55,122 bases of DNA from Lentisphaeria bacterium. GTDB lineage: Bacteria > Verrucomicrobiota > Lentisphaeria > Victivallales > Victivallaceae. The position numbers were made by a program, and so were the translations under genes. Of this stretch, positions 1-55,122 are shown piece after piece. Within the stretch, counting starts at the first letter, position 1. Each line of letters opens with the position of its first letter. Below the pieces are notes generated by a model that saw nothing but the letters and a program-made list of their open reading frames with translations, ran no database searches and was not told the DNA's origin. Where the stretch lies: positions 1 through 55,122 of the forward strand of contig JAFSTC010000035.1 in the NCBI GenBank assembly GCA_017450705.1. Direction: 5' to 3'.

Positions 1-28
1 AAACTTTTTTTCACGTGAAAAAAAGTTT
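1..28. terminator. 28-bp perfect AT-rich palindrome, probable operon end
   Basis: AAACTTTTTTTCAC is followed directly by its exact reverse complement. It lies 22 bases beyond the stop codon of the minus-strand operon that ends at position 51, so it is placed like a terminator. Read on either strand it gives a long A/T hairpin ending in a T run. The stem holds little GC, so termination strength is uncertain, and the window edge hides what lies on the other side. Confidence 0.4.
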
Positions 29-50
29 TTCCCCTCCCCCGGAAGTTCCC

Positions 51-896
51 TCACCTTTCGGGCGGGCCGCCGTCGGGCGGGTCGTCCGCGGGGTGGTAGG
101 GGTAGGGGAAATAGTCCAGGATCCGGTCGTCGCCGGTTCCGGTGAGGGCCTGGGCGATGGTGAGGATGTAGCGGAAGCTGTCGCCGTTCACGGCGGCGGA
201 GAAGAGATTGGACGAGGCCAGGCGGAGGATGTTGCGGGTATCCCACTCGGTGATCTCCTTTGGGTCGCGGGGGGGGAAGATGCGCCAGTTGCGGGCGGGG
301 AGCATGATGCGGTTCCTCCGGTCGCAGACGGCGAAATCGTCCAGCACTCTTCCCACGCGGAAGGGGCCGTTCTCGCCGCCCGCAATGCGCACGGCCAGAC
401 CGGCCAGGAGCGAGGCGGCGCCGGTGTGTTCCGAGAGGATGCTCCCGATGCAGTAAAGTTCGGGCTTGAGGGTGGTGTCGGGTTCCGCGGCCAGATTTTC
501 CCCGGTCATGAAGGCGGCGATGTCCTCCAGGGAGACCAGTTTTTTGCTCAAGGCGCGCCGGAAGAACCCGGCGAGGGAGGCTTCGATCTCGGGGCGGCAG
601 TCGTTGTCGAACCACTGCAGATGCACGTCCACCAGCAGATCGGCGAAATCCGTTTCCGGGGAGCAGAGCCGGGCGAGAAAGTACTTGCGCCGGCGGCGGA
701 GAAGAAGGGCCGCCTCCAGCTGGTGGACCCGGCGGCGCAGCATGGGATCGCGGCTTTCGTGGAGTTCCGCCGGCACGTCCCCCAGTTCGTCCTCCCGGGC
801 CAGCAGTTCGGCCATGGCGTTGAGGGCGGTGGTCTCATCCGGGTCGTCCAGCAGCGAGGCGATTCGGCGGATCTCTTCTTTCTGCTCCTCAGTCAT
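51..896 (-). CDS. Hypothetical protein, possible degenerate SirB1/transglutaminase-like fold
   Basis: This 281-residue, soluble, acidic protein has no signal peptide or membrane segment. Its first 80 residues look helical (MTEEQKEEIRRIASLLDD, then an Arg-rich stretch LLLRRRRKYF). The middle, with LYCIGSILSEHTGAASLLAG followed by VLDDFAVCDRRNRIML, faintly resembles the SirB1 N-terminal (transglutaminase-like) layout, but I see no convincing Cys-His-Asp triad, so I do not assign that function. It is the last gene of the alaS operon. Its ATG lies inside the end of the exonuclease gene (overlap of 8 bases, ATGACTGA), which indicates translational coupling. An unrelated helical protein is equally possible. 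Confidence 0.7.
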   Translation of the reverse strand: MTEEQKEEIRRIASLLDDPDETTALNAMAELLAREDELGDVPAELHESRDPMLRRRVHQLEAALLLRRRRKYFLARLCSPETDFADLLVDVHLQWFDNDCRPEIEASLAGFFRRALSKKLVSLEDIAAFMTGENLAAEPDTTLKPELYCIGSILSEHTGAASLLAGLAVRIAGGENGPFRVGRVLDDFAVCDRRNRIMLPARNWRIFPPRDPKEITEWDTRNILRLASSNLFSAAVNGDSFRYILTIAQALTGTGDDRILDYFPYPYHPADDPPDGGPPER

Positions 897-1680
897 TGCC
901 GCCGCGGACGGGGAATTTGCCGATCAGGGCGTTGGAGGCGACCTCCTTGACGTCGTCGGCGAAATCGCCGCGGAGGATCCAGCGGAGGAACCCGGGATCG
1001 TTCTCGGCGATGTCGCGCAGGGTCCGCCCGGCGTTCTTGCCGAAGTTGACGACGACCTCGTCGCCGCTCCACTTGAAGCGGCGGCCCCGGTCCACGGCGT
1101 CGGGACCGGCCAGGTCGCTGAAGACGGCCAGCCCGTCCACGTCATCGGGCAGTTCGGCGTGGCGGTCCATCTCGCCGAGAAGGACCTCCAGCGTGGCGGC
1201 CGTGTCTGCTCCGGCGCTGTGGGCGTCGTCGAGCTCCTTGCCGCAGAAGAACTTGTAGGCGGCTGTCAGGGTGCGCGGATAGAGCTTGCAGAAGATGTTG
1301 TAGGCGTCGACGATCTTGTGGCTGACCGCGGCAAAGTCGTATCCCGCGCGCTTGAACTCCGCCTCCAGGATCGGCACGTCGAAACCGGTGATGTTGTATC
1401 CGGCCAGATCGCAGTCCGAAAGGTAGTTGAAGAGTTTTTCGGCGATGTCGGCAAAGGACGGGGCGTCGGCCACGTCGGCGTCGCTGATGCCGTGGATGGC
1501 TGTTGCGCCCGCGGGGATGGGGATCCCCGGGTTCAGACGGCGGACGGTGGTCTGCTGATGTCCGTCGGGCCAGAGTTTGACGACGGCGATCTCCACGATG
1601 CGGTCGCGCTGGGGAACCACCCCGGTGCTTTCGATGTCGAAAAAGGCGATGGGACGGACGAGTTTCAGACGGCCCGGCAT
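889..1680 (-). CDS. DnaQ-like (DEDDh) 3'-5' exonuclease with ExoX-like C-terminal domain
   Basis: Predicted 3'-5' exonuclease of 263 residues, cytoplasmic, probably in DNA repair or end processing. The DEDDh set is visible: D15 and E17 in FFDIEST (motif I), D101 in NITGFDVPIL (motif II), and H154 with D159 in DDAHSAGADT (motif III). Residues about 205-258 (VVNFGKNAGRTLRDIA, then DPGFLRWIL) match the short C-terminal domain found in ExoX-like exonucleases. It is not the replicative epsilon subunit as far as can be told, since no polymerase-binding tail is recognisable. RBS AGGAGA sits upstream of the ATG. It lies 22 bases after the STAS gene and overlaps the next gene by 8 bases. Confidence 0.88.
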   Translation of the reverse strand: MPGRLKLVRPIAFFDIESTGVVPQRDRIVEIAVVKLWPDGHQQTTVRRLNPGIPIPAGATAIHGISDADVADAPSFADIAEKLFNYLSDCDLAGYNITGFDVPILEAEFKRAGYDFAAVSHKIVDAYNIFCKLYPRTLTAAYKFFCGKELDDAHSAGADTAATLEVLLGEMDRHAELPDDVDGLAVFSDLAGPDAVDRGRRFKWSGDEVVVNFGKNAGRTLRDIAENDPGFLRWILRGDFADDVKEVASNALIGKFPVRGGND

Positions 1681-1702
1681 GATCTTTTCTCCTGTTGATT
1701 CG

Positions 1703-2227
1703 TTATTCGGCGTTCTCCGGGGAGGACGCTCCCTCCCGACCGTTTCCCTTCAGACGCCGGACGTCGGCGTCGGCGAAGGCGACGACGTCACGGAATTTTT
1801 CCATGTTCGCCGGTTCCGCGTCGATCAGCGTGTGGTGGGCTTCCGAAAGGGTCTCCGCGGTGTCGAGGAGCCCGGGGCCCTCCGCTTCGGCGGCGGAGGT
1901 CTCCGGCAGCTCCACCTTGCCCTCGGCAAAGGTGAAAAGTTTGATGACCCCCAAGTCCCGGAGAAGTTTCTGAAGCGCGGGATTTGCGTTGTACAGCGTC
2001 ATTCGGGTGTTGTCGCGCCGGGTCTTGAGCGCCAGCATGGTCAGGACGCCCATGAAGGTGCTGTCCATGGCGGTGCACGGACCGAGATCGATGACGAGAC
2101 TCCGGAAGACGCCGCTGCCCTTGGCGATCTCCCGCAGGGGCACGGCATACTCGAAATTCGCCCGCCCGCTCACCTTGACGGTGTACACGCCGTCTTTGTC
2201 GGAAATAAGCAAATCGCTGCTGCGCAT
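1703..2227 (-). CDS. STAS-domain protein (anti-sigma factor antagonist type)
   Basis: A 174-residue protein with one STAS domain over about residues 5-110. The hallmark is VIDLGPCTAMDSTFMGVL, where S56 aligns with the serine phosphorylated in SpoIIAA-type antagonists. The rest of the helix and LRDLGVIKLFTF also fit the family. The C-terminal 60 residues are low-complexity and acidic, with no recognised domain. By family, such proteins switch partners with an anti-sigma kinase, but no anti-sigma kinase is encoded in this window, so the partner is unknown. The gene lies 18 bases after alaS, with RBS GGGAGGG, and is probably cotranscribed with it. Confidence 0.85.
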   Translation of the reverse strand: MRSSDLLISDKDGVYTVKVSGRANFEYAVPLREIAKGSGVFRSLVIDLGPCTAMDSTFMGVLTMLALKTRRDNTRMTLYNANPALQKLLRDLGVIKLFTFAEGKVELPETSAAEAEGPGLLDTAETLSEAHHTLIDAEPANMEKFRDVVAFADADVRRLKGNGREGASSPENAE

Positions 2228-2245
2228 GGACCGGTCCCTCCCGCT

Positions 2246-4030
2246 CTACTGGGCGGCGCCGATGACGGCCTTGATCCGCCGGACGCCGCGGCTGGAGCTC
2301 TCCTCCTTGAGGATCTTGAAGCTGACCAGCTCGCCGGTCCGGGAGGCGTGGGGGCCGCCGCAGATCTCACAGCTCACGTCGCCCATGGTGTAGACCTTGA
2401 CGACCTGACCGTATTTGCTGCCGAAAAGGCCCATGGCGCCTTTGGCCCGGGCGCTCTCCACGTCCATTTCCTCGCACACAACGGGGATGTCCCGGGAAAT
2501 GGCTTCGTTGACCAGCTTCTCGGTCTCCGCCAGCTGTTCCGGGGTCATCTTGTCGGGATGGGAGAAGTCGAATCTCAGCCGTTCGGCGGTGATGTTGGAT
2601 CCCCGCTGTTCCACATGGGTCCCCAGAACCTTGCGCAGGGCGGCCTGGAGCAGATGGGTCGCCGTGTGGAGCCGCGCGGTGGCCACGGAGTGATCGGCCA
2701 GTCCGCCCTTGAACTTCTGTTCGGCCCCGGCCCTCGACATCTCCTGATGCTTTTTGTAGGCCTCTTCGTAGCCCGCCATGTCGACGGTGAAATTCTGCTC
2801 TTTGGCCATTTCGCAGGTGAGCTCGATGGGGAACCCGTAGGTCTCGTAGAGGTTGAAGGCGTTCTTGCCGGAGATGACCTTGCGTTCGACGAAGGCGGGG
2901 ACGCGGTCGATGAGTTTCTGGAACTCCTTGATGCCGTTTTCGAGGGTGACGCCGAACTGTTTTTCCTCGCGGTCCAGCTCCTGGACGATGATCTCCTGCC
3001 GCTCCTCGAGCTCGGGATAGAAGTCCTTGAATTCGCCGATCACGACTTTTGCGATGGAACTGGTGAAGAGCTTGCCCGAGATGCCCAGCTTGCGGCCTTC
3101 GCGGATGGCGCGGCGGATGAGCCGGCGCAGCACGTAGGGCTGATCCACCCGGCCGGGAGTGATGCCGTCGCCGATGATGAACGTCGCCGCCCGCAGATGG
3201 TCGGCGATGATGCGTTCCGAGGAGCAGCGCTCCGCGGGGGCGGCGATGCCGCGGATCTCGTCCAGTTTCGCGAAGATCGGGGCGAAGATCTCTGTCTCGT
3301 AGCAGCTGGCTTTTCCCTGGAGCACGGCGGTGACGCGCTCGAGACCCATGCCGGTATCCACGTTGCGCTGGGCCAGGGGCTCGAAGGAGCCGTCGGCGTT
3401 CTTCTTGTACTGCATGAAGACGTCGTTCCAGATCTCGACCCAGCGCTTGTCGGCGGGATCGAACTTTTCCGGCGCGGGTTTGGGTCCGGTCCAGTAGAAC
3501 ATTTCGGTATCGGGGCCGCAGGGGCCGGTGGTGCCGGCGGGGCCCCACCAGTTGTCCTTGCGCCCCAGTTTGGCGATGCGGCACTCGGGGATGCCGTGAC
3601 TCCGCCAGAGGCTGAAGGCCTCCTCGTCGAAGGGCACGTTTTCATCCCCGGCGAAGACGGTCACGGCCAGCATGTCCACGGGGATGTTGAGATTCTCCTT
3701 CCCCGTGAGGAACTCGAAACTGAAGCCGATGGCCTCTTTTTTGAAATAGTCGCCCAGGGACCAGTTGCCCAGCATCTCGAAGAAGGTGAGATGCACGGGA
3801 TCGCCCACTTCGTCGATGTCCCCCGTGCGGATGCATTTCTGGCAGTCGGTGAGCCGTGTCCCACCGGGATGCTTCGCCCCCTGGAGATAGGGGACAAGGG
3901 GATGCATGCCCGCCGTCGTGAAAAGACAGGTCGGATCGTTGTCCGGGATCAGCGACGCGCTCCGGATCTCCCGGTGTCCGTTGCGTTTGAAAAACTCGAT
4001 ATACTTTTTGCGCAGTTCCGTTGCTTTCAT
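2246..4030 (-). CDS. alaS: Alanyl-tRNA synthetase, minimal form (no C-Ala domain)
   Basis: Charges tRNA-Ala with alanine. The N-terminal class II catalytic domain is clear (MKATELRKKYIEFFKRNGH, LIPDNDPTCLFTTAGMHPLV, MLGNWSLGDYFKKEAI), followed by the tRNA-recognition helices. The editing core keeps its zinc ligands H455 and H459 (HTATH) and C557/H561 (CGGPH). At 594 residues it is about 280 shorter than E. coli AlaRS: it stops right after the editing core, and the beta-barrel segment normally between the helical domain and HTATH appears to be missing too. The start at 4030 is chosen because the conserved N-terminus begins there; an upstream ATG at 4087 would overlap the promoter. First gene of a four-gene operon. 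Confidence 0.95.
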   Translation of the reverse strand: MKATELRKKYIEFFKRNGHREIRSASLIPDNDPTCLFTTAGMHPLVPYLQGAKHPGGTRLTDCQKCIRTGDIDEVGDPVHLTFFEMLGNWSLGDYFKKEAIGFSFEFLTGKENLNIPVDMLAVTVFAGDENVPFDEEAFSLWRSHGIPECRIAKLGRKDNWWGPAGTTGPCGPDTEMFYWTGPKPAPEKFDPADKRWVEIWNDVFMQYKKNADGSFEPLAQRNVDTGMGLERVTAVLQGKASCYETEIFAPIFAKLDEIRGIAAPAERCSSERIIADHLRAATFIIGDGITPGRVDQPYVLRRLIRRAIREGRKLGISGKLFTSSIAKVVIGEFKDFYPELEERQEIIVQELDREEKQFGVTLENGIKEFQKLIDRVPAFVERKVISGKNAFNLYETYGFPIELTCEMAKEQNFTVDMAGYEEAYKKHQEMSRAGAEQKFKGGLADHSVATARLHTATHLLQAALRKVLGTHVEQRGSNITAERLRFDFSHPDKMTPEQLAETEKLVNEAISRDIPVVCEEMDVESARAKGAMGLFGSKYGQVVKVYTMGDVSCEICGGPHASRTGELVSFKILKEESSSRGVRRIKAVIGAAQ

Positions 4031-4074
4031 GATATCTCTCGAACTCCCTGTTGGATCTTTTCCTCCAATCGGAT

Positions 4075-4103
4075 AATATACACACATCCCGGTCGTTTTT
4101 CAA
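4075..4103 (-). promoter_or_regulatory. Promoter of the alaS operon
   Basis: On the minus strand, TTGAAA (complement of 4098-4103), a 17-base spacer and TATATT (complement of 4075-4080). The start site would fall near 4067, leaving a leader of about 37 bases before the alaS ATG. It matches the sigma-70-type consensus seen repeatedly in this window. Confidence 0.75.
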
Positions 4104-4146
4104 ACCCGGGAAGACAATTTCCGCAGAGCGGAAAGAGATGAGAGAC

Positions 4147-4179
4147 GAAAAAGGCCGGAGGGCTGTCGCCCATCCGGCC
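4147..4179 (-). terminator. Rho-independent terminator of the giant repeat-protein gene
   Basis: On the minus strand, GGCCGGA, an inner GGC/GCC pairing and TCCGGCC form a strong GC stem, followed immediately by TTTTT. It lies about 37 bases beyond the stop codon at 4216 and before the alaS promoter, so it separates the two transcription units. Confidence 0.85.
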
Positions 4180-4215
4180 CGTTTGGCTTGTCCGGTCTGT
4201 CAGACCTGTCGGCCG

Positions 4216-7200
4216 TCAGATCGCCGCAAGGCGGGTGCTCCACTCGGATCCGACGCTGCCGTAGTAGCGCCATTCGAGGGTGTCGGCGCCCTTGACGAGC
4301 TGGGTGCCGAGGTCGCCCGCGGAAGTGCGGATCCTGAGATCGTCCCTGCCGTCGCCGTCGAAGTCGGAGATCTGTTCCACCGTGACGTCGCCGAGGTCGC
4401 CGAGGCCGAACCAGGCTTTGGCGTTGCCGTCCTCGACGAGCCATGCGCCGTAATAGGTGCCCTTCTGCAGCAGGACATCGTCGATGCCGTCGCCGTTGAA
4501 GTCGCCCGTGCCGATGATGGCGAATCCTTCGGGGAGGGTGTCCAGATCGGCCCAGACCATGGTGCCGTCTTCCTGGGTGAGCCAGCTGCCGGCGAAGCCC
4601 GCGTCGTGAGAGAGGACCACGTCGGAACGGCCGTCGCCGTTGAGATCGCCTATGGCATCGAGGTGCCACTCGTCCCCGAGGCTCTGGAAGTAGTTCCAGC
4701 CTGTGGTCTCGCCGCTGGTGAAGTAGCATCCCACGGCGCCGTTGACGTTGCGCAGGAGCAGATCCGTCTGGCCGTTGCCGTTGAAGTCGCCGAGGCCGAG
4801 GATCTGGGTGTCGGCGTCGAACTGGCCGACCGTTTCCCAGCCCGTGACGTGGCCCGTGTCGTCGGTGACCCAGGCGCCGATGATGTTGTCGGTGCTCTTG
4901 ACGTAGACGTCATTGGTCGCCTTCCCGGCCAGGGTGATGCCTGTGCCGAAGATCTCCCAGCCCGGGTTGCGCTGACTCAGGTCGCCCCAGACGGGGGTCT
5001 GATCGGACTGGATCAGCCACGCGCCCGTCGCACCTTCCGCACCGTGGCCCGGTTCGGTGATGGACATGATGATGTCCGCCCGCCCGTCGGCGTTGAGGTC
5101 TCCGGGGAGGCAAACCGGCGGCTCGGGAGAATCGCCGACGGTCAGGGTCAGGCGGCCCGCAGTCCGGAGCAGCGTGTAATACTGCCCTTCCAGTTGGATG
5201 CAGGCGTTGACATCGATCGTGTCGCTGGCGCCGTTTGTGGCGCGGATCGTAACGGTCCTGTTGAACCCGACCGCGCCGTCGGCCAGACTGTAGTTGCCTT
5301 TCTCCTGATCGACCTTGACGGTGATGACGTAGCTCGGATCGCCCAGGATCAGGGACAGATCGTTGACCAGCGCCGCCGTTCCGGGCAGGGTCTCCGTGAG
5401 ATCGAAGCCGATGATGCCGCCTTCGTAAGCCGAGATGACGCCGCCCTGAGAGATCTCCATAAGGCCCGTCGCCGTGCCGCCGCTGGAGATATACATGCAG
5501 CCGCCGGCGTTGATGGTGATGCCGTTGACCGTCCCGCCGCCTTCAATGGCCATGCTGCCGGCGTTGACCGTGGTTGCCGAGGCCGAACCGCCGGAGGCGA
5601 CGATCATGCTGCCGGAGTCGTTGACCGTGGTCCGTTCCGCCTTGCCCTCGTCGCCGATGACCAGAGCGGCGCCCTCGTTGACCATGGTCCAGGCCGCCAG
5701 GGCTCCGTCTTCGACTCCCATGTTGGCGCTGGCGTTCAGCGTCGTGAAGCTCGCGCACCCGCTGTTCCGGACCGTGACGAAGCCGTTGGAGCCGACCGTG
5801 ACGAGATTGGCGAAACCGCCGTTGATGTCCAGACCGCCTTCGATCGTGGTCCAGCGGACTTCGCCGTCGGTGTCGACCGTGAGCGCGCCTCCCTCATGGA
5901 CCGTGCCCCAGCTGATCGCACCGTCGCCGGAGACGGTCACGCTGCCGCCGGCTTCGACCGTCGCGGACGTGGCGGCGCCGCCGGAGCCGATGGTCATGCT
6001 GCCGTCGGCGTTGACTGTCGTCCACTTGGCCGTACCGCCGCCGAAGACGTCGACGCTGCCGCCGGAGTGGATCGTGGTCCACTCGGCTTCGCCGCCGTCG
6101 AGGGTCATGCTGCCGTCGGCGTTGACCGTGGCGGAGATCGCCGCGCCCGAGGCGTAAACGAACAGTCCGCCGCCGGAGCCGAGCGTGGCATCGGCGGCCA
6201 CGGTCCCGGCGTGCGCAGTGGCGCTCCGTCCATCGGAGAATACCATGCCGCTGAAGGTGTGAGCATCGAAACTCGCGGTCCCGCCGGAAACACCGACGAA
6301 TCCGCCGTCTTCCACGATGTGGGTCGCCGTACCGCCGGAGATCGTCATGCTGCCGCCGGAGTGGACCGTGGTGCTGTCGACCGAACCGTCGAGGACCGTC
6401 ATGCTTCCCCGGTCGTTGATCGTGTTGTCTTCGACCGTTCCGGCGTAAACGTTCACGGCGCCGGAGGCCAGGATCTCGGTGCCGCTGGCCGCGCCGCCGG
6501 AGACGTTCATCACGCCCGCGGCGTCGACCGCTGTGGCCGTCGCCGAGCCGCCGGAGATGTTCATGACGCCGCCGGAGACCGCGGTGTCGCTGACCGAGCC
6601 GCCGGAGATGTCCATGACGCCGTCGGCGTTGACCGTGGTGGCCGTCGCCGAACCGCCGGTCATGGTCACGATACCGGCGGAACCGACCGTGGTGCCGCTG
6701 ACCGAACCGCCGGAAATGTTCATGGCGCCGGAGCCGTTGACCGTGGTTTCGCCGACCGTACCGCCGGAGATGTTCATGACGCCGTCGGCATTGACCGTGG
6801 TGGAGGTCGCCGATCCGTCGTAGAGATCCATGACGCCGCCGTCGATGGTGGTGATTGCCGCCGAGCCGCCGGAGATGTTCATGGTGCCGCCGGAGACCGC
6901 GGTGGACGTCGCCGCACCGCCGGAGATGTTCATGGCGCCGGAGCTGTTGATCGTGGTGGCCGTCGCCGAGCCGCCGGAAATGTTCATGACGCCGTCGGCG
7001 TTGACGGTGGTTGATGTCGCTGTGCCGCCGGTCATTGTCACGATGCCGGCAGAACTGATCGCGGTTCCGCTCGCGGCGCCGTCGGAGATGTTCATTGCGC
7101 CGCCGGAGACCGTGACGGTTGTCGCCGTACCGCCGGAGACGTTCATGATGCCGTCGTCGTTGATCGCGACGGCTGTTGCCGATCCGCCGCAGAGATCCAT

Positions 7201-10200
7201 GACGCCGCCGTCGACAGTGGCGGACGTCGCCGTACCGCCGGAGATGCACATACTGCCGCCGGAGCCGATGGCGGTGGAGTTCGCCGTACCGCCCGAAAGC
7301 GTCATGCCGCCGCCGGAATTGACCGTGGTGGAGACCGCCTCGCCGCCGAAGAGTGTCATGTCGCCGCCGTCGATGGCGGTGATCGTCGCCGTGCCGCCGG
7401 AAACCAGCATTTGGCCGGTCGGAAGGATCGTTGTGCTGACGACTGCGCCGCTGAAGACGGTCACGGTGCCGTAAGCGTCGATCGTGATGGAGTCCGCCGT
7501 ACCGCCGGAAACTGCCATTTCGCCGCCGTCGACGGCGGTGAGATCGGCCGTACCGTCAAGGACCGTTATGCTGCCGCCGGAACTGACGGTAGTGGCTGTC
7601 GCCGTACCGCCGGCGAGCGTTATGCCGCCGGAACTGACCGTGGTGGAGTTCGCCGAGCCGCCGGCGAGCGTCAGGACGCCGCCGTCGAGCGTGGCGGAGT
7701 CGGCCGTCCCGTCGGTGAAGACGGTCAGGCTGCCGCCGGAGATGATCGTTCCGATGGCGGAACCGCTGCTGAAGACCAGCATGCTGCCGGCCAGCGTGGC
7801 GGCGGAAGCCGTCGTACCGGAGTGGAGCGTCGCACTCCGGTTCCCCGCGATCGTGCTGCTGATGAAGGTACAGGCGACAAATGCCGCAGCCGCACCCTCG
7901 GCCACGTCGACGAAACCGCCGTTTTCAACGATGTCCGTCGCCGATCCGGTGGCGGCAATGTTCATGCGGCCGCCGATGCCCACGGTGGTGAAGATGGCCG
8001 TTCCGCTCACGACGTCCAGCAGGGAATCGTCGCCGGAGAGCGTGTTGCCGGAGACTGTTCCGTTGCTCGTGACGGTCACGGTGCCGCCCAGGATCGTATT
8101 GCTGTCGGCCGAACCGCCTGCGACGGTCATGCCGCCGGAGATGATAAAGGTGTCCAGAGCGGCCGCGCTCTCGAAAACGGTCATGTTCCCGCCGGCGTTG
8201 AGGGTGGTGGAGGTCACCGCGCCCGCGGCGGAGACGGCCAGACTGCCGCCGGAACCGATCGTGGTGAAATCGGCCGTGCCGCCGGAGATCGTCATATCGC
8301 CGTCGGAGACCGTGGTGGAAGTCGCCTTGCCGCCGGAGAGCGTCATGTTTCCGGAAGCGCTGACTGCGGCGGAAGTCGCCGAACCGTCGGCGAAGACGGT
8401 CAGACTGCCGCCCGAGACGATCGTTCCGGTGGCGGAACCGCTGCTGAAGACCAGCATGCTGCCGGCCAGCGTGACGTCGGAGGCCGTGGTGCCGGAATGC
8501 ACTGTCGCGCTCTGGCTTCCCGCGATCGCGCCGCTGAAGGTGTGGGCGACGATCGCCGCCGCCGCGCCATCGGCAATATCGACGAAACCGCCGTTTTCGA
8601 CGATGCCCGCCCCGGATCCTGTGGCGGCGATGTTCATGCGGGCGCCGATGTTGACCTGGATATCCGTTGCCGCGCCGCTCACGACATCCAGCAGGGAAGC
8701 GTCGCCGTCGAGCGTGGCGCCGGAGACCGTCCCGTTATCCGTGACGGTCATGCTGCCGCCGGAGACCGTGGTGGAATCCGCCGCGCCGCCCGCGACATTC
8801 ACTCCGCCGGAGAAGATCATATTGCCCGTCGCCGTCGCGCCGGCGAAAACGGTCATGTTCCCGTTCCCGTTGATCGTGGTGGATGTCGCCGTGCCCGCGC
8901 CGGAGACGCTCATGCTGCCGCCGTCGAGCACCGTTCCGCCCGCCGAGCCGCTGCTGAAAACAAACATCTCTCCGCCGGAGCTGACCGTGGTGTCCAGGGC
9001 CGTCGTTCCGGAGTGGAGCGTCGCGCTCTGCGTCGCCGACAGCGTTGCGCCGCTGAAGGTGTGAGTGACGAAATTGATCGTCGCGCCGGAGGAATAATCG
9101 ACGAAACCGCCGTCTTCGGTGACATCGACAGCCGCACCGCTGTCGGCAACGGTCAAACTGCCGCCGATACCGACCGTGGTGCTGTTCGCCGTACCGGATC
9201 CTTCCACGTGCACGGAGCCGCCGGAGACGACCCCGGTCTTCGATATCGTACCGCCGGAGGAAACGGTCACGCTTCCGCCGTCGATCAGGTTGTCGCCGGC
9301 CGTCCCGCCCGCCGAAACGGCCAGACTGCCGCCGGAGGCGACTGTGGTGGAGGTCGCCGTGCCGCTCTCGACGGACATGCTGCCGTCGGCGTTGACTGCG
9401 GCGGAAGTGACCGATCCCTGCGCGGCGACGGTCAGACTGCCGCCCGCGTTGACCGCGGCAGTGGTCCCGGAACCATTGGCGGAGACGACGAAGACACCGC
9501 CGTCGACCGTGGTGTTGTCGGCCGCACCGCCGCTTGAAACGAACAGACTGCCGCCGGAGAGGATCGTCGAGGTCGCCGTTCCGGCACTGGAAACGACCAT
9601 GCTGCCGCCGGAACCGACCGTGAAATCGTTCGTCGAGGCGCCCTTGAGGAAAACGGCCCCGGAGGATGCGACGGAGAATCCTTCCGCGAAGCCGTTGCTC
9701 TCGACATACATGGATCCGTCGGGACCGACCATACCGCCGGAGGCCGAACCGCCGCGTTCGATCAGGGCGCCGCCGCCGGCGCCGATGGTCGTGCCGTCCG
9801 CCCGCCCGTTCTTTTCCACCAGCAGGAAGCCCGCGGAACTGACGGTCGTGTGGGTGACTGAACCGTTGCTTTCGACGTACAGGACACCGGCGGCGTGGAC
9901 GGTCGTGCCGTCCGCCGCGCCGTTGGAACTGACGATCATATTGCCGCCGCTGACCGCGGTGGCCGCCGCGGAACCTGTGCTCTCGACATGCATGACGCCG
10001 TTGAAGGCGACCGTGGTCTCCGAAACGAGACCGCTTCTCACGAACAGGACGCCGTCGGAACTGACGGTCGTGCCGTCCGCCGCGCCGTCGGCGGAAACGA
10101 CCATGCTGCCGCCGGAACCGATCATCGCGCCGCTGGCCGCACCGCCGCTCTGCACGACCATGCTGCCCGCCGAACTGACGGTCGTGCCGATCGCCGAACC

Positions 10201-13200
10201 GCCGTTCTGAACGAACAGACTTCCCTCGGAGCCCACCGTGCCGCCGGAGGCCGAACCGCTTCCCTCGACGAAAACGACGGCGCTCGCGTTGATGTTCGTA
10301 TCTTCCGCCGTACCGCCGGAGATCCGGAGGACGCCGTCTGCATTGACCGTGGTGGATGCCGCCGTGCCGCCCGTGACAGTCATCTCGGCTTCGGCGTTGA
10401 CCGTGGTGGATGTCGCCGTGCCGCCCGTGACCGTCATCTCGCCGCCGGCGTTGATCGTGGTGGATGCCGCCGTGCCGTCCGAGATGTCCGCTTTGCCGCC
10501 GGAGTTGACTGTGTTGCCGATGGCCGTGCCGCCCGCGACGTTCATGACGCCGTCGATCGTATTGCCTGTGGCCGTACCGCCGGAGATATTCATCGTGGCG
10601 GAGGCGTCGATCGTCGTATCGGAAGCCGAACCGCCCGCGACGTTCATGATGCCGGAGGACGTGATGCTTGTGCCGCTGACCGCGCCGCCGGAAATACCCA
10701 GCGTGCCGCCGGATTTGATCTCAGTGCCGCTGACCGCGCCGGCGTAGACATTCATGGCGCCGGAGGCCAGGATCTCGGCGCCGCTGACCGCACCGCCGGA
10801 GACGTTCACCTCTCCGGACGCATTGACGGCCGCATCCGTCATGGTGCCGCCGCTCAGAACGACGGCGGTACCGTCGGCGTTGACCGTGACGACGCGGGCC
10901 TCGCCGCTCTGGGAGACCGTCAGGAGGCCGCCGGAGTTGACCGTGGTCGAGGAGGCCAGACCGCCGCTCTCGACGCCCAGCCGGTCGCCGGAACCGATGG
11001 CGTAGCCGGAAATCGCCGCATCCTTCATCTCGAAAGCCGTCCCGGCGCTCGTTCCCTGAGCGTAGGTGTTGGAAGCGACGGCGATCCCTATGAACCCGCC
11101 GGCAACGACGTCGATGCCCGAAACCGAACCGCCGCTGGAAACCGCCAGGTCACCGCCGGCGTTGACCGTGACGGCGCTCGCCGTTCCGCCGGAGACGAGC
11201 ATGGTCCCCGCGGAGTTGACCGTGGTATTGCCGACCGATCCGCCCGCGACGTCGAGCGCGCCGTCGGCGTTGACCGTGTTGACGGAAACTTCTCCGCCGG
11301 TGACGTTCATCGTTCCCGCGGCATTGATCGTGTTGCTTCCGGCCGATCCGCCCGCGACGTCCATGACGCCGCCGTCGACCGTATTGCCCGTTGCCGTGCC
11401 GCCGGAGATGTTCATCGTTCCGGAGGCGTTGACCGTGGTGGCGGAGAGATCTCCGCCGGTGACGTTCATCGTTCCCGCGGCGTTGACCGTGTTGCTTCCG
11501 GCCGATCCGCCCGCGACGTTCATGACGCCGCCGTCGACCGTATTGCCCGTCGCCGAGCCGCCGGAGATGTTCATCGTGCCGGAGGCGTCGATTGTGGTGG
11601 CGGAGGCTTCTCCGTCGGTGATGTTCATGACGCCGGCGGCCTTGACCTCGGTCACCGCCGCCGACCCGGCGGAGACGTTCATTTCCCCGCCGGAGTTGAC
11701 CGTGGTGGCAGAGGCTTCTCCGCCGGAGACGTTCATGACGCCGTTCGCATTGACCTCGGTCACCGCCGCCGATCCGGCGTAGAGATCCATGATGCCGCCG
11801 TTGACCGTATTTCCGGTCGCCTTTCCGCCGGAGATGTTCATTTTTCCGTCGATGTCGATCGCGGCGCCGGAGGCCGACCCGCCGGAAGAGACCGTCATGA
11901 TGCCGGAGTCGACCGCGACGGTGAGAGCCGTGCCGCCGCTGGAAACGATCACGCTGCCGCCGGAAACGATCGTCGTTCCGGTCGCCGAACCGCTGCTGAA
12001 GACGGTCATCTCGCCCGCGACCGTGGTGCTGTTGGCCGTCGTGCCGGAGTGCACCGTCGCGCTCTGGCTTCCCGCCAGCGCCACGCCGGTGAAGGTGTGG
12101 GAGACGAAATTGATGGCCGCCCCGGAGGCGAAATCGACTCTGCCGCCGTTTTCCGTGACGTCGTTGGCCGTGCCGCCGCCGGAGACGAAAAGACTGCCGC
12201 CGGAGTCGACCGTGGTGCCCGTTGCGGCACCGCCGTCTTCGACGTGCATGATGCCGTTGTCGGCGTTGACCGTGGTGGAGGCTGCCGATCCGCCCGAAGA
12301 CACGGTGAAACTGCCGCCGTCGACGATGGTTGTCGCGGCCGAGCCGCCGCTGGAAACGGCCATGCTTCCGCCCGCGGCGATCGTCGTTCCGAGCGCCGAA
12401 CCTCCGGCCGAAATGGTCATGCTTCCGTCCGAGCCGATCGCCGTGTCAGCCGCCGAGCCGCCGGCGGAAACGGTCACGCTTCCGCCCGCGCCGATCGCCG
12501 TATCGAACGCAGAACCGCTGGCGGAAACGATCATGCTGCCGCCGGAGTTGACCGCCGTGTCGAGCACTGAACCGCCGCCGGAAACGGTCACGCTGCCGCC
12601 GGAAACGATGATCGTTCCGGTCGCCGAACCGCTGCTGAAAACGGTCATTTCGCCCGCGACCGTGGTGTTGTTTGCCGTCATGCCGGAGTGCACCGTCGCG
12701 CTCTGGCTTCCCGCCAGCGCCATGCCGGTGAAGGTGTTGGAGACGAACCCTGCGTCCGCCCCGGGGGCGACATCGACTCTGCCGCCGTCTTCGACGATCC
12801 CCGTTACCGCACCGCTGCCGGAGACGAAAAGACTGCCGCCGGAGTGGACCGTGACGTTTGCCGCCGTTCCGTCTTCGACGTACATGATGCCGTTTTCGCC
12901 GTTGACCGCGGCGGCCGATGCCGTTCCGGCGGAGGATACGAAGAAACGGCCGCCGTCGACGGTGACGCCGCTGGCCACGCCGCCCTTGGAGACGATCAGG
13001 TCGCAGTTGACGTTGATCGTCGTGTCGAGCGCCTGTGTCCGGGAGTGGACCGTGGCGGACTGGGAACCGGTCAGGACAACGCCCGAGAAGGTGTTTGAAA
13101 CGAAGGTGACGCCGGCGCCGGGGAAGATGTAGACGTATCCCCCGTTCTCAAGCACGGAGAGCGCCTGGCCTGTGCTGGAGATGACCATGCTCCCGCCGAC

Positions 13201-13938
13201 GTTGACGGTGGTGCTGTTGGCCGCGCCGCTCACGATCTCCAGCAGCGCGTCGCCGGATTCGACGGTGGTGGAGTTGACGACGCCGCCGTTTTCCACGACG
13301 ACCCGCCCCTGCCGGTCGATCGTCGTCCTGTTGGCGATGCCGCCGGAGAGGAACATGACGGCGCTTCCGCCCGAAACATCTCCCCGGACGGTGGTGTGGT
13401 TGACGACGGCGCCGCTTTCAACGGTCATCCAGCCCTGATCGACCGTCTCGTTGGCCGTACCGCCGCTGGCGATATACGCGCTGCCTCCCGCGTCGATCGC
13501 GGCGGAGTTGACCGCACCGCTCACCGTGACCAGCAGCCCGGCGCCGGAACCCACGGCCACAGCGTCCGCAAAACCGCTCTCGACGGTGAGGAAACTTCCG
13601 GACTCCATGGCGTAGCCGGAGATGCCCGCGCTCACGATCAGAAGGGCCGAGCCGCGGACCGTTCCCTGAACATACGTTTCCGGCGCGACGGTGAGGTCCA
13701 GAACCGCGCCTTCCGCGGCGGTGACGTTCGTCGCCCGGCCGCCGCGGGAGACGGTCATGCTGCCGCCCGAGTTGACCGCGGTGATGTCCGCCGAACCGGC
13801 GCTCGAGACCGCTATCCCGCCCACGGCGTTGACCGTCGTGGACGAGGCCGTTCCGCCGCTGAGAACACCCATGAAATCGTCTGCCGTCAGAACGACCCCG
13901 GTGGAGGTCACACCGCTGGAAACGTAATAATCAGCCAT
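4216..13938 (-). CDS. Giant AIDA-type strand-loop-strand repeat protein with C-terminal FG-GAP repeats
   Basis: A 3,240-residue protein, probably surface-exposed and adhesin-like. About residues 40-2830 are imperfect repeats of roughly 20 residues with the pattern TTVNSGGSMTVSSGGSA, typical of autotransporter passenger strand-loop-strand (AIDA) repeats that stack as a beta-helix. After a linker of about 110 residues, residues 2940-3240 carry five FG-GAP-like calcium loops (DLNADGRAD, DFNGNGQTD, DLNGDGRSD, DFNGDGIDD, DFDGDGRDD) and the protein ends in WSTRLAAI. There is no N-terminal signal peptide (it begins MADYYVSSGVTSTG) and no autotransporter beta-barrel, so the export route is unknown; type I secretion is one option. 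Single-gene unit with its own promoter and terminator. Confidence 0.93.
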   Translation of the reverse strand: MADYYVSSGVTSTGVVLTADDFMGVLSGGTASSTTVNAVGGIAVSSAGSADITAVNSGGSMTVSRGGRATNVTAAEGAVLDLTVAPETYVQGTVRGSALLIVSAGISGYAMESGSFLTVESGFADAVAVGSGAGLLVTVSGAVNSAAIDAGGSAYIASGGTANETVDQGWMTVESGAVVNHTTVRGDVSGGSAVMFLSGGIANRTTIDRQGRVVVENGGVVNSTTVESGDALLEIVSGAANSTTVNVGGSMVISSTGQALSVLENGGYVYIFPGAGVTFVSNTFSGVVLTGSQSATVHSRTQALDTTINVNCDLIVSKGGVASGVTVDGGRFFVSSAGTASAAAVNGENGIMYVEDGTAANVTVHSGGSLFVSGSGAVTGIVEDGGRVDVAPGADAGFVSNTFTGMALAGSQSATVHSGMTANNTTVAGEMTVFSSGSATGTIIVSGGSVTVSGGGSVLDTAVNSGGSMIVSASGSAFDTAIGAGGSVTVSAGGSAADTAIGSDGSMTISAGGSALGTTIAAGGSMAVSSGGSAATTIVDGGSFTVSSGGSAASTTVNADNGIMHVEDGGAATGTTVDSGGSLFVSGGGTANDVTENGGRVDFASGAAINFVSHTFTGVALAGSQSATVHSGTTANSTTVAGEMTVFSSGSATGTTIVSGGSVIVSSGGTALTVAVDSGIMTVSSGGSASGAAIDIDGKMNISGGKATGNTVNGGIMDLYAGSAAVTEVNANGVMNVSGGEASATTVNSGGEMNVSAGSAAVTEVKAAGVMNITDGEASATTIDASGTMNISGGSATGNTVDGGVMNVAGGSAGSNTVNAAGTMNVTGGDLSATTVNASGTMNISGGTATGNTVDGGVMDVAGGSAGSNTINAAGTMNVTGGEVSVNTVNADGALDVAGGSVGNTTVNSAGTMLVSGGTASAVTVNAGGDLAVSSGGSVSGIDVVAGGFIGIAVASNTYAQGTSAGTAFEMKDAAISGYAIGSGDRLGVESGGLASSTTVNSGGLLTVSQSGEARVVTVNADGTAVVLSGGTMTDAAVNASGEVNVSGGAVSGAEILASGAMNVYAGAVSGTEIKSGGTLGISGGAVSGTSITSSGIMNVAGGSASDTTIDASATMNISGGTATGNTIDGVMNVAGGTAIGNTVNSGGKADISDGTAASTTINAGGEMTVTGGTATSTTVNAEAEMTVTGGTAASTTVNADGVLRISGGTAEDTNINASAVVFVEGSGSASGGTVGSEGSLFVQNGGSAIGTTVSSAGSMVVQSGGAASGAMIGSGGSMVVSADGAADGTTVSSDGVLFVRSGLVSETTVAFNGVMHVESTGSAAATAVSGGNMIVSSNGAADGTTVHAAGVLYVESNGSVTHTTVSSAGFLLVEKNGRADGTTIGAGGGALIERGGSASGGMVGPDGSMYVESNGFAEGFSVASSGAVFLKGASTNDFTVGSGGSMVVSSAGTATSTILSGGSLFVSSGGAADNTTVDGGVFVVSANGSGTTAAVNAGGSLTVAAQGSVTSAAVNADGSMSVESGTATSTTVASGGSLAVSAGGTAGDNLIDGGSVTVSSGGTISKTGVVSGGSVHVEGSGTANSTTVGIGGSLTVADSGAAVDVTEDGGFVDYSSGATINFVTHTFSGATLSATQSATLHSGTTALDTTVSSGGEMFVFSSGSAGGTVLDGGSMSVSGAGTATSTTINGNGNMTVFAGATATGNMIFSGGVNVAGGAADSTTVSGGSMTVTDNGTVSGATLDGDASLLDVVSGAATDIQVNIGARMNIAATGSGAGIVENGGFVDIADGAAAAIVAHTFSGAIAGSQSATVHSGTTASDVTLAGSMLVFSSGSATGTIVSGGSLTVFADGSATSAAVSASGNMTLSGGKATSTTVSDGDMTISGGTADFTTIGSGGSLAVSAAGAVTSTTLNAGGNMTVFESAAALDTFIISGGMTVAGGSADSNTILGGTVTVTSNGTVSGNTLSGDDSLLDVVSGTAIFTTVGIGGRMNIAATGSATDIVENGGFVDVAEGAAAAFVACTFISSTIAGNRSATLHSGTTASAATLAGSMLVFSSGSAIGTIISGGSLTVFTDGTADSATLDGGVLTLAGGSANSTTVSSGGITLAGGTATATTVSSGGSITVLDGTADLTAVDGGEMAVSGGTADSITIDAYGTVTVFSGAVVSTTILPTGQMLVSGGTATITAIDGGDMTLFGGEAVSTTVNSGGGMTLSGGTANSTAIGSGGSMCISGGTATSATVDGGVMDLCGGSATAVAINDDGIMNVSGGTATTVTVSGGAMNISDGAASGTAISSAGIVTMTGGTATSTTVNADGVMNISGGSATATTINSSGAMNISGGAATSTAVSGGTMNISGGSAAITTIDGGVMDLYDGSATSTTVNADGVMNISGGTVGETTVNGSGAMNISGGSVSGTTVGSAGIVTMTGGSATATTVNADGVMDISGGSVSDTAVSGGVMNISGGSATATAVDAAGVMNVSGGAASGTEILASGAVNVYAGTVEDNTINDRGSMTVLDGSVDSTTVHSGGSMTISGGTATHIVEDGGFVGVSGGTASFDAHTFSGMVFSDGRSATAHAGTVAADATLGSGGGLFVYASGAAISATVNADGSMTLDGGEAEWTTIHSGGSVDVFGGGTAKWTTVNADGSMTIGSGGAATSATVEAGGSVTVSGDGAISWGTVHEGGALTVDTDGEVRWTTIEGGLDINGGFANLVTVGSNGFVTVRNSGCASFTTLNASANMGVEDGALAAWTMVNEGAALVIGDEGKAERTTVNDSGSMIVASGGSASATTVNAGSMAIEGGGTVNGITINAGGCMYISSGGTATGLMEISQGGVISAYEGGIIGFDLTETLPGTAALVNDLSLILGDPSYVITVKVDQEKGNYSLADGAVGFNRTVTIRATNGASDTIDVNACIQLEGQYYTLLRTAGRLTLTVGDSPEPPVCLPGDLNADGRADIIMSITEPGHGAEGATGAWLIQSDQTPVWGDLSQRNPGWEIFGTGITLAGKATNDVYVKSTDNIIGAWVTDDTGHVTGWETVGQFDADTQILGLGDFNGNGQTDLLLRNVNGAVGCYFTSGETTGWNYFQSLGDEWHLDAIGDLNGDGRSDVVLSHDAGFAGSWLTQEDGTMVWADLDTLPEGFAIIGTGDFNGDGIDDVLLQKGTYYGAWLVEDGNAKAWFGLGDLGDVTVEQISDFDGDGRDDLRIRTSAGDLGTQLVKGADTLEWRYYGSVGSEWSTRLAAI

Positions 13939-13971
13939 TTTCTTCCATACCCTTTCTTCGGTCGTCTATAT

Positions 13972-14000
13972 ACTATATTAAAACAAAACAAAATCCGCAA
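13972..14000 (-). promoter_or_regulatory. Putative promoter of the giant repeat-protein gene
   Basis: On the minus strand, TTGCGG (complement of 13995-14000), 17 bases, then TATAGT (complement of 13972-13977). The leader to the ATG at 13938 is about 25 bases and holds AGAAAGGG as ribosome binding site. The -35 box is a weaker match than others in the window. Confidence 0.5.
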
Positions 14001-14317
14001 AACGAGTGACGGCGATCCGGGAGGCCGGACCGACGGGGAACGCCGCCGCACCGTCGGCGATGCCGGACATTGCCGAAACCGCCCCGGCTTCTGCATCCGC
14101 AGCCGATCCCCCCGCGCACTGTGCAATCGACTTAATCTACGTTCTGAATCCTCAAAAATCAAGAAAAAATCCGCGGAATTTGAAAAAAACACGAAAAATT
14201 CCCTTCTTGTCGTCAAAGACGTTATGTCCGGAACGGAGGCTCCGGGAAAGCGGCATGAGGCGGAAGGGACAGGCAGCGGACCGGGGAGATTTTGCCGCGG
14301 CTCGCGTGCCGCCGGAC
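14001..14317. other. Intergenic spacer, no gene seen
   Basis: This space lies between the 3' end of the AraC gene and the promoter of the repeat-protein gene. It is GC-rich up to about 14110, then has an A-rich stretch at about 14150-14210. CCGGA/TCCGG at about 14229-14246 could form a weak hairpin at the end of the AraC transcript. No open frame here has a credible start and no RNA gene is recognised. Confidence 0.5.
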
Positions 14318-15211
14318 CTATCCGTCTCCCCGGGTCGCGGACTCCGGTCCCGGTTCGTCGGATTGCCGACGGGAGAGGCGGCGGTAGGCGAGAGGGGTCA
14401 TGCCGTGGACGGCACGGAATTCGCGGGAGAGGTAGTAGGCGTAGGAGAAACCGCATTCGGCGGCGATCTCGGAGACGGGTTTGTTGGAGAAGGTGAGGAG
14501 TTGGCGGACCTTTTCCATACGCCTGCTGCGGATCTCGCTGCCGATGGTGGAGCCCAGGCGGGTGCGGAAAAGGGCGGCGAGGGTGGAGACGCTGACGCAG
14601 GAAGCGCGGGCGACGTCTTCGCGGGAGAGGCGGACGTCGGGAAACCGGGCGTCGATGCACCGGCGGGCGAGAAGGAGGGGTTCGGGCAGCGTGAGCGCGG
14701 GGCGCTGGGTCATGGCCTCGTGGAGCAGCCGGTAGGCGGCGCCGCCGATCCCGGCGTCGTCGGCGTCGGGCCGGGTGATCTCGCGGCGGATCTCCTCGAA
14801 GCACAGGCGGAGCCGGTCGGGAAACTTGGCCTGGAAGGCGGGGAGTCCGCCGGGGAACATCTGCCCGACGAGCCCCAGGAGGGCGGGACCCGGTTCCAGA
14901 AGAATGAAGTAGCGTTCCAGTTTTTCGCTGAGGGTGATGAAGTCGGCGTCCACGCTCCGGAGGTCGATGAGGGAAAAGTATCCCGGCCCCAGCTCCCGGC
15001 ACGATCCGTCGCGCCGGGCGAGCCGCTGTCTGCCTGAAAGTATTAAAAAGGCGATGACGGCGGGGCGGGGCAGATCCGTGCCGTTTTTCCAGTTCCTGTA
15101 GCTGGTGGAACGGCAGAACGTCTGGACGCGGAGTCCGCATCCCGGCTCGAAAGGGGTCGTGTTGACGTCGTATATCTCCCTGAAACCGTGGGATTCCCAC
15201 ACCCGCCGCAT
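14318..15211 (-). CDS. AraC-family transcriptional regulator (divergent from aminotransferase operon)
   Basis: A 297-residue DNA-binding regulator. The C-terminal third (about 195-285) holds the two AraC helix-turn-helix units: SREDVARASCVSVSTLAALF and then KPVSEIAAECGFSYAYYLSR followed by FRAVHGMTPLAYRR, the family signature. The N-terminal 180 residues would be the sensing domain; GPGYFSLIDLRSVDADFITL is compatible with a cupin-like fold, but no ligand can be predicted. It is transcribed away from the DegT/DUF4910/creatininase operon, so it probably controls that operon and itself. A 15-bp direct repeat with 21-bp period lies in the shared intergenic region and is the best candidate binding site. 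Stop codon TAG. Confidence 0.92.
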   Translation of the reverse strand: MRRVWESHGFREIYDVNTTPFEPGCGLRVQTFCRSTSYRNWKNGTDLPRPAVIAFLILSGRQRLARRDGSCRELGPGYFSLIDLRSVDADFITLSEKLERYFILLEPGPALLGLVGQMFPGGLPAFQAKFPDRLRLCFEEIRREITRPDADDAGIGGAAYRLLHEAMTQRPALTLPEPLLLARRCIDARFPDVRLSREDVARASCVSVSTLAALFRTRLGSTIGSEIRSRRMEKVRQLLTFSNKPVSEIAAECGFSYAYYLSREFRAVHGMTPLAYRRLSRRQSDEPGPESATRGDG

Positions 15212-15238
15212 GACCGGATGTCCTTTCTTATCTTTTAT

Positions 15239-15266
15239 TTGACGGATCGTATTATTTTAATATATT
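15239..15266 (+). promoter_or_regulatory. Promoter of the DegT/DUF4910/creatininase operon
   Basis: TTGACG at 15239-15244, 16 bases, TATATT at 15261-15266. The start site would be near 15273, giving a leader of about 80 bases that contains both copies of the 15-bp direct repeat and the ribosome binding site AGGAGG (15342-15347). Confidence 0.65.
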
Positions 15267-15286
15267 GCAAAGCGGGGAAAATGCAA
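15259..15286 (-). promoter_or_regulatory. Promoter of the divergent AraC gene, overlapping the operon promoter
   Basis: On the minus strand, TTGCAT (complement of 15281-15286), 16 bases, TATATT (complement of 15259-15264). Its -10 box shares the palindrome AATATATT with the plus-strand -10 box, so the two promoters face away from each other over the same bases and should compete for polymerase. Confidence 0.6.
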
Positions 15287-15299
15287 GTATATTGTGGCG

Positions 15300-15335
15300 T
15301 ACCGGGAACAACATCCGGGATACCGGGAACAACAT
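15300..15335. promoter_or_regulatory. Tandem 15-bp direct repeats, probable AraC operator
   Basis: TACCGGGAACAACAT occurs at 15300-15314 and, without a mismatch, at 15321-15335. The 21-bp period is two helical turns, the arrangement usual for AraC-family sites where both half-sites lie on the same DNA face. The pair sits 13 bases upstream of the -35 box of the AraC gene and in the transcribed leader of the operon on the other side, so binding could activate one and block the other. Confidence 0.6.
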
Positions 15336-15355
15336 TTTGTCAGGAGGGTGTCGGA

Positions 15356-16681
15356 ATGAGCGAAAAGAAGTCGTCGGGCGGTGATTTCCGTTATGCGGTG
15401 GGAGCGGCCAAGGTCCCCTGGCACGCGGTGGGAGAATTCTACAACGGCATGGATGCGTCGGAGCTGGTGAAGTTCCTGCTCCCCGACGCCGGGAACGCTG
15501 CTTACGCCGGGCAGCTGGAAAACGTCGAAAAGGAGATCCGCAAGCTGGCGGAGGTCTCCGGCCGGGCGTCGAAACTCACCCTCGGGAAAAAGGTGGCCGA
15601 GGCGGAGGAGACGGCAAAAAAATACTTCGGCTCCAAGTACGCCTGTTTCGTCGACAACTGGACGGGGGGCATGGAGATCGCCTACAAGCTGACGGGCATC
15701 GGTCCCGGGGACGAGATCATCATGCCGGCGGTGACCTTCATCGCCACGATGGCCTATCCCCTGAGCATGGGCGCGAAGATCGTCTTCGCCGACATCGACC
15801 CCGAGACCATCAACCTCGATCCCGCGGACGTGGCACGCAAGATCACGCCGAAGACGCGGATGATCGTGCCCGTGCATCTGGGCGGGTACCCCGTGGACAT
15901 GGATCCCCTCATGGAACTGGCGAAGAAGCATGACCTCATCGTCATGGAAGACGCGGCCCACGGCATGGGCGGCGCCTACAGAGGACGGAAACTGGGCAGC
16001 ATCGGCCACTTCGGCGGATTTTCGCTGCACGAGGTCAAGAACATCAACGCTTTGGGCGAGGGAGGCGTGCTGCTCTCCAACGAGGACTGGGCCGGCCCCC
16101 AGTTCCCCGGCGGACGGTTCCTCGGGCTGGATTTCTCCCGCAAGATCAAGGACTGGCTGTACGACATCTCGCCCCTCACCGACCGTTTCGGGCGGCCCCA
16201 GGTGGCCCTCAACCACTCCGCCACCGAGGTGCAGGCGCTGGGCATGCTCCTCCAGATGCGGCGGCTGGACGAGATCATCTCCATCCGCCGCAAGGCCGCG
16301 GAATACATGAATGAAGTCCTCTCTCAGGAGGAGGGGATCCTGACCGAGAAGCCCGATACGGCGGAGACCTACGGGACCCACCACCTCTACCTGCTGCGCA
16401 TCGATCCCGAAAAGGTCGGCGGCGACATCCAGAAGCTGGCGGCCAAGCTGGCGCAGAAGGGTCTGACCAACATCACCCACTTCGGGCCGATGTACCGGTT
16501 CAAGATCATGAAGGACCTGGGATACGACGAAAACGCCATCGCGGCGACCTGTCCCAACACCGAGAGGATGTTCTATTCCTGCTACACCCACCTGCCGCTG
16601 TATCCGCTGACGGAGGAACAGCTCAAGTACCAGGCGCAGGCGGTGGTGGAGGCCGTCCGCGAGATGAAGGCGGGCCGGTGA
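15356..16681 (+). CDS. DegT/DnrJ/EryC1/StrS-family PLP aminotransferase
   Basis: A 441-residue PLP-dependent enzyme of the sugar aminotransferase family. PLP-pocket residues are visible: TGGMEIAYK near 103-111, D199 and H202 in EDAAHGMGG, and the Schiff-base lysine K228 in FSLHEVKNINALGEGG. Family members typically convert a keto-sugar nucleotide to an amino sugar with glutamate as donor; the exact substrate cannot be read here. The N-terminal 80 residues are longer than usual. Start at 15356 is preferred over upstream in-frame codons because AGGAGG lies 8 bases before it and upstream residues would cover the promoter. Its TGA overlaps the GTG start of the next gene. Confidence 0.92.
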   Translation: MSEKKSSGGDFRYAVGAAKVPWHAVGEFYNGMDASELVKFLLPDAGNAAYAGQLENVEKEIRKLAEVSGRASKLTLGKKVAEAEETAKKYFGSKYACFVDNWTGGMEIAYKLTGIGPGDEIIMPAVTFIATMAYPLSMGAKIVFADIDPETINLDPADVARKITPKTRMIVPVHLGGYPVDMDPLMELAKKHDLIVMEDAAHGMGGAYRGRKLGSIGHFGGFSLHEVKNINALGEGGVLLSNEDWAGPQFPGGRFLGLDFSRKIKDWLYDISPLTDRFGRPQVALNHSATEVQALGMLLQMRRLDEIISIRRKAAEYMNEVLSQEEGILTEKPDTAETYGTHHLYLLRIDPEKVGGDIQKLAAKLAQKGLTNITHFGPMYRFKIMKDLGYDENAIAATCPNTERMFYSCYTHLPLYPLTEEQLKYQAQAVVEAVREMKAGR

Positions 16682-19362
16682 AAGACCGCCTGCTGAAATT
16701 CCTGCCCCGGATCGACACGGAGCGGATCCTCGCCGAGAGCGCCCGTCTGCTGGCTCTGGAACGGCCTCAGACCTTCGAGGCGTACCGGGCGAGTGCCCGG
16801 GCGGCGGAGGCGCTGCTCCGCGAAGCGGGGATCCCCGGCGTGGAGCGTCTCACGTTCCCGGCGGACGGCAAAACCGTCTGGCAGGACAAGATCTCCCCGC
16901 TGGGCTGGACGGCCGCAAAGGGCAAGATCACCGTCCTCGCCGCCCCGGGGATCCCCCCCGGGACGGTGATCGCCGATTACGAAAAAAATCCCTTCGAGCT
17001 CATCAAGGGCAGCTGCGCCACGGCCCCGGGGGGGGAGGTCATGCGCGTCCTCTCCTACGAGCAGGTGCTCGCGGGCTTCGATCCCCGGGACGCGCTGGTT
17101 CTGACGCCGCTGGATCAGGACTGCCGCTGCCGCGCCCTGCCGTATCTGCTGGATCTGGGCGCCCGGGGCGTCATCAGCGATTTCTCCTTCAACGCCGCCG
17201 ACGCGCCGGAGGGCGTGCTGTGGAACACCGCTTTCACCGAGCACGACAACTGGCACGTCAACGCCGGAGACCGGGAGTTTGTCGCTTTTTCCATCTCTCC
17301 CGCGCGGGGGACGCTTCTCCGCCGGGCCGTGACGCTGGGTGAGGTGCAGGTCCGGGTGCTCTCCGACGGCCGGAGATCCCCGGCGGAACTGGACCTCGTC
17401 ACGGCGCTCATCCCCGGCCGCAGAAAGGAAGAACTGTGGCTCTACGCCCATTTGTACGAACCCATGGCCAACGACAACTCTTCCGGGGTCGCCTGCGCGC
17501 TGGAGACGGCGCGCAGGATCCTGGAGGAGGGGGAGACGGAGTTTTCCCTGCGGCTGCTTTTCGGCATGGAGCACTACGGTTTCGCCGCCTACGCCGTGCA
17601 CCGGGGGGACAAAAACCTCTCCTCCGAAGTCATCGGCGCCTGCGATTACGACGCGATGTGCGTCCGGAACGACTGGAGCATCGACCTGCGCTGCGCCGCT
17701 GCGGGGACGCCCTTTTTCGGCAACTATCTCCTGCACCGGACGGCGGAGGAGCTGGCGGGATTTGCGGACTTCCCCCCCGTGGCCGTCCTGGATTCCTCGG
17801 ACTGTCCCTACGACGACGACATGTTTTTGTGCGACAGCACCACGGGCGTCGCGACCTTTTGGCCCATCCGGCGGGGGGAGGGGCTTTACCACAACTCCCT
17901 TCAAACCATGGACTTCATCGACAGGGAGGCTTTGAGAAAGGCCTGCGCCCTGAATACGGCGCTGGTGTCGGCCCTCCTCTCGCCCGGAAAGGAGATGGCG
18001 GTCCGCGCGGCTGAAACGGCGCGGCGGCTCCTGAAGGAAGAGGCTTCCCGGGCGGTGGGGTCGGCGCAAGAGCATTTCCTCCGCCGCTTCGAAATGCTGA
18101 AAAGGGACTTCGAAAATTTCTCCCGCTTCCTGCCGGAAGACTTCGTCCGCGGCCTGTGGAAGGAGGCCGCCGGGGAGGGCGGCGGCACGGCGGCGTCTTG
18201 CGCCGACGACATCCCCCGCTCGCCGTGGCGGGACTATGCGGAAAAGATCGTGCCCTCGCGCCTGACGACGGGATTCCCCTTCGATCTGGCGCGCGTGCCG
18301 TTCCGCGAACGGGTCCTGCTGCCGGGGAGCGTGCTGTACGGGCCGCTGGCGGCGGTTTTGAGCGGTATGGACGGCGTCCGGGATCTGGCCGCGCTGATCC
18401 GGGCAAGCGAGCATGAGATGCGCCGCCTCATCCCGGAGCGGGAAATAGCCAAACTCGTCCGGGCCGTGCTGTATCTGGCGCGGTACGGCTACGTCTCCCT
18501 CGGCGGCTTTGCCGGGATCGCCCGAGGGGAGATCGAAACGGCCCTGCGGGAGGCGAATGTCCGGGAGGGGGACTTTCTGCTGGTCCACTCTTCTCTCTCC
18601 TGTTTCGGCAAGTTCGAGAACGGTCTCGAGACCGTGGAGGAGGCCTTCCGCGAGGCCGTCGGGCCCGAGGGGACCGTTCTTTTCGCCGCCTTCACGTCGC
18701 CCTTCATCTTCCTCGAGGAACCCAACCGCCTGTCGTGGTTCCGCCCCATGGATATGAATGATCCCGACTGCATCGTCACGGGGGCGCTGCCGAAATATCT
18801 GGTGCAAAAGGGATATCCCCGCAGCCGCCACCTGACCCACAGCTGGTGCGGCTTCGGCCGGGATGCCGCGGAAGCCCTTGCAAAGCACGGTCCGCAGGAT
18901 CCCCCCGTCGGGGAAAACAGCCCTCTCGCCTTCGCCTTGCGGAAAAAGGGGAAGATCGTCCATTTCGGCAGCGGCCTGGATTCGACGACTTTCCTCCATT
19001 TTCTGGAGGACCGTTTCGGTCTGCCCGGCGTGGGGGACACCCTCTGCCGCGTCCGGGAGAACGGCATCGTCCGCACCGTCGCCATGCCCCGCAACCTGCC
19101 GGGCCACAGGGATTTTTATGAGGGAGACGAAAAAAGCATCAAGTTTTTCCGCGCCGCCTGCGCCTCGGGACTGCGGATCGCCAAAAGCGCCCTCGGTCCC
19201 GGGCGGATCATGGTCATGGACATGGCGGAGCTGGATGCCGTCGGCTCCCGGCTTGTCGCGGCGGATCCCTTCATCATGCTGTGCGACACGCCTTCGTGTC
19301 TTTCGTGTCAGCGTCTGCGCCGGGGATGGAACGGAAGTTCCCCGGCGGAATTTCAAAAATAA
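16678..19362 (+). CDS. Fusion: DUF4910/M28-like peptidase domain + AAC(3)-type N-acetyltransferase
   Basis: An 894-residue, two-enzyme polypeptide without signal peptide. Residues about 20-400 resemble the M28-superfamily DUF4910 group: H258 and D266 in YAHLYEPMANDNSSG, E298 in FGMEHYGF, and PYDDDMF near 375. A helical linker and winged-helix-like part (LPGSVLYGPLAAVLSGMDGV) follow. Residues about 620-870 are an AAC(3)-family domain: LLVHSSLSCFG with H637, EGTVLFAAFTSP, LTHSWCGFGRDA, VGENSPL, and H774xxE777 near the end. AAC(3) relatives acetylate amino groups of aminoglycosides or amino sugars with acetyl-CoA. The GTG start overlaps the aminotransferase stop. Beside a sugar aminotransferase, an N-acetylating step on the new amine is plausible. 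Resistance is not implied. Confidence 0.82.
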   Translation: MKDRLLKFLPRIDTERILAESARLLALERPQTFEAYRASARAAEALLREAGIPGVERLTFPADGKTVWQDKISPLGWTAAKGKITVLAAPGIPPGTVIADYEKNPFELIKGSCATAPGGEVMRVLSYEQVLAGFDPRDALVLTPLDQDCRCRALPYLLDLGARGVISDFSFNAADAPEGVLWNTAFTEHDNWHVNAGDREFVAFSISPARGTLLRRAVTLGEVQVRVLSDGRRSPAELDLVTALIPGRRKEELWLYAHLYEPMANDNSSGVACALETARRILEEGETEFSLRLLFGMEHYGFAAYAVHRGDKNLSSEVIGACDYDAMCVRNDWSIDLRCAAAGTPFFGNYLLHRTAEELAGFADFPPVAVLDSSDCPYDDDMFLCDSTTGVATFWPIRRGEGLYHNSLQTMDFIDREALRKACALNTALVSALLSPGKEMAVRAAETARRLLKEEASRAVGSAQEHFLRRFEMLKRDFENFSRFLPEDFVRGLWKEAAGEGGGTAASCADDIPRSPWRDYAEKIVPSRLTTGFPFDLARVPFRERVLLPGSVLYGPLAAVLSGMDGVRDLAALIRASEHEMRRLIPEREIAKLVRAVLYLARYGYVSLGGFAGIARGEIETALREANVREGDFLLVHSSLSCFGKFENGLETVEEAFREAVGPEGTVLFAAFTSPFIFLEEPNRLSWFRPMDMNDPDCIVTGALPKYLVQKGYPRSRHLTHSWCGFGRDAAEALAKHGPQDPPVGENSPLAFALRKKGKIVHFGSGLDSTTFLHFLEDRFGLPGVGDTLCRVRENGIVRTVAMPRNLPGHRDFYEGDEKSIKFFRAACASGLRIAKSALGPGRIMVMDMAELDAVGSRLVAADPFIMLCDTPSCLSCQRLRRGWNGSSPAEFQK

Positions 19363-19377
19363 GGAATCATCGAAAAA

Positions 19378-20235
19378 ATGCTGGAACACCACAAAATGCT
19401 GGACTGCACTTTCCCGGAAGTGCGGGCGTACCTCGAAAAGAAAAAGACGATCATCATCCCCTACGGGCTGAGCGAACAGCACGGGGCGCACCTGCCGCTG
19501 GACACCGACGTGCGCAACGCGGAGTACATCAGCCGGGGCCTGGCGGAAAAACTGGATTGCCTCATCGCGCCGACGCTGAATTACACCTTCTCCGGCGGCA
19601 TGTTCCCGGGGACCATCAACGTCAAGCCCACGACCTTCTGCAATCTGGTGGGGGAGATCATCGAGTCGCTCCATCTCCAGGGTTTCCGCAACTTCATCAT
19701 CATCCCGGGCCACGGCGGCAGCGAGAGCCTGCTGCAGCTCAAGGAGTCTCTCCGCATCCTGAAGTGGCTCAATCCGGCACTGGAGGACGCCATGATCCTT
19801 CTGACCCAGATCTGGGATTTCTCCCCCACGTGGACCCGGCTCTTCGACGAGCGGGACTACCACGCGGCCAAGGCGGAGACCTCTCTTCTGCTCCACTGGT
19901 GTCCTGAGGTCGTCCGGATGGAAAAAATGCAGCTGGACGCGCCCGAGATCGCCGAGGGTCTGCGGCAGGATCCCGACAGCTACCAGCTGCGGGAGAGCTT
20001 CTCCGATCTGCCCCAGGAGGTTGTGCGGACGAGCCAGCGCAAGGAGATAAAACTGGGCGTCATGGGCTACCCCGAGCAGGCCTCCGCGGAGCTGGGACGT
20101 CTCATCGAGGAGGAGTGCCTTACCCTCGGCTCCGAAAAACTGAGCAAGGCCATCGCCGACGCCGACGCCGCCCGCAAGTCCGGGAAGCGCATCGTCCACG
20201 ACAACGGCGGCCACCTCAAGATCCGTTCCGTTTAG
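19378..20235 (+). CDS. Creatininase-family amidohydrolase
   Basis: A 285-residue metal-dependent hydrolase of the creatinine amidohydrolase family. Metal-site residues are in place: E33 and H35 in GLSEQHGAHLPLDTD, D44, H112 in IIPGHGGSE, and E167 in YHAAKAETS. The family includes creatininase, 3-dehydro enzymes of cofactor pathways and MftE-type peptidases, so the substrate is open; opening a cyclic amide or cleaving a small amide is the usual chemistry. It starts 15 bases after the fusion gene and closes the three-gene operon. No strong terminator follows before the kinase promoter at 20269. Confidence 0.9.
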   Translation: MLEHHKMLDCTFPEVRAYLEKKKTIIIPYGLSEQHGAHLPLDTDVRNAEYISRGLAEKLDCLIAPTLNYTFSGGMFPGTINVKPTTFCNLVGEIIESLHLQGFRNFIIIPGHGGSESLLQLKESLRILKWLNPALEDAMILLTQIWDFSPTWTRLFDERDYHAAKAETSLLLHWCPEVVRMEKMQLDAPEIAEGLRQDPDSYQLRESFSDLPQEVVRTSQRKEIKLGVMGYPEQASAELGRLIEEECLTLGSEKLSKAIADADAARKSGKRIVHDNGGHLKIRSV

Positions 20236-20268
20236 CCGTTTTTTCCGGCGGATCGCCTGTTGTCCGGA

Positions 20269-20297
20269 TTGAAAAAATCCGGAAACGGTGCTACATT
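20269..20297 (+). promoter_or_regulatory. Promoter of the Ser/Thr kinase gene
   Basis: TTGAAA at 20269-20274, 17 bases, TACATT at 20292-20297. The -35 box sits in the loop side of a perfect 8-bp hairpin (TCCGGATT at 20263-20270 with AATCCGGA at 20276-20283), so the promoter overlaps what might be the weak end of the upstream operon. Confidence 0.7.
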
Positions 20298-20314
20298 ATT
20301 ATCGTAAAGACGGA

Positions 20315-20347
20315 GCGCCCCCCACGAAACCGGGGGCGCCGTTTCGT
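20315..20347 (+). terminator. GC hairpin in the kinase leader, possible attenuator
   Basis: GCGCCCCC (20315-20322) pairs with GGGGGCGC (20332-20339) around a 9-base loop and is followed by the T-rich GTTTCGTTT. It lies downstream of the kinase promoter and about 40 bases before the kinase ATG, so it would form in the kinase mRNA leader. It may also stop read-through from the creatininase operon. Confidence 0.5.
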
Positions 20348-20385
20348 TTGCCGGCGGAAGACGGTCCGGCGGACGGGGGTTGGGA

Positions 20386-22704
20386 ATGGACGAAAAAACG
20401 ACAGTTTATCCGACGCGGAATGCGTCACTGGACGATCAGGTGAACGACGATTTCAACAGAACGATCGTCATCGAACGTCCCCAGGTCCGGAAGTCGCGGA
20501 ACACGACGCCTCTTCACAAGATCGCGTCCTCCTTCGGCAGGAAGAAGCTGGAGATCGAGGACATCATCGGCCGGACGGACATCCGGCACTACACGAGCGT
20601 CGAGCCCGACACCACCGCGAATCTTTCCGCGCCGCTGAGCAAGCTGGATACCAAATACTCCGTCCTCGAGGAGTTCGCCAACGGCGGCCATGCGACGGTC
20701 TCCATCGCACAGGACAAGAACCTGCGGCGCATCGTCGCCGTCAAGTCCCTCAAGGAGGAGACCGATAAAAAGCCGGAGATGGTCGAATCCTTCATCTCCG
20801 AGGCCAAAGTCACCGCCCAGCTGGACCACCCCTCCATCATTCCCGTCTACGGCCTGACGGGGGACCGCGACGACGGCGTCCACCTGATCATGAAGCTGGT
20901 CAACGGCAAGACCCTGCGGGACTATCTGCGGAACATCGCCGTGAACTACCGGATCAAGGGGATCCGGAACTTCGACGAGGACGCCCTGCTGCGCCGCCGG
21001 CTGGAAATATTCCTGCGCGTCTGCGACGCCATTGCCTACGCCCACCACAAGAACATCATGCACCGGGACCTCAAGCCCGAGAACATCATGCTGGGCGAGT
21101 ACATGGAGGTCTACGTGATGGACTGGGGACTGGCGCGGACGATCCCCAGGGCGGACGATCCCCCCGACGACGGGAAACAGCTGGCGGGCACCCCCCGCTA
21201 CTTTTCTCCGGAAGCCCTCCGCGGCGAACGGTGCGACGCCCGTTCCGACATCTTCACGCTGGGCCTGATCCTTCAGGAGGTCGTCACCCTTCAGTCCGCG
21301 GTCAAGGGCCGGGACGAGCGGGAGTACATGGAGCGCATCGTCAACGGCGACCTGGAGCCGGTCGAACATCTTTTCAAGTGGAAGATCGACAGATTCCTCG
21401 TGGCGATCATCCGCAAGGCGACGGCGTACCGGATGGAGGACCGGTACCAGACGGTCTCCGACCTCGCGGAAGATCTGCGGCGCTGGATGGGCGGACTGCC
21501 CATATCCGCGCTGCCCGACGACACCGCCATGAAGACCGCCCGGTATTTCTACCATCACCGGAGGGGATTTTTGGTGTCTTCCCTCATCCTCCTGCTGGTC
21601 TTTGCCTCCGTCACGGCGCTGGCCATCTACCGGCAGCTCAAGGACGCGCAGGAGATGAGCCGTCAGAAGCTGGCGATGAATTTCCTCTACAACCGGACGG
21701 CCATCGTGGCGGAGCATCTGGACATCACGGCGCTCCATATCCAGGAGCAGCTTTCGGCGCTGTCGCGCATCGCGGCCTATCTGCTCACCTACAATACCGA
21801 GGGCAAAGTCTCGGAGGGGCAGGAGGCCTTCCATCCCCCCATGGACAAGATGAAGGAGCCCGGATCCGGCGTCTTCTACTCCCCTTACTACAAGCGGCTG
21901 GTCGGGCTCGATTTCGGCATCTTCACCGTCGCGCCCAACGCGGATCTCGTCGCCGGGCGGGAGTTCATCCGCAAGGTCTCCCCCGTGCTGACCAAGATGA
22001 AAAAGGTGGTTCTGGGCAGCAAGTCCGGCTACGGGTTTTCCAAGGAGGAGTACGGCAAGCTGAAGGCGGACTACCTCTACAAGGGAGCGCCCATCCGGTC
22101 GGTCTTCATCGGGTCGAAAAGCGGCGTCAAGCTGCTGTATCCCTGGCGGGGCAACTACTCCCGCGACATCGATCCCCGGGAGCGTTTGTGGTACCGGGAC
22201 GCCCTGCGCCAGACCGGTCCCGTCTGGGGCAAGCCCTATATGGACCTCGATTCCGTTTCAGGGCTCTCCATCCCCTGTTCCATCCAGATCTTCGACCTCC
22301 ACGGGGAGTTCTGCGGCGTCGCGGGACTGGACCTTTCGGTCAACCGGCTGACCCGGAGCATCCTCACCAAAGGAAACGTCGGCTCCTACGTGATCGAAAA
22401 GGCGGTCATCAATCTGGAGGGCGAAACGATCTTCTCCTCGAAATCGGAGTACTTCAACAAGACCTTCGATCCCGGCAGATACCACCAGAACGCCAAGTTC
22501 AAGACGCCGCTCTTCAAGACGGCGAAGATCCGGAAGCGGATCCTGGAGCACGGCGAGGAGTTCGGCCTTTTCAGCGTGGAGCAGGGGGGGAAGAGGATCG
22601 TCTACTCCTTCGCGCACCTGGAGATCCTCAACATGTTCTACGTGGTCGTCGCCGACTACGAGGCACTCCTGAAACACGTGAGCTCCGTCAGCAGGCAGGA
22701 CTGA
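20386..22704 (+). CDS. Membrane Ser/Thr protein kinase with extracytoplasmic dCache sensor
   Basis: A 772-residue transmembrane receptor kinase. The cytoplasmic kinase domain (about 90-370) has the glycine-rich loop EEFANGGHATV, catalytic lysine K120 (VAVKSL), HRDLKPEN with D228, and D246 in a DWG motif that replaces the usual DFG, as often in PVC-group kinases. GTPRYFSPEAL marks the activation segment. One membrane helix spans about 394-416. Beyond it, residues about 420-690 look like a double Cache domain (YPWRGNYSRDIDPRERLWYR, then WGKPYMDLDSVSGLS and GEFCGVAGLDLSV), which in known proteins binds small extracellular ligands. The ligand and the phosphorylated targets are unknown. The ATG at 20386 is preferred over the in-frame TTG two codons earlier. 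Confidence 0.93.
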   Translation: MDEKTTVYPTRNASLDDQVNDDFNRTIVIERPQVRKSRNTTPLHKIASSFGRKKLEIEDIIGRTDIRHYTSVEPDTTANLSAPLSKLDTKYSVLEEFANGGHATVSIAQDKNLRRIVAVKSLKEETDKKPEMVESFISEAKVTAQLDHPSIIPVYGLTGDRDDGVHLIMKLVNGKTLRDYLRNIAVNYRIKGIRNFDEDALLRRRLEIFLRVCDAIAYAHHKNIMHRDLKPENIMLGEYMEVYVMDWGLARTIPRADDPPDDGKQLAGTPRYFSPEALRGERCDARSDIFTLGLILQEVVTLQSAVKGRDEREYMERIVNGDLEPVEHLFKWKIDRFLVAIIRKATAYRMEDRYQTVSDLAEDLRRWMGGLPISALPDDTAMKTARYFYHHRRGFLVSSLILLLVFASVTALAIYRQLKDAQEMSRQKLAMNFLYNRTAIVAEHLDITALHIQEQLSALSRIAAYLLTYNTEGKVSEGQEAFHPPMDKMKEPGSGVFYSPYYKRLVGLDFGIFTVAPNADLVAGREFIRKVSPVLTKMKKVVLGSKSGYGFSKEEYGKLKADYLYKGAPIRSVFIGSKSGVKLLYPWRGNYSRDIDPRERLWYRDALRQTGPVWGKPYMDLDSVSGLSIPCSIQIFDLHGEFCGVAGLDLSVNRLTRSILTKGNVGSYVIEKAVINLEGETIFSSKSEYFNKTFDPGRYHQNAKFKTPLFKTAKIRKRILEHGEEFGLFSVEQGGKRIVYSFAHLEILNMFYVVVADYEALLKHVSSVSRQD

Positions 22705-22706
22705 CC

Positions 22707-22732
22707 GCCGCCCGGGGATGGGGCGGCATTTT
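22707..22732 (+). terminator. Terminator of the kinase gene
   Basis: GCCGCCC (22707-22713) pairs with GGGCGGC (22721-22727) and is followed by ATTTTC. It begins two bases past the kinase stop codon. Confidence 0.7.
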
Positions 22733-22739
22733 CAGGCGA

Positions 22740-22747
22740 ATATGAAA
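22740..22747. repeat. Target-site duplication, left copy (ATATGAAA)
   Basis: The 8-bp sequence ATATGAAA directly abuts the left terminal inverted repeat. The same 8 bp abut the right terminus at 23136-23143. Confidence 0.85.
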
Positions 22748-23135
22748 GGCTCTGTTCCCCATACGGGGCGGTAACGGGAGAAGAATGTCTCGACGGCACA
22801 CTTTGCCCACGGGAGGCGAGGCGGTCGCCGCCTCTTCTCGCAGACCGAATGTGAATGAACCGGCAATCGCGAGATTGCCGGATGCGCTCAAGTTTTTTGA
22901 GCGCAGATGAACGGAGGTCGAGCATTAAGCCGCGAGAGAGGTCGGGCGCAGCCCGGCCGAACGCAGGCGCGCAACTTCAGAAGGGAACTACACCGAGGTC
23001 CGCGCTCGCCGCGGGAAGGAACAAAAGGAGGGGGCCGGGGAGGGAAAACCGCGGAGCGGTTGTCTCTCTCCCGGCTGGACGGCCCGCGTTCAAACGGCGG
23101 CTTGCGTTAAACCTACCCATGTGGGGAACAGAGCC
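22748..23135. mobile_element. 388-bp non-autonomous transposable element (MITE-like), ISL3-like ends
   Basis: The ends are GGCTCTGTTCCCCA (22748-22761) and its exact reverse complement (23122-23135); similarity continues imperfectly for another 10-15 bases. Identical 8-bp direct repeats ATATGAAA flank both ends, the mark of transposition. Termini starting GGCTCT and 8-bp duplications are features known for the ISL3 family, so an ISL3-type transposase acting in trans is the best guess. No transposase frame is present inside. The interior carries at least five hairpins: 22818-22834, 22860-22881, 22883-22905, 22940-22958 and 23047-23061. It landed just after the kinase terminator, harming neither neighbour. 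Confidence 0.8.
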
Positions 23136-23143
23136 ATATGAAA
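23136..23143. repeat. Target-site duplication, right copy (ATATGAAA)
   Basis: Exact match to the 8 bp at 22740-22747, immediately outside the right terminal inverted repeat. From here to 23270 I see no gene or structured element. Confidence 0.85.
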
Positions 23144-23270
23144 AAGGGTCGGCTACCCGGATGTTCCAACGTCCCCCGAGCTTAACGTCCAAAGCGCCGC
23201 CGAAATTGCCGAATATATGGCGTGATATCGCGAAAATCAAGCCGGATATCGAAAAATTTCAAAAATCGTC

Positions 23271-23295
23271 AACGCCGACGGGGAGCCGGGGCGTT
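23271..23295 (-). terminator. Possible terminator of the second AraC gene
   Basis: On the minus strand AACGCC (ending at the stop codon) pairs with GGCGTT, and T-rich sequence (GACGATTTTTGAAATTTTT) follows. The stem is only 6 bp with a 13-base loop that could pair further. Confidence 0.45.
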
Positions 23296-24149
23296 CACTT
23301 CCGGCTGGCGCTGCGGTACTCCGTCGGCGATCGGCCCGTGGTCCGGCGGAAACAGTTCGAGAAGGAGTACAGCGAGGAGAACCCCAGTTCCGCCGCGATC
23401 TCCCCGACGCTCAGCGTCGTCCCCGACAGGCGGTTTTTCGCCCGGTCGATGCGCAGGGTTTTGATGTATTCCTCCAGCGTGATGAAGTACTTTCCCTTGA
23501 AGGCCGCCCCCAGATAGTTGGGGGAGTACCCCAGTTCCGCCGCCATCTGCTGGATGTTGAAGGGGCGGCCGAGATTTTGGTAGATGTAGCCGTTGATCTT
23601 TTCCAGCAGCCGGTGTTTGCCCGGCACGGGACGGAGGACCGTTTCCGCGTTCCGGCAGCGGTCCAGCAGACCGCAGACCAGCGTCGCGGTCATGCCCGAA
23701 AGATAATCAGCCTTCCACGCGGCCGCGCTCTCTTCGCATTCGTTCCAGATGCGCGCCATGCGGGCCAGAAGTTCCACCTCCTCCGGCCGGGCGGTCATCA
23801 GCTGGTTGCGCAGACGGTAGACGGTCTCGGGCGGATCCCATTCGGCCCGGACGTAGAGCCAGCGCCGGGGCAGCTCCAGATCGAGGTAGCAGTGCATCTG
23901 CCAGGGGAACATCAGCAGGATGTTCCCCGGCCGGAAATCGAAGAAATCCTCGTCCAGACACACGGTCCCGGACCCCCGGACGCAGTAGATGACGAAAAAC
24001 GCGTCGTTCTGATGAAAGAACCCCGCCCGGGGATTGATCTTGTGCCGGTCGTAAACCAGCACGTTGTCCGGCAGTCCGGAGGAACTTCTCCGCACGCCCG
24101 AGGAGATGCTCCGGTAACGTCTCGGAACGGGTATTTCCGGATATTCCAC
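23295..24149 (-). CDS. AraC-family regulator with cupin-like sensor (divergent from GH16 operon)
   Basis: A 284-residue regulator. The N-terminal part (about 30-150) looks like an AraC-type cupin: YDRHKINPRAGFFHQNDAFF, VRGSGTVCLDEDFFDFRPG and MFPWQMHCYLDLE. Residues about 185-280 hold the DNA-binding domain: FNIQQMAAELGYSPNYLGAA and LSVGEIAAELGFSSLYSFSN, then FRRTTGRSPTEYR. The start is GTG at 24149, with AGAGGA nine bases before it; no better ATG lies upstream. The gene diverges from the pseudopilin/GH16 operon and its -35 box lies only 4 bp from the operon's -35 box, so it is the likely glycan-responsive switch for that operon. Confidence 0.93.
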   Translation of the reverse strand: MEYPEIPVPRRYRSISSGVRRSSSGLPDNVLVYDRHKINPRAGFFHQNDAFFVIYCVRGSGTVCLDEDFFDFRPGNILLMFPWQMHCYLDLELPRRWLYVRAEWDPPETVYRLRNQLMTARPEEVELLARMARIWNECEESAAAWKADYLSGMTATLVCGLLDRCRNAETVLRPVPGKHRLLEKINGYIYQNLGRPFNIQQMAAELGYSPNYLGAAFKGKYFITLEEYIKTLRIDRAKNRLSGTTLSVGEIAAELGFSSLYSFSNCFRRTTGRSPTEYRSASRK

Positions 24150-24191
24150 TTCGTCGCGTCCTCTATTGGAACAAAATCGTTGATTTTTTAT

Positions 24192-24219
24192 AATTTATCA
24201 TGAAATTTAATATTTTCAA
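24192..24219 (-). promoter_or_regulatory. Promoter of the second AraC gene
   Basis: On the minus strand, TTGAAA (complement of 24214-24219), 16 bases, TAAATT (complement of 24192-24197). The leader to the GTG start is about 35 bases. Confidence 0.6.
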
Positions 24220-24223
24220 GGCA

Positions 24224-24252
24224 TTGAATAACACTAATTCGAAGATTACATT
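24224..24252 (+). promoter_or_regulatory. Promoter of the pseudopilin/GH16 operon
   Basis: TTGAAT at 24224-24229, 17 bases, TACATT at 24247-24252. The start site would be near 24259, about 43 bases before the ATG. Four bases separate its -35 box from that of the divergent AraC gene. Confidence 0.7.
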
Positions 24253-24301
24253 TTATCGTCCGTAAAAAATTTTCAGCCGCAATTCAACGGGAGAGGTTCA
24301 G

Positions 24302-25066
24302 ATGAACAGGGGAAAAACCGGGACGGGACGGAAAGCGCCGGGCGGGTCCGCTTTCACTTTGATCGAGTTACTGGTCGTGATCGCCATCATCGCCATCTTG
24401 GCGAGCATGCTGATGCCTGCGCTGAGCCAGGCCCGGGACAGGGCGCGGAACACCCTGTGCGAAAACAATCTGAAACAGGTTTCCCTGGCCCTTGCATCCT
24501 ATCTGTCGGACAACGACAACTGGTACTGGCACAACGTGGGGACCTTTTCCCAGTATTCCCATGCGACCCTTTTTTCGCGCCTTTCCTCCTACGTCGGCGG
24601 GCCCACGTACAAGCAGATCTCGTCGGACGCGACCTACCGGAACGACGCGCTGATGCCCAAGGTCTTCTTCTGCCCCACGCTCCAGGGGCAGCGCGGCCAT
24701 GAGGCGACCCAGCCCTACGGGCTCTGTCTTGCGGCCGACGGCTTCAAGCTCGGCGTCATCCGGAAAGTGACCAATCACAATCCGCCGCAGGCGGGGGACA
24801 AATATATCTCCATTGACCGGATGTTCATCGGCGGAGACACCTTCTGCGCCACGGAGAGCACCCGCTGGAAGAGCAGTCAGCTCTCCGGCAACTCCACCGG
24901 CGTGGGGCTGGTGGACATCCGGCACGGCCAGTGCGCCAACATGCTGAACGGATCCTTGAGACTCATCCGCTTCGATGTGGGCCAAAAACTGCAGTACTAC
25001 GTTCTCACCAACGGCCTCTACCGCTCCGTGGCCAAGTGGTGCGTGAATCAGGTCGTGACCCAGTAG
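24302..25066 (+). CDS. Type II secretion-like pseudopilin (DUF1559-type prepilin)
   Basis: A 254-residue protein with the classic prepilin N-terminus: a basic leader ([17 protein letters not shown]), then [20 protein letters not shown] with Glu at +5. The residue before the cleavage site is Ala17, not the usual Gly. The body ([30 protein letters not shown]) is typical of the pseudopilin-like proteins abundant in PVC bacteria. A degenerate H-X9-DG-like ending ([11 protein letters not shown]) is present. It would sit in the inner membrane or a pilus-like fibre with the C-terminal domain outside. It opens the GH16 operon, which suggests a role in binding or presenting the same substrate; this is inference. 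RBS GAGAGG. Confidence 0.9.
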
Positions 25067-25083
25067 CCCCCGGAGCCCCCGTC

Positions 25084-26475
25084 ATGCCGTTTTTGCCGAA
25101 ATTTCCGGCGGTCTGCGCCGCCGCGTTCCTTGCCGTCGCGTGTTTCGCCGACAAATACGTTCCCGCCGCCCAACACGTCGACAAGCGGATGGACATCGAG
25201 ATCAACAACCTGCTGGACAATCCCTATCTCAAGGAGGGCGGCAAAAACGTTCCCCCCGCCCAATGGGACATGGCTCAGCCTCCCGAGGGCGGCTTTTCCT
25301 GCGCCGCCGGGCTGAAATACCGGGCGTTCAAGCTCACCGCCGTCCCCGGCCAGGCCGTTGTGATCGGTCAGGTGGGGCTGTACCTCGTTCCCGGCGAAAA
25401 GTACCGCGTCAGCGGTTACATCCGCGGCGAGAACTTCGAAGGAACGGGAGAAGTCGGCGTCATCGGCAAGGCCTTCCGGAACGTCAAAGGGTTCCGCTTC
25501 AACACCAGGAAGGTCAAGGACCAGTGGTACTACTTCGAGGTGGATTTCGTCCACGAGCTGCGGGACATCTGCCGGTTCGTCATGTACGTCCAGAAGGGCA
25601 GTTCCGGCAGCGTCGTCATCGAGCGGCCCACCCTCGAACCCCTGACCGAAAAGGGCCTCAAGGGCTCCAAACGCCTGCTGGCCAACGACGATTTCGAAGC
25701 CCGTTACGCCAAGGCCAAAGCCGAGGGATTCCGCAGCGGTCCGCCCTCGGACGATTACGAACTGGTCTGGCACGACGAGTTCGACGGCGACAAGCTGGAT
25801 ACCTCCAAATGGGTCAATTACGTCCTCGACTACCGCAAGAAGCGCAATCAGATGATCGATACGCCTCATTACGCCCGGTTGAACGGAAAGGGCCAGCTGG
25901 AACTGGTCAACGAGTTCAGGGACGGCATCTTCTACACGCCCTTTCCGCATACCCGCACGACCTTCATGCCCACTTTCGGCTACTTCGAGTGCCGCTTCAA
26001 GCTGCACAAAGAGGACATGCTCAACGCCACGTTCTTCCTGCTGCCGCCCGACAGGAAGCGGCAAGTCGACGTGGGGCCCGAGAAAAACGGCTATGAGATC
26101 GACATCATGGAGTGCATCCTGCCCTCGATGGATCAAATCTCCCAGACCACCCACTACAAGGCCTTCGACGGCAAGAAGTACACGATCCTGAGCGGCGGCA
26201 CCATCGCCCGGCGGATGCCCGGTTTGTCACAGGGCTGGCACACCGTGGGCTTCGAGTGGACGCCCGACAATTACCGCTTCTTCATCGACGGCGTCGAAAG
26301 TTACGCCCTGAACAAAGCGTACCACCCCATCGCCCATGCGCCGCTTTACATGATCCTCTCTTTCGAGGTCCACAGGACTTTCGCGGCGAAAATCGCCAAA
26401 GAAGGCAAGCCGTGGAAGTCGTCGGTCTACAGCATCGACTACGTCCGCGTGTATCAGAAGAAAAAGTCCCGGTGA
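25084..26475 (+). CDS. GH16-family endo-glycanase, tandem paralog 1
   Basis: A 463-residue secreted enzyme. A signal peptide (FPAVCAAAFLAVACFAD) is followed by an accessory beta-domain (about 40-200) and a GH16 catalytic domain (about 220-460) starting YELVWHDEFDGDKLDTSKW. The active-site signature is E338-I-D340-I-M-E343: E338 is the expected nucleophile and E343 the acid/base. GH16 enzymes cleave beta-1,3/1,4 glucans or galactans, and some cut mucin O-glycans; the sequence alone does not choose. Start chosen at 25084 because it gives the signal peptide, 17 bases after the pseudopilin gene. It is the most divergent of the three tandem copies. Confidence 0.88.
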   Translation: MPFLPKFPAVCAAAFLAVACFADKYVPAAQHVDKRMDIEINNLLDNPYLKEGGKNVPPAQWDMAQPPEGGFSCAAGLKYRAFKLTAVPGQAVVIGQVGLYLVPGEKYRVSGYIRGENFEGTGEVGVIGKAFRNVKGFRFNTRKVKDQWYYFEVDFVHELRDICRFVMYVQKGSSGSVVIERPTLEPLTEKGLKGSKRLLANDDFEARYAKAKAEGFRSGPPSDDYELVWHDEFDGDKLDTSKWVNYVLDYRKKRNQMIDTPHYARLNGKGQLELVNEFRDGIFYTPFPHTRTTFMPTFGYFECRFKLHKEDMLNATFFLLPPDRKRQVDVGPEKNGYEIDIMECILPSMDQISQTTHYKAFDGKKYTILSGGTIARRMPGLSQGWHTVGFEWTPDNYRFFIDGVESYALNKAYHPIAHAPLYMILSFEVHRTFAAKIAKEGKPWKSSVYSIDYVRVYQKKKSR

Positions 26476-26485
26476 GTTTCCGTGT

Positions 26486-26505
26486 ACCGGCGTTTTTCCG
26501 CCGGT
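26486..26505 (+). other. Hairpin in the spacer between GH16 copies 1 and 2
   Basis: ACCGGCG (26486-26492) pairs perfectly with CGCCGGT (26499-26505) around TTTTTC. The following DNA is A-rich, not T-rich, so it is more likely an mRNA processing or stability element than a full terminator. The spacer between copies 2 and 3 (27934-28015) is homologous and retains a shorter CGGCG/CGCCG version. Confidence 0.5.
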
Positions 26506-26547
26506 CCCGGACGGGATTTCCGAAATAAAAAAACAAGGGAAAGAGCA

Positions 26548-27933
26548 ATGAGACGTTTTCACCGCATCACTCTGGTCTGCGCCGTTTTGTTCCTCGCCGC
26601 GGCGTGCCGGGCCGACAGGTACATCCCGGCGTCGAAGCACGTCGACAAGCGCATGGACATCGAGATCAACAACCTGCTGGACAACCCCTATCTCAAGTAC
26701 GGCAAAAGCGTTCCGCCGGAACAGTGGAACATGAACCCCGTGCCCGAAGGCGGCTTCGAGTACGTCACCGGGGTGAAGTACCGGGCCTTCAAGCTCAAGG
26801 CCGTGCCGGATCAGGCCGTGGTGATCGGTCAGGTGGGGCTCTATCTCGTCCCCGGCGAGAAATACCGCGTCAGCGGCTACATCCGCGGCGAGAACTTCAC
26901 GGGCAGCGGCGAGATCGGCGTCATCGGCAAGGCCTTCCGCGACGTCAAGGGCTTCCGCTTCAATACGAAGAAGGTCAAGGACAAGTGGTACTATTTCGAG
27001 GTCGATTTCGTCCACGAACTGCGGGACATCTGCCGGTTCGTCATGTACATCAAGAAGGGCGCCACGGGCAGCGTCGTCATCGAGCGGCCCACCCTCGAAC
27101 CCCTGACGGAGAAGGGCCTCAAGGGCTCCAAACGGCTGCTGGCCAATGACGACTTCGAAGCCCGCTACGCCAAAGCCAAAGCCGCGGGCTTCCGCAGCGG
27201 CCCGCCCTCGGACGACTACGAGCTGGTCTGGCATGACGAGTTCGACGGCGACAAGCTGGACACCACCAAATGGGTCAACTACGTTCTGGACTACCGCAAA
27301 AAGCGCAAGACCATGGTCGACACGCCCCGCTGCGCCCGGCTGAACGGCAAGGGGCAGATGGAACTTGTCCAAGAGTTCGAGGACGGTATTTTCTACGGCG
27401 GCTATCCCCACACCCGCGAGACCTTCATGCCGACCTACGGTTACTTCGAGTGCCGTTTCAAACTGCACAAGGAGGATATGATCAACGCCGCCTTCTGGCT
27501 CATGCCCCGCAACCGGAATCTGGAGGTCGATCTGGGGCCGGAGAAGAACGGTTACGAGATCGACATCATGGAGTGCATCGTGCCCTCGATGAATCAGATC
27601 TCCCAGACGACCCATTATCAGGCCTTCGACGGCAAAAAATACACCATCAAGAGCGGCGGCACCATCGCCCGCAGGATGCCCGGCTTCAACGAGGGCTGGC
27701 ACACCGTCGCTCTGGAGTGGACCCCCGACGGCTGCCGCTTCTTCATCGACGGCGTCGAAAGCTACGTCCTGAGCAAAGAATACCACCCCGTCTCCCATGC
27801 GCCGCTCTACATCATCCTCTCCCTCGGCGTCCACAGGAATCTCGCGAAAAAGATCAGGGAAGAGGGCAAGCCGTGGAGATCCTCGGTCTTCACGGTCGAC
27901 TATGTCCGCGTGTATCAGAAGAAGAAGCGGTGA
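26548..27933 (+). CDS. GH16-family endo-glycanase, tandem paralog 2
   Basis: A 461-residue secreted enzyme: signal peptide (RITLVCAVLFLAAACRAD), accessory domain and GH16 catalytic domain with E337-I-D339-I-M-E342. It differs from paralog 3 at only 9 of about 106 aligned residues in the accessory region, so this pair split recently. Differences from paralogs 1 and 3 cluster near VQEFEDGIFYGGYPHTRETF, next to the expected substrate cleft, and could tune specificity. Start at 26548 follows AAGGGAAAGAG and gives a proper signal peptide; upstream in-frame residues would be spacer. Confidence 0.88.
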   Translation: MRRFHRITLVCAVLFLAAACRADRYIPASKHVDKRMDIEINNLLDNPYLKYGKSVPPEQWNMNPVPEGGFEYVTGVKYRAFKLKAVPDQAVVIGQVGLYLVPGEKYRVSGYIRGENFTGSGEIGVIGKAFRDVKGFRFNTKKVKDKWYYFEVDFVHELRDICRFVMYIKKGATGSVVIERPTLEPLTEKGLKGSKRLLANDDFEARYAKAKAAGFRSGPPSDDYELVWHDEFDGDKLDTTKWVNYVLDYRKKRKTMVDTPRCARLNGKGQMELVQEFEDGIFYGGYPHTRETFMPTYGYFECRFKLHKEDMINAAFWLMPRNRNLEVDLGPEKNGYEIDIMECIVPSMNQISQTTHYQAFDGKKYTIKSGGTIARRMPGFNEGWHTVALEWTPDGCRFFIDGVESYVLSKEYHPVSHAPLYIILSLGVHRNLAKKIREEGKPWRSSVFTVDYVRVYQKKKR

Positions 27934-28015
27934 GTTTCTGCGTGCCGGCGCCTTTCCGCCGTTCGGCCGGGATTTTTTGAAATAAAAAACGAAGACAATC
28001 GAAGGGAAGAGAACA

Positions 28016-29404
28016 ATGAGACGTTTTCGCCGCATCACTCTCGTCTGCGCCGCAGTGTTCCTTGCCGCGGCGGTGTGCCGCGCCGACAAGTACGTCCCGG
28101 CGTCGAAGCACACCGACAAGCGCGCGGACATCGAGATCAACAACCTGCTGGACAACCCCTATCTCAAGTACGGCAAGAGCGTTCCGCCGGAACAGTGGAA
28201 CATGAATCTCGTGCCCCAGGGCGGATTCGAATACGTCACCGGGCTCAAGTACCGGGCCTTCAAGCTCAATGCCGTGCCGGGCACGGCCGTGGTGATCGGT
28301 CAGGTGGGGCTCTATCTCGTTCCCGGAGAAAAGTACCGCGTGAGCGGCTACATCCGCGGCGAAAACTTCACCGGATCGGGCGAGATCGGCGTCATCGGCA
28401 AGGCGTTCCGGGACGTCAGGGGCTTCCGCTTCGACACTAAAAGGATCAAGAGCGACTGGTATTACTTCGAAGTGGATTTCGTCCACGAACTGCGGGACAT
28501 CTGCCGGTTCGTCATGTACATCAAAAGCGGCAGCACGGGAAGCCTCATCATCGAGCGTCCCACCCTCGAACCGCTGACCGAAAAGGGGCTCAAAGGCTCC
28601 AAACGGCTGCTGGTCAACGACGATTTCGAGGCCCGCTACGCCAAGGCCAAGGCCGCGGGATTCCGCAGCGGTCCGCCGTCGGACGATTACGAACTGGTCT
28701 GGCACGATGAATTCGACGGCGACAAGCTGGATACGAAAAAATGGGTCAATTACGTCCTCGACTACCGCAAGAAGCGCAAGACGATGGTCGACACGCCCCG
28801 CTGCGCCCGGCTGAACGGCAAGGGGCAGATCGAGCTTGTCTACGAGTTCGAGAACGACATCTTTTACCGCGCCTTTCCCCACACCAACGGGATTTTCACG
28901 CCGACCTACGGCTACTTCGAGTGCCGTTTCAAACTGCACAAGGAGGACATGCTCAACGCCGCCTTCTGGCTCATGCCCAAAAACAGCAATCTCGAGGTCG
29001 ATCTGGGCCCCGAAAAGAACGGTTACGAGATCGACATCATGGAGTGCATCCTGCCTTCGATGAACCAGATCTCGCAGACGACCCATTACAGGGCCTTCGA
29101 CGGCAAAAAATACACCATCAAGAGCGGCGGCACCATCGCCCGCCGGATGCCCGGCTTCAACGAGGGCTGGCACACCGTCGCGCTGGAGTGGACCCCCGAC
29201 GGCTACCGCTTCTTCATCGACGGCGTCGAAAGCTACGCCCTGGACAAAGCGTACCACCCCGTCTCCCATGCGCCGCTCTACATCATTGTCTCTTTCGGCC
29301 TTCACCGCAATCTCGCGGAAAAGATCAGAAAAGAGGGCAAACCGTGGAGATCTTCGGCCTTCACCGTCGACTATGTCCGCGTTTACCAGAAAAAGAAGAA
29401 ATAG
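28016..29404 (+). CDS. GH16-family endo-glycanase, tandem paralog 3
   Basis: A 462-residue secreted enzyme with signal peptide RITLVCAAVFLAAAVCRAD, accessory domain and GH16 catalytic domain carrying E338-I-D340-I-M-E343. It is close to paralog 2 across its length, but the cleft-side segment reads VYEFENDIFYRAFPHTNGIF, again different from its siblings. RBS AAGGGAAGAG is well placed. Together with copies 1 and 2 it forms a tandem array produced by duplication of gene plus spacer. The next gene starts 10 bases after its stop. Confidence 0.88.
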   Translation: MRRFRRITLVCAAVFLAAAVCRADKYVPASKHTDKRADIEINNLLDNPYLKYGKSVPPEQWNMNLVPQGGFEYVTGLKYRAFKLNAVPGTAVVIGQVGLYLVPGEKYRVSGYIRGENFTGSGEIGVIGKAFRDVRGFRFDTKRIKSDWYYFEVDFVHELRDICRFVMYIKSGSTGSLIIERPTLEPLTEKGLKGSKRLLVNDDFEARYAKAKAAGFRSGPPSDDYELVWHDEFDGDKLDTKKWVNYVLDYRKKRKTMVDTPRCARLNGKGQIELVYEFENDIFYRAFPHTNGIFTPTYGYFECRFKLHKEDMLNAAFWLMPKNSNLEVDLGPEKNGYEIDIMECILPSMNQISQTTHYRAFDGKKYTIKSGGTIARRMPGFNEGWHTVALEWTPDGYRFFIDGVESYALDKAYHPVSHAPLYIIVSFGLHRNLAEKIRKEGKPWRSSAFTVDYVRVYQKKKK

Positions 29405-29414
29405 GAGACCGGTC

Positions 29415-30863
29415 ATGAAGCGCACACTTTATTTCGACGAAGACAGCGACGCCCGGTTCTACCAGTTCGAGGCCGGGACGATGACGAAGTTCGATCTCGA
29501 CGCCATTCTGGAGAACCTGAGCAAGACCAGCGTCGGCGTCTACATCGTGGGGGTCAACGCCCAGATCGCCAATTTCCGCAACAGCGTGTTCCAGAGCTAT
29601 CTGGACGGCTTCGACATCCGGCTGGGGCCCTATCAGCCGGCTCTGCGGGGCGACGCCCGGCACTGGAGCTTCCGCCGCCGGGCCAACATGGCGGTGCTGG
29701 AGGCCCAGGGCATCGACTCCAACGCCTATCTGCTTTCCGGCGCCCGGGGACTGGGCATGGGCGCGTGGATCGACGTGCGCATGAACGACATGCACAACGG
29801 CCACGACGAGAACTCCCAGATCCACACGGATTTCTGGCGGGATCATCCGGAGCTGCGCATCCCCGGGAACATCCCCTGCGAGAACGGCTTCGACTACTCC
29901 CACGCATGCATCCGCGACATGTACGCCGATTTCATCGTCGAGGCCTTCGAAAAGTACAAACCCGACAACGTGCTCCTCGACTGGATGCGCTGGCCCGCCC
30001 ATCTCCCCCGCGAGACCGGTCCTGAGCGGGCGCACCTCATCACGGACATGCTCAAAAAACTCCGCGACCGTCTGGGACAGCCCTTCGCCTGCCGCGTGCC
30101 CGTCACGCCCGAATCGGCCCTCAAACTGGGGCTGGACGTCAAAAGCTGGGTCGAGGCGGGGGTGCTGTCGCATCTTTTCGTCGGCAACTTCGGCTGCGGC
30201 GGCAACTTCGACGTGCCGGTGGAGAGGTGGCGCACCATCGTGGGAAAACTGCCCGTGATCGTCACCCTCGAAGAGGGCTGGCGCCGCGAGGTGAAGTACC
30301 GGGGCGCCGTCATCACGCCCGAGGACGCCCGGGGCCTCGCAGCGGGCGCCTACTGGAGCGGCGCCGACGGTCTGCAGGTCTTCAACTGCATGAAGATGCT
30401 GCGGCCGCCGCTTTCGTCGGATCTTCTCAAGAAGAGCGCCGATCCCTCCGAACAGCTGGGTTACATCGCCAAGGGGCGGCAGATCTTCAACGAGGTGCAG
30501 GATCCGGATATCGTCACCTCCCGGCCGCGCCGGGTCCACCCCGGCTGGGACGACTGCGAGATCTATCTGGGCGATCTCGACCAGTGCAACCGCATCCCGG
30601 GCTACTATGAAAACTGGCTCAGGACCCACAAGCTCCCCCGCGGCGTCTTTCCCGCTTCGGGCGAAACGGTCTGGCGTCTGCGCATCGGCAAGGCCCCCTC
30701 GGGCGACGCAAGACTTTTCACCGACGCCGAAGGGAAGATCCTCGTCAACGGCCACGAGACCTGCGGTCCCGAACCGATCCTCGTTCCCCATGCGTGGCTC
30801 CGCGACGGCGTCACCGAGGTGAAAACTTTCTCGAAGGTGACTCATCTTTACATGGAGCTTTGA
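29415..30863 (+). CDS. GHL10-like TIM-barrel glycosidase-like protein
   Basis: A 482-residue protein with no signal peptide. Its features fit the glycoside-hydrolase-like GHL10/family 10-like barrels: DVRMNDMHNGHDENS early in the barrel, DFIVEAFEKYKPDNVLLDWM followed by RWPAH (the usual strand carrying a catalytic Asp), and EEGWRREVKY later. The last 100 residues (VWRLRIGKAPSGDARLF) form a small beta-domain. The substrate is unknown. AGGAG lies just before the ATG, 10 bases after the GH16 stop, so it belongs to the operon. Lack of a signal peptide suggests action on imported oligosaccharides. Confidence 0.7.
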   Translation: MKRTLYFDEDSDARFYQFEAGTMTKFDLDAILENLSKTSVGVYIVGVNAQIANFRNSVFQSYLDGFDIRLGPYQPALRGDARHWSFRRRANMAVLEAQGIDSNAYLLSGARGLGMGAWIDVRMNDMHNGHDENSQIHTDFWRDHPELRIPGNIPCENGFDYSHACIRDMYADFIVEAFEKYKPDNVLLDWMRWPAHLPRETGPERAHLITDMLKKLRDRLGQPFACRVPVTPESALKLGLDVKSWVEAGVLSHLFVGNFGCGGNFDVPVERWRTIVGKLPVIVTLEEGWRREVKYRGAVITPEDARGLAAGAYWSGADGLQVFNCMKMLRPPLSSDLLKKSADPSEQLGYIAKGRQIFNEVQDPDIVTSRPRRVHPGWDDCEIYLGDLDQCNRIPGYYENWLRTHKLPRGVFPASGETVWRLRIGKAPSGDARLFTDAEGKILVNGHETCGPEPILVPHAWLRDGVTEVKTFSKVTHLYMEL

Positions 30864-30873
30864 ACTTGCCGAA

Positions 30874-33456
30874 ATGAAAAGCACCTGGATCACCGAGGGG
30901 TTCGAAGCTTTCCGCCGGGGCGCCTTCGGGAACGGCGGGCAGAACCTCTACGTTTCGCGCAAGGGCGTCCTGCAGCGCATCTTCCAGTACGATCTCGACC
31001 GTGACGGCTATTTCGATCTGGTTTTCGCCAACTGTCAGAACCATCACGAATCCGCGCCGAGCTTCCTCTGGGACATGGAGGGGCACTGCACGGCATTGCC
31101 GGGGCAGGGGAGCATCGCGGGACTGGCCGCCGACCTCTACGACCGGGGGTACACCGATCTCGTCGTCTGCGGCCGGTACGACATGGTTTCTCCCTTCGCC
31201 TCCACGGACATTTATTTCGGTTCCTCCGAGCCCTACTCCGAAGACCGCCGCATCCGCATCCCCACGCCCTGGGCCGAAAGCGTCTGCGCCGGGCGCTTCA
31301 CGGGGGGAAAGCTCGCTTTGGCCTTCGCTCAGCCCGTTTACAAAAACGTGCGCATCTTCTGCCAGACGGAGGTCGGTTTCGAGTGGGCCAACTACGTCGA
31401 TCTGCCCATCTGGGCCGATCAGGTGGTCTCCGCCGATCTCGACGGGGACGGCTTCGACGAACTGATCGCCGTTCGGTCGGACTTTTCCTCCGCTTCCGTC
31501 TACTGGGGCGGTCCCGACGGGATCCGGGTCGAAGATGCCTGCGCCGTTCCGCTCCCCGAAGAGGCCGAGATCCGGCGTCCGGCCAGCTGCGGCACTCTTG
31601 AAAGCAACACCGAGCGCAAGATCCAGGTTTTCCCGCAGATGCGCACGATTTTCCGGGGCGGAAGAAACGAACTTGCCTGGTGCACCGGGGAAAAGGTGCT
31701 GTTCTTCGAGGCCCGGGGCCGTCAGGTGAGAAGATGCGGCGAAGAGATCGTGCCCGGCGCGGTGGCCGCCGCGTACGACGAGGCAACGGGGATTTTGGCC
31801 GTCGCCGGACGTCCGGCCAGTTTCATCATCCGCCGGGACGGTTCCCGGGCGGCCGTGGAGACGCCCGCCGCCTCCGACGCGGCGATCTCGCCCGAAGGCA
31901 TCTTCTTCGCCTCCAACGGCAACTCCTCCGTCTACCGGTGCGAAACGCTGCTCTGCGATCACGAGGGGAAGATTTCGAACCGTTTTGTGGGCGAGGACAC
32001 CCGGCGGGTCTTCCCCGTACGCAACCCCGGGCGTCCGCCCGAGGTGTTTCTCGTCAACCACTTTTCCCGCAGCACGGTGGGGTTCGACAAAACCTACATC
32101 TACCACGGAAGCGCCGACGGATACGCGCCGGAGCGCATGACCGCCGTGCCCTCCTGGTGCGCCGTGGACTCCCTCTGCGCCGATTTCGACGACGACGGCT
32201 GGCCGGAACTGCTGGTGGGGAACAACTCCGAAAACTCCCTCCATCTGGATCCCGGGCATCATCTGCACCACTTCGGGCCCGGCGGCTTCGAGCCCGCAAA
32301 GAGCCGCACGCTCAAGACCGATATCGGCTGGGGTGTGGTCGCAGGGGACTTCAATCACGACGGCTACCTCGAGATCGTCACCCCGTGCAACCACTGGAAC
32401 GATCTGCGGATCTTCTACGGGAAAGATGATTTCGAGACCTACGACACCATCGAGGTCAACTCCAAAAACTCCCTGCGCTGGCTCTGCGCGGTCGATCTGG
32501 ACAACAACGGTTATCTGGACATCATCGCGCCCCGGGGAGCGGGCCGCACGCTGGTGCTCAAGGGCGGCCCCGAGGGTTTCTCCATGGAGCGCTCCTTCGA
32601 GCTTGCCACCTACCGGGGTCTGGCGGCGACGGCGGCGGATCTCACGAAAAACGGCTATCCCGATCTTATCATCGGCGGCCACACCGAAACGCCCAAAGAC
32701 GGGGACCTGACGCTCCGCCAGCCCCATCACAGCTACGTCTACATCTACTGGAACGGGCCCGAGGGGCTGAGCGAAGCCCGCAAGTGCATGCTCCGGGGCG
32801 ACGCCGCCGACTCCTTCGCCGTCGCCGACTTCAACAACGACGGTTATCTGGATATCTTTGTCGGGAGCTACCACGGCGGCAAGGACCGGGACATCCCCTC
32901 CTTCCTCTACTGGAACCGGGAGGGACATTTCGGCAATCTGGACCGTCAGCTTCTCCTCACCCACTCCGCTTCGGGTGCGGTGGCCTGCGACTTCAACGAG
33001 GATGGCTACATCGATCTGGCCGTCGCCAACCACAAGATCGACGGCGATCACAAGGGCTGGTCCGCCGTCTGGTGGAACGGGCCGGAAGGGTTCAACGAGG
33101 CGCGCTGCACGAAGCTCCCGACTTGCGGGCCCCACGGCATGACGACGATCCAGCCGGGGAACATGCTCGACCGGGGCCCCGAGGAGTACTACACGTCGGA
33201 GCCGCACAAAGTCGAGGAAGACTGCCGGGGCTTCCGGGTGTCGCTCAAAGCGGAGATCCCGGAGAAAACCTGGGTCAACGTCTTCCTGCGCAGCGCTTCC
33301 GATGCCGACGGGCTCGTCCGGGCGCCGTGGAAGAATCCCGGGGAAGTTTCCTGCTCCGCCGGGGACCTCATCCAGTATAAACTTGCACTCGGCGCGGTCA
33401 ACGGCCTGCGGACGCCGAGGATCTCCCGGGTCGAAGTGGAAGCTCTGGAACCGTGA
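30874..33456 (+). CDS. FG-GAP/VCBS repeat beta-propeller protein
   Basis: An 860-residue protein with at least seven FG-GAP-type calcium loops: DLDRDGYFDLV, DLDGDGFDELI, DFDDDGWPELLVGN, DFNHDGYLEIV, DLDNNGYLDII, DFNNDGYLDIFVGS and DFNEDGYIDLAVAN. Such repeats form beta-propellers that bind ligands or serve as scaffolds of polysaccharide lyases. The last 110 residues (TWVNVFLRSASDADGLV to the end) look like a small beta-sandwich. No signal peptide is visible (it begins MKSTWITEGFEAFRRGAFG), which is odd for this repeat type. No catalytic site is recognised. It sits 10 bases after the GHL10-like gene. Confidence 0.82.
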   Translation: MKSTWITEGFEAFRRGAFGNGGQNLYVSRKGVLQRIFQYDLDRDGYFDLVFANCQNHHESAPSFLWDMEGHCTALPGQGSIAGLAADLYDRGYTDLVVCGRYDMVSPFASTDIYFGSSEPYSEDRRIRIPTPWAESVCAGRFTGGKLALAFAQPVYKNVRIFCQTEVGFEWANYVDLPIWADQVVSADLDGDGFDELIAVRSDFSSASVYWGGPDGIRVEDACAVPLPEEAEIRRPASCGTLESNTERKIQVFPQMRTIFRGGRNELAWCTGEKVLFFEARGRQVRRCGEEIVPGAVAAAYDEATGILAVAGRPASFIIRRDGSRAAVETPAASDAAISPEGIFFASNGNSSVYRCETLLCDHEGKISNRFVGEDTRRVFPVRNPGRPPEVFLVNHFSRSTVGFDKTYIYHGSADGYAPERMTAVPSWCAVDSLCADFDDDGWPELLVGNNSENSLHLDPGHHLHHFGPGGFEPAKSRTLKTDIGWGVVAGDFNHDGYLEIVTPCNHWNDLRIFYGKDDFETYDTIEVNSKNSLRWLCAVDLDNNGYLDIIAPRGAGRTLVLKGGPEGFSMERSFELATYRGLAATAADLTKNGYPDLIIGGHTETPKDGDLTLRQPHHSYVYIYWNGPEGLSEARKCMLRGDAADSFAVADFNNDGYLDIFVGSYHGGKDRDIPSFLYWNREGHFGNLDRQLLLTHSASGAVACDFNEDGYIDLAVANHKIDGDHKGWSAVWWNGPEGFNEARCTKLPTCGPHGMTTIQPGNMLDRGPEEYYTSEPHKVEEDCRGFRVSLKAEIPEKTWVNVFLRSASDADGLVRAPWKNPGEVSCSAGDLIQYKLALGAVNGLRTPRISRVEVEALEP

Positions 33457-33501
33457 CCCGATCTTGCGTGAAATTTCTTCCAAACCACAGGAGTCTTGAA
33501 A

Positions 33502-34683
33502 ATGAAAAAAACGCTGTTTGTCGCCCTGTTCTTTCTGGCGGCCGTGCTGGCCGCCGCTGAGGACGTCCGTCTGCTGGTGCCGGAAAAGATCTACGCCGTT
33601 CCCGGCGTGGAAATGAACGTCTACTTCAACAACATCGTTACGGTGATCAACCCCGCCAATTACGTGTTCGACGTGGATTGCAAAAAGGGCCGGAACGATC
33701 TCAAAAGATGGCGCTTCACGCCCCGGAAGGAGGACGTGGGCACCTGGGAGTGGAAGATCACCGTCATCGGCTCCTCCGGCGTGGTCGCCGAGGCGAAGTC
33801 GGAGCTTGTCGTCGTGCCGGAAGACGCCGGCAAGGGTCAACCATTCTCCCTGCTGATCGTCGGCGCCAGCCAGACCCGTCAGGGATTTTATCCCAACCGC
33901 GTGGCCGAGCTGATGAAGCGGCCGGGCAACCCCGAATTCGTCAGCATCGGGACCCGCGGAAAAGGTCCCGCCAGACACGAGGGCTACGGCGGCTGGCGCT
34001 GGGATTCGTTCCTGACCCGCTGGGGGTATGCCGGAGATGCCAAAAACGACGGCATGCACCCGAACCGTCCCCTCAACTTCAACAGTCCCTTCCTCTTTCC
34101 GGACCGGGAGGGGAAAGGGGTGTTCGATCTCAAAAAATATTTCGAGATCAACAACGGCGGCAAGGCGCCGGACGCGGTGAGTTTCCAGCTCGGCCTGAAC
34201 GACTTTTTCCTCGCCACCGATGAGACGATCGCCGAGATCACGCGGAAATCGACGGCCAATATGGAAAAACTGATCGCGAAATTCCGGGAGCTCGAGCCTG
34301 CGCCCGAGATCTTCGTTTTCCAGCATATCCCCGGTGCGGGGCAGGACGGCTTCGGACGGAGCTACGCCAACGGGAGGACCAGCTGGCAGTACCGCAAAAA
34401 TCTGGACTACTACAACCGCGCTCTGCTCAAAAAGAGCAAGGAACTCAAATTCGTCATCGTTCCCGTCTACATCAATATCGACACGGAAAACAATTACCCG
34501 CAGATCAAGGAGCCGGTCAACGAGGGGAATCCCGTCATGATCGTGCGTCAGAACAACGGCGTCCATCCCGCGAAAGCCGGGTACGATCAGATGGGCGACA
34601 CGCTCTACTGCCGGCTGAAGGCATGGCTGGCCGAGAGGGATGCGAAAAACATAACTTCCAAACAGGAACAGAAGAAAAAATGA
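33502..34683 (+). CDS. Secreted SGNH-family hydrolase (probable carbohydrate esterase), copy 1
   Basis: A 393-residue exported protein: signal peptide (KKTLFVALFFLAAVLAAAED), an Ig-like N-terminal domain (about 25-110), then an SGNH domain. The nucleophile is S123 in LLIVGASQTRQG, block III is FQLGLNDFF, and the catalytic His is H355 in NNGVHPAKAGY. The residue three before this His is Asn, where the family usually has Asp. SGNH esterases in such operons commonly remove acetyl or other acyl groups from sugars. AGGAG precedes the ATG; an in-frame TTG two codons upstream is less likely. Its TGA overlaps the next ATG (ATGA). A close paralog lies at 52403-53569. Confidence 0.85.
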   Translation: MKKTLFVALFFLAAVLAAAEDVRLLVPEKIYAVPGVEMNVYFNNIVTVINPANYVFDVDCKKGRNDLKRWRFTPRKEDVGTWEWKITVIGSSGVVAEAKSELVVVPEDAGKGQPFSLLIVGASQTRQGFYPNRVAELMKRPGNPEFVSIGTRGKGPARHEGYGGWRWDSFLTRWGYAGDAKNDGMHPNRPLNFNSPFLFPDREGKGVFDLKKYFEINNGGKAPDAVSFQLGLNDFFLATDETIAEITRKSTANMEKLIAKFRELEPAPEIFVFQHIPGAGQDGFGRSYANGRTSWQYRKNLDYYNRALLKKSKELKFVIVPVYINIDTENNYPQIKEPVNEGNPVMIVRQNNGVHPAKAGYDQMGDTLYCRLKAWLAERDAKNITSKQEQKKK

Positions 34684-35579
34684 AAAAACAGGTCATCAGC
34701 GCCACCGTAACGCCCCTTCTGGAGGACGGCAGTCTCGACAGGAAGGGCTTGAGCAACATCTTCGAACGCAACATCCGCCACGGCATCGACGGGGTTTTCC
34801 TCTTCGGCTCCATGGGGGAGTGGGGCAGTTTCTCCGACCGCTTCAAGGAAGAGGCCGTCGAATACGCCTCGCAATCCATCCGCGGCCGGATGCGGCTGCT
34901 GGTCGGGATCAACGGCACCAGCGTCTACCGCTCTCTGGAGATCATGGAGGCCTACAAAAAGTACGACTTCGCCGCCTACGTCTTCATGCCGCCGGGGAAG
35001 ACTTCCAAACTGGATCCGGTCAAGTCGACGCTGAAGATCCTCGACGCCGCCGACCGTCCGGTCTACCTTTACCACTGTCCGCCGAACAACGGCGTCAATT
35101 TCACGCTGGACCAGTTCGCGGAGATGATGAAGCATCCCAATCTTGAGGGCATCAAAAACTCCGCCTCCAACATGTGGCTGCGCCGCGAGCTGCTTCTGCT
35201 GCGTGAGGAACGCGCTTTCAAGACGCTCTTCTTCGAGGGGCAGGAGTGGGCCGCCGACGAGGCGCTCTTTTCCGGGTACGACGGCATGATCTGCGGCATG
35301 GGGGCGCTCTGCTCCAAGATGATGAAAAAACTGGCCGCGTGCGTCGATGCCGGCGACGTCAAAGGCGCCGTTGCCGCGCAGAACAACATGATCCGCCTTT
35401 TCCACGGCGTTTACGGGATCGGTCTTTCCAACGTCTGGAACGGGCAGAAGTACGCGCTGCACAAGCTCGGATTGATCTCGACGCCGCTGACGCTTGCCCA
35501 GGAGATGGATTCCCTGAACGACGCCGCCCGGGCGCGGATCGAAAAGTGCCTCGCTGACATGAAGGAGGAGCTGGACTGA
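34680..35579 (+). CDS. DHDPS/N-acetylneuraminate-lyase-family aldolase
   Basis: A 299-residue class I aldolase of the DapA/NanA superfamily. The Schiff-base lysine is K159 (LEGIKNSASN) and the catalytic tyrosine is Y131 (VYLYHCPP); GSMGEWGSF replaces the usual GTTGE loop. NGVNFTLDQF after the tyrosine resembles sialic-acid lyases more than true dihydrodipicolinate synthases. The reaction would be cleavage of a keto-acid sugar to pyruvate plus an aldehyde, but sialic acid itself is not proven. The start overlaps the stop of the SGNH gene by ATGA, and the next gene starts one base after its own stop, so the set is tightly coupled. Confidence 0.85.
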   Translation: MKKQVISATVTPLLEDGSLDRKGLSNIFERNIRHGIDGVFLFGSMGEWGSFSDRFKEEAVEYASQSIRGRMRLLVGINGTSVYRSLEIMEAYKKYDFAAYVFMPPGKTSKLDPVKSTLKILDAADRPVYLYHCPPNNGVNFTLDQFAEMMKHPNLEGIKNSASNMWLRRELLLLREERAFKTLFFEGQEWAADEALFSGYDGMICGMGALCSKMMKKLAACVDAGDVKGAVAAQNNMIRLFHGVYGIGLSNVWNGQKYALHKLGLISTPLTLAQEMDSLNDAARARIEKCLADMKEELD

Positions 35580-35580
35580 A

Positions 35581-36021
35581 ATGCTGCGTTATCAGGAAAA
35601 CAACGAACTGCACCGAGACTTTCACGGCAACACAGACAGCGCCATCCGGTACTTTGCCGGACGCTACGGCGAGGAGAAGATCAAGGAGATCCTCCGCCGC
35701 ACGGGCCATGACGTCTACAAGTCCATCCGCGAGAAACTGGCGAAGAACGACCCGTCGGAACTGCTGGAGCATCTGGTCTGGTTCTACCACAGGGAGGGGG
35801 CCGAATTCGACCTCAAGGTCACGGCAAACGAGATCCGCTTCGAGGTTTTCGAGTGCCCGGCGCACAAGCATCTGCGGCGTCTGGGCCTGCCAGTGGAACC
35901 CATCAACTGCCTCCAGACGAGCGAGGTCAATGCCGGGATGTGCGAGGGCACGGGCTGGACGAGTGCCGTGGAGCATATCGGCGACGACCACTGCGTGCAG
36001 ATCTTCAGAAAGGAAAAGTAA
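35581..36021 (+). CDS. Small protein, L-2-amino-thiazoline-4-carboxylate hydrolase-like
   Basis: A 146-residue soluble protein. LVWFYHREGAEFDLKV, then EIRFEVFECPAHKHLRRLG and NCLQTSEVNAGMCEGTG recall the ATC-hydrolase-like family (PF14196), whose conserved Cys and His residues lie in such segments. The family name comes from a cysteine-forming ring-opening enzyme, but most members have no known role, so the assignment is to a family and not a reaction. It follows the aldolase by one base and precedes another small Cys-containing protein by 3 bases. The pair may work as one unit. Confidence 0.55.
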   Translation: MLRYQENNELHRDFHGNTDSAIRYFAGRYGEEKIKEILRRTGHDVYKSIREKLAKNDPSELLEHLVWFYHREGAEFDLKVTANEIRFEVFECPAHKHLRRLGLPVEPINCLQTSEVNAGMCEGTGWTSAVEHIGDDHCVQIFRKEK

Positions 36022-36024
36022 GCC

Positions 36025-36498
36025 ATGATCCCCAGCGACCACTTCGTTCGTTTCTACAACGAGCTTTTCAAATTTCTGGAGACCCTGCCTCCCGAGGAGA
36101 TGCAGGCCTATTACCGGTCCATCAGCGAACATCAGGAAATGCACACGCTGGCCCTTTTCAAAGAGAAGGGCCTCAAAGGCATGTACGAGTACTGGGACCA
36201 CATCCGTTTCGAGGAGAACTGCGAGCTGGAGCTGGAGCTCCATGAGGACCGCCTCGTCAAGCGCATGAAAAAGTGTCCCAGCCTGAGCAAGGTCCTCGAC
36301 AACGACGCAAGTCCCTGCTACAGCTACTGCAACCACTGTCCCGGCTGGGTGATCCCCGTGCTCGAAAAGGCGGGCTACGTGGCGCAGTACGACATCATCG
36401 ATCACGGGAAGCCCTGCTGCCGGAGCGTGATCTACCCGGCGTCGTCGGGGAAGAAATCCAGCATCACGGCCAGCGAAGAGGGAAAGGCGCAAAAATGA
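36025..36498 (+). CDS. Small cysteine-rich protein of unknown function
   Basis: A 157-residue soluble protein without signal peptide. The first 80 residues look helical and acidic. The second half carries seven cysteines: KKCPSLSKVL, then SPCYSYCNHCPGWVIPV and HGKPCCRSVIYPA. The spacing could bind a metal or iron-sulfur cluster or form an active site; the HCPGW and CC parts are faintly like the ATC-hydrolase-like neighbour, so the two may be distant paralogs. Its TGA overlaps the ATG of the ceramidase-like gene (ATGA), which ties it to that enzyme. I do not assign a function. Confidence 0.75.
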   Translation: MIPSDHFVRFYNELFKFLETLPPEEMQAYYRSISEHQEMHTLALFKEKGLKGMYEYWDHIRFEENCELELELHEDRLVKRMKKCPSLSKVLDNDASPCYSYCNHCPGWVIPVLEKAGYVAQYDIIDHGKPCCRSVIYPASSGKKSSITASEEGKAQK

Positions 36499-37853
36499 AG
36501 ATCATGTTCGGGACCGCCCGCCGCTGCATCGATCCCCAGGTCCCCGTGTCTCTTGCGGGCTACTTCAACGTGCGCATGTGGGACCATGTGCTGGACGATA
36601 TCGAGGTCCGCGCCATCGTGTTCGAAAAGGGTGCCGAGACAGCCGCGATCCTGCATTTCGACCTCGTCTGCATGCCGCTGTATCTCTGCGACGCGCTCCT
36701 CGAAGGCATCCGCAAGGCGGGCCTGACCCGGTTCGGCCGGGAAAACGTCACCATGGCGGCGATCCACACCCACACGGCCCCTGAGGTGCGTTCGCGGCAG
36801 AAGGGGTTCAATCCCGATTACGTTCCGTTCCTCGTCCGGCAGGCGACGGAGGCCCTCGCCGAGGCCGCGGGGAATTTGCATGAGGGCGAACTCTTTCAGG
36901 GGCTCACCGCGGACAGCCGCTTCCTCTTCAACCGCAGATTCTGGATGAAGAACGGCCAAGTGAAGACCAATCCGGGCAAACTCAACGGCGACATCGTCCG
37001 CCCGGAGGGGGAGATCGACCCCGAGATCCCCCTGCTGGCGGTGAAGGCCGACGGGAAAATAAAACTTCTGCTCAGCAGCATCGTCAATCACTCCGACACC
37101 ATCGGCGGGACCGGCGTCTCCGCCGACTGGCCCGGTTTTTTGCGGCGGATCGTCGAGCAGGAACTGGGGCCCGGCAGCATGGTCTGCCCCCTCATCGGCG
37201 CAGAAGGCAACATCAATCACTTCGACGTGTCCAGTCCGGAAAAGCAGAACTCCTACGCCGAGGCGGAGCGTCTGGGCCGCGGCTACGCCGGGACGGTCTC
37301 CAAGGCGCTGGCCGATCTCGAACCCGTGACCGGCGAGAGTTTGCGTCCCTTCTCGGGGACCGTCGTCGTTCCGCCCCGGGAGATCCCGCAGGAGGAAATC
37401 GAGGAGGCGAAGAAAACCGTCGCCCTCTATCCCGACGAGGACATCGACAGCCGCACCTTCACCAGCGAGGATCTGGCAAAGGGCGTTCCCGCCGTGCTCA
37501 AGTACTTCGCCTCGGCCCTGCTGGAAAAGGCGTCGAACAAGGAGAACATGCGATTGTATCTCACCGGGATCGCCTTCGGGAGTTCCTTCGTGCTTGCGTC
37601 GCTGCCCAGCGAGCCCTTCACGGAGATCGGTCTTGCCGTGCGGAAGGACATTTTTGCCGGCAAGTGCTGTATGATCACGGCGCTGGCCAACGGCACGGGG
37701 ACGTACACCAACGAGAGCGGCTACATCCCCAACGCGTGGAATTACGGCCGCGGCGGCTACGAAGACGCGCCCCGGTCCAATCCCTACTCCCGGACGACCG
37801 CCTCGCGGATCCTGTGCAAGTACCGCGAGATCGCCTCCGCGCTTGAGCCCTGA
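36495..37853 (+). CDS. Neutral/alkaline ceramidase-like hydrolase
   Basis: A 452-residue protein resembling the N-terminal catalytic region of neutral ceramidases (PF04734): FGTARRCIDPQVPVSLAGYF at the start, H91-T-H93-T in MAAIHTHTAPE (zinc-site histidines), IVNHSDTIGGTGVSADWPG, and PLIGAEGNINHFD. It lacks a signal peptide and the C-terminal immunoglobulin-like domain of secreted ceramidases, so a cytoplasmic amidase acting on an N-acylated sugar or similar amide is more likely than true ceramide hydrolysis. Last gene of the long operon starting at 24302. Confidence 0.8.
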   Translation: MKIMFGTARRCIDPQVPVSLAGYFNVRMWDHVLDDIEVRAIVFEKGAETAAILHFDLVCMPLYLCDALLEGIRKAGLTRFGRENVTMAAIHTHTAPEVRSRQKGFNPDYVPFLVRQATEALAEAAGNLHEGELFQGLTADSRFLFNRRFWMKNGQVKTNPGKLNGDIVRPEGEIDPEIPLLAVKADGKIKLLLSSIVNHSDTIGGTGVSADWPGFLRRIVEQELGPGSMVCPLIGAEGNINHFDVSSPEKQNSYAEAERLGRGYAGTVSKALADLEPVTGESLRPFSGTVVVPPREIPQEEIEEAKKTVALYPDEDIDSRTFTSEDLAKGVPAVLKYFASALLEKASNKENMRLYLTGIAFGSSFVLASLPSEPFTEIGLAVRKDIFAGKCCMITALANGTGTYTNESGYIPNAWNYGRGGYEDAPRSNPYSRTTASRILCKYREIASALEP

Positions 37854-37867
37854 CGCTTTTCCCCCTG

Positions 37868-37896
37868 TTGAAAAAGCGCCTCCCCCGGTGTATGTT
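37868..37896 (+). promoter_or_regulatory. Promoter of the GH95-like gene
   Basis: TTGAAA at 37868-37873, 17 bases, TATGTT at 37891-37896. The -35 overlaps the right arm of a 7-bp hairpin (CGCTTTT at 37854-37860 with AAAAGCG at 37872-37878) that starts at the stop codon of the ceramidase-like gene. The leader to the ATG at 37953 is about 50 bases. Confidence 0.7.
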
Positions 37897-37952
37897 AAAA
37901 TACGCCGCTTCCCTGAAAAGGGACAGGGCGGTAAAACAAAGGCAGAGGCGTC

Positions 37953-39965
37953 ATGAACGGATCCGTCACATTTGAATTTCCCCTCGCCCGGCCCCATTGC
38001 GGCGTGCCGCTGGCCAACGGCGATTTCGGGGTCCTGGTCTGGGGGGAGGAGACGCTCTGCGTCACCGTCAACGAAAGCGGTCTCTGGGATCACCGGGCGG
38101 GGCGGCTCATCGACGGGCGGGACCGCTACGCCGATCTCGTCGCCTACGCGAAAGCGCACGGGTGCGACCGGGGGCTTTCCGCCATGATGCACCGGGACGC
38201 GTCGGTCACGGGGGCTCCCCACCGGCTGGCCGCGGGGCGCTTCGAGTTCCGTTTCGTTTCGGGGATCGTCCCCCGCGAGGCGAAACTGGATTACCGCACG
38301 GGCCGTCTTTGCGTGCGCCTCTCGGACCGCGCCGAGTTGATGCTTGTCGTCGTGATGAAGCATAACATCCTCTACGTGGAGGATCCCGGCCGCCGGATCG
38401 TCGCCGTGACGGCGGTCCCCGCTTCGGACATCCCCGCGGTGGCCGAGTTCAACGCCTCCTGCGGCGTGCCGCCCTACGAAAAACTCCCCGACGGCTGGCG
38501 GATCGCGCTCCCGGAGGACCCGGCCTACACGGTCCGCTGCGTCAAAACGGACTATGGCTGGAAGCTCTTTCCCGGCGACGCCTGCGACGACAGCGCCCGT
38601 GAGAGCGAAAAAGCCTTCACCGCCCGCTGGTGGGAGCATGTCTTTTCCTCTGCCGCCCGCGTGACCACGCCCGATCCCTGGTGGAATGAATTTTACGACT
38701 TCTGCCTCTACAAGCTGGCCGCGGCGACGGCGCCTTACGGCCGTGCGGCGGGACTTCAGGGCCCCTGGCACGAGGAGTACCAGCCCGCGCAATGGTCCGG
38801 GGACTTCCACTTCAACGTCAACGTGCAGATGATCTACGGCCCGCTGTGCCGTCTGGGCCTGCCCGAGTGTCAGCTGCCCCTTTTCGACATGATCGAAAGT
38901 CCCGCCTTTCAGGAGAGCATGAAGCACAACGCCCGGGCGCTCTTCGGCGTATCGGACGCCCTGTGGCAGACCCACGCCGTGGACGACCGGGGCCGCCAGT
39001 GCGGCGGCATCTCCGCCGGATCCATCCTCGATCCCGCCTGCGGCGCGTGGACGGCTCTGCTCTATTACGACCACTTCCGCCACACGGGCGACATGACTTT
39101 TCTCCGGGACCGGGCGTTCCCCTACATCTATGGCGTCATGCGGGGGTACGAGGAGATGCTGGACGACGCCTTCCACATCCCCGTGGCGATCTCGGCGGAG
39201 TACGCCGCCTCCAATCAGAACATGACCGCCGTGGCGGGGCGGGATCCCTCGTACCAGCTGGCGGCTGTGCGGAAACTTGCCGCTATCCTCATCGAGCTGG
39301 CCGCCGAATTGAAGCGGCCGGAGCGGCCCGTCTGGCGGCAGATCCTCGACAAGGTCCCGCCTTTCACGACGGTGTACGGGTACGACAGCTACGCCCGGAA
39401 CGAGGAACCGCGCATCGGCATCTGGGAGGGACAGGATCTCGACGTGTGCCACCGGCACCACTCCCATCTGGGGTGCATCTGGCCCTTTGCTTCGCTGCCG
39501 GATCCCCTTCCGCCGGAGCTGGAGCGGGTCGTCGAAAACGCCGTCACCCACTGGATCGGCCGGGGCATCGGCAAGTGGAGCGAGTGGGGGATCCCCTGGG
39601 CGTGCATCATCTTCACGCGCCGGGGGTTGAACGAGGCCCCCATGCAGCTTCTGAATCTCTGGCGCGAAATTTTCGTCAACGAGGGCCTGGCCACCGTCTA
39701 TCTGCCCCGGATGCTGAGTCTGATCGCCCACCGGCGGCACGACATCGCCCGCCCCAAGGCCGAAAGCGAGATCATGCAGCTGGACGGCTGCGGCGGATTT
39801 CTGGAGGCCTTCACCCAGATGTGCGCCTGGACGACCAACTCGGGCGAACTCCGCCTCTTCGGGGGCATGCCCCAAAAGTGGCAAAACGTGCGCATCGACG
39901 GCCTCTCTCTGCCCGGCGGGAAACGCTTGAGCGCCGGGCGGGGCGGCAAGGCGGTGATTTCCTGA
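37953..39965 (+). CDS. GH95-like six-hairpin glycosidase (alpha-L-fucosidase type)
   Basis: A 670-residue protein with the layout of GH95: an N-terminal beta-sandwich with PLANGDFGVLVWGEETLCVT then NESGLWDH (matching the GNGRLGAMVFG...NE..LW signature), then an (alpha/alpha)6 barrel with GLQGPWHEEYQPAQWSGDFH and FNVNVQMIYGPL, and LDVCHRHHSHLGCIWPF near 495. The ending GELRLFGGMPQKWQNVRIDG is the small C-terminal beta-domain. GH95 enzymes remove alpha-L-fucose or alpha-L-galactose. At 670 residues it is somewhat short, and there is no signal peptide, so it may act inside the cell. Own promoter upstream. Confidence 0.72.
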   Translation: MNGSVTFEFPLARPHCGVPLANGDFGVLVWGEETLCVTVNESGLWDHRAGRLIDGRDRYADLVAYAKAHGCDRGLSAMMHRDASVTGAPHRLAAGRFEFRFVSGIVPREAKLDYRTGRLCVRLSDRAELMLVVVMKHNILYVEDPGRRIVAVTAVPASDIPAVAEFNASCGVPPYEKLPDGWRIALPEDPAYTVRCVKTDYGWKLFPGDACDDSARESEKAFTARWWEHVFSSAARVTTPDPWWNEFYDFCLYKLAAATAPYGRAAGLQGPWHEEYQPAQWSGDFHFNVNVQMIYGPLCRLGLPECQLPLFDMIESPAFQESMKHNARALFGVSDALWQTHAVDDRGRQCGGISAGSILDPACGAWTALLYYDHFRHTGDMTFLRDRAFPYIYGVMRGYEEMLDDAFHIPVAISAEYAASNQNMTAVAGRDPSYQLAAVRKLAAILIELAAELKRPERPVWRQILDKVPPFTTVYGYDSYARNEEPRIGIWEGQDLDVCHRHHSHLGCIWPFASLPDPLPPELERVVENAVTHWIGRGIGKWSEWGIPWACIIFTRRGLNEAPMQLLNLWREIFVNEGLATVYLPRMLSLIAHRRHDIARPKAESEIMQLDGCGGFLEAFTQMCAWTTNSGELRLFGGMPQKWQNVRIDGLSLPGGKRLSAGRGGKAVIS

Positions 39966-39996
39966 GGCGGCGGGGCCGATTTTTCCGTTTTCCCCA

Positions 39997-40025
39997 TTGA
40001 AATTTCCGCCGAACGGGGGTATTTT
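39997..40025 (+). promoter_or_regulatory. Promoter of the GHL6-like gene
   Basis: TTGAAA at 39997-40002, 17 bases, TATTTT at 40020-40025. The start site would be near 40032, about 33 bases before the ATG at 40065. Confidence 0.65.
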
Positions 40026-40064
40026 TCCTGCGTGCCGCGAAAAAAATTCGGGAGAACAGCCGCG

Positions 40065-42089
40065 ATGAAAAAAGACAGTTTGCGTTTCCGCCAGATCCAT
40101 CTGGATTTCCACACCTCGCCCGCCATCCCCGGCATCGGGAAGGCCTTCGACAAAAAGCGCTGGCAGGCGAGTCTCGAGACGGCCCACGCGGACTCCGTCA
40201 CCTGTTTTTCCTGCTGCCACCACGGCTGGAGCTATCATCCGACCGAGGTCGGCGCCAGGCATCCGGGCCTTTCTTTCGACCTGCTCCGCGCCCAGATCGA
40301 CGCCGGCCACGAGATCGGCGTGAACGTGCCGATCTATCTCTCCGCCGGGCTCAACAACCGCGTGGCCGAACTTGAACCCGGCTGGCGGGAGGTCTCTCCC
40401 GAGGGGAAATTGTCCGGCTGGGCGGGCTCCCCGCTCCGGGCCGGATTCAAGAAACTGTGCTTCAACTCGCCCTATCTGGACTATTTCTGCCGCCTGACCG
40501 AAGAGGCCGCGCGCCTCTTTCCCGACGCCGACGGCATGTTCTTCGACATCATCGTCCAGGGCCAGTGCTGCTGCTCCCGCTGCCTGCGGGACATGGCGCG
40601 CGAGGGGTACGATCCCGAGAAGGAGCTGGACCGGCTGCGTTTCGCCCGCCGCACCTTGAAAAAGTATATGGAACGCGTGACGGCGGCGGCCCGGAGCGTC
40701 CGAGCCGACATGCCGGTCTTCCACAACAACGGAAATCTCCTGACGCCGGGCAACCGGGGCCTGCTGCCCTATTACAGCCATCTGGAGCTGGAGTCCCTGC
40801 CCACCGGCGGCTGGGGCTACGACCATTTCCCGCTTCTGGCGGCCTTCTGCCGCACGCTGGACCGGGACTTCCTCGGCATGACGGGCAAATTCCACACCAC
40901 CTGGGGCGAGTTCGGGGGCTTCAAGCACCCCAACGCGCTGCGGTACGAGTGCGCCGCCATGCTGGCCCAGGGGGCCCGCTGCAGCATCGGCGACCAGCTC
41001 CATCCCTCGGGCGCGCCCGACGAGAGCACCTGCCGCCTGATCGGGGCGGCCTACGCCGAAGTCGAGAAGAAGGAGCCCTGGTGCCGCGGCGCCGCCGGCG
41101 CGGCCAACGTCGCCATCCTCTCCCCCGACGGCTTCAACAAGCCGCTGAGGAAGGACGAGAACGCCGAGATCGGTCTGTCGCGTCTGCTGCTGGAGGGGCA
41201 CATCCCCTTCGACCGTCTGGACGACGGGAACGATTTTTCGCCTTACAAGGTGCTGATTCTCCCGGAGGGTCTGCGGCCCGACGCCGCCTTGAGGAAACGG
41301 TTGAAGACCTTCCTCGCGGACGGCGGCAAGCTGGTTGTCTCCGGCTCGGCGCTGCTGAAGGCGGAGAGCGAAACGCCGGCCTTCGATCTGCCGCTCCGGT
41401 ACGACGGCGAGACGGATCTCTTCCCCAACTACGTGGAGATCGCGCCGGAGTTTTCCGACGAAGTGACGACGCCCTTCGTCATGTACTATCCTTCGCAGAA
41501 GATCCGTGTCACGGGCGGGAAGTCCCTCGGGCGGGTTTACGACCCCTATTTCAACCGGGACTACCGGCATTTCTGTTCCCACCAGCACACGCCGTTCCGT
41601 CCGGAGCCCTCGGGCTTCGACGCGGGGGTACTGACGGGGAGTATCCTGTATTTCGCGCATCCGGTGTTCCGGCTGTACGCCAATTACGGCAGCGTGATTT
41701 TGAAGAACTTTCTGCTGAAGGCGCTGCGGGCGCTGATCGGGCCGGACTTGCTCGTGACGACGGATCTGCCGTCCCAGGGCCGGATCTCGCTGCTGGTGCA
41801 GAAGGCGAAGAGGCGTTACGTTTGCCACGCCCTGTACGCCGAAACGGTCCTCCGCGGGATGCGCAGCGTCCTGTACACCGACCGCATCCGCGAGAGCCAT
41901 CCGGTTCAGGTGATCGAGGAGCTCAACCCGGTTTACGGCGTGAAATTCTCTTTCCGTCTGCCGAAAAAGATAAGGAAGGTCACGCTGGAGCCCGAGGGGA
42001 CGGTCCTGCCCTTCACGGAGCGGGAGGGACTTGTCGAAGTGACGCTGGAAAAGCTTGTCTGCCACGCCATGATCGTGCTCCACTGGTGA
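40065..42089 (+). CDS. GHL6-like glycosidase with beta-galactosidase trimerisation-like domain
   Basis: A 674-residue protein without signal peptide. The N-terminal TIM barrel begins RFRQIHLDFHTSPAIPGIGK and has CFSCCHHGWSYHP, DADGMFFDIIVQGQCCCSRC and FHTTWGEFGGFKHP, features of hypothetical glycosyl hydrolase 6-type proteins. Residues about 360-540 (VAILSPDGFNKPLRKDENAE, then LEGHIPFDRLDDGNDF and VLILPEGLRPD) match the glutamine-amidotransferase-like trimerisation domain of GH42-type enzymes. The rest is a beta-sandwich. The exact substrate is unknown. The CCCSRC cluster could hold a metal. ATG at 40065 chosen: GGGAGAA precedes it and the upstream residues fall in the promoter. Confidence 0.65.
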   Translation: MKKDSLRFRQIHLDFHTSPAIPGIGKAFDKKRWQASLETAHADSVTCFSCCHHGWSYHPTEVGARHPGLSFDLLRAQIDAGHEIGVNVPIYLSAGLNNRVAELEPGWREVSPEGKLSGWAGSPLRAGFKKLCFNSPYLDYFCRLTEEAARLFPDADGMFFDIIVQGQCCCSRCLRDMAREGYDPEKELDRLRFARRTLKKYMERVTAAARSVRADMPVFHNNGNLLTPGNRGLLPYYSHLELESLPTGGWGYDHFPLLAAFCRTLDRDFLGMTGKFHTTWGEFGGFKHPNALRYECAAMLAQGARCSIGDQLHPSGAPDESTCRLIGAAYAEVEKKEPWCRGAAGAANVAILSPDGFNKPLRKDENAEIGLSRLLLEGHIPFDRLDDGNDFSPYKVLILPEGLRPDAALRKRLKTFLADGGKLVVSGSALLKAESETPAFDLPLRYDGETDLFPNYVEIAPEFSDEVTTPFVMYYPSQKIRVTGGKSLGRVYDPYFNRDYRHFCSHQHTPFRPEPSGFDAGVLTGSILYFAHPVFRLYANYGSVILKNFLLKALRALIGPDLLVTTDLPSQGRISLLVQKAKRRYVCHALYAETVLRGMRSVLYTDRIRESHPVQVIEELNPVYGVKFSFRLPKKIRKVTLEPEGTVLPFTEREGLVEVTLEKLVCHAMIVLHW

Positions 42090-42118
42090 TTTTTCCGCGG
42101 AAAAGGGAAAAATCCGGC

Positions 42119-42147
42119 TTGAAAATCGGAAAAAGCGGTGATATATT
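42119..42147 (+). promoter_or_regulatory. tRNA-Phe promoter
   Basis: TTGAAA at 42119-42124, 17 bases, TATATT at 42142-42147, 12 bases before the mature tRNA. It is the clearest consensus match in the window. A palindrome TTTTCCGCGGAAAA (42091-42104) lies just upstream, after the preceding gene's stop. Confidence 0.85.
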
Positions 42148-42159
42148 AGGTGAGAGAGT

Positions 42160-42235
42160 GGCAGGATAGCTCAGTCGGTAGAGCAGGGGACTGAAAATCC
42201 CCGTGTCCCCAGTTCGATTCTGGGTCCGGCCACCA
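42160..42235 (+). tRNA. tRNA-Phe (anticodon GAA), CCA encoded
   Basis: 76 bases fold as a standard tRNA: D stem GCTC/GAGC, anticodon stem GGGGA/TCCCC with loop CTGAAAA (anticodon GAA at 42193-42195), T arm CCCAG TTCGATT CTGGG, discriminator A and encoded CCA. The acceptor stem GGCAGGA/TCCGGCC has one mismatch, A4 against G69; GGCCGGA would pair perfectly. The tRNA should still fold, but the mismatch is unusual. It is followed by a hairpin terminator. Confidence 0.95.
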
Positions 42236-42255
42236 TTTTTTGTGTCCGTTTTCGG

Positions 42256-42294
42256 CCGTAAGTTCTTGAAACTGAACTTACGGCGTCTTTGTTT
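42256..42294 (+). terminator. Terminator of tRNA-Phe
   Basis: CCGTAAGTTC (42256-42265) pairs perfectly with GAACTTACGG (42274-42283) around an 8-base loop, followed by CGTCTTTGTTT. Position right after the tRNA fits transcript termination. Confidence 0.65.
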
Positions 42295-42424
42295 ACAGGG
42301 TCCGGCCTGTTTTTAGAAGAAGTGCCTAAATACCGACAAAAGCCCGCTGTTTCGACCCGATTAGCTAACAATCAACTAACAGCTAAAATAGCCTCATTTT
42401 CAACAAATTCAAGCGGGATTTTGC

Positions 42425-42460
42425 CCCCTGCTCTACCGACTGAGCTATCCTGCCGCTCTC
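42425..42460 (-). pseudogene. Inverted partial copy of tRNA-Phe (5' half)
   Basis: On the minus strand the first 30 bases of tRNA-Phe (acceptor 5' strand, D arm, start of the anticodon stem) are repeated exactly, and six flanking bases (GAGAGC versus GAGAGT) match but for one. The copy ends in the anticodon stem; no T arm or 3' acceptor strand follows. It keeps the same mismatching GGCAGGA. The rest of the 42284-42424 stretch is AT-richer DNA without a recognised gene. Confidence 0.8.
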
Positions 42461-42735
42461 TATCCGTGCGATTATGGGAACGCCCGTCAGCCGGAAGAGC
42501 GCGGCTGACTGCCCCAAGGGCCGCCAGTGCCGATCTCTGAATTTCGGGAGGGGAGAGGCGCGAACATTGGTCCCGTTTCCAACCCGTACGGGACCGGGAC
42601 CAACATCCGCCCGCAACGCGACTGACAGGAACGGGCATTTCGATGATGATTCCGTCTGCGCTCGGAGCTCACCTCCGGATGCCGGTTCGTTCCTCCCCTC
42701 CGCCTCCATCTTTCCTCATGCCCGACGAATACGTG
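42461..42735. other. Structured intergenic DNA, no protein gene seen
   Basis: This 275-bp GC-rich stretch has two clean hairpins, GTCAGCC/GGCTGAC (42486-42509) and TTGGTCCCG/CGGGACCAA (42567-42603), and ends at a strong plus-strand terminator. That combination is what a small structured RNA gene would look like, but I do not recognise a family (it does not carry SRP RNA, RNase P or tmRNA signatures). Open frames across it lack credible starts. Confidence 0.35.
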
Positions 42736-42784
42736 TCCTCCCCGTCCTCCATCATCGTTCAGGAGAACGGGGAGGATGTTTTTT
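42736..42784 (+). terminator. Strong rho-independent terminator
   Basis: TCCTCCCCGT (42736-42745) pairs perfectly with ACGGGGAGGA (42767-42776), an inner CTCC/GGAG extends the stem, and TGTTTTTT follows. No protein gene ends before it on this strand, so it ends an unrecognised transcript or blocks read-through. Confidence 0.75.
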
Positions 42785-42846
42785 CGTCCCGGAGTAAAAA
42801 AACACAATCTTTCGGGATAGTATAACCCAGCTCAGGAGGAACAAAA

Positions 42847-43278
42847 ATGAGTACAGAAAATGAGTTCGAGGATCCCGCTATGTCGGAAGAAGGAGCAAAA
42901 ATGGAGAGACATACGCCGAAAAAAAGAGAATTCGGGTTTGTTGTGGCGCAGACGGTAACTGAATCGACGCCGTTGCCCGAGATCGAGAAAAGCATCAACA
43001 ACTTTTTCAACGAGATGGGAAGCGAACTGGCCAAGGCGTGTCATATAAAAAGGGCGGCCATAGAAACCGAAATCCACTACAATGGACGCAAGAGAATACT
43101 TGAAGGTCAGTGCTATATTCCCAAGGCGGCCAACGAGAATGTGATCGACCGGCTGTATTACCTGGGGAAAGCGATCTGGCGGGGGCAGCCGACAGAGCCG
43201 CATAACTTTTCCCTTTTCACTGTTGATGAGCCCGACCGCACGGAAGACAATGACGAGAGGGACGGCATCAGTTTGTGA
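42847..43278 (+). CDS. Hypothetical protein
   Basis: A 143-residue charged, soluble protein without signal peptide or membrane helix. The first 30 residues are acidic and likely disordered (MSTENEFEDPAMSEEGAKME). The core, FVVAQTVTESTPLPEIEKSI through AAIETEIHYNGRKRIL to NVIDRLYYLGKAIWRG, looks alpha/beta, and the last 20 residues are again acidic. AGGAGGAAC before the ATG is a strong ribosome binding site, which supports a real gene. No family recognised. It is convergent with the next gene across a terminator and less GC-rich than genes upstream of the tRNA. Confidence 0.75.
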   Translation: MSTENEFEDPAMSEEGAKMERHTPKKREFGFVVAQTVTESTPLPEIEKSINNFFNEMGSELAKACHIKRAAIETEIHYNGRKRILEGQCYIPKAANENVIDRLYYLGKAIWRGQPTEPHNFSLFTVDEPDRTEDNDERDGISL

Positions 43279-43344
43279 GTCCTGCACGATACTTCGCCGC
43301 AAAAATGACTGAACCGGTTTGAATTTGGAAAAATGCCTTTACGG

Positions 43345-43388
43345 AACGGCCCCTCCCATTGAAGCGGGAGAGGCCGTTTCAGTTTTTT
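43345..43388 (+). terminator. Terminator after the 143-residue protein gene
   Basis: AACGGCC and CTCCC pair with GGGAG and GGCCGTT with one internal mismatch, then TTTCAGTTTTTT follows. It stands between two convergent genes. Confidence 0.8.
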
Positions 43389-43467
43389 GCCCGAGTTTTT
43401 GGAACACTATCGGAGGTAGTGCGCCTGAACTGTCGGGGGGGTATTCCTTTTTATGAAGGCAGTGGTT

Positions 43468-43989
43468 TCACAGTTCGGAGATAATCTTTTTCAGTACATC
43501 GGATTTGAGAGCCATGTAACGCTTTTGGTAAGCGGTCAGGGTTTTCCACGGGCAAAGGGCGGCCGCCTTTTTCTGGAGTGCCGGAGTCAGTATCGGTAGG
43601 GTCGTTGCCCAGATGTCGTTGCCTTCGAGGGTCTGTTTGACAACGGCAGCTTCCTCCGGAAAACGAATCAGCAGCATCAGCCGTTCCCAGGGATCAAGGG
43701 TCCAGAGCTCGTGAAGCGGTAATTGAGCTATCAACTCCGGATATTGCTCAAGATACGGTTCAAGATCCGCGCACTTGGATTCCCATTCGTCATACAGTTC
43801 CCAGTAGTCATTTTTCTTCAGGTTGGCCTCGAAAAAAGGAAGAAACTTGGACTGCATGACGGTATATTTTTCACTGATTTCCTTGTCGTGCATCTCATCG
43901 AATGTCCGGATAAATTCCGCATCTGACATTTTTCTGAAATACGCCTCCATCGCCTGCTGATAACTGACCTTGACCTTCTTTGTCGCCAT
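43468..43989 (-). CDS. Hypothetical protein
   Basis: A 173-residue protein, almost entirely helical by appearance and rich in aromatic and charged residues (YQQAMEAYFRKMSDAEFIRT, FFEANLKKNDYWELYDEWES). No signal peptide, membrane helix, catalytic motif or known family is visible. GAGGAGGAAAGGG lies just before the ATG, a strong ribosome binding site. It precedes the GH2 gene's 3' end by 85 bases but on the same strand downstream of it, so it may be read from the glycan cluster or on its own. Confidence 0.75.
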   Translation of the reverse strand: MATKKVKVSYQQAMEAYFRKMSDAEFIRTFDEMHDKEISEKYTVMQSKFLPFFEANLKKNDYWELYDEWESKCADLEPYLEQYPELIAQLPLHELWTLDPWERLMLLIRFPEEAAVVKQTLEGNDIWATTLPILTPALQKKAAALCPWKTLTAYQKRYMALKSDVLKKIISEL

Positions 43990-44074
43990 AGTCCCTTTCC
44001 TCCTCTGTGGATTAAAACGACCTGCAACCGACTCTGCGATTGAGGTTGTTCATGTTGCTTCCAATCTTATTTCG

Positions 44075-46480
44075 TCATGCCTTTTTCTTGCTCAGGTCGA
44101 TTTGGACCTCTTCCCAGTAGAGCGTATCCTCGACGGGTTTGTTGTCGATCTCCCAGAAGTGGTTCATCACATCCTCTTTACGGATGCCGGCGGCGGAGGT
44201 TCGCTGCAGGTATTTCTCGAGAACCTCCGGTCCGATGGATTCCGAAGCTGTCAGTTCGTCGAGATGATCGCAGAGTGAGGCGAGGACGTTCTCCGCCACG
44301 GGATCGCCGATCCGCCACCCTTCCGGCGGCAGCGTCGTGCAGACCGTGAGCAGACCGCGGCCGACCTTCACCGTGAAGAGGTGCGAGAAATCGCGCAGCG
44401 TGTCGGCGTCGATGAAATCCTTGATGCCGTGGATCAGTCCCTTCATCCGGTCGCGCACCGGCTTGTCGATGCCGAAGATGTGTTCGTTTGCCTTTGCCGG
44501 AAAATCGTCGAGACAAACCTTGTAGCATCCTTCCAGAAGCGGCTGCATTTCAAGATCGAAATAACGCTCCGACGCCAGCGCTTCGCGGAGCAGCGGCTCA
44601 GCGATCACGCCGCCGAGGTTGCTTCCTCGGTCCCAGATACAAGGCTTGAAGCGTTCCAGCGCTCCGGGGAGATAATACTGATGCCCCGGCGCGTCGCGGT
44701 GATAGAGCAGCAGAATATGCCGTCCCTCGGCGAGGTGTTCGAATACGGCGTCGGTCAGCCGGTCGGTGATGATCCGGTCGGAATCGACTGCCGCGCCGGA
44801 GGAGGCGAGCCATTCGGCGAGACGTCTGTCGGCCAGTTCCTGTCGGGGGATCCACGCGGGCTTCGCATGGGGATAGAGCCAGATGTGCCAGCTGTTTTCC
44901 AGAGTCAGATTTGCAGAGACGAACCGTGCGGCGATCTCCGCACGTTCCGCTCGTGCTTTAGGTGTAAAATTCAGCGTGATTTCGGCGATCTTCTGCAGAC
45001 CGCCGGCCAGCGCGACCTCTTTTCCACAGTAGATTTCTTTGCCGTTCACCGCGACGGTGACGGTCCCGCGGATCCGAGGCGACGGCAGGAAGTCGGAGAT
45101 TTTCAAGGTCATCTTTACCGCTTCGTCATAAAAGAAAGTCTCCTTCTCGAAACACCCCAGCAGCACCGCGTCGTCGTTGATCGCGCGCATCCACCTGGCG
45201 TCGATATATTTGTCATCGTCGAAGCAGTCAACGATCCCGTTTTTGTTCTCGTATTTCAGGCAGTCGGCGAACTGCAGCATCTCGAAGCCGCAGAGTGCGG
45301 AATCGCGCATCTTCTCGAGATAGACCTTGTAGGCCATCTTCTTGAATTCCTGCGAACCTTTGATGTAATCGGGCAGTTTATCGCGCAGTCCTTTGCGGTC
45401 GATGAGTTGCGGGAGTTCGGTCATGAAACGCGGTTTTCTGATGCCGTTGGCCTTGAGGTATTCCCCTCCGACCCGAGCACAGAAATCATCGAATTTTCGG
45501 TTCAGCGCGTCGTAGTCGGGAACGTCGATGTAGTGCATCGCTTCGTGTGCCAGTACCGGGTGCAGCGGAACCGCTTCCCTGCGGATCGCGGCGGAACAGT
45601 CGGCAGTCTGTGCTTCGGCGGTAAGCGGCACGTCATAAGTTGAACCGTTGATCCGCCAGCAGTCGTCGGTCCGAAACATTTCCGCATGATGTTTGTAGGG
45701 AAAGTAGTAGGCGATGTGCTGAGCGAAGATGTCGGCGGTCGGCCGGTCGTATTCGCCCCAGCCCGAGTTGTCCAGGATCAGTTTGTCGGGGGCGAGTTCC
45801 TTTCCGATCGCGTAGAGTTTGTGAACACCCGGCTGATGTCCGGAGTTGTGCATTTCGTTGCCGATGCAGAACATCGCCGCGGAGGGATGGTTGCGGTATT
45901 TCAAGATCGTCTCGCGCCATGCGGCGTTATCCATCGCAAGAGCGGTTTTGTTGCCGGCGGAGTCATATTCGTAGGCGAAGCCGATCTCCATGTGGATGAG
46001 GAAACCTTCCTCGTCGGCGGCTTCGACGAATTCCGGCGTGGGGATCGTGCTGTGGAAGCGTACCAGATTGAAGCCGAATTTCTTCGCCTGCCGGATGTAC
46101 TTGACCGCCGCATCCTTGAGGGAACCGCCGGTCATGTTGGGGTGTTCGTGGGCCTCTATCCCCCGGATGCAGCCGCGCAGATAGATCCTTTCGCCGTTGA
46201 GCAGGACGTCGGTGTTGGAGAAGGTACGGAGGTCACAAAAACCAAATCGCTGTGAAACATCTTTTGCCCTGAGGTCGTAAAGGACGGGATGTTCGGGCGA
46301 CCACGGCTTCAGATTCGCGGCATCCAGAACGGTCGTAAAGATGCCGTTTTGTGTTTTTTTACAGAGGGCAGCCGTTTCGATTTTTTCTCCTGCCGTATCG
46401 GTTATTTCAATGTCGGTCAGAAGCGTGTCGCTTTCAACGGTCAATATCCCGGCTTCGGTTTTTCCATATATGTGGATCAT
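44075..46480 (-). CDS. GH2-family glycosidase lacking the N-terminal sugar-binding domain
   Basis: An 801-residue protein. Residues about 1-85 form the Ig-like GH2 domain (LKPWSPEHPVLYDLRAKDV), followed by the TIM barrel: VLLNGERIYLRGCIRG, FNLVRFHSTIPTPEFVEAAD, acid/base E209 in FCIGNEMHN, nucleophile E355 in PRFMTELPQ. Residues 440-800 are extra C-terminal beta and alpha/beta domains. GH2 enzymes are beta-galactosidases, beta-glucuronidases or beta-mannosidases; which one cannot be read. The jelly-roll domain of about 180 residues that normally comes first is absent; an in-frame TAA just upstream of the start shows it is not simply mis-started. No signal peptide. RBS GGGGG. Confidence 0.85.
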   Translation of the reverse strand: MIHIYGKTEAGILTVESDTLLTDIEITDTAGEKIETAALCKKTQNGIFTTVLDAANLKPWSPEHPVLYDLRAKDVSQRFGFCDLRTFSNTDVLLNGERIYLRGCIRGIEAHEHPNMTGGSLKDAAVKYIRQAKKFGFNLVRFHSTIPTPEFVEAADEEGFLIHMEIGFAYEYDSAGNKTALAMDNAAWRETILKYRNHPSAAMFCIGNEMHNSGHQPGVHKLYAIGKELAPDKLILDNSGWGEYDRPTADIFAQHIAYYFPYKHHAEMFRTDDCWRINGSTYDVPLTAEAQTADCSAAIRREAVPLHPVLAHEAMHYIDVPDYDALNRKFDDFCARVGGEYLKANGIRKPRFMTELPQLIDRKGLRDKLPDYIKGSQEFKKMAYKVYLEKMRDSALCGFEMLQFADCLKYENKNGIVDCFDDDKYIDARWMRAINDDAVLLGCFEKETFFYDEAVKMTLKISDFLPSPRIRGTVTVAVNGKEIYCGKEVALAGGLQKIAEITLNFTPKARAERAEIAARFVSANLTLENSWHIWLYPHAKPAWIPRQELADRRLAEWLASSGAAVDSDRIITDRLTDAVFEHLAEGRHILLLYHRDAPGHQYYLPGALERFKPCIWDRGSNLGGVIAEPLLREALASERYFDLEMQPLLEGCYKVCLDDFPAKANEHIFGIDKPVRDRMKGLIHGIKDFIDADTLRDFSHLFTVKVGRGLLTVCTTLPPEGWRIGDPVAENVLASLCDHLDELTASESIGPEVLEKYLQRTSAAGIRKEDVMNHFWEIDNKPVEDTLYWEEVQIDLSKKKA

Positions 46481-46714
46481 GATTATTCCCCCTTTTTATC
46501 TGCTTCTGTTTGCGAACTTCCAAGAGGAAAAAGTGTCTTTCTCGAGCAACAGGAAGGGTCGAAAATGAACAATGAGCGGCAAACTCCCACTAATAAAATT
46601 GATCGCATCCTGCAATCCCCCTTAGACCGATTTGTGAAGCCATCTGCGGCGTCCAAAGTTCGTTGAACGTTGCAGTCAAGACTTTTGGAAAGATTCTACA
46701 TTCAATAAAAGCTG
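46481..46714. other. Spacer between GH20 and GH2 genes
   Basis: 234 AT-richer bases with no credible gene. It does not encode a remnant of the missing GH2 N-terminal domain in the GH2 frame, since a TAA lies within about 20 bases of the GH2 start. No clear terminator or promoter is seen. Confidence 0.5.
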
Positions 46715-48559
46715 TTATTTCACCTTTTTCATATTAACTGTTATGCTGTTGACCATTTCTGCGATAGTGCGGTCGTGAAAACTGCCGATGGAATTCTGAC
46801 TGCCCAGATAAGTGAAATTGACATCGGGAGAAAGCAAGTGTTCCGGATGTTCGACAATGCCGATGCATCCCGCAATGGCTTCCGGAATGAATTTCCCTTT
46901 GGCTGTCTGTGCGGAAACATAGGCAAATCCCTCCCCGGCGAACCCCTGTGCTTCAAAAGTGATCTGCTTCACGACAGCAGCGGATGAAATGAAAAAGTAT
47001 TTTTCGAAAATCGTATCTTCAATTCGATTTTTAAATACGCCGGAGGCAATTTCCCTGCCGTTTACCAGAATTCGGATGCGCTCCACGCCGTAACCATCAG
47101 GTAGAACTAACAGGACTTTGACAAAACCTTTTGAGGCGATATCCCGGGGGATTTTCTGGAGGGCACGAACCCATTTTTCGATCATTCCCTGAAAATTTTT
47201 GACATCGCAATCTCGGCGATGATGAATATAAAAATCGGCATATTTCTTTCCGGCATCGGCGACCTCTTTCGCAATCGTTTCCGGGGCCTCTCCTGACAGT
47301 CCGTTGAACCGGTTCCAACAGGCGCGCAGACTGCGTTCCTCAAGCAGTTTCAGAGCACAGTCAGCCAAAATGTCGTTGAGGATAATTTTTGCCCGATCGG
47401 AATGAACTCTGTCAGAATACTGTGTCAGGATCGAAGTGAGGGTTTGCAGGGCGTAAAACCGTTCAGAATTCGGACCGAAAAAGCTGAAGGAGCAAAGTGA
47501 ACTCTGGGAAACATTCGGCATCCGGTGAGCCAAGTCGGCGTATTGTGCAATGGCATGAAGAAACGGTTCATCGTTGATTTCGAACAGATTGGCAGCCGTC
47601 AACCGTATTGCGTTGCCGGCATCCTGAACGGCATGGCCCCACAGCAAACCGGTTGCTGCTGTCGTCGGAAAAAATTTGTAAAGCAGAGATGCCGATTTTT
47701 CCCAGGATGTCAGCAGACCGCCCAGGGGATGATAGTTGTCTCCATGGACGGTCGAGGTGTCGATATTGTTCCAGCAGTAATCTGCCGGGGCGACCAGATA
47801 ATCGAAACCGAGCCGGTCGTATTCTTTCAGCCGATCATGGAAACAGCAGTTGCAGAAGTGTCCGAGATAACCTCGAACATTTTCCTGATACTGCCAGTTG
47901 ACCATGATGATGTCGCGCGGCATATCGGGCAGGATATCGGGATAATATTCAAACATGTCATCCCAAAGCATCATGCGCTTCCCGAGCTTGGTCACCACCT
48001 GGTGGACGAATTTGAAGTGTCCCAGATATAGTTTTGCCTCCCCTGGAAAATCCGGAGCTTCCCCGCGGCATTTCGAACAGAAATCCATATCGAAGACTTC
48101 ATCCCCTCCGACATGGAAACAGGGCGTTTCGGTAAAGATTTCAGCGACGTCAGAAAGGTAGGAAGCCAGAAAAGTACGGGTTTCCGGCAGGGAAGGACAG
48201 AAATCCGAAGAGAAGGTCTGACCGAACCTGCCCTTGATGCCCTCGCGCAGTTCGGAACAGGAGGCAAATTTTTTCTGTTTAAGAAGCAGTTCGGCATGTC
48301 CGAGTGTGGCAAGACCGGGAACCACGTTGATTCCGTACCGTGCCGCGTAGTCGATGATTTCCCGGAGCTCCTCTGCAGAATAACCTTCGTTTTCCCCTAT
48401 GTCGAAGGTTTTGGTGCGGACCCGCCACTCCAGATAAAGAAACAAGGTAGTGTAATGGTTTTCGGCAATAAAATCAATGTATCCTTTCAAGAACGGGATA
48501 GTTTCCATCTGCCGGGCCAAATCAATCTGGACTGCACGGATCTGAAACTTCAGTTTCAT
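46715..48559 (-). CDS. GH20-family hexosaminidase-like protein
   Basis: A 614-residue protein whose catalytic barrel starts almost at residue 1 (KFQIRAVQIDLARQMETIPF) and carries the GH20 signature H149-V-G-G-D153-E154, where E154 is the acid/base and D153 positions the substrate acetamido group. LYLEWRVRTKTFDIGENEGYS and GINVVPGLATLGHAELL are the usual early strands. The N-terminal zincin-like domain of many GH20 enzymes is missing, as in short GH20 forms. The C-terminal 200 residues are of unknown fold. It should release terminal beta-GlcNAc or GalNAc. Start at 48559 is preferred because AGGAGA precedes it; no signal peptide. Confidence 0.85.
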   Translation of the reverse strand: MKLKFQIRAVQIDLARQMETIPFLKGYIDFIAENHYTTLFLYLEWRVRTKTFDIGENEGYSAEELREIIDYAARYGINVVPGLATLGHAELLLKQKKFASCSELREGIKGRFGQTFSSDFCPSLPETRTFLASYLSDVAEIFTETPCFHVGGDEVFDMDFCSKCRGEAPDFPGEAKLYLGHFKFVHQVVTKLGKRMMLWDDMFEYYPDILPDMPRDIIMVNWQYQENVRGYLGHFCNCCFHDRLKEYDRLGFDYLVAPADYCWNNIDTSTVHGDNYHPLGGLLTSWEKSASLLYKFFPTTAATGLLWGHAVQDAGNAIRLTAANLFEINDEPFLHAIAQYADLAHRMPNVSQSSLCSFSFFGPNSERFYALQTLTSILTQYSDRVHSDRAKIILNDILADCALKLLEERSLRACWNRFNGLSGEAPETIAKEVADAGKKYADFYIHHRRDCDVKNFQGMIEKWVRALQKIPRDIASKGFVKVLLVLPDGYGVERIRILVNGREIASGVFKNRIEDTIFEKYFFISSAAVVKQITFEAQGFAGEGFAYVSAQTAKGKFIPEAIAGCIGIVEHPEHLLSPDVNFTYLGSQNSIGSFHDRTIAEMVNSITVNMKKVK

Positions 48560-48707
48560 AGAGTATCTCCTGTAAAATCGAATTCTGTCGGCAGAAGAAA
48601 AGGCTGACGCCATTGTGTTTTGGGCACAATCAAAACCGCAGGCTGCCGGCAGCAGCACACACCGGCAGCAGAGCGGTCTCGAACTGCGTTGTGATACTGT
48701 TTTCCCT

Positions 48708-51545
48708 TTATTGTTTTGGCGAAACCTCTGTGACTTCTATCTGGTCAAACCATGCTTCACCTTCCGCATTCCAGATCCACATGCTCAGCCTGGCCTCCCT
48801 TCCTTGACCTGTGTCCGCCGGAGTGGTGAACTCCATGCTTATCCGGTGCCAGGGCGTCGTACCGAGTTCACGAATTCGCGGAAGGGCAATCCCTTTACTC
48901 TTGTTGAAATAAAGATACATCCCTGCTCCGCGTCTTCCCACCAAGTTTCTGGTTTTCAAAAAATAGGTCAGCCGATATTTCGTATTCGGCTTCATTTCCG
49001 GCAGCTTGAAGCCGGAGCTCATCCGCATCTCTTTGACATTTTTGAAATGCATGCTTTGCCCGTCAGTGATGAAGATTCGGTTGTCAAGACCATATTCTTG
49101 CCCGCCATTGACACCGCCGCTGCGCCAGCAATGACGTTTTTTTCTGTCGGAAAAATCTTCTTTCAGAAGATATTTTCTGGTGTCCGGCTTGAAGGATATC
49201 CTGCCCCAGTTTTCAATCGCATGAAATCCCCCGCGGAGACCGGAGTTCGGACTCCACTGATAGTCGGACACCTTAAATTTGGTCCCTTTCAACGCACGGT
49301 GCCGACAGAAATTGACCGGGAACGAATCATTGATTGCCCCCAGGTCTTTCAGAGGGATCGTTACAGCCACAGTCCAGCCATCGGTCCGCTTAATCGTCTG
49401 CGCGACTGCAGAACTGTTCCAACTGATGTCGCCCATCTTGCCCTGTTCACAACGGTAATCGGTCAACGCGCCATTGGCGTTAACTGCGAAATGATAGTAC
49501 ACCTTGCGGTCTCCCGATGGATTGAGCATCACCTCCACATCGGAATCTTCAAAGATTTCCGAATTGTCCCGCCCCGTATGAGTTGCGAGCAAATCAGCCA
49601 TGCGGGGTTCTTCGCAGTCGAAGGTGACGGTCAGATTTTCCTGACTCCGGGAGAGAGTGACTTTTGTATTGACTTCATTGATCTCGCTCTTGCACGGACG
49701 CAACCAGACTGTCCCCGGACAATGGGCAAGCCATGAATCAAGAGCATCCTGATTTTCCTGATATTGTTTCAGTGCGGCTTCCAGCGGTCCCAGCAGATGC
49801 TTCCGGATGAAATTGATTCGTTTGGCTGCGCTCTTGTTGCCGGCCGCGGCTTTCAATGCCTGGTCGAAGAGCTCGTTGTATTCCTTCATCTTTTCCGGCG
49901 AGTAGATTGTCGTCCATATCTGGTGGGCAGTTGGAATGCGGGTAACCGGTCCAAGTCCGGTGTCGACGGTATTGCCCAGTATTTTTGTGCCCCAGGCTTC
50001 TTCCAGCGCATCGTAGAATTTTTTCATCATCGGGGCACCCTTGCCGAACATGACGCGATAGTGGTCGTTCAGGATTTCTTCCGTGCTCAAGCTGTTGTTC
50101 CACAACTTTTTCGACAAAATGTAGTAATTCAGATACTGAAACAACTGATAATCGGATTCAGATTCAAAATAGCCGCCGTCGATCAAGCCTTTATTGGCAT
50201 CTATGAATTCACCCAGGCGCCGTGGCAACATTGGCGGAGCGCCGGGGATAACCTTGTTCATGTGCTTTCCGATCGCATAAGTCCAGACAGCGACTGGGTT
50301 CCCGATTTTTTTATACCAAGAACGGATTTTTTCGGTATCGTTCCGGTTTGCTCCCAGCCCGAGCACCGCCACTTGGACTCGGATATTGTCCGGGAGGTCG
50401 AAATCCGGTATCTTGTCGTATGGAGAGTAGGCCATTTGCGCCACTCCGCCCTTGATTCCTTCTTTTTTCAGCCGCTCTGCGATTTCCGCAGTGAATCCCC
50501 ACATGAAATTGCTGACAGCCTGACGCTGTTTCGGATCGCTATAGATCTTTCCTCGGCCCGGTTCAGCGATTTTTCGGCACTTTTCGCAGCCGCACCAGTA
50601 CAGCCAGTCGGGCGGCATGATGTTGAAGAATCCTTTGCCCCCGTTGTTGTAGCGCCAGCGGGAAATTTCCCGACTGGATGACGGCTGATGAGTCAGCCAC
50701 GCTTTCGCATCCTGAAAAATCACATCCCTGACCCCGCTGTTGAAACAGAGATGGCCTGTATGCCGGATATCACTTTCTTTGCATCGGCGACCATCGGTCA
50801 TCAGGGCGAAATACTCCGGATGGGTCTCTCCAAAACGTCTGATCAGATCCAGACGGGTCAGGCCGTGTCCATACTGAATCATGGTTTCGGAAAAACGCAG
50901 CCGAACTCTGGTCAGACTATCCCCGTTCGGACGCCCTTTTTCACCGTAGCCCGGGTAGCAGATCCGCTTGAACGCCGATGAAAAGTTCCGCAAACTCATG
51001 TCCGGTCGTTCCAGAATATTGATTTTTTCAGGCAGGTACAGCGCCCCTTTGGACGGGACTACCGTTCCGTGCGGTCCGACAAAGAAGAACCGGGTATCCG
51101 CAAAGCGTTCCAAAAAATCATATACTGCGCTCAGCGTGCCCCGCCGATAGGCTTGCTCCCACGAGTTTTGCAGCGGCGTTTTTTCCCGATCGTCCCGACC
51201 AGCCAAAAACACCTGTTTCCCTTTCCGGATGATGTAATAACCCTCGTCCGGCAGTTTGTTCACGTCAATTCCAGCAGCTTTCGAATACGAGTTGTCGCCC
51301 AAGATCAATGCGATTTTACTGCCCGACGGCTGTGATACCACCGGGAACTTGACCCCGGTGGCCTGCTTCAGGAATTCCTGCAGTTCTCCGGCCGCGAAAT
51401 CCAGAAGCGGGATACGATTCTCCACAACGATTTCAAGTTCGCGGATTTTTTCTATCTCACCGGATATTTCCGTGATTCTCGGGGGCGACGCCATGCTCAG
51501 AAGGCAGACTGTCAGCAGGGCGGCTGTCACGATTTTCTTTTTCAT
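48708..51545 (-). CDS. Secreted DUF4838 glycosidase-like protein with C-terminal carbohydrate-binding modules
   Basis: A 945-residue exported protein. Signal peptide KKKIVTAALLTVCLLSMAS is followed by an alpha-glucuronidase-like N-terminal domain (FAAGELQEFLKQATGVKFPV, YIIRKGKQVFLAGRDDREK), then the DUF4838 region (about 190-460) with WLYWCGCEKCRKIAEP, a CxxC that often marks the family, and GYFESESDYQLFQYLNYYIL. Residues about 610-790 resemble a CBM9-like domain (NLTVTFDCEEPRM, DSDVEVMLNPSGDRKVYYHF), and the end (GFKLPEMKPNTKYRLTYFLK) another CBM-like sandwich. Activity is uncharacterised. RBS GGGAGAGGA. It is 17 bases after the pseudopilin gene. Confidence 0.85.
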   Translation of the reverse strand: MKKKIVTAALLTVCLLSMASPPRITEISGEIEKIRELEIVVENRIPLLDFAAGELQEFLKQATGVKFPVVSQPSGSKIALILGDNSYSKAAGIDVNKLPDEGYYIIRKGKQVFLAGRDDREKTPLQNSWEQAYRRGTLSAVYDFLERFADTRFFFVGPHGTVVPSKGALYLPEKINILERPDMSLRNFSSAFKRICYPGYGEKGRPNGDSLTRVRLRFSETMIQYGHGLTRLDLIRRFGETHPEYFALMTDGRRCKESDIRHTGHLCFNSGVRDVIFQDAKAWLTHQPSSSREISRWRYNNGGKGFFNIMPPDWLYWCGCEKCRKIAEPGRGKIYSDPKQRQAVSNFMWGFTAEIAERLKKEGIKGGVAQMAYSPYDKIPDFDLPDNIRVQVAVLGLGANRNDTEKIRSWYKKIGNPVAVWTYAIGKHMNKVIPGAPPMLPRRLGEFIDANKGLIDGGYFESESDYQLFQYLNYYILSKKLWNNSLSTEEILNDHYRVMFGKGAPMMKKFYDALEEAWGTKILGNTVDTGLGPVTRIPTAHQIWTTIYSPEKMKEYNELFDQALKAAAGNKSAAKRINFIRKHLLGPLEAALKQYQENQDALDSWLAHCPGTVWLRPCKSEINEVNTKVTLSRSQENLTVTFDCEEPRMADLLATHTGRDNSEIFEDSDVEVMLNPSGDRKVYYHFAVNANGALTDYRCEQGKMGDISWNSSAVAQTIKRTDGWTVAVTIPLKDLGAINDSFPVNFCRHRALKGTKFKVSDYQWSPNSGLRGGFHAIENWGRISFKPDTRKYLLKEDFSDRKKRHCWRSGGVNGGQEYGLDNRIFITDGQSMHFKNVKEMRMSSGFKLPEMKPNTKYRLTYFLKTRNLVGRRGAGMYLYFNKSKGIALPRIRELGTTPWHRISMEFTTPADTGQGREARLSMWIWNAEGEAWFDQIEVTEVSPKQ

Positions 51546-51563
51546 TGTCCTCTCCCGTCAGAC

Positions 51564-52307
51564 TCAATATGAAGGCCCGTATTCCCAAAACGACTTCTCG
51601 TTGCGTGCATTATAATTGTAGATGTCAGGGATTGCCGCCATCTTGCGGTATTCCACATGCCCGTCCAGCATCATAATGTTGCAGCCGTCGGAATGGATGG
51701 GCCAAGGGCAATTGTCTGCCTCGGATGCAGTGCTTTTCCACGAGAGGTCGATATAGCTGCTCTTGGAGTCCATCAGCAGGAAGTTTCGGGAGGGATACTT
51801 CAATTTCGGCAGGAAAACACCGACCATGTCTTTGATGGTTTCATTGTTGGTTCCGAGCGTGTATTTAGATGTTCCCTGTGTCAGCGGGGTTTGCGCCGGA
51901 CAAGCGAATTTCATGTAAGTCCCGCTTGATGTTATCAAACCGAAATCACTGATGGATCTGGTTGTGTAAGCGTGCACGTAGGGTGCGAAGTATCCGGCAG
52001 GAGTTGTTTCCTGTTTGACCAGATTGCCTGCCCAGAAACTGTGTGCACAGGTTGAAATACGGGGACCGTCTTTTTTGGGCGGAACCCAGTCCCCGTGGTC
52101 GGACGCATACTGCATGATAACTTTGGCAAACTGGCCGATGTTGGATGCACAGGAGATTGCCTGCGCTTTTGCTCTGGCCATCTGCAGGGCGGGCATGAGC
52201 ATGGCGGCCAATATGGCGATGATGGCGATCACGACGAGGAGCTCGATAAGAGTGAAACAGGATCGCATAGCTCCGGTTATGCAACTTGGGTTTGACGATT
52301 TTTTCAT
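51564..52307 (-). CDS. Pseudopilin with H-X9-DG motif
   Basis: A 247-residue prepilin-like protein. A short basic leader (MKKSSNPSCITGAMRSC) precedes [20 protein letters not shown] with Glu at +5; the residue before the cut is Cys, not Gly. Near the end, HSDGCNIMMLDGHVEY fits the H-X9-DG signature of prepilin-type processing-associated proteins in PVC bacteria. Start at 52307 taken over an upstream in-frame ATG because AAGGGGAAA precedes it and the leader has normal length. It lies between the SGNH and DUF4838 genes in the same direction, mirroring the pseudopilin in the GH16 operon. Confidence 0.9.
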   Translation of the reverse strand: MKKSSNPSCITGAMRSCFTLIELLVVIAIIAILAAMLMPALQMARAKAQAISCASNIGQFAKVIMQYASDHGDWVPPKKDGPRISTCAHSFWAGNLVKQETTPAGYFAPYVHAYTTRSISDFGLITSSGTYMKFACPAQTPLTQGTSKYTLGTNNETIKDMVGVFLPKLKYPSRNFLLMDSKSSYIDLSWKSTASEADNCPWPIHSDGCNIMMLDGHVEYRKMAAIPDIYNYNARNEKSFWEYGPSY

Positions 52308-52402
52308 AATTTCCCCTTCTTTCTTTTTTGTTGCCGGATCACGCAAAAGCGCGAGTCCTCTCTTTTTATGCTGTTTCGACTAAGTGGTCAGTTTAACTCT
52401 TT

Positions 52403-53569
52403 TTATTTTGTTTTCTGTTTGTTCTCCTCCAGCCAGGCTTTCAGACAACAGTAAAGCGTATCGCCCATCTGACAGTACCCCGCTCGGGCAGGATGGACTC
52501 CGTTGTTTTGTCGCCGGATTTTGGAGGGATTTCCCTCGTTGACCGACTCGTTCATTGTCGGGAAATTGTTTTCCGTGTCAATGTTGATGTAAACAGGGAC
52601 GATATTGAATTTCAGTTCTTTGCTCTTCTGAAGAAGCGCACGGTTATAGTAATCCAGATTTTTACGGTACTGCCAACTGGTCTGTCTGCAGGCATAATTC
52701 GCTCCGAAACCATCCTGGCTCGCGCCGGGGATATGTTGGAACACAAAGATTGCCGGTTCAGGTTTGAGTTTCCTGAATTCCGCAATCAGTTTCTCCATGT
52801 TTGCCATGGATTTTTGCGTGATTTCGGCAAGAGTTTCATCTGAGGCCCGGAGAAAATCGTTCAGTCCCAACTGAAAACTGACCGCATCGGGAATTTTTCC
52901 GCTGTTGTTGCGTTTGAAATACTCGCTGAGATCGAACACTCCCTTTCCGTCTTTTTCAAAGATGAACGGACTGTTACGACCGAGCGGTCGATCCGGGTGC
53001 ATGCCGTCGTTTTGGGATTGTCCCATGACGGCCCAGCGTGTCAGAAACGAATCCCAGCGCCAGCCTCCGTACCCTTCGTGTCTGCCGAGCCCACGGCTTC
53101 GGGTTCCAATACTGGTGAATTCCGGATTGCCCGGCCTCTGCATCAACTCCGCCACGCGATTGGGATAATGTCCTGCGCCTGTTTGACTCGCCCCGATCAT
53201 AAGCAAAGAGAATCTCCTGCCCTTGCCGGCATCTTCCGGAACAACTACCAGTTCCGATTCGGCTTCTGCAGCGACTCCGTTTTCACTGATGACACGGATT
53301 TTCCATTTCCAGGTTCCGACATCTTCCTTTTTGGGGGCAAATCGCCATCTTTTCAAGTCGTTCCGCCCTTTTTCGCAGTCTACGTCAAACACATAATTGG
53401 CGGGGTTGATCACGGTCACGATATTGTTGAAATACACGTTCATTTCCACGCCCGGAACGGCATAGAGCTTTTCGGGGATGAGCAACCGGACATTTTCGGC
53501 AGCGGACGACACACCCACCAACAATGCCAGCATTGCAACAGTCAGTGATTTACAGCTCTGTTTTTGCAT
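52403..53569 (-). CDS. Secreted SGNH-family hydrolase, copy 2
   Basis: A 388-residue exported esterase-like protein, close paralog of 33502-34683: in the N-terminal domain only 7 of about 67 aligned residues differ. Signal peptide SLTVAMLALLVGVSSAAE, Ig-like domain, then nucleophile S128 in LMIGASQTGAG, LGLNDFL and the His in NNGVHPARAGY. As in copy 1, Asn stands where the DxxH Asp is expected. Despite near-identical protein, its DNA is visibly less GC-rich than copy 1, so the split is old or one copy was acquired and has adjusted its codon use. RBS GGAG. Confidence 0.85.
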   Translation of the reverse strand: MQKQSCKSLTVAMLALLVGVSSAAENVRLLIPEKLYAVPGVEMNVYFNNIVTVINPANYVFDVDCEKGRNDLKRWRFAPKKEDVGTWKWKIRVISENGVAAEAESELVVVPEDAGKGRRFSLLMIGASQTGAGHYPNRVAELMQRPGNPEFTSIGTRSRGLGRHEGYGGWRWDSFLTRWAVMGQSQNDGMHPDRPLGRNSPFIFEKDGKGVFDLSEYFKRNNSGKIPDAVSFQLGLNDFLRASDETLAEITQKSMANMEKLIAEFRKLKPEPAIFVFQHIPGASQDGFGANYACRQTSWQYRKNLDYYNRALLQKSKELKFNIVPVYINIDTENNFPTMNESVNEGNPSKIRRQNNGVHPARAGYCQMGDTLYCCLKAWLEENKQKTK

Positions 53570-53644
53570 TCTGTGATCTCCGTAAAACCAATTTCGAAAG
53601 TTTGATTTTCGCCCAACAATAAAGTTTTGAAGTTACTTCTCGTT

Positions 53645-54853
53645 TCAGCCGAGGATTTCGGACATTTCCACTATTCTGTGCTGACGGCGGGAAAATTCGG
53701 CAGCCTGTCCAAGCGCAGTTGCCACCAGTCCCTGTTCCGCAGTGGAAGAGGCCTCTTCTTCGCCTCGCAATACGTTGCAGAAGGTATCGACCAGACGGGG
53801 ATCAGCTCCGCCGTGTCCGCCCTGTTCCTTGTTGATATGATAAGTGACTATCTCGCCGCCCCAGCGCGGAGTAATGGTAATCGTCCGATCGGTCAAGCTG
53901 ACTTCCGCCATTCCGCGGTCTCCGACGATCGTATAAATACGGTCGTTTTTGCTGCCGATGAAGGTTTCGAACAGACCAACTTTAATATCGTTCTCGTATT
54001 CGACCATCGCCATGCCGTTGTCATGGTTGTCCTTGTCGGAAAGATACATGCAAAGGTTCTTGACATATCCGTCGACGGCCTGGGCCTCGGGCCCCCATTG
54101 TGCCAGCAATTTCTCGGAAAGGATGTATTTGTCCGGACATTTGTCTTTGTAATGGCACACATTACATGAGGGGCCGGGTTCGTGACCGGCTTCAACCGGG
54201 AACGGGATGCCTTCGCGATTGAGCACGTTCACGGCAGCAAACGAGGTCACGCGCAAAGGCTTCGGAAACCCCAACAGCCAATTGAAAATATCGAAGTCAT
54301 GACTGGCCTTATGATTCCAAAGCCCCCCGGTTTTCGAAAACAACCGATTCCAGCGAGACATGTAGGTTCGTCCGCCATCGTAGAATTCCCGGTTTTCGGC
54401 AAGGAAGACTTTGCCCAGCGTCCCCCCATCGATGATTTCCTTCAACCGCTTCAACACGGCATTGTGGCGGAGATTGAAGCCGATCATCACGATTTTTCCC
54501 GACCGTTTGGCCGTCTCGACAATATCGCGTCCGTCGGCGACATTGGTTGCGAGGGGTTTGTCGATCAGGACATTCCAACCGTGCTTCAATGCGGTCACGG
54601 CGCAGTCGCGGTGGCAACAATCGGGACTGGCGATGATGACGCCGTCAAGCTGTTCCTTGTCCGCCATATCGTCGATATTGATATAGACGGGCGGATTGAT
54701 ATTCAGAATTTTTGCCGCTGCGGAAGCGCGTACGTGATTAGGATCGCACAAGGCAGCGATTTCGACATCGCTTCGTTCCTTGAGCCGCATTCCAAAGCAG
54801 TCGGTACCGCGCGATCCCATGCCGATGATTCCAATTCGAAGTTTTTTCTCCAT
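53645..54853 (-). CDS. Gfo/Idh/MocA-family oxidoreductase
   Basis: A 402-residue NAD(P)-dependent dehydrogenase. The N-terminal Rossmann fold starts KLRIGIIGMGSRGTDCFG, the catalytic lysine is K99 in LIDKPLA (the EKP position), and SHDFDIFNWLLG belongs to the C-terminal domain. CNVCHYKDKCP near 230 holds three cysteines, an insertion seen in some members. The family oxidises sugars, inositols and amino sugars or acts in NAD-dependent glycosidase-like chemistry; the substrate is not readable. GGAGG lies before the ATG. Nearest upstream gene ends 63 bases before it on the same strand. Confidence 0.9.
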   Translation of the reverse strand: MEKKLRIGIIGMGSRGTDCFGMRLKERSDVEIAALCDPNHVRASAAAKILNINPPVYINIDDMADKEQLDGVIIASPDCCHRDCAVTALKHGWNVLIDKPLATNVADGRDIVETAKRSGKIVMIGFNLRHNAVLKRLKEIIDGGTLGKVFLAENREFYDGGRTYMSRWNRLFSKTGGLWNHKASHDFDIFNWLLGFPKPLRVTSFAAVNVLNREGIPFPVEAGHEPGPSCNVCHYKDKCPDKYILSEKLLAQWGPEAQAVDGYVKNLCMYLSDKDNHDNGMAMVEYENDIKVGLFETFIGSKNDRIYTIVGDRGMAEVSLTDRTITITPRWGGEIVTYHINKEQGGHGGADPRLVDTFCNVLRGEEEASSTAEQGLVATALGQAAEFSRRQHRIVEMSEILG

Positions 54854-54916
54854 AAAACAGCAGCCTCCATACCTGTAATGACGTTGGTGTCCTTTGTAAA
54901 ACCTTAAATTTTTTGT

Positions 54917-55122
54917 TCAAAAAACAGTCTTTTTTGTTTCCCTCTGCGGCGAGTCGGATTCCAGTTCCCGAAGAATTTCAGCGCAGGAAATGATTTTTTC
55001 CTTCAAATCGTTCAGGGAATAAAAATAATGATTGCTCGCCTCAAAACCGATCCTCGAATCGCATCGGACCAATTCATGCAGACGTTTTGCCAGCACGATC
55101 TCTTCCTCAGCACATTTCCGCA
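54917..55122 (-). CDS. C-terminal end of a gene running off the window
   Basis: An open frame enters from the right edge and stops with TGA at 54917-54919; about 68 residues are visible, including AEEEIVLAKRLHELVRC and SRIGFEASNHYFYSLNDLKE, ending RETKKTVF. The helical style and the SRIGFEASNHYFY segment fit the C-termini of large alpha-glucuronidase/DUF4838-like proteins of glycan clusters, but this is too little for a firm family. It is the first visible gene of the minus-strand cluster. Confidence 0.6.
   Translation of the reverse strand, partial: RKCAEEEIVLAKRLHELVRCDSRIGFEASNHYFYSLNDLKEKIISCAEILRELESDSPQRETKKTVF

What the first reader, a model, noticed from the sequence alone, without database searches (positions are those of the whole stretch)
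22740..23143. Complete small mobile element with 14-bp inverted ends and perfect 8-bp target duplication
GGCTCTGTTCCCCA and its exact complement close a 388-bp segment, and ATATGAAA abuts both ends. This is direct sequence proof of a transposition event by an element with no transposase. End sequence and 8-bp duplication fit ISL3-type mobilisation (family knowledge).
Basis: partly seen in the sequence, partly recalled or inferred. Interest (0 to 1): 0.7.

Follow-up and report, generated by a model that had tools for sequence, protein, structure and literature searches.

The report
Jumping mini-element carrying a folded cassette
This is a 388-base jumping DNA element with no enzyme of its own, one of a family spread through a group of uncultured Lentisphaeria bacteria; it carries a 155-base cassette whose folded shape evolution has preserved while its letters changed, and what that shape does is not known.

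Summary
The ends are really ~25-bp imperfect repeats (21 of the first 25 bases match). It is a MITE-type, transposase-less transposon. Its genome has five further copies covering at least 98% of it and many partial ones; the terminal repeat recurs in 23 of 137 genomes of the order (up to 87 sites). Of 48 closed elements (70-611 bp) examined, 25 have perfect 8-bp duplications, against 0.8% in a cross-element control. The ISL3 attribution is not supported: no ISL3 transposase in this genome or in the six richest genus members, and the two ISL3 copies whose ends could be read have a different terminal repeat. IS6, IS1595, IS256 and IS4/IS5 searches gave no parent either; the mobilising enzyme is unidentified. 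In relative G008 all 39 sampled loci run from the repeat into this cassette in one orientation. So: an ordinary MITE mechanism, an unusual conserved structured cargo.

The parts
22740..22747 (.). left target duplication ATATGAAA
22748..22772 (+). left terminal inverted repeat GGCTCTGTTCCCCATACGGGGCGGT (14 bp perfect, ~25 bp imperfect)
   Evidence: family consensus GGCTCTGTTCCCNANANGGGNAGGT
22773..22815 (+). left arm between repeat and cassette
   Evidence: conserved among TIR-bearing copies in alignment A1
22816..22970 (+). structured cassette: hairpin, branched domain closed by GACC/GGTC with two hairpins, then a GCC..GGC-closed hairpin; short helices separated by opposed GA/GA steps
   Evidence: covariance model hit E 1e-32 (this copy was among the 30 sequences the model was built from); covariation counts
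23034..23075 (+). 3' hairpin GCCGGGGAGGGAAAACCGCGGAGCGGTTGTCTCTCTCCCGGC; similar hairpins follow the cassette in other species
   Evidence: read from the sequence, alignment A1, relatives' copies
23111..23135 (-). right terminal inverted repeat (reads GGCTCTGTTCCCCACATGGGTAGGT on the - strand)
23136..23143 (.). right target duplication ATATGAAA
20380..22704 (+). left neighbour gene (ORF start as listed): protein kinase with a Cache-type sensor region; the first ATATGAAA begins 35 bp beyond its stop
23295..24149 (-). right neighbour gene, convergent: AraC-type regulator

Best explanation
[quoted passage not shown] A DDE-type transposase supplied in trans, family unidentified, binds the ~25-bp GG-ended terminal repeats and inserts the element by an 8-bp staggered cut into AT-rich DNA, here the spacer between two convergent genes. 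Shown: ends, duplication, many copies, no transposase. Inferred: the enzyme and its cut. Inside, just after one end, it carries a ~155-nt cassette selected to fold as a single strand on the + strand, most likely as RNA in transcripts that read through it. Shown: compensatory base changes across species and among copies within one genome. Inferred: that the folded molecule is RNA, and that it helps the element or its host tolerate or use the insertion. The cassette also exists without these repeats, so it is a module only partly tied to this transposon.
For: Exact ends and 8-bp duplication. Copies in the genome. Terminal repeat in 20 of 34 genus genomes and 23 of 137 order genomes, reversed control near zero. 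25 of 48 closed elements with perfect 8-bp duplications, 91.5% A+T, cross-element control 0.8%; three further G008 elements read by eye. No protein family in its ORFs. Cassette: 18 junction pairs on 30 sequences, 97.6% paired, 60 double-change cells versus 19 shuffled, covariation 0.295 versus 0.127 (0/500), slid partners 0.02-0.08; column pair 30/111 takes all four Watson-Crick types. G008: all 39 loci read (L222-L260) run from the repeat into the cassette in one orientation.
Against: No autonomous element with these ends was found in the sites listed or in the loci read, so the mobilising enzyme is inferred. No empty site was examined. No sigma-70-like promoter was found inside the element, so transcription of the cassette is undemonstrated. 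Core-only copies in this genome have no visible target duplication, so how the cassette moves on its own is unexplained.
Confidence: 0.85

Rival explanations
1. The element is mobilised by an ISL3-family transposase.
For: GG-starting ends and 8-bp duplications are compatible with ISL3 (family knowledge); ISL3 transposase matches occur in 10 of 34 genus genomes.
Against: None in this genome nor in G002, G005, G008, G011, G016, G020; the two readable ISL3 copies have GGTTCTTCGACGGTTTGTGAC-type ends.
Confidence: 0.07
2. It is mobilised by an IS6-like or other GG-end, 8-bp-duplication family (IS6, IS1595, IS256, or a new family).
For: IS6 members have GG-beginning terminal repeats and make 8-bp duplications (PMC7986276); the start GGCTCTGTT resembles IS6 ends as I recall them (memory).
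Against: PF13610 (IS6) in none of the 22 genus genomes searched, this one included; PF12762 (IS1595) not in this genome; PF00872 (IS256) only a 96-aa fragment here, preceded at ~120 bp by a different end-like sequence, AGGCTGCTTGAAAAGCG; a decayed IS4/IS5-type PF01609 transposase near such an end (L199) lies beside a ~206-bp element with its own pair of ends.
Confidence: 0.45
3. The cassette's structure matters as single-stranded DNA (during transposition or replication) rather than as RNA.
For: Opposed GA/GA steps and hairpins can form in DNA as well; no promoter seen.
Against: A U-G pair kept in 25 of 30 sequences on this strand (column pair 36/106) fits RNA slightly better; the cassette is present in genomes without these ends, so it is not needed only for this transposition.
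Confidence: 0.25
4. The cassette is just decaying palindromic MITE filler and the covariation is an alignment artefact.
For: MITE transcripts often form stable stem-loops (PMC10969869).
Against: Covariation exceeds 500 of 500 shuffles, and slid partners keep only 18-44% of pairs versus 97.6%; junction motifs and GA steps are kept across species.
Confidence: 0.05

Closest known systems
Prokaryotic MITEs (e.g. QMITE1/QMITE2 of Coxiella burnetii)
   Same: under 500 bp, terminal inverted repeats, target duplications, no transposase, many copies, stem-loop-rich interior (PMC10969869; PMC5896051)
   Different: G+C 63% in the cassette where MITEs are typically AT-rich; carries a cassette with cross-species compensatory covariation; parent transposon unidentified
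ISL3-family insertion sequences
   Same: 8-bp duplications, GG-starting ends (family knowledge)
   Different: the two readable genus ISL3 copies have GGTTCTTCGACGGTTTGTGAC ends; no ISL3 transposase in this genome
IS6-family insertion sequences
   Same: 8-bp duplications, GG-beginning ends (PMC7986276)
   Different: no IS6 transposase in 22 genus genomes searched; 25-bp imperfect repeat rather than about 14 bp
Rfam bacterial RNA families, including Acido-Lenti-1 (RF01687), which is known from Lentisphaerae (PMC2864571)
   Same: structured RNA-like element in Lentisphaerae
   Different: no Rfam 15 family matches the element region up to E 1; in the eight relatives' loci scanned only a tRNA reached its gathering score

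Membership tests
MITE | short (<500 bp) and without a transposase gene | tested here: met
   388 bp; ORFs have no Pfam match
MITE | terminal inverted repeats | tested here: met
   14 bp perfect, ~25 bp imperfect
MITE | flanking target-site duplication | tested here: met
   ATATGAAA both sides; 25 of 48 elements in loci of this and related genomes
MITE | dispersed multiple copies with different flanks | tested here: met
MITE | an autonomous element sharing its ends | tested here: inconclusive
   none seen in the G000, G008, G011, G016 site lists or the loci read; draft assemblies break at repeats
MITE | empty site in a relative | not tested
ISL3-derived element | ends match an ISL3 element of the same lineage | tested here: not met
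   the two ISL3 copies with readable ends differ (L148, L149)
ISL3-derived element | ISL3 transposase available in the genome | tested here: not met
   PF01610 absent from G000
ISL3-derived element | 8-bp target duplication | tested here: met
   not specific to ISL3
IS6-derived element | IS6 transposase in the lineage | tested here: not met
   PF13610 absent from the 22 genus genomes searched
known Rfam RNA family | covariance-model match | tested here: not met
   element region scanned to E 1 without a match; eight relatives' loci; whole window at gathering scores, tRNA only

The most novel reading that the evidence does not exclude
A previously undescribed structured RNA class of uncultured Lentisphaeria, dispersed as a repeat through genus genomes and in some species built into a MITE in fixed orientation, so that a selfish element depends on, or benefits from, a conserved folded RNA.
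Probability: 0.45. Interest if true: 0.7.

Novelty: new variant of a known kind. Interest (0 to 1): 0.5.

Why it matters
Small transposase-less elements are usually treated as decayed leftovers whose inside does not matter. Here the inside keeps one folded shape across species and among copies of one genome while the letters change, which means something selects for it. That makes the function of a MITE's cargo directly testable, and it gives a covariance model for a repeat of these bacteria that no Rfam family covers.

Tried and rejected
ISL3, IS1595 and IS256 as source in this genome; IS6 in 22 genus genomes; IS4/IS5 (PF01609) in 12 repeat-rich genomes. Autonomous partner: site lists of G000, G008, G011 and G016 examined for pairs at insertion-sequence distance, loci from these and other genomes scanned for closed pairs and ORFs inside, 39 G008 loci with the repeat read inwards: all MITE-sized or cut by contig ends. 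One 611-bp candidate (L192) has unequal flanks and was not followed. Repeat in viral contigs: none. Cassette patterns in viral contigs: one match, inside phage-type coding genes, judged chance. Element in phages and plasmids: none. The end sequence in papers: only unrelated hits. Boundaries of core-only copies: unit defined (-144 to about +156 around the anchor) but no duplication seen by eye.

Full report
Observation. The finding is exact: 388 bp at 22748-23135, GGCTCTGTTCCCCA and its reverse complement at the ends, ATATGAAA on both sides. The ends are imperfect inverted repeats of about 25 bp (21 of 25 identical). The element sits 35 bp after a protein kinase gene and ahead of a convergent AraC-type regulator gene. 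Its ORFs have no Pfam domain.

Copies in the same genome. The window lies in a 3.97-Mb draft genome of 117 contigs; the only named match in the genome-contig collection is a goat-rumen Lentisphaeria genome. A DNA search gave 30 partial or complete matches; five further copies cover at least 98% of the query and others are cut by contig ends. L002 has its own perfect duplication, TTGAAAAA; a shorter, 155-bp relative (L072) has TTTCAAAA. Several copies (L008, L009, L011, L012, L014) match only the inner ~300 bp and have no recognisable terminal repeats.

The family. The repeat pattern has 34 sites in this genome, 89 in G002, 71 in G020, 61 in G016 and 46 in G008 at up to 3 mismatches, with reversed controls near zero; at up to 2 mismatches it occurs in 23 of 137 genomes of the order. 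Among 48 closed elements in fetched loci of this and related genomes, lengths 70-611 bp, 25 have perfect 8-bp duplications with 91.5% A+T; pairing the left flank of one element with the right flank of another gives 19 of 2256. Three more G008 elements (L228, L229, L246) have matching 8-mers, compared by eye. This is the pattern of transposition with an 8-bp stagger into AT-rich DNA.

Mobiliser. ISL3 is not supported: PF01610 is absent here and from G002, G005, G008, G011, G016 and G020, though ten of the 34 genus genomes have a match. Ends could be read for two ISL3 copies, L148 and L149, and they have GGTTCTTCGACGGTTTGTGAC-type sequence. IS6 (22 genus genomes), IS1595 and IS256 (this genome), and IS4/IS5 (12 genomes) searches also gave no parent. 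Draft assemblies break at repeats, so absence is weak evidence and the enzyme stays open.

The cassette. The inner region recurs through the genus, including in genomes with no or one terminal-repeat site (G010, G007, G015: none; G018, G032: one). Aligned copies share short helices separated by opposed GA steps. For 18 junction pairs on 30 sequences, 97.6% of cells pair, 60 cells change on both sides and the covariation score is 0.295 against 0.127 in shuffles (0 of 500) and 0.02-0.08 with slid partners; the whole 46-pair structure behaves likewise. The structure was drawn by me on one of these sequences, which favours it in the slid control, and the sequences are related, which favours it in the shuffle control; the number of distinct pair types and of species argues against either being the whole explanation. 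A covariance model finds one copy in the window, 22816-22970. Among the terminal-repeat loci of G016, G011, G118 and G073 that were scanned with it, none matched, while G008 loci matched. No Rfam family matches.

G008. The 39 fetched G008 loci L222-L260 all contain the G008 form of the repeat at 0 or 1 mismatch, and in every one a repeat runs on into the cassette in the same orientation; L234 departs from it midway, many are cut by contig ends, and L248 also shows the other, right-end form. Two complete G008 elements (L212, 447 bp; L214, 497 bp) have perfect duplications. Here the cassette is a built-in part of the transposon, as in this window.

Interpretation. A MITE with an unidentified parent and an unusual structured cargo. 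RNA is the likelier form because one U-G pair is kept on this strand, but no promoter is seen inside and no expression data were available. An IS110-type transposase gene follows an interrupted cassette copy in the named genome (L078; the Pfam match is below the curated cut-off).

Noticed in passing
L078 5046-5540: Cassette copy interrupted after GAGCATTAAG, followed by an IS110-type transposase start (PF01548 below cut-off).
   Followed up: partly
L012 and L008 (G000 C29, C115): Core-only copies with GAGATGA-type repeats upstream and shared flanks, which look like a tandem duplication.
   Followed up: no
L192 277-887 and L093: A 611-bp stretch between such ends with unequal flanks, sharing its left ~200 bp with L093; possible remnant of a longer element.
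   Followed up: partly
L085, L092, L154, L169: Another repeated sequence, GGCTGTTGCAAAA, occurs in relatives near these elements.
   Followed up: no
window 24931-27933: Two adjacent, similar long ORFs on the + strand, which look like tandem paralogues.
   Followed up: no
L084: Repeated NIAHFRKTSNHN in the translation suggests a CRISPR-like array beside a terminal repeat in G022.
   Followed up: no
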